A stretch of 21,731 nucleotides of DNA from Saccoglossus kowalevskii (lineage: Eukaryota > Hemichordata > Enteropneusta > Harrimaniidae): contig NW_003116447.1 in the NCBI RefSeq assembly GCF_000003605.2, positions 1,216,291 to 1,238,021 of the forward strand. Reading direction: 5' to 3'. The notes beneath the pieces were generated by a model, which had not been told where the DNA came from, made no database searches, and saw only the letters and a program-made list of their open reading frames with translations. The stretch's first letter is position 1, and every line of letters starts with the position of its first letter. The position numbers were made by a program, and so were the translations under genes. Shown here piece after piece: positions 1 through 21,731 of this stretch.

Positions 1-190
1 AAAACAACAATTTTTGATTTATTCAAATTTAATGTTAACCTCCATCTTTTACAGTAATTTGCTAATCTATTTAGAAGACGCTGTAGATCAATGGGAGATT
101 TACTAAATAATGCGAGGTCATCAGCATATAATAAATACATTAATTTTAAAGTGTTTACATAGATTACTTTAGTATGCATTCACCACTATT
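1..190 (-). mobile_element. LINE (non-LTR retrotransposon) reverse transcriptase fragment, YADD motif
   Basis: Read on the minus strand from about 190 down to 1, one frame stays open and gives a reverse-transcriptase palm segment: KLMYLLYADDLALFSKSP, then a leucine-rich helix region, then a WRLTLNLNKSKIVVF-type stretch. The YADD at about 115-126 is the catalytic motif of the palm, and the downstream N-x-x-KSK-x-x-VF pattern is typical of LINE reverse transcriptases. The frame meets TAG and TGA codons just upstream (about 192-205), so the 5' side is broken or decayed; the 3' side runs off the left edge. It lies on the same strand as the SPRY/armadillo gene, beyond that gene's last visible exon, so it is either in an intron or downstream of the gene. 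The clade cannot be fixed from 60 residues; RTE, CR1 or Jockey-like types are possible. Confidence 0.8.
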
Positions 191-362
191 TCTGGGAGGT
201 GGTAGCCCAAGAATGTACCACCATGCGATCTTAATATAGTTTAATAACAAACTGGCAGAAGGTGAGGGCACTTACAGTTTTAGAAACTTTAGATAGACCG
301 CAAAAAATCACCCGTGGCATAGGTCATTTTTTTGTATCGTGTTATAAATCTATTAGACTTAC

Positions 363-510
363 TTGCTCGGTTTAGCATATACATCACGACCAGAGTATCT
401 TATGGTAGGTGACAGAAACAACTGCTTGGTATCAAAGCCTTTAGGTTTCCTCTTGTCATTAAAATGACCTTCCCTTTCCCCCAAAATCTCTCCGCCCATT
501 AACTTGTCAC
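363..510 (-). CDS. Exon 9 (last visible) of SPRY/armadillo gene
   Basis: After ttgtatag the exon reads GDKLMGGEILGEREGHFNDK, then KQLFLSPTIRYSGRDVYAKP. LFLSP-x-I-x-YSG-x-D-x-YA resembles the G[VI]Y-x-SP-x-I-x-x-A-x-x-YA pattern of small PARP-like domains. The donor is AGCAA|GTAAGTC, phase 2, so at least one more coding exon lies beyond the left edge; I found no acceptor with a convincing continuation in 1-355. Confidence 0.82.
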
Positions 511-3500
511 CTATACAACAGAAACAACAATTATTTTATATATCAGACCATACAGCCAATATTATAATAAATATATACATTTATACCACATATTATGACA
601 GTTCAGTGTAATAAAACAGAGCAATAATGTTATCATGTAGTAGTAGTGACACAAAGCCATGTCATATTTAGAGATTATTTTATATCGAACATGAGATATG
701 ATAAATATTTAATTATCAATATATTTTGACACTCAAATTCTTCAAAATGAATGCTGTAATTTATATATTGAACAATTATTATTTATTTGTAAATAATCAT
801 AATGCAGTGTATTATATATAACTACACTGTAACTGTTAACATTATACAATTATTAAACTTCATTATTCACAAATAATTCTAACTTGTTATGATATACAGG
901 TTATTACGAGGATACTGCAAAGTATGCACGAAGACAGTACAGCGGGAGTATCGACCGACGCGCAGTATCCTCGTAGTAACCTCATATCATAACAAGTTAG
1001 AATCTTTTTCTCCCAGGAATACTTCATGGGAATGACGAAATCCAAAACGTTTAGAAGAGATTTAACGAACTTCTTTGTGTGGGGTCCGCTCAAACCCTAG
1101 GGGCAGCCATGCTTTTTTTTTATTATTAGAGGACGCTTACGCGCGTAATCGTTCCATATTTGGAATTTGTGTTTCCTAATATTGTAGGATGAAAATAACC
1201 AGTGCAATACCGCAAAATTACGTCACGGTGACAGATAATAATTATATATAATACCATTGATGATGTCAACTGTTATGTTATTTGAGGTATACTGATAATT
1301 GGTGTAAAAGCTGAATATTTATAAATAATCATATCTGATGTTCATTAGCACATATAACAAAAACGTTTCGTAGCTAGACATATGTGACGTGTGTATTATA
1401 CTTTCCCAAACACATCATGACACTAACCTGGCATAAGTAGATCACCATGTTTAAGAATGGATTCCACATATCTTATAGGCGTGCCATGGAAAGCAACATG
1501 CCATTTTTCGAAAACCTGTAAATCATTGGCTCGTGGTTCAACCCTGTCAATGTATTGTATAAATAAAATGACAGTCAATATCATGTGAATCGACGAATAA
1601 TGGCATCACAAATTCATTATAGAACACTGTTACATCAATAACCAAAGAATAGTGATAAATATATTCAAAGGTTATTAAATAAATAAGTAATTACAGTTTA
1701 GACAATGAATAAAACAGTATTTAATAAACAGTGATTTGATTGCCCTTACTTTAAAGCGAACCGACACCAACCAATTGGCATAGCATAATCTCTCATTGGC
1801 TGGCCACGTGTATAGTATAACTGATCACCTCTCTCAGCATGACAACTTGTGCAATAACACATATCAAAACTGTTGTCAAAATAACACTCTACGAAAAAAT
1901 TGAAAGAAATGATTAGTAATGTAATGTCTGACGTTCAATGTCATGACTTGATAAGTGCGAGTCCACAAGTTTTAAATAAAAGATAAATATGAAGTTTACT
2001 GAGAATCGTCCAGTACCATTTAATTTCAGTGATTTCTTAAACCTCTCACATTTCTGCTGATATTCACATCTTCCCCCAGATACCCGTGTTGATATACCTA
2101 CAAATGAATAACCAATATTTGTTAATGATTCCTATAGTTATTACTTTCTCCACATAAATAAGAAATCGTTTGAAATTATTTTGAAAAATTCTGAAGCTCC
2201 ATACGATACACCGCAGTAATAGAAATGCTGAATATAAATCAGTATACCTGTGTACTTACCACTGGGATATAATGATAGTAGTACCCTGTCTGCAGCTTGT
2301 TTCAGTTCAACATTTGCGTATTTGGAATATTGTAGAAGTGATGATTTTAGCTCTTTCACCTTCACCATCCTTTTTTTATTTTTTTCCAGTTGAGATATTA
2401 CCCATAATGTGTTCATTGCACCTTCCACCACCACAGGTTCATCTAGCTTTAGCATATCAACCAACAGTGGTACTGCACCTTGGTCCACGATGGTTACTTT
2501 ATTTTGGTCGCAGGCAGCTATATTGCCAAGCCCTACAACGATTTCTGAAGCTGAATAGCCCCCATCGTCCGACTTCCCTAGTAACCGAGGGTCATCAATG
2601 GCACGTTTCAAAATTTCCAGGATGTAAGCAATGTACGACTCTTTTGGTTCTATGTAATGAATCTTGTCACTCTCGATAATGTAGGATAAAGTCAGAAGAG
2701 TCATCGTCGCCACCTCTCTGTCATCGGATTGTAGAAGTGGAGAGATTCTTTCAATCACATGATGTTTATGATAAACATGCCTATTCACAGCAGCTTTAGC
2801 GCAATTATGTAATATACCCAATTTCTTTACATCAATTTGTCCCTGCAACAGAACATATTCAAATAAAATAAGTAGTAGCGGTATGTAAATTCACTCACAA
2901 TGACAGTACTCCAATATTGTTGAAAGAACAGTTATAGTACTGAAGATCACAATACAAAGAGCTTATTGACGGGGCATTTGGGTGCTGTAGTTCCATGTAA
3001 CCTATGTACATGGAGTACATATTATCCAAAGACAACATCCGAAACGGGACGAGATACGTGATGCCATTAGGCTCTTACCTGCTTTTCTGTTATACAATGA
3101 CTTACATCATTGATTATAATTTCCAGAAGACCGCTTTCCCCAAACTCTTTGCAAAGGTTGAAACTTGCATGTGAATAATTCAAGCACGTTGCAATAACAA
3201 TATCCATTCCAAACTCAGCGTTCATTGTGCGCATGCGTTTCACCAGCTTAGTCAGCTCCATTGCACCACCAATATCAGCCAGATAGTCCCCGAATCTCAT
3301 CAGACAATATTGAGCATCCAGGGAAACCTGTAGCAGATTTTCTTGGACAAGCTTGACTACAGCATGAGTATCCATTCCAGTTTGTGCCTTCAGATCATCT
3401 ATAGCTTTCTTCACTATTATTTATAAATATAAATGATATACATGAATGTTACATATAAAAAAGTCACGCCTGTAACTTTCGCATTGTAACCTGTTCCCCC

Positions 3501-6407
3501 AGGTTAGTGGGGTATATTTCTTTGGAGAAATGGAAATAAAATAGGTAACATAGAACGACTCGCCTTTCTTGTATATATAGTAGAAGTATATCATTAGCAT
3601 TTTGAAATAGCCATTGACAGTAGAAGAATGAAATTTAAACTGGTTGTGTGAGCGATTGAAGGAATACAGGTGCCGGTATGTTTGATCTACTTTTTATAAC
3701 CATACCTTTGTTTATCATCCAATCAGAATCCTCATGGAGTCGAACCATTTCACCTACCGAGTTCAAACCAATAGCAGGAAACCATCCATTGGTTGGTAAT
3801 TCACATACTACAGTGCCAACCTAAACATAGAAGTGGGATGTGACATGTATGATTATAATTGAAACATTGGTGTTGATGAAATCATTTTACCAATAAATAA
3901 TGATCTTTTATTTACTGATTATGAAAATAATATAGTATATGAATGAAATACACATAAATTACTCTAACCTCTTTGCCATTTTTTGTAAAGAACACGGGTA
4001 ATGTTTTCTGTGCAGAATCGCCATATTTCATTTGGTTAAATTTAATTCCACATCCCATTACATCTCCTGTATGACATTTATCACCAAACGGTGTACCAGT
4101 ACTACTTTCTTTATACAATCTACAAAATGATATAGAAAACATTAATTTGTAGTAAAAAATGTATCTCTTTTCTCATGTTTATGTAAGTATTATGTGGACG
4201 TTTTCTTCTTGATTATCATTGGTTAATGTGGATAGTCAGTCGTTTGTTTGGTGGACTCAGAGTGGGATTGTATTGCACTTGGAAGTCAAAACTAGTAAAC
4301 TGTGTGTTCTTTTTTTTAAATGTTTTTTGTACCAGGCGACAGTTCCGGACATTGAATTCCACTGTTGTCTCTCCTGACTTTTTTTTGTATGTGCAAATTG
4401 CAAGTGCTGACACATGGTGCATTTTTGCTGCAGAAGTCATATTCATGTTTGGGACTACGTGACAGGGCTGTGCTGCCATCTTCCTATCAAATGGTAATTT
4501 TAATGTGCTATCCTGGCGTCAACCAGGCTCGGTTGAACACAAGCACCTGCGGACCTTAACCAAGCTTCCCCAAAGTCGCACCCTTTCGTGAATGAATCTC
4601 GGCCAGTGGAATAGGCCTTCTTATTGAGTCTGTTGCACACTCACCCAGGGTAGGGGTCGACCCTTTTGAACTTAGGTCTACCGATCATGAGTCTGATGCG
4701 ACAACCACTTGCTACCAGTGTGTTCTTAATCCAATTTGATATACTATACCAACATTCTATAGATATACCTTGTGTGAGTGTGTATGTAACAATGTCGCAC
4801 AATGTGTAACAAAATTACAAAACTACTCAAATTTGAATTTGAATACGAACGGTATTTTCAAAGAAGGTCATTGCATAACGAATTGGTTGGGCAAATCAAA
4901 CTCATTACTGACTGTATGAATCTTTTATTCTATGTTTTTATATATTGCCTCAAAGCTTGCAAATAGAAGTGTGTATGGAATCATGGGAAGAACCGGTGTG
5001 CATTGCCGTATGATAACTGTCATAAAGGTGATTGACAGGTCATACTTGTTTGCCACCCTGGAAGGATAGTTTGAATATACCAGGTGTGCTTGTGATTTCC
5101 ATAACAAAGCATGTTTGCAACTCTGGAAGGATATTTGGAATATACCAGGTGTGCTTGTGATTTACATAACAAAGGATGTTTACAACTTTGGAAGGATATT
5201 TGGAATATACCAGGTGTGCTTGTGATTTACATAACAAAGGATGTTTACGATCTACTGAGTTGTTTATGTGAGTGTCTGGTGTCATCGTGAAATAATGTTC
5301 TATAAATGAGCTAGACTGAGGACAGTTGGGATTTTCAATTTCACTTCTGTGTGCTACAATAATAAGTGATACAGGCTTCAATCATCATTCTGTGAGACTT
5401 CTATGAACTACTCTGCGATCTCCTGCTATGAGCGGTACCCTCCAGAATAACAGCGTTCCTCTGCTAGCAAGAATCCTGTATGTTGTTGAAAGAAGCCATT
5501 GACTGTCAATTTCTACATTTTGGAACTGTGAGTTGTCACCAATACACATTTCCCTAGACAATCCCCTATTTTAGTGAGTTTATTTATTGTATTATTTTGT
5601 GCTTTGTTATTCATTATTTATTTTGAGAGGTATTAAAGCCAGTAGATTTAACTTCATATTTTGGTGTATGTGTATTTCATGTTCAGTACTGTTGTCTTGT
5701 CTACCCCTATGTGAGTTCTGTGGGTGTCCTTCTCAACATCAATAAGCAGGCCTTACTTACTTTCCATCATCAGCATGGTATCCGACGGAGTATTCACGCC
5801 ATCCTGGTTGGTGGGGTAACTTATATCCTTCCGGAACTAACCCCATTGTTATTGCCCCTAATTCACCTTGGTCCAGAATTTCAATCTATTCGAGGTAATA
5901 TACAACAAATTTATTATAAATGACTTGGATTTAATATCATACAGAATGACGACAGTCACAGGTAGAGAAGGGTGTGCTCATATTTCTGATATCTCTGTTT
6001 AACTGTACATCATTAAATGATGATGACAATGTGATGTGTATAATTTGACAACTCGCTGAAAATAAAGCTCCGTGAAAAGTGTTCTGAATAGAAGACTCAT
6101 GTGGCAGTATGTATTATAGTAGTGTGATTACATAGGGTGGGCGAACGGATCAAAAGGATGATGATTTTAAAAATACACAAAGGCTAAAGCAATTAAAAAA
6201 GTCATTATAGATAGATATGAACAAAAATACTGAACATTACCTCAAAATAACTCTGTTCAGGAGAAAGAGTATAATCAGTAATATAAAGTCCATTCCCCCC
6301 TGTACCATCTTCTTTATAAGTCAGTATGCTGTTGTCACGTGAAACTCTTTTACTCCTTGCTCTACCTGTCGTAATTCGGACACCACATTTATTTCTGTGT
6401 TCCATTC
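363..6407 (-). CDS. SPRY - armadillo repeat - Cys-rich - ADP-ribosyltransferase-like multidomain protein (3' incomplete)
   Basis: Nine exons can be joined on the minus strand: 6407-6241, 5885-5761, 4119-3969, 3820-3706, 3413-3079, 2842-2260, 1888-1750, 1543-1428 and 510-363. All junctions are GT-AG and all eight phases agree, giving at least 625 residues without a stop if the ATG at 6405-6403 is the start. Visible domains: SPRY (about 20-180), armadillo-type helical repeats (about 186-490), a Cys-rich segment C-x8-C-x-C-x2-C-H (about 493-507), and a C-terminal region with W-x4-HGT (552-559) and SP-x3-YSG-x3-YA (about 610-622). SPRY and armadillo domains bind proteins. HGT followed by a Y-containing motif recalls the histidine and tyrosine of PARP/ART folds, but this is inference and no catalytic glutamate is visible because the C-terminus is missing. 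No signal peptide or membrane segment is seen, so a cytosolic or nuclear role is likely. The start is uncertain: 6407 is also a good splice acceptor, so coding exons may lie further upstream. Confidence 0.82.
511..1427 (-). other. Intron of SPRY/armadillo gene containing a long hairpin
   Basis: AT-rich intron between exons 8 and 9 with no coding potential. Its only visible structure is the inverted repeat at 876-1003 and a T9 run at about 1112-1120. Confidence 0.7.
876..1003. repeat. Long inverted repeat (hairpin), arms about 42 bp, loop about 43 bp
   Basis: The left arm 876-918 (attctaacttgttatgatat ... gaggatactgc) is almost the exact reverse complement of 962-1003, with one single-base indel and one or two mismatches. 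The 43-base spacer is slightly richer in GC than the flanks. There is no obvious target-site duplication. It may be a fold-back element or a transcribed hairpin, since it lies within an intron of an expressed-looking gene. Confidence 0.85.
1428..1543 (-). CDS. Exon 8 of SPRY/armadillo gene (HGT motif)
   Basis: Reads VEPRANDLQVFEKWHVAFHG, then TPIRYVESILKHGDLLMPG. W-H-V-A-F-HGT-x5-V-x-SIL-x-x-G-x-L recalls the first part of a PARP/ART-like fold (HG[ST] then a helix ending in ILxxG). The acceptor attgacag lacks a strong pyrimidine tract but gives the only phase-consistent junction; the donor is CCAG|GTTAGT. Confidence 0.82.
1750..1888 (-). CDS. Exon 7 of SPRY/armadillo gene (Cys-rich segment)
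   Basis: Acceptor ttttttcgtag, donor TTAAA|GTAAGG. It reads ECYFDNSFDMCYCTSCHAER, then GDQLYY, then MPIGWCRFALK. The C-x8-C-x-C-x2-CH cluster looks zinc-binding (inference), and the IGWCRFAL motif follows directly. Enters phase 1 and leaves phase 2. Too short and divided to be seen as a long open frame. Confidence 0.85.
2260..2842 (-). CDS. Exon 6 of SPRY/armadillo gene (main armadillo repeats)
   Basis: This 583-bp exon starts after tgttgcag and ends at AGTG|GTAAGTACA (phase 1). It encodes about 194 residues with recognisable armadillo repeats: LLQSDDREVATMTLLTLSYI, EIVVGLGNIAACDQNKVTIV, QGAVPLLVDMLKLDEPVVVE and GAMNTLWVISQ. The G-A-V-P-L-L-V-x-M-L and the L-x-N-I-A motifs are diagnostic. 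Reading on past the donor is open for 39 more codons, but this is intron: the next exon joins perfectly by phase. Confidence 0.92.
3079..3413 (-). CDS. Exon 5 of SPRY/armadillo gene (first armadillo region)
   Basis: The acceptor ataatag precedes TG-AAG-AAA, which completes a Val codon from exon 4. The 111 codons are helical and contain armadillo-like helices such as LLQVSLDAQYCLMRFGDYLA and SHASFNLCKEFGESGLLEII. The donor is CAG|GTAAGAG, phase 0. Confidence 0.85.
3706..3820 (-). CDS. Exon 4 of SPRY/armadillo gene (end of SPRY)
   Basis: Encodes VGTVVCELPTNGWFPAIGLN and a following GEMVRLHEDSDW, the last SPRY strands (FPAIGL-x-S-x-GE). The acceptor is tatgtttag and the donor is AAAG|GTATGG. 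It starts at phase 0 and ends at phase 1; 38 codons plus one base. Confidence 0.88.
3969..4119 (-). CDS. Exon 3 of SPRY/armadillo gene (SPRY second half)
   Basis: After the acceptor cattttgtag the exon supplies the last base of a Lys codon and continues LYKESSTGTPFGDKCHTGD, then GCGIKF, then PVFFTKNGKE. The pattern F-G-x6-GD-x-GCG and FFTKNG is the classic C-terminal half of SPRY. The donor is GAG|GTTAGA at phase 0. Confidence 0.9.
4500..4725 (-). mobile_element. tRNA-derived SINE-like segment
   Basis: On the minus strand the sequence from about 4716 reads GGTAGCAAGTGG, a close match to a tRNA/Pol III box A, then CAGACTCATGATC (an anticodon-loop-like stretch), then a box-B-like AGTTCAAAAGG starting near 4672, 44 bases after box A as in tRNAs. 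A second box-B-like GGGTCGACCCC lies at 4663-4653. The segment is clearly richer in GC than its surroundings and continues into a non-tRNA body. The tRNA cloverleaf is degenerate, so this is not a working tRNA gene. The 3' boundary is not visible; it may extend to an A-rich run near 4380. Confidence 0.45.
5047..5250. repeat. 65-bp minisatellite, three copies plus a partial fourth
   Basis: Units start at 5047, 5112, 5177 and 5242 with exact 65-base spacing; the fourth breaks off after about nine bases. Copies two and three are nearly identical and copy one is more diverged. The unit contains ggaagg, gaatataccaggtgtgcttg and cataacaaag. The unit length is not a multiple of three and the array lies in an intron, so it is not coding. 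Confidence 0.9.
5761..5885 (-). CDS. Exon 2 of SPRY/armadillo gene (SPRY core)
   Basis: This 125-bp exon is easy to miss because the longest open frame here is on the opposite strand. On the minus strand it reads IEILDQGELGAITMGL, then PGW, then VGYHADDGK. IEI-LD-G, PGW and GYHADDG are the central SPRY signature. The acceptor is cgaatag at 5887-5886 and the donor is GGAAA|GTAAGTAAGG. It enters in phase 0 and leaves in phase 2, exactly what the neighbouring exons need. Confidence 0.9.
5886..6240 (-). other. Intron between the first two SPRY exons
   Basis: A 355-bp AT-rich intron with matching GT-AG borders and phase 0. I see nothing else in it. Confidence 0.7.
6241..6407 (-). CDS. Exon 1 (first seen) of SPRY/armadillo gene
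   Basis: The exon begins after a pyrimidine-rich acceptor (ttttgttttag) and ends at TTTGAG|GTAATG, phase 0. The ATG at 6405-6403 has purine at -3 and G at +4 and could be the start; equally, the two bases GA before it may continue a codon from an upstream exon. It encodes the N-terminal edge of the SPRY domain, with NGLYITDYTLSPEQSYFE at its end; the SYFE strand is a SPRY hallmark. Confidence 0.8.
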
Positions 6408-8083
6408 CTAAAACAAAATAATCTTTAAAAAATGATACTTTGGACTTTAAAATGTAGAATATACTGCGCTTTGCCTACTCATGTCACTGGGAGTCGAACG
6501 CCTAACTCTGAATTTGAATTTTAGTATGCATTTATTTTCACTTTTAATAAAATGTTACCTATTGTTTCCGTGTTAGAAGCACTATCACACAAAGATATAT
6601 ATCTATATATATATTACTTTGAAATGCTAAAACCTGTTTTCTTTAATCCCAACAAATATGTTAATGTAACAAAGAATCAGTTATTTCATGTGCTGTATTG
6701 AATTATCCCCTATTTATGCCTAAAATGGCAAAATTATTTGGTTATAGATGGCTGAAATTGTATATTAGTTGGTACAACATGAAAGCGGTTATATATGTTC
6801 TGACATTATCTTGGAATTTGTCTGAATCTGTCGGTCGATAATATTTTGTGAATAGTTTTTTTGAGTCACTCTCGACACTTATTTCAGATTGAAGTTATTC
6901 TATTCTAACTTTAGTGTGCTTGAAGATTAACAATTAACTATTGTTGAGTTTCGTTGACCCTTTCATCTCAATAATATTGATCTAAAAGAACAATGCGAAT
7001 GAGAAATGCACTTTGACCATTGGTAGCCATTTTAACATTAGTAAATGTATTCACTAGCTTTACACACAAACTTCACAAATAAGATAACAATCTGAATTAT
7101 ATTCTAAAATTATATGTATTTAGACATGGACTTCAGGTACCTCCATTTTACGTGTTCTTTTCTTTTGATGCAACATATGTTGGTAAAAACATCTTACGTA
7201 ACAAAACAGTTTATCAATTTGAATTATCATGCTAAAGGCCATAGAAATAATCAGTAACAAATTCCAGAAGTAATACATGGTATGTTGTTTGTAAAATATT
7301 TATATGTTTTGGGTGCTTAAATTAATTAATCCGTAGTAATACTATGTTTGTTTTTATAATAATTGTTATTTTCTGACAGACTCGGAAACAATTCAGCACA
7401 AGAAGTTAAAGACAATTCTGAATGAATTAAAATACTAAGTCTAATGCGTTTATAAAGACAGCAGTACACATAATTTAAATTCGTATAAATTAAAGGTACA
7501 TGAACCAGCGACTGTATCAAAAAGCTCACGAATATAAACGAGAACTTTTGGGGATATTTGTTATTCAAACAACTTTGATTAGGTAATTGTGTGCTTTGTA
7601 GATATTCGCAGTGAGAAACATAACGAGGAAACTAGTAAGTGGATTGTTACTTCCTCCTCAAAGTACCCGGAACTTGTATGGGGTTTTACACCTTATTGTA
7701 AAAAAACAATCTGCTTATCTTCTCAAATAAATACCTACTGTAACTAAGACGTATGAATATATTCCTTGAAGTTGTTGCTCTTGGCGTTAGCTGTTAATAT
7801 GTTTTGACAATCTGTGCGCATAACTGGTAGTAAACATCCCGGTGCACCAAAACGTTACCTATGTCGTCGATTGCAAATGTATGGTCCATAGAGTACTAGG
7901 TATGTCATTACACTAGTTTTTCTGTTATTTATTAACTTGCACGAGTTAAATTAAACCTTGCGCACTGTTCTACAGATAGCGCTTCAGTTACCAAATATAG
8001 TACCAACGTGTATACTGGTGACGTAGCGGAAGTGACGTTTAACATTTTGGAATTTGTACCCCAGCCATACCCGTGACGGACTT
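6408..8083. other. Region between the divergent SPRY/armadillo gene and inhibitor gene 1
   Basis: About 1.7 kb of AT-rich DNA between two genes transcribed away from each other. It contains an imperfect AT dinucleotide palindrome at about 6591-6613. It may hold both promoters, and perhaps a 5' exon of the minus-strand gene, but I cannot identify one. The open frame at 7326-7568 (minus) has no recognisable domain. Confidence 0.5.
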
Positions 8084-8092
8084 CATATATAG
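8084..8092 (+). promoter_or_regulatory. Possible TATA box of inhibitor gene 1
   Basis: CATATATAG lies 64 bases upstream of the start codon at 8156. An initiator-like TCACATC (8122-8128) follows about 38 bases later, slightly further than usual. Weak, position-based evidence only. Confidence 0.3.
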
Positions 8093-8155
8093 CAGTGAGC
8101 CTATTTCTGTGTCTTCGCATTTCACATCAAGATCTAGACTATAATAACGTGTAAC

Positions 8156-8228
8156 ATGCAGGTTCCACGGCAAAGTTGTATTGCGTTGTTCTTTTGTTTT
8201 ATCGTCTGTGTGTGCTGTCAGTCTCAAT
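8156..8228 (+). CDS. Exon 1 of inhibitor gene 1 (signal peptide)
   Basis: ATG at 8156-8158 with A at -3 opens a frame for 24 residues with a strongly hydrophobic core. It ends at CAAT|GTAAGTATC, a near-consensus donor, leaving phase 1. The T left over joins AT of exon 2 to make Tyr25. Confidence 0.8.
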
Positions 8229-11200
8229 GTAAGTATCCATTCTGCTCAACTTTGATTCGCAGTTACTCAAATGTAGTATCATGCTCTAAAAAATCGGTTC
8301 TCTTACAAGTTGCTAAACTTAGTCCTTAAAATACATTGGACTTATTGGAATATACAAATTTAGCTAGTACTAATTGAGCTGAGCGCATTTAATCAGCAAG
8401 ATCGAAAACCCGTTACTGTTAGACATTATTTGTGACGACTGGATTTTCAAATATTACAAAACAAACAAAGCCGATGGACATCTACCTCACAACTTGAGCA
8501 CTTAAACATTTATTAACGTTTGCCAATACAAGAACTTGTTTATTCTTTAACGGCGTTGTAATTCAGTGGGCGGATTTCTTCGCAGATGGCGGAGAACAAA
8601 ATAACAGTACATGTTTTTGGTTGTGAATTCAGGTGTTCGTAATGAATCATGGGAATCGGTTTTGTTGTGAATATCTAATGAATAATAATTATGGTTCAGG
8701 TAAAAAGCGCACATATTTTATAATTAATTATTTTAATTACTAATATGTAAATTGTTTCCCGAAGCAAAATATGTGCGCAAACATACTGACTTTATTGACG
8801 GTAAAAAACTCAAAATAACTGTATTAAATTTATTTTATTTTTGAAAAAAAAATCGAGGTCATTATAACAGACAAAATAAATACGAAAGCTTAATACGTTA
8901 TATCACCTAAAGTGTTTTAGCCATTTTTTTATGTTTTAAATCAAAACTTAAACAGTACATATGTGGTACCAAAGAACACGCGTGATGGTATAACATATCA
9001 TATGGCGTATATTTATGATAACTAGATGATGGAAATGAATTGCATTGTAATTGCATTTTCCCAGTGTCTGCATGTTGTTTGCATGTGTAGCATGAACATC
9101 CCATCCCATGAACAGTTTACAATATGTGTATTCGTTTGATACCACAAAAGTCATCTGTGCTCATTGTTTCACACCTTAAACTATATGGCGAAAATGACAA
9201 AAACACGTGGGATATAGTAATAACACCTGGCGTGTTACACAGTATATCAGAAAAATTTTGCCATTTATATAATGAATTAACCTTATTAATCTGTGGCTTC
9301 CTTGTTTTTGCTATCGCGGACCTAGCAGATAATTTACCAGGATAACGTGCGATTTAACGCTTACATTCTTGTGTTGATAAGTGTCTGTATGGCTAAAATG
9401 CAAAACAAATATGACCTCAAATTGCCGTCTATCGTCGCGCCATATTTGGCATTGGATTATTAATTTGAATTTCTGAGGCGCAAAAACAGACACCGTCAAA
9501 CAAAAAATAGCCTGTATTAAACAAACGTTTTGGGGTGCAGTAGTTTTATTTTAGGTAACTTGAGAAAATGATTTTGTCTGTGGAAAAGTCAACGATATAT
9601 TCAGTGTCTAATTTGAAGTTAATAGTTTTTTCTCAGCTAGGACTGCATTAACATTCAAATCAATTTATCGGACGTAAGAAATACATACATATACTATAGT
9701 TATCTGAAAATGGGATGATGTGACACTGAACCCTTGGTCAGATTTGTCAGAGTGGGCGATATTTACATGCGATATTTACCGCAATGGATCCTGCTATAGC
9801 AAAAGCGGAAGAATACACGCAATGCGCACGAGTTCACCAGCAATAACCTTGAAATTTACTAGTAATTGAAATTTTTTACAGACAAGTCGAGGTTCTGGTC
9901 ATAAATAGCCCGCATTTGGTCACCTTTCTATTCGATAAATGTGCGCATCACCCCCATAGCGGGGCTCATAACGCCCACTCTGACAACGCCATGAGTCCAT
10001 GGCTACATAACCAAAGAACGACAACAAAAATACTATGATTTCACATTATCGTGGGGCGATTCTGTCTGTCTGTCTGTACGTCACATAACACTAAATTATC
10101 TCCAGAGGGCGCGATACTTGGCCGCCATTGTGTAGGTGATATATCTAAAGGGCTCATACCACTAATTGAATTTCCATAGACGACAATGTTAACATATGAC
10201 GAGATTGCTATATGAAAATAACGAAGAAAGTTGAAAATATGGCTCAAAAATGGGAAATCAACATGCCAGTAATCAACCATATGAAAAAACTAACATGTTG
10301 GCCAGCTCAAACTCTTGCAAATCTCAGGTAAACAAGACACACCTACTGTATTTGAATTGCACCAAGAAAAATCACTGGAAAAACACCAAGATTAGAACAT
10401 CCATTAACACACAGAATAAACCCACAGGTACACAGCCGCTAATTAGTAAAAAAAAGACCACATGTTGGTCTCACCTCTGACCCAGGTGATTACGCCCTCA
10501 AACAGAGAGCACCTGAGAAAAATAATATTTAAAAAATTTCATTGGTTCTTGCTGGGCATTTAAATTGGTTAATTAGTGGCATGAGACCTAAATGGGAGAT
10601 GGTAGAAAAATGGTTTATTTAGTTTTGCAGAAGACAAAAATCTCAAACTTGTGTGAAAAATTCAATATAACGCCTTTTGGATGTGGGGTTCTATTACTCT
10701 CAGGCTCGCACAAATGAGAGAATTTAGTTTCTAAGACCATGCTGTTGTAAACAAAATGTTACTGTTCCTCTGTTAAACTTGTGTGTTTGAGTTTTTATAT
10801 AACTTTTTTACGACCCCACCTCAAAGAAATACTGCACCAGAATTGCTAATTGTCATTGTTATTTGTTTAGATAAATCTGAAGCACAAAAGAAGCGAGATT
10901 ATCTGGCTCAACAACAACAGGAATGGCGTGACAAAACCGACCGTGTACCGGGAGGGGAAGTGAACAACCCATACGTGGCCTATCAACGGTACCAAAACGT
11001 CTACAATCAATTGAGGTCAGGATCTGAGTTTGCAGAGCCAAACAGGGACGGCATGGGACGCACCGCCAACTCCAAGGCGTACGGCACACATGCGATTGCT
11101 AACCAAGGGTATCCAAATAGCGACCCATATTACAACGCCAACGCCAATCGACGCTGGTATAAGGAAACATACCGCGATAAAAACAATGACGATTCAGATG

Positions 11201-12702
11201 GTTACTACAAACACGATGATCACTGGCACGCTGAAAATATTGATCCTCGCTATGGCTCGCCACTTGGACGCGACGGAAGGTATGATACTAACTATCGTAC
11301 CAACAGCAAATATTATAGAGATCAGGATTATATCAATCGTCAGAACGCACTCAACGCCGGGACGGCTGGCAGTAAAACTGGATACGCAAAACCCGGATAT
11401 TGTCCAATTATATCCGAGAAATTAGCTGGAAACTGCCGAAAGATTTGTAATTCGGATAAAGAATGTCCGGGATACAAAATTTGTTGTCAGAATTCGTGCG
11501 GTGGTACGGCTTGTTTGGACCCGTTAGATGAGGGTAAGTAAGCTCCGATTTCCCATTACATGTACTATTATGGCAATTCGAACTTCTGCCCAACAGCTTC
11601 ATTGAACTTGATAATTTGATTGATCTTATTTAAAAAGCGTGTTCTAGTATATAGCGTTCGTTCTTTAGTGACGAGGCGATGCGGTTGCGGCGTAAGTCGT
11701 TTTAGTTATCTATGGCCGTCATTCAATAAATTATACAGTTTTTAAGGGATTTGGTATTTTCCACAACTTCACAACAAAGTAACGTTGTATATTTGAAAGA
11801 AACGTCTTGCACCTATATATTTTGACATCATTTTAACGTCACTGAATTATTTCCTTTGCCTGAGGGCGCCAGTTATTGTAACGCTGTGAAGTGCGGTCAC
11901 GTGACATTGCATCTGTCTGAATATACGATTTTTTCTTGTTATTCATAATATTCAATTATAGATCCATGCAAGGACTATCAGTGTCCACTTCCGGGACAAG
12001 TGTGCATTAATGAAGGCTCGCATGCGTGGTGTGCATGTGAGGCTATATGTCCTGATACGTATGAACCGGTGTGTGGAGACAACAAACAAATGTACAACAA
12101 CAAGTGTTACATGAATATGTACGCCTGTGAATTTAAAACAAATATTAATGAGATAGCTTGCGATGTGCTCGGAATTAAAGTCGATGCGAGGCAATCGAGT
12201 AAGTATTACAAAATATTTCGGATGTACTGTACTATGTATTGAATATGTTAGAAAGTTTGTTTCACCGCTTCGCCTTTTTAAACACCTTTTAAACTACTGT
12301 TTGAGGCATGACCAGCCTCAAAGTTTGTGCAATATACCGGTATTTACAAACACAAACTTGTTTCGTTTTAAAGTGGTAAATGTGGACGTGCAATGCTGTT
12401 TCAACCTCGAGATGACTACCTAAACATTGTAAATTAGTATGACTGTTTTGATCACGTGGCCATTTCCAGTATGTCATAAAAGTTGTGTATGAAACAATAA
12501 CTTCTTTTGTCCGCATTTCACGACAACTGTGCTGTGAAATATTAATAATAACATGTATAGTTCAAGCATTTTCACGCGCCTGTAAATAATGAGTTTTCTT
12601 TTAATTCACGCAGGATATGGATATAATTCAGCAACACATACAGAGGGCGCTGCAATGATAACAATTGCGTTAGCGTTAATAGCGTGCATATTGCAGGTAT
12701 AA
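8156..12702 (+). CDS. Secreted, probably GPI-anchored WAP + follistatin/Kazal protein (inhibitor gene 1)
   Basis: Four exons (8156-8228, 10871-11533, 11962-12198, 12614-12702) join with GT-AG borders, all in phase 1, to a 353-residue protein. Residues 1-24 are a signal peptide (MQVPRQSC then LFFCFIVCVCC). Residues 26-200 form a low-complexity Tyr/Asn/Asp/Arg/Gly-rich segment. Residues 202-240 are a WAP four-disulfide core with all eight Cys (CP...C...C..D..C....CC...C....C). Residues 248-312 are a follistatin-type module with ten Cys, whose second half is Kazal-like (PVCG...YNNKC.....AC). Residues 337-353 are a hydrophobic tail ending at the stop, preceded by small residues (NSA, GAA), as in a GPI-attachment signal. 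WAP and Kazal domains commonly inhibit serine proteases, but the actual target is unknown. The likely site is the outer cell surface. The start has A at -3, and the only upstream signal is a weak TATA element. Confidence 0.88.
9744..9986. mobile_element. MITE-like element with 15-bp terminal inverted repeats
   Basis: TTGTCAGAGTGGGCG at 9744-9758 is repeated exactly in inverse orientation at 9972-9986, enclosing 243 bp with no coding potential. Just inside the left end, gcgatatttac occurs twice in tandem (13-bp spacing). The inside is richer in GC than the surrounding intron. No target-site duplication is clear at either end, so superfamily cannot be assigned; CAGAG termini would suit several DNA-transposon groups. 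Confidence 0.6.
10061..10076. repeat. (TCTG)4 microsatellite
   Basis: Four perfect TCTG units followed by a CTCF-like CAGAGGGCGC about 27 bases downstream. Confidence 0.9.
10871..11533 (+). CDS. Exon 2 of inhibitor gene 1 (low-complexity segment + WAP)
   Basis: Acceptor ttatttgtttag, donor GAGG|GTAAGTAAG, phase 1 on both sides (symmetric 1-1 exon). The first 175 residues are hydrophilic with many Tyr, Asn, Asp, Gly and Arg and no Cys. The last 45 residues form the WAP module with eight Cys (CPIISEK, GNCRKICNSDKECPGYK, ICCQNSCGG, TAC). The open frame upstream of 10871 is intron: it would start inside a hydrophobic stretch with no signal-peptide context. Confidence 0.92.
11962..12198 (+). CDS. 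Exon 3 of inhibitor gene 1 (follistatin/Kazal module)
   Basis: Acceptor ttcaattatag, donor TCGA|GTAAGTA, phase 1-1. It encodes the ten-Cys follistatin-type module: DPCKDYQC, QVCINEGSHAWCACEAIC, then TYEPVCGDN and YNNKCYMNMYAC, ending INEIAC. The EGF-like and Kazal-like halves are both present. Confidence 0.93.
12614..12702 (+). CDS. Exon 4 of inhibitor gene 1 (GPI-anchor-like tail)
   Basis: Acceptor aattcacgcag. The exon encodes RYGYNSATHTEGAAMITIAL and a few more hydrophobic residues, ending CILQV and stop TAA at 12700-12702. A hydrophobic run at the very C-terminus with no following charge is the usual GPI-attachment signal. A GAGGGCGC motif lies in frame within this exon (12643-12650). 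Confidence 0.82.
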
Positions 12703-13708
12703 TATTAATATTATATAATAATACATGAAAATGTGTGCATTATTATTCGGGGTTTTATGACAATGACACCCAGTTTGCTGAATGTGTTATTTGGTTGCTT
12801 TGATAGATGGTACAGCTGGTGTGGTGATGGTACTGATGACTTTCTGGTGACGTCATAGAGGATGAGTCATGTGTATGAAACACCAGTTCTCTTCAATCAC
12901 AGTAATTCAATTTCTCGTGTTGTACATTTACGGGAATGTAATTAAAAAATCTACGAATTTAAACAAACGCGTTCAATATGAAAACAATATGATAATTGTT
13001 TGGTGATTTCACCCAATGGTATATTTTTTGGTGGTGTACACTCCAGTATATTTTCCGCTCAGATGTGCGTACACTTTAAACACTTACGTGACTGCCAGTA
13101 GTAACTGTATTTGCAAATATATCACAATCACGAAAAATGAGACAAGGGAATCAAATCTAGTTCAGTTTAACACAATTAATCCGAATAACCGTTCAAGTGA
13201 TGGGTCGTCTCACTTATTCAGTTGTGATGATTCCTGGTGGATAGTTTATTTTTGCATGCGTTGCGAACCAAAATATCGAATTCTGAGTTCTGTATATATG
13301 TTATGTAATCGTCTTTCCTTCACTGTTGAATGGACTGTGTCTCGCTTCGGATTCGGTCAAAAGTCACTTAAATTGTCAATTGTGCTTTTAAATTAATTAG
13401 TTTAGACAAACTTTAAGAAGTGTTTTTGTTTTTCTTCTATTTGTTATGTTGCATTACTATAATCAGTAATTCGTACTTCTACTCTCTAACGTGTCTATAA
13501 TCTGTTATTACATTTTTGTCGGAATGAACTCGTTTCGGCAACTTATTGTTGTATGTTATGAATATTAAATAGCGATGACGTCACGTTCTTAGTATTAGGT
13601 GTCGAGTCAATATTTAGCGCAGTGTATGAATTACGTCATCAATATATGTAAATATGCACAATTCGAAATAATTTCACTGTAATTTAACTTTCTGTTTATA
13701 TCAAAGTA

Positions 13709-13714
13709 AATAAA
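13709..13714 (+). terminator. Candidate polyadenylation signal of inhibitor gene 1
   Basis: AATAAA followed by a moderately T-rich stretch (catgtatttatatctgttac). Chosen because it is the first canonical hexamer downstream of the stop codon. Confidence 0.4.
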
Positions 13715-13804
13715 AATGGATATGAACCATGTATTTATATCTGTTACGTATTCGAATTTATGTACACTCGTGAATATGTTCGCCTGACATGATTGGGAAT
13801 AGGC

Positions 13805-13861
13805 ATTGCGCCCTCGCCGACGTAGTTTGAATCCATATGAATCCGTTGTTGAGGGCGCAAT
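13805..13861. repeat. Short inverted repeat built from two GAGGGCGC motifs
   Basis: attgcgccctcgccgacg (13805-13822) and its near reverse complement at 13844-13861 share 11 perfect end bases and differ at three inner positions. The 21-base spacer contains a short direct repeat (gaatcc). The two motif copies face each other. Confidence 0.7.
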
Positions 13862-14290
13862 AACTATCGCCGACCATGTTAGGGTCTGTTAGGGTATGAG
13901 TATGGGAGACTAACTTGGTGTACCTTGTCAGTCATCTACACTGCTGGTCGCCAATACAGTTTTACCATTTTCAACATATACTAACCTTTTTTCATTCTTA
14001 GAATACGAATACGATATATTTTTGCTATAATTCTATTGGTGCACGCCTCATAAACTTCATCTGTTGAAAATATAATTTTACTCCCAATATTGCCATGTCT
14101 CTTGTGATCAGAGGAGCACGTGACACTAAGACGTCATCGATATTAGGCTAAAAATCTGCTTCGCGGATTCGTCGATTTTTACATTTCCTGTTTGCGTCTT
14201 ATCTTATGTGTTAGACTGAATGATGATCTAGACTTCTGAAGAAGAGTAGTGATTGTGCACAATGGGAGAATACATAATTATACAGTTATG

Positions 14291-14297
14291 TATAAAT
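14291..14297 (+). promoter_or_regulatory. TATA-like element upstream of inhibitor gene 2
   Basis: TATAAAT, about 260 bases before the start codon at 14560; it fits only if the 5' UTR is about 230 bases. Weak evidence in AT-rich DNA. Confidence 0.2.
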
Positions 14298-14559
14298 AAG
14301 ACCCAATAAATAATATTTTATTAAATATTCATCCATCACACACAATAACTAATTGGTGCCACGCCCTGCATTCCGATGTATTATTACACTCCACTGGTAG
14401 TGACGATTATGAACGTACAGCATATGTTCTCCTGGTGACAGCTCGGACCATGATTATTAATCAGTATACATACACAAGTGCGTCATTTAGTTCATTTCAT
14501 ATATCCTATTCACATTGCAAGCCACTTATCAGCAAAAACAACCAGGTCGTGAATTCAAA

Positions 14560-14626
14560 ATGGGTCTAACGATGGCGATCCTAAAAGTGTTATTACTGTG
14601 TTGCTACTCGCAGATAATTCTCACTG
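14560..14626 (+). CDS. Exon 1 of inhibitor gene 2 (signal peptide)
   Basis: Strong start context (aaaATGG) and a hydrophobic 22-residue leader, ending at CACTG|GTACGTATG in phase 1. The last G completes an Ala codon with CC of exon 2. Confidence 0.78.
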
Positions 14627-17600
14627 GTACGTATGTCGATCATAATCTGGGTATGAGAGGAAGAGGAATATTGCTTTTATATTAATATACACAATTGTGG
14701 CCTGCGATGGAAATAAATTGACAGATCTAAGTAATTATGTCATTCGGCGGAATGTATATTTTGTTTGATTTACTGAGACACAATTTATTAAAGACTTAAA
14801 GTGTGTCAATATGTTGTTCTCTATTGCATTTTGGCATACACACAGGGTATGTAGTAATTTACGCCCGGCTTTAAGTATATTAATAATCATGTACTTTTAA
14901 TTGGATCGTACACATTAGCATTATCCCACGTAACTTTACAGGTATTGGTTCATTATTTCATATACTAACAACACTTCCTTTTTAATTAGTTTGTGGTAAA
15001 TTATGATCTATTGTATTTCCAAAAAAGAAAAAACACGCACATCTACAATCTATAGTGTTAATATCTAACAAATGGCCCAATTTACTAAAACTAGTTTACC
15101 ACTGTCACGAACACAGTCAGGGTGCTATGGAGTTTATTTGATTTGTTATATTAAGTTGAAAATTATGTCGATTTATGTTATAGGTTTATAATTTTAATTG
15201 GCAAGATTATTGGTAACTATAACATACTTACCCGGTAATAAATATATATATGTCTTTTATTATATCACCCACACTGACCGTTTACCATATGGATCAATCA
15301 GAAAAAAGGGCTGTATATATTTGTACTTTGAAAAATACGTAAAAATCATTGGACGATAATACATAAATATGTCAAATTACAAAGTTACTAATTCGCAATC
15401 ATATACAGATGGAATAATTATGTTCAATTTAATGTTTGTTTGATGTCAAAATACTGAGCAACACCCACGTAAGCTAATGCCGATTTTGTTATTCTTTAAT
15501 GTTTTCACCAACGTCCACTTTGCCTTCCAGCAATAATTTCAGTTGTATTAAATGTTCTAGTCTAATTTGTAATTTTGTTGTGTTATTGATGTTTAAAAAT
15601 AGAACAAAAATTCTAATAACCCTTTCCGAAAATGCCACAATAGTTCCGACGAATGTGCTTCGTCCAAACAATTGTACTGTCCGGATGAATTATATTTAAT
15701 AATAAATTATACATGAGAATATTATGTAACGCTATTATAGCTGCCATTGGCGAGTATTATGCTCATTCTGTCATAAGAGATGTTTTTATTGGTTGTTGTC
15801 TATAATTTCTTGATGTCTTTTAGTATAACATGTATCCTTCACAACCTTGCTAGTGTCCACAGCAATATATACACCAGTATGTGCGCGTAACTTTCTTGTA
15901 CGTGTTTTGGGATAGTGTTATTCATAATCCATGCTAATTGATGTGTAGTTATCTTCTCCAGCCAAGGACCATTATGAATGGCCGGCTTTAGCGAAACTGT
16001 GCGATTCGGACAATTATGTGTAGTTAGCATTCTTCGGGACAGTTAATGACTTTATCGTATAGTGTCCGCAACATCATCAGTTAATAATACACCTCGCTTC
16101 CAATGGAAGCAGTGAAACTCATATGGGAAGTTGTCAACAGAATAATGAGACACAATGGTTTGTTGACACTTGTCTTTCTATTGTATCTTCACGCCATGCG
16201 TGATTGTTTTAGTGAAAAATTATCGCAAGTCACCCAAGGTTTCAGTACACCTCTGAAAACACAAAACAATTTCTAATAGACAAACAAGGTTATTTTGTAG
16301 AAACTATAGCAATATGTCTGTGTTTGATAAGTATTCATCCCTCGTACTCTCACCTGGGTTATTGAAAATTAGGTCAAAAAACAACTAATGTAGTAGTAGA
16401 GGGGAAAAACATTCACTGGATTAAATTTAGGGATTTGATGTTGCATGCACATTCACTATGCCTTTAACTTAACTGACCCGTAAAGAAATCAATACTTGTA
16501 TTCTACGATGAATATTCACTGGATATTAATTTAGAGCATGAGCCCGACGAGTCACGTGAGTTGCGCCCTCAGCGGTGCTCCAAACAATCAGCGAAGATCA
16601 GAAAAACCCGATTTATAATTAAGTCCGATACAGGCTTATATTCAGAGTCGAATTATATATGCACCGATTACTGCTATCCTAAACAATATGTAATCGTTAC
16701 ACTCATCACCAAGACCGCGTCTCTAAATACACCGTGTCGCAGTTAATCCAATGTCAATGTGAGGTACAAACTTGGACATGCTTTTGTAAAACATTGTGTA
16801 TTCATTTATTATTATGCTCCACAAAGAACATGCTTCGTAATCTACCGTATCATAGCAACAAAATGAAGATCATTTTCCATCGTAATTGTATTTCTATTTT
16901 TAATCCTGTTTCAATCACAGCCGCGTTTATCTTCAAAAACAAACCCGACCCGTGTGAAAAATACCGATGTAAGCAACAGGGTGAGGTATGTATTTCATAC
17001 AAGGGAATGTTTGCCCTGTGTAAATGTGTCAACATTAAAGATTGCCCGTCAACGTATCAACCAGTCTGCACAAACCACGGCGACCTCTACCACAACCAAT
17101 GCCACCTGGACGCCACGGCATGCATCAAAGGTATCAAGATCCCTGCAAAATCGTGCAAAAACATCGGTATGTACAAAACATCGTCTGTATTTGTTGATAG
17201 ACTGCAGTGCTTTCGCCGATAGTTAAAGTGGGAGGGTCGTTACCTGCGCACGCGCTGGAATTGAGTCCCGAGCAATGATAACAAACGCTAAAAACGCTAA
17301 GGCTCATGGGTTGACGCTTGTTTGTAAACAATGACACACTATGACACGCATGCGCAGGTGACGGCACCCCCGCTTTAAAAATATCATAAATGTGCATGTA
17401 ATTAGCATCACGTTCTACTATTGAGCTGAACCACGAAATAGAGCCAATACATATTACAATTACCAATAACTGCTTTACATACATTTACGTATATTTATAA
17501 CGAGTCGTGTTAGACACTTTTTTGTAATTTACTGTATTTAATTACACAAATAGTTCTAATATCTATTAAGTAATAATAATAATAATTTCCACTATGTTTA

Positions 17601-17994
17601 GTTCGACAAATACGAAATCGATGAATTGGTTCGTCGAAAAGTGATTTCGCCGTATATCATAGATATCATGTTGTTCATGAATACATGGCGTTATATTTTT
17701 ACTCGAACATCATCGCACTTTTGAAATCTGACTGATGCTTTGATGTGTATATTTCCAGGTGAAGATTACACCACCGAAATGCCGCTCAGTACCGATGCAC
17801 ATGACTGGCCATCTTTCAGCACGGACACCCCTCTCAGCACGGATATCCCTCTCAGCACGGATACCCCTCTCAGCTCGGATATCCCTCTCAGTACGGACAT
17901 CCCTCTCAGTACGGACACCCCTCTCAGTACGGACACCCCTCTCAGTACGGACACTCCACACCACTGGCACAAAAAGGGAAAACGCTTTTTTTAA
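14560..17994 (+). CDS. Secreted follistatin/Kazal protein with PLSTD-repeat tail (inhibitor gene 2)
   Basis: Three exons (14560-14626, 16921-17166, 17759-17994), joined in phase 1, give 182 residues. Residues 1-22 are a signal peptide (MGLTMAILKVLLLCCYSQ). Residues 34-101 are a ten-Cys follistatin/Kazal module (C34, 39, 46, 56, 58, 64, 72, 83, 90, 101) that aligns with the module of gene 1 through DPC, V-C-I, CPSTYQPVC and Y-x-N-x-C. Residues 129-170 are seven tandem PLS[TS]D[TI] hexapeptides, rich in Ser/Thr/Pro and likely O-glycosylated (inference), followed by a basic end (HHWHKKGKRFF). No membrane or GPI signal is seen, so a soluble secreted protein is likely. Protease inhibition is the common role of Kazal modules, but growth-factor or matrix binding is also known for follistatin modules. 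There is no WAP exon in the 2.3-kb first intron. The start has A at -3 and G at +4. Confidence 0.86.
14627..16920 (+). other. Intron 1 of inhibitor gene 2
   Basis: A 2.3-kb AT-rich intron with one GCGCCCTC motif (16563-16570). Open frames of 60-66 codons (15489-15699 on both strands, 15839-16030 minus, 16561-16746 plus) have no domain or conserved Cys pattern and are probably chance. Confidence 0.6.
16921..17166 (+). CDS. Exon 2 of inhibitor gene 2 (follistatin/Kazal module)
   Basis: Acceptor gtttcaatcacag, donor ATCG|GTATGTA; a symmetric phase 1-1 exon. It reads DPCEKYRCKQQGEVC, then LCKC, then DCPSTYQPVCTNHGD, YHNQCHLDATAC and KSC. GC content is clearly higher than in the flanking introns, as expected for coding DNA. 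Confidence 0.93.
17167..17758 (+). other. Intron 2 of inhibitor gene 2
   Basis: A 592-bp intron occupied in its first part by the TTAA-flanked element; a (TAA)n run lies at about 17573-17586. The minus-strand open frame 17134-17484 crosses exon, element and intron and is not a gene. Confidence 0.7.
17227..17374. mobile_element. 148-bp MITE flanked by TTAA target duplications
   Basis: A segment with imperfect inverted ends of about 28 bp (left AGTGGGAGGG...ACCTGCGCA, right the reverse complement of AGCGGGGGTG...ACCTGCGCA) is bordered on both sides by TTAA (17223-17226 and 17375-17378). The inside is partly palindromic too (caatgataacaaac against gtttgtaaacaatg), so the whole element could fold into one hairpin. 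TTAA duplications are typical of the piggyBac superfamily (established knowledge); assignment here is inference. It lies in intron 2 of inhibitor gene 2. Confidence 0.65.
17759..17994 (+). CDS. Exon 3 of inhibitor gene 2 (PLSTD repeats and C-terminus)
   Basis: Acceptor tatatttccag. The frame set by exon 2 reads EDYTTEMPLSTD, a variable stretch, seven hexapeptides, then HHWHKKGKRFF and TAA at 17992-17994. The array is open in several frames on both strands because its 18-bp unit is divisible by three; the spliced phase picks this one. Confidence 0.85.
17830..17955 (+). repeat. Coding minisatellite: seven 18-bp units (PLS[TS]D[TI])
   Basis: Units of CCTCTCAG[CT][AT]CGGA[CT]A[CT][CT] start at 17830, 17848, 17866, 17884, 17902, 17920 and 17938. 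Early units carry AGC/GAT and later ones AGT/GAC, so the array has two sequence blocks; units 5 and 6 are identical. Diverged relatives lie before it (17779-17796 and 17812-17829). Confidence 0.95.
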
Positions 17995-18084
17995 TAATAA
18001 TTACACAATTCATGTATCACCATTTGCACATGTCGGTTGTTATTATTGTTATTCATAAAAGTAAGTGTAATTGTACGTAGGATG

Positions 18085-18090
18085 AATAAA
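18085..18090 (+). terminator. Candidate polyadenylation signal of inhibitor gene 2
   Basis: AATAAA 91 bases after the stop codon, overlapping a second copy. More AATAAA copies lie at about 18374-18392. Confidence 0.55.
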
Positions 18091-18109
18091 TAAACAAGTA
18101 AGCAGTGCC

Positions 18110-20030
18110 GAGTATTAGAGCACCTCATTTCAAACAACAACTTTGATGTCCATAGTTACGACCAACAAACGAAACAAGTGTTTTGGTCATTTCACGCGTT
18201 ACTCTGACAAGGTGCCGTAAGTGGCGCCCTCTGCCGACTGCTCCAACCAAAGTATGTCACTTCGGCAACATAGCACGTCGACTGTTATTATTCATGAATG
18301 AACAAGTCCCCACGATTCTAACGAAATCCTTTCTAAAAACTTATTTGTTGTACGTAATAATAAAATATATAGTTAAAATAAAATAAAATAAATTCACGCC
18401 ATAAAATACATCAGACGATTGATTGCAACTAATTGTATGGTTCATTCCTAAATAAATTAGCACGCACTAAGATTTTTACATAAAACACCAGTAATGAAAA
18501 CCGTAACATTTTACTTTTGAAAAAAAGATTCTAATATATGAGCATACATGTGTTTTGTATGTACAGCAGTGAGCGGTGTACAGAGTCGAAACAAGATTTC
18601 ATCCTTGGCAAATAAAACTCGAACCAAATATGCACGTTTGCATAGGGGCTCGATGTCTCGTGTTAGTATTTCAAGGTAGAGATGCAGGTTCGTGGGCACT
18701 TGGGAGTGAATTTCTTTTTTGCTTTTTATTATCCAAACAGTCTTGGCTATAGACTGTTAAAATTTTGTAGAATTGTGAATAGGGGAACATACTAAAAAAA
18801 ACTATTTTAAAATATAGATAACAGGTGCATATAGTCTCTTTTGAATGCTTAGCAAGATTTAGTAGGGCTGTACATAAATCATAAAAAAGAAACGTGGTGA
18901 AAAAAGAAATGACGGGATTTCCATATTATGCACAATATTTAATTTGTAACAAAACGATAATACATTTAAATTTGGAACTGTTACAGCCATTTTAATTATG
19001 GGCATTAGCAAACTTCTTACTGAGTGAATTGTTATGCAAATTAGCAATTATCTCAGCTTCTTTTTAGTGCACATCACAGAACTTTAAAAAAATAGCTCCT
19101 AGACGCTTTGACCTTTTAATTTGAAATTATCACAAATGAGTGACAATGTGTTCAAATCTTCAAAACGCCGGATGTACAGATGTACCCATAAACCAATTTT
19201 GACAGGAAACAGAAGCATGGTTTAGAAGCTATTTTTTTTAAATCACTTTTGACCAAAAAAAAAGCACATTTTTGTGCACATTTCAAACTACAGTGTTCAT
19301 AAAAAAATACTAACAACATTTTTCAAAGTCATACAATAAGCTTTTCGAAAATATATAGTTTTGTGGACAAGGGAGATCATCTTGGTTTCCTCATTAACTA
19401 ATTAAAATACCTGTCACGTAAACTGCATCTCTACCTTCAGTAATCTAGACGACATTTTGTATTTGTAATACTGGTGGCTGTCACTGCATATAAACACTGA
19501 TATTGGATTATGATTTATCATTAACTAAAAGCCGCCACATTATTGTAGCACCCGGTAATCGTGTTCGTTCGATGAAGCAAATTCATTCTCTAATACATAT
19601 GCACTGATTGGTTGTATGTAGGCTTGAATAAGACTAGTCGCTATGAGAGTACTTCATTTAGTGTGTTTTCACTGTGAATGTGAATGAATAACGCGACAAC
19701 ATGCAACATTTTTACGACAAGTATTAATCCAATGTGGTCCCTCTATATACCATTACCAATCGATGACTTTATCCATTCTATCCAAAATAAAAAAAAAAAA
19801 TTATAAAAAGGTGATTCGATGAAAATCCCAAATATGACAAATTCAACTATATTGATATTGGCAACATTAAAAAAGTTGACCCAACAACTACTCACTCTAA
19901 ATATACGAGTCCGTCATTTGGAAACTAGTTGCTTTACGTTAAAAATTGATGGTTTGAGACACGTATGTAGGCCGAGATCATCAACGAGCGCCCCCTGTAC
20001 TTCAAAATAATAAACAATACTGCTGTAGTT
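18110..20030. other. Intergenic AT-rich region without a convincing gene
   Basis: Contains a GCGCCCTC motif (18224-18231), a CTCF-like GCGCCCCCTG (19988-19997), A/T homopolymers, and a minus-strand open frame 18511-18756 treated under findings. Nothing else can be supported. Confidence 0.5.
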
Positions 20031-20033
20031 GCT

Positions 20034-20066
20034 TCTGTTGTTGTTGTTGTTGTTGTTGTTATTGTT
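20034..20066. repeat. (TTG)n microsatellite
   Basis: About eight perfect TTG/TGT units (20034-20060) continued by imperfect TTATTGTTA. Confidence 0.9.
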
Positions 20067-20161
20067 AATACACATGGATGACTTTCTGTGCCTGCATTTC
20101 TAATTTACCAACAATGTATTGCCACCGCTAAATATTTTTGTTGAGTTTGGGAGAAATCAAG

Positions 20162-20162
<1 letters not shown>

Positions 20163-20215
<53 letters not shown>
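20163..20215. repeat. (TTA)17 microsatellite, probable LINE tail
   Basis: 53 bases of perfect TTA repeat. On the minus strand it is (TAA)n located about 100 bases beyond the stop codon of the LINE reading frame, the place where many LINEs carry a simple-repeat 3' tail. Confidence 0.92.
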
Positions 20216-20217
<2 letters not shown>

Positions 20218-20315
20218 AACAACAAAGAAAAACGAATACACAACAGAAAATTACAACATATAACAATAGAGTCCGTAAACTATTACATAATTCAATATAC
20301 CTTAAAAAATACATG

Positions 20316-20585
20316 TCAAGTGAATCTAACATTGTCCCACTTTTGTCTCAATTTGTTTTGGCCTTCCAGATTAGAAATGGCGATGTCAGTCTGGTGGCTA
20401 CACTTAAATATTGGGATCATTGAACAAAATCGTGGTTTGATTTTTTTAAGTTTAGAGTGATAAATGTGAAGTTTACAGAGCAAGATCAAATTACCTATCA
20501 GTGCCGAGTGTTTATCATTACCTAATAATATATCTTTTAATGTGAAATGGTGAATATCTATATAGTCAGTTTGGTCTTTAATCCA
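20316..20585 (-). pseudogene. LINE ORF2 fragment, extreme C-terminus
   Basis: A third frame begins WIKDQTDYIDIHHFTLKDIL and includes NLILLCKLHIYHSKLKKIKP and KWDNVRF before TGA. The W-I-K, N-x-I-L-L-x-K-x-x-I-Y and K-W pattern is what follows the zinc motif in L1-like LINEs. Confidence 0.75.
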
Positions 20586-20586
20586 T

Positions 20587-20940
20587 TTAACAAAAAGTGA
20601 TCAAAAAACTAATGCAATCGCATTCATAAAATAAATGTTCTATAGTTTCCAGACTCGACTGGCAGAATGTGCACAGAGCAGTTTCTGTTTTTCCCATTTT
20701 AATAAAACTATAGTTTGTAGCTAAAAACCTATGAATGATTTTATATTGAAAGGCTTGCAATTTGGTTTCTTTGGTTATTTTGAACGGTCTAGCAAATATT
20801 AAATGCCATTCATTATCTGGCTCGCCTAAAATTGATTCCCATTTATACATGATTTTACTTGGAAATTGTGTAATTTCATTCACTAGATGGTTATAGACAT
20901 TTTTTGAAGGTTTTCCAGTGAAAATTAACAAGTTCAGCAT
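20587..20940 (-). pseudogene. LINE ORF2 fragment, C-terminal Cys/His motif region
   Basis: A second frame continues the same protein: ETKLQAFQYKIIHRFLATNY, then ALCTFCQSSLETIEHLFYEC. The C-x2-C-x8-H-x4-C pattern is the zinc-ribbon-like motif found downstream of the reverse transcriptase in L1-like elements. Ends prematurely at TAA 20589-20587. Confidence 0.85.
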
Positions 20941-21691
20941 GTTTTCCTTCTTTTTCTATTTCCGTTTTCCATTTCTTTGGAATTGATAATAAAGTCGATT
21001 GGTATGTAATAAAATCACTTTTCAAGTTATATTGTTGTTGGAACTCTCCGTATGACATAAATGTTCCATCTGGATTAACTAAATCATTAACGTAGTTTAT
21101 TCCTTCGTTGTGCCACTTTGAAATAAATATAGTTTTGTTACCTTTTTGAATTTCCCAGTTAAACCACAATGTTTGACCCAGACAGTCCTTTGCTGTCTTA
21201 ATTTGTCTAGTACTATCTGTCACCCTGCTCCATATGTTCGTTATTTCCCGCCAAAATTCATTACTAACCTGATCGCATATTGTACGTAGCCCATTGCTCA
21301 TATAATTCCAAACAAATTTCCCACCACAGAAAGCAAAAACTATGTTAAACATTTGTTTCCATGGACTGGAACTTTGGATTGAGAGAGACCTTTTTATCCA
21401 GGACACCTTCTGACTTTTAATTACGCTCGTTATGTGTGGTATTTTCACTCCTCCAGAGTATATATTATTTACCAGAATTGTTCTACTAACCCTATCCCCC
21501 TTACCATTCCATACAAAATTATATAACAATTGTTCTAATTCTTTTATTTTTTGTGAAGGTGAAGGCAGGATTGAGAATAAATCATTAAATTTTGGCAATA
21601 TTAGGCTTTCGATGACAGTTATTTTTCCAATTATCGTCAGGTTTCTTTGTTTCCAAATGTTCAGCAGCCGTTTACTTTCCTTAATTTTATC
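20891..21691 (-). pseudogene. LINE ORF2 fragment, post-palm region
   Basis: Open from just after an in-frame TGA (21694-21692) to a stop at 20891. It carries the LINE signature NLTIIGKITVIE followed by WNGK, GGVKIP and SWIKR. The last ~16 codons are out of register because of the frameshift. Confidence 0.85.
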
Positions 21692-21731
21692 TCAAAAGTT
21701 TATTTCAATAAGATTGGTTAAGCTCGAGTTT

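Follow-up and report, generated by a model that had tools for sequence, protein, structure and literature searches.

Among the PARP-like proteins of animals, NEURL4 is one of the least understood. Published accounts term it PARP-like rather than a PARP (PMC10450202), credit it with six NHR domains and an adaptor-like role (PMC5617467), and list for its ADP-ribosyltransferase (ART)-like domain the motifs HGS, LLS and ELE, with its own activity given as not determined (PMC7955679); reviews attribute mitochondrial activity to it (PMC9149570, PMC8003356). Here we describe a locus of the hemichordate Saccoglossus kowalevskii within a stretch of 21,731 nucleotides (contig NW_003116447.1, positions 1,216,291 to 1,238,021; hereafter the window). 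With confidence somewhat better than even, we read it as a real multi-exon gene whose product carries a SPRYD3-type SPRY domain and armadillo (ARM) repeats, followed by a probable zinc Cys/His cluster and a NEURL4-type ART domain; about 17 loci make up its family. Judged from its sequence, the window gene combines these domains in an apparently new way, inside a NEURL4-type ART family that has expanded in this lineage.

Results

The window gene comprises ten exons on the minus strand (6407-363), each with an AG acceptor and a GT donor at boundaries re-derived from the sequence:

Exon 1, 6241..6407, minus strand: Met at 6405-6403 (start not proven); SPRYD3-type SPRY begins; AG/GT, open frame
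Exon 2, 5761..5885, minus strand: SPRY; Pfam SPRY match, residues 52-174
Exon 3, 3969..4119, minus strand: SPRY; 57% to paralog L022
Exon 4, 3706..3820, minus strand: end of SPRY; 59% to paralog L022
Exon 5, 3106..3413, minus strand: stretch ahead of and into ARM; homologous in paralogs, e.g. L026 (38%)
Exon 6, 2260..2842, minus strand: armadillo repeats; Pfam Arm match, residues 400-435; 47% to L027
Exon 7, 2017..2097, minus strand: first Cys pair, C-x5-C
Exon 8, 1750..1888, minus strand: C-x-C-x2-C-H cluster
Exon 9, 1428..1543, minus strand: WHVAFHGT; ART-like first strand and helix; in-register match to PARP
Exon 10, 363..510, minus strand: QLFLSPTIRYSGRDVYA; ART-like second-strand region

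The spliced product has 643 codons and no stop, against 48 and 63 stops in the other two frames. The first-pass annotation had counted nine phase-consistent exons; the consistency of phase holds over the open frame, and the number of exons is corrected to ten. Its domain order, SPRY, ARM, Cys cluster and the start of an ART-like region, was right, with E-values of 5e-41 for SPRY and 1.8e-6 for Arm. The former is that of residues 14-179 against the SPRYD3-type structure 2yyo (RanBP10 follows at 3.5e-19), while Pfam PF00622 matches residues 52-174 with E 2.5e-12 (47.4 bits, cut-off 26.3). The latter is that of a single repeat of PF00514 at residues 400-435 (28.2 bits, cut-off 20.6), and against solved structures the ARM part matches designed Arm proteins and Vac8 with E from 4e-8 to 2e-6. 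A tblastn search of the window, using the NHR of one paralog as query, detected no such domain.

Spliced alignment of the gene's own protein to the window recovered identical exons, a circular result that validates the aligner only. Independent support for the model comes from the recurrence of its tail exons in paralogs: pieces of them lie at 37 places in the genome, four being the window gene's own exons and 33 lying elsewhere at 44-68% identity. Among nine other full models, built with the window gene's protein as query, exon 8 has the same length (139 nt) in seven, exon 9 (116 nt) in five and exon 10 (148 nt) in eight. Beyond the window the adjoining ~19.5 kb reads N, and the last exon of the gene falls outside the visible sequence. 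Reverse-transcriptase sequence at 3-179 adjoins exon 10, the last exon visible. Near the other end, 20587-21691 looks LINE-like in style; its 266-residue frame has no Pfam match.

The tail of the protein starts with a Cys cluster of the layout C-x5-C ... C-x-C-x2-C-H. In an alignment of ten tails spanning the cluster and the ART-like region (A1, which leaves out the paralog L031), C37, C39, C42 and H43 are invariant in all ten rows, and both Cys residues of the exon 7 pair are present in nine, the tenth row being cut ahead of them; the cluster is probably a zinc site. The motifs W-x4-HGT and SP-x3-YSG-x3-YA, on which the ART-like assignment had originally been built, are both in place. HGT is kept in 12 of 13 aligned rows, window gene included, the exception being L031 (RGV), and the S-P and two Tyr columns of exon 10 are invariant in A1. 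Eleven rows cover the second-strand motif, and in nine of them, the window gene among these, it reads FLS, with FVS in L030 and CVT in L031. The presumed middle residue of the triad, a position assigned by analogy with the published LLS of NEURL4, is Phe, not Tyr, in 10 of 11 rows.

A further, terminal exon with the pattern FQV-x-IRPxSYxVG ... N-x-E-[IL]-E-W ... VIPYGLLIKL was found at 11 places in the genome. The second Glu, as E[ILC]EW, is present in ten of these paralog exons; L031 has ELVW instead. Extension of the gene leftwards had been advised as a way to a catalytic Glu: such an exon does exist in the paralogs, and the stretch adjoining the window gene reads N, none of the 11 terminal exons found genome-wide sitting on its contig (C993). 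L031 also carries R at the position of the cluster His, so that second Glu, HGT and cluster His are missing together in one protein, as expected if those positions act jointly. A hint of terminal exon loss, from its absence downstream in L021, was dropped, since L021 and L040 are almost all N.

About 17 loci of the same genome carry the Cys cluster and ART-like tail. Their front modules vary, from SPSB-type SPRY with NHR and ARM, through the SPRYD3-type SPRY with ARM of the window gene, to tandem SPRYD3-type SPRY domains without ARM in L022, which is also the nearest tail to that of the window gene by identity (69%). ARM precedes the tail in six of the nine other full models (L023, L024, L026, L027, L028 and L029), and one NHR each was detected in seven paralogs (within the stretches fetched, by tblastn with one paralog NHR). 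The SPRY of L024 matches SPSB4 (E 1e-21), and the NHR of L028 has as its best solved match KIAA1787 (E 1.2e-22; fly neuralized, 0.005), which we take to be NEURL4. A tree of 14 tails gave little resolution, with one of 11 inner branches starred; L030, L031, L032 and L037 stand apart at 92/99, below the starred level, and no conclusion here draws on it. In sequence, the family retains its tail and exchanges the modules in front of it.

The relation of the tail to PARP was assessed by profile comparison. Against a human PARP1 fragment alone, hhalign gave a probability of 0.8%, 9 of 200 shuffles scored at least as high, and forcing a global alignment did not succeed. This single fragment was too weak a template and was replaced by a four-sequence PARP alignment (of the four fetched PARP loci L046-L049, L049 was omitted, its domain being split over exons, and rows L047 and L048 were trimmed by hand to the domain). 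Against it the tail profile scored 30.6 (E 1.8e-4, probability only 48%), compared to a maximum of 21.8 among 120 column shuffles, 14.8 for the reversed profile and 11.9-14.8 for three decoys. The HGT strand and the F-x-V-x-x-x-x-SYxxG segment are collinear between the two; the Glu strands remained unaligned even in a permissive alignment and were matched by eye. These data support profile-level similarity of the tail to the ART superfamily, PARP1 alone being unconvincing.

Direct searches returned less. Pfam PARP (PF00644) gave faint matches to two of ten tails, the best with E 0.2; one row scored 11.6 bits against a gathering score of 26.7, and unrelated Pfam families matched single tails with better E-values (YL1_C, 0.017; DUF5846, 0.03). 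One PDB profile search with the tail gave nothing up to E 10, and the best hit of another had E 0.35. The collections searched yielded no NEURL4 tail. Two NCBIfam families, matching one tail each (best E 0.006), were taken for chance. The H-Y-E triad of PARP is not reproduced, His being kept, Glu kept in paralogs and the Tyr position occupied by Phe, and the family loci are absent from the 12 PARP places reported for this genome. Outside the genome, viral contigs yielded one pattern match in one search and 84 in another, and bacterial and archaeal genomes 212, none of which was confirmed as a relative; phages gave three records (best E 0.6) and no relative. No open-access paper among the matches listed treats the SPRY-ARM-ART order by title, and nothing among these matches contradicted the first-pass view that the order is not known from a well-described animal protein, the likeliest surveys (Aravind 2015; de Souza and Aravind 2012) falling outside the scope of that search.

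Discussion

The earlier ART-like assignment gains from the paralog E-x-E-W exon, the profile match to PARP and the paralog NHRs, with its type revised: comparison through the published NEURL4 motifs supports a tail of NEURL4 rather than PARP type. We read the window protein as a probable target-recruited ADP-ribosyltransferase. In such an enzyme the SPRY or NHR and ARM parts would hold a protein target, the HGT strand of the ART domain would hold NAD+, and the second Glu of E-x-E-W, in the last exon, would serve transfer of ADP-ribose onto the held target; zinc and NAD+ binding, catalysis, target recruitment and a terminal exon in the window gene itself are all features that we infer. More tentatively, and with rather less than even confidence, the family may be a lineage-expanded set of target-recruited ADP-ribosyltransferases that combine a constant catalytic tail with swapped SPRY, NHR and ARM recognition modules, comparable to TRIM ligases with a NEURL4-type ART replacing the RING, possibly for immunity or conflict.

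Phe instead of Tyr at the presumed middle of the triad in 10 of 11 rows would also suit a tail that is a pseudo-enzyme or a binder of ADP-ribose or peptide, in a protein acting as scaffold or adaptor for ubiquitin ligation, like NEURL4 with HERC2. The adaptor-like description of NEURL4 (PMC5617467) and its activity, given as not determined in PMC7955679, point the same way. We nevertheless consider this unlikely, as HGT persists in 12 of 13 rows and the second Glu in 10 of 11, and the two are missing together in L031.

Decay could have affected the window gene by itself, leaving a copy without terminal exon in an otherwise active family. Reverse-transcriptase sequence does lie beside its last visible exon, and C993 has none of the 11 terminal exons; however, with the next ~19.5 kb reading N this absence means little, and 643 codons without stop and tail motifs intact through exon 10 make decay quite improbable. 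Least credible by far is a model fused from two neighbouring genes, SPRY-ARM and Cys-ART: the exons were joined on genomic sequence and L022 combines SPRY and tail without ARM, yet phases are compatible across all ten exons, and the ARM-then-tail order repeats in six of nine other full models.

Multiplied NEURL4-type tails on different binding modules provide natural variants for probing the acting residues and the partners of the modules, L031, which has neither His nor Glu, being one such variant; the family would also extend the known reach of ADP-ribosylation past the PARPs. Compared to PARP/ARTD proteins (PF00644), the tails share the HGT strand and the F-x-V-x-x-x-x-SYxxG segment and differ in lying below the Pfam cut-off, in having no Tyr at the YFA position and in the Cys cluster ahead. 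SPRYD3, RanBP9 and RanBP10 share their SPRY with the window gene, where ARM and an ART-like tail accompany it, and the SPRY-SOCS proteins SPSB1/2/4 have a SPRY like that of L024, with NHR, ARM, Cys and ART coming after it in paralogs. LRRC9 and TASOR also harbor a divergent ART-like domain inside a large multidomain protein (PMC7955679, PMC10450202), with triads, as given in PMC7955679, of Y-V-K and L-Y-Q without His, whereas the window family keeps His. NEURL4 itself is closest: the family motifs HG[ST], [LF]LS and E[LI]E, the last read in paralogs only, fit the values in PMC7955679, and the NHR of L028 finds its best solved match in KIAA1787. The differences lie in the front, where six NHRs stand against none found in the window gene and one in each of seven paralogs, and where the window gene's family has added SPRY and ARM parts.

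Gene Model and Domain Content

Ten exons, each bounded by AG at its acceptor and GT at its donor site, lie on the minus strand at window positions 363–6407 and join into a single open frame of 643 codons with 0 stops, and the remaining two frames of the joined exons contain 48 and 63 stops. The first-pass annotation had proposed nine phase-consistent exons; the phase consistency is borne out, and the re-derived splice boundaries raise the number to ten. Exon 1 starts two bases 5' of an ATG, behind an acceptor that by eye is apparently good, and a 5' leader exon may therefore precede it; since the reading frame stays open upstream of the ATG, the latter is only a candidate start. Searching the window by tblastn with an SPSB-type SPRY, a Neuralized domain (NHR) and the gene's own SPRY gave no additional piece.

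Both protein-binding modules of the first-pass annotation are recovered by Pfam: a SPRY domain at residues 52–174 (E 2.5e-12) and armadillo (ARM) repeats (Arm, E 1.8e-6). The SPRY is of the SPRYD3 type, with 2yyo as best solved structure (E 5e-41), followed by RanBP10 and RanBP9, and the ARM part matches the solved structures of designed armadillo proteins and Vac8 (E 4e-8 to 2e-6). The last 161 residues alone gave no Pfam match up to E 1 and nothing convincing against the PDB (best E 0.35).

Other features of the window are:

3–179, minus strand: reverse transcriptase piece at the left edge (RVT_1, E 4e-10)
871–1008, intron 9: possible small transposon-like element, seen as an inverted repeat whose 25-base arms are 92% complementary
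5047–5246, intron 2: 65-base unit in 3.1 tandem copies
8155–17200, plus strand: divergent neighbour gene with WAP/Kazal domains (start, ~8155, by eye)
17816–17954: 18-base tandem repeat, 7.7 copies, with several frames open; one plus-strand frame reads STDTPL repeats right behind the second Kazal exon
20587–21691, minus strand, right edge: LINE-like frames, including one of 266 residues that gave no Pfam match

The neighbour gene probably encodes a secreted protease-inhibitor-like protein: its first exon resembles a signal peptide by eye, a WAP domain (E 2.6e-9) is present, and two exons are of the Kazal type.

A Paralog Family with a Shared Tail

Across the genome searched (572 Mb, 4830 contigs), the tail of the window gene, that is, the Cys cluster and ADP-ribosyltransferase (ART)-like region of exons 7–10, matches at least 37 exon places, four of which belong to the window gene itself. 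Grouped, and with the two C3979 places counted as one locus, these give about 17 loci on 13 contigs, the window included. Two pairs, C1110/C1286:1956 and C1212/C1286:17448, look almost identical; they could be alleles or copies of recent origin. Seventeen stretches around family loci were modelled with a spliced aligner, the query being the window protein extended by the terminal exon of paralog L026. Full or near-full tails including a terminal exon were found at nine loci (L022, L023, L024, L026–L030 and L032), a divergent tail at L031, and partial tails at L025 (traceable as far as exon 8 only), L033–L035, L037 and L038; L036 holds partial exons 10 and 11 and may form one gene with L037. 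L038 (C1110:1–8000) nearly duplicates L034 and has a stop inside the Cys exon, being a broken copy, an allele or a base error.

The paralogs have one exon beyond exon 10, reading FQV-x-IRPxSYxVGxETIG ... ID..FSNxE[IL]EWxTKERGxVIPYGLLIKL, and a genome-wide search returned 11 such exons, every one at a family locus. None lies on the window's contig C993, where about 19.5 kb directly left of the window (about 1196806–1216290) reads N and covers the end of the gene (9791 of 9901 bases in stretch L021, 9794 of 10000 in L040), so this search is uninformative for the window gene. Leftward extension, as suggested in the first-pass annotation, thus leads to an exon with a putative catalytic Glu in the paralogs, and in the window gene runs into N.

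The fronts differ. Seven loci (L023–L029) carry an NHR, spread over two exons, upstream of ARM; the four NHRs scanned (L023, L026, L028, L029) all exceed the Pfam Neuralized cut-off. The L028 NHR, the sole one set against solved structures, matches KIAA1787 (1.2e-22), which we take to be neuralized-like protein 4 (NEURL4), and fly neuralized (0.005). An SPSB-type SPRY precedes the NHR in L023 (through L045), L024, L025, L026 (through L043) and L028; the L024 SPRY matches SPSB4 at E 1e-21, and the L024 and L028 pieces fall below the Pfam SPRY cut-off. The regions ahead of L027 and L029 are mostly N. L022 has one SPRYD3-type SPRY some 270 bases ahead of its tail, with no ARM between, and two more SPRY copies further upstream (L022/L042), making three SPRYD3-type domains in a row in a putative shared gene. 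At L030–L032, tblastn with the window protein found no ARM within the stretches searched. Genome-wide, a search for the Neuralized family picked up nine places, of which eight fall in family loci and the ninth is a full domain on C3046; this search returned no six-NHR NEURL4 and also overlooked the L024 and L025 NHRs, so the missing NEURL4 is weak evidence.

Conservation and the ART Question

In an alignment of ten tails (window gene and nine paralogs), C37, C39, C42 and H43 are invariant, upholding the Cys cluster of the first-pass annotation, as are HGT, S-P and both Tyr of exon 10; N-x-E-x-E-W is present in all nine rows having the terminal exon. With four further rows (L038, the near copy of L034, which also has HGT, being left out), HGT is found in 12 of 13 rows, and 10 of 11 keep the second Glu. 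The sole exception for both is:

C4171:618790–621412: L031, with a C-type-lectin-like frame upstream (by eye)

It reads RGV and ELVW at these sites, and its cluster, C-x-C-x2-C-R, has lost the His too. Such joint loss would fit residues acting together and makes L031 a candidate natural pseudo-enzyme.

As listed in Table 1 of PMC7955679, NEURL4 has the motifs HGS, LLS and ELE, triad H-L-E, with activity not determined; the family's own motifs, HGT, FLS and E[IL]E, keep this motif order. Comparison of a profile of 14 tail rows with a PARP alignment (pieces of L046–L048, PARP loci of the same genome, plus human PARP1) gave an hhalign score of 30.6 (E 1.8e-4, probability 48%), pairing the tail HGT with the PARP HGT and the SYxVG segment with SYTAG. 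The highest of 120 column shuffles scored 21.8, the reversed alignment 14.8, and NHR, SPSB and ARM decoys 13.5, 14.8 and 11.9. The ART-like end proposed in the first-pass annotation is backed by this score and by the motif order, but not by Pfam PARP, which matches two of the ten tails (best E 0.2) and is outscored by chance families in single tails, nor by the PDB, where the tail profile search was empty. Human PARP1 alone against the tail profile reached a probability of 0.8%, with 9 of 200 shuffles equally good, and gave no sensible global alignment with the tail. The Glu strand did not align spontaneously with the PARP alignment in the profile comparison; with the second Glu set by eye on the PARP1 catalytic Glu, L026 and PARP1 share Val at +9 and Leu-Leu at +14/+15.

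Proposed Working and Comparison with Known Systems

The ligands of SPRY domains are short peptides or protein faces, those of ARM solenoids peptides in extended form. The variable front would thereby direct the constant tail to differing targets, the cluster presumably holding zinc and the ART-like region binding NAD+ for transfer. Passages of two reviews (PMC9149570, PMC8003356) report NEURL4 to be required for mitochondrial ADP-ribosylation; from this and the constant tail with changing fronts, we lean towards the window protein being a target-recruited ADP-ribosyltransferase. Of this picture, the gene, its domains, the family and the motifs are demonstrated, whereas zinc, NAD+, transfer and targets are inferred. 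The individual parts and the ART type are already known. Among the literature matches listed, neither the order SPRYD3-type SPRY, ARM, Cys cluster and NEURL4-type ART nor a gene family with swapped fronts on a NEURL4-type ART tail appears, and a prior description of either is possible. Enzymes directed to different targets share this layout, in which the tail stays the same and the parts ahead of it change.
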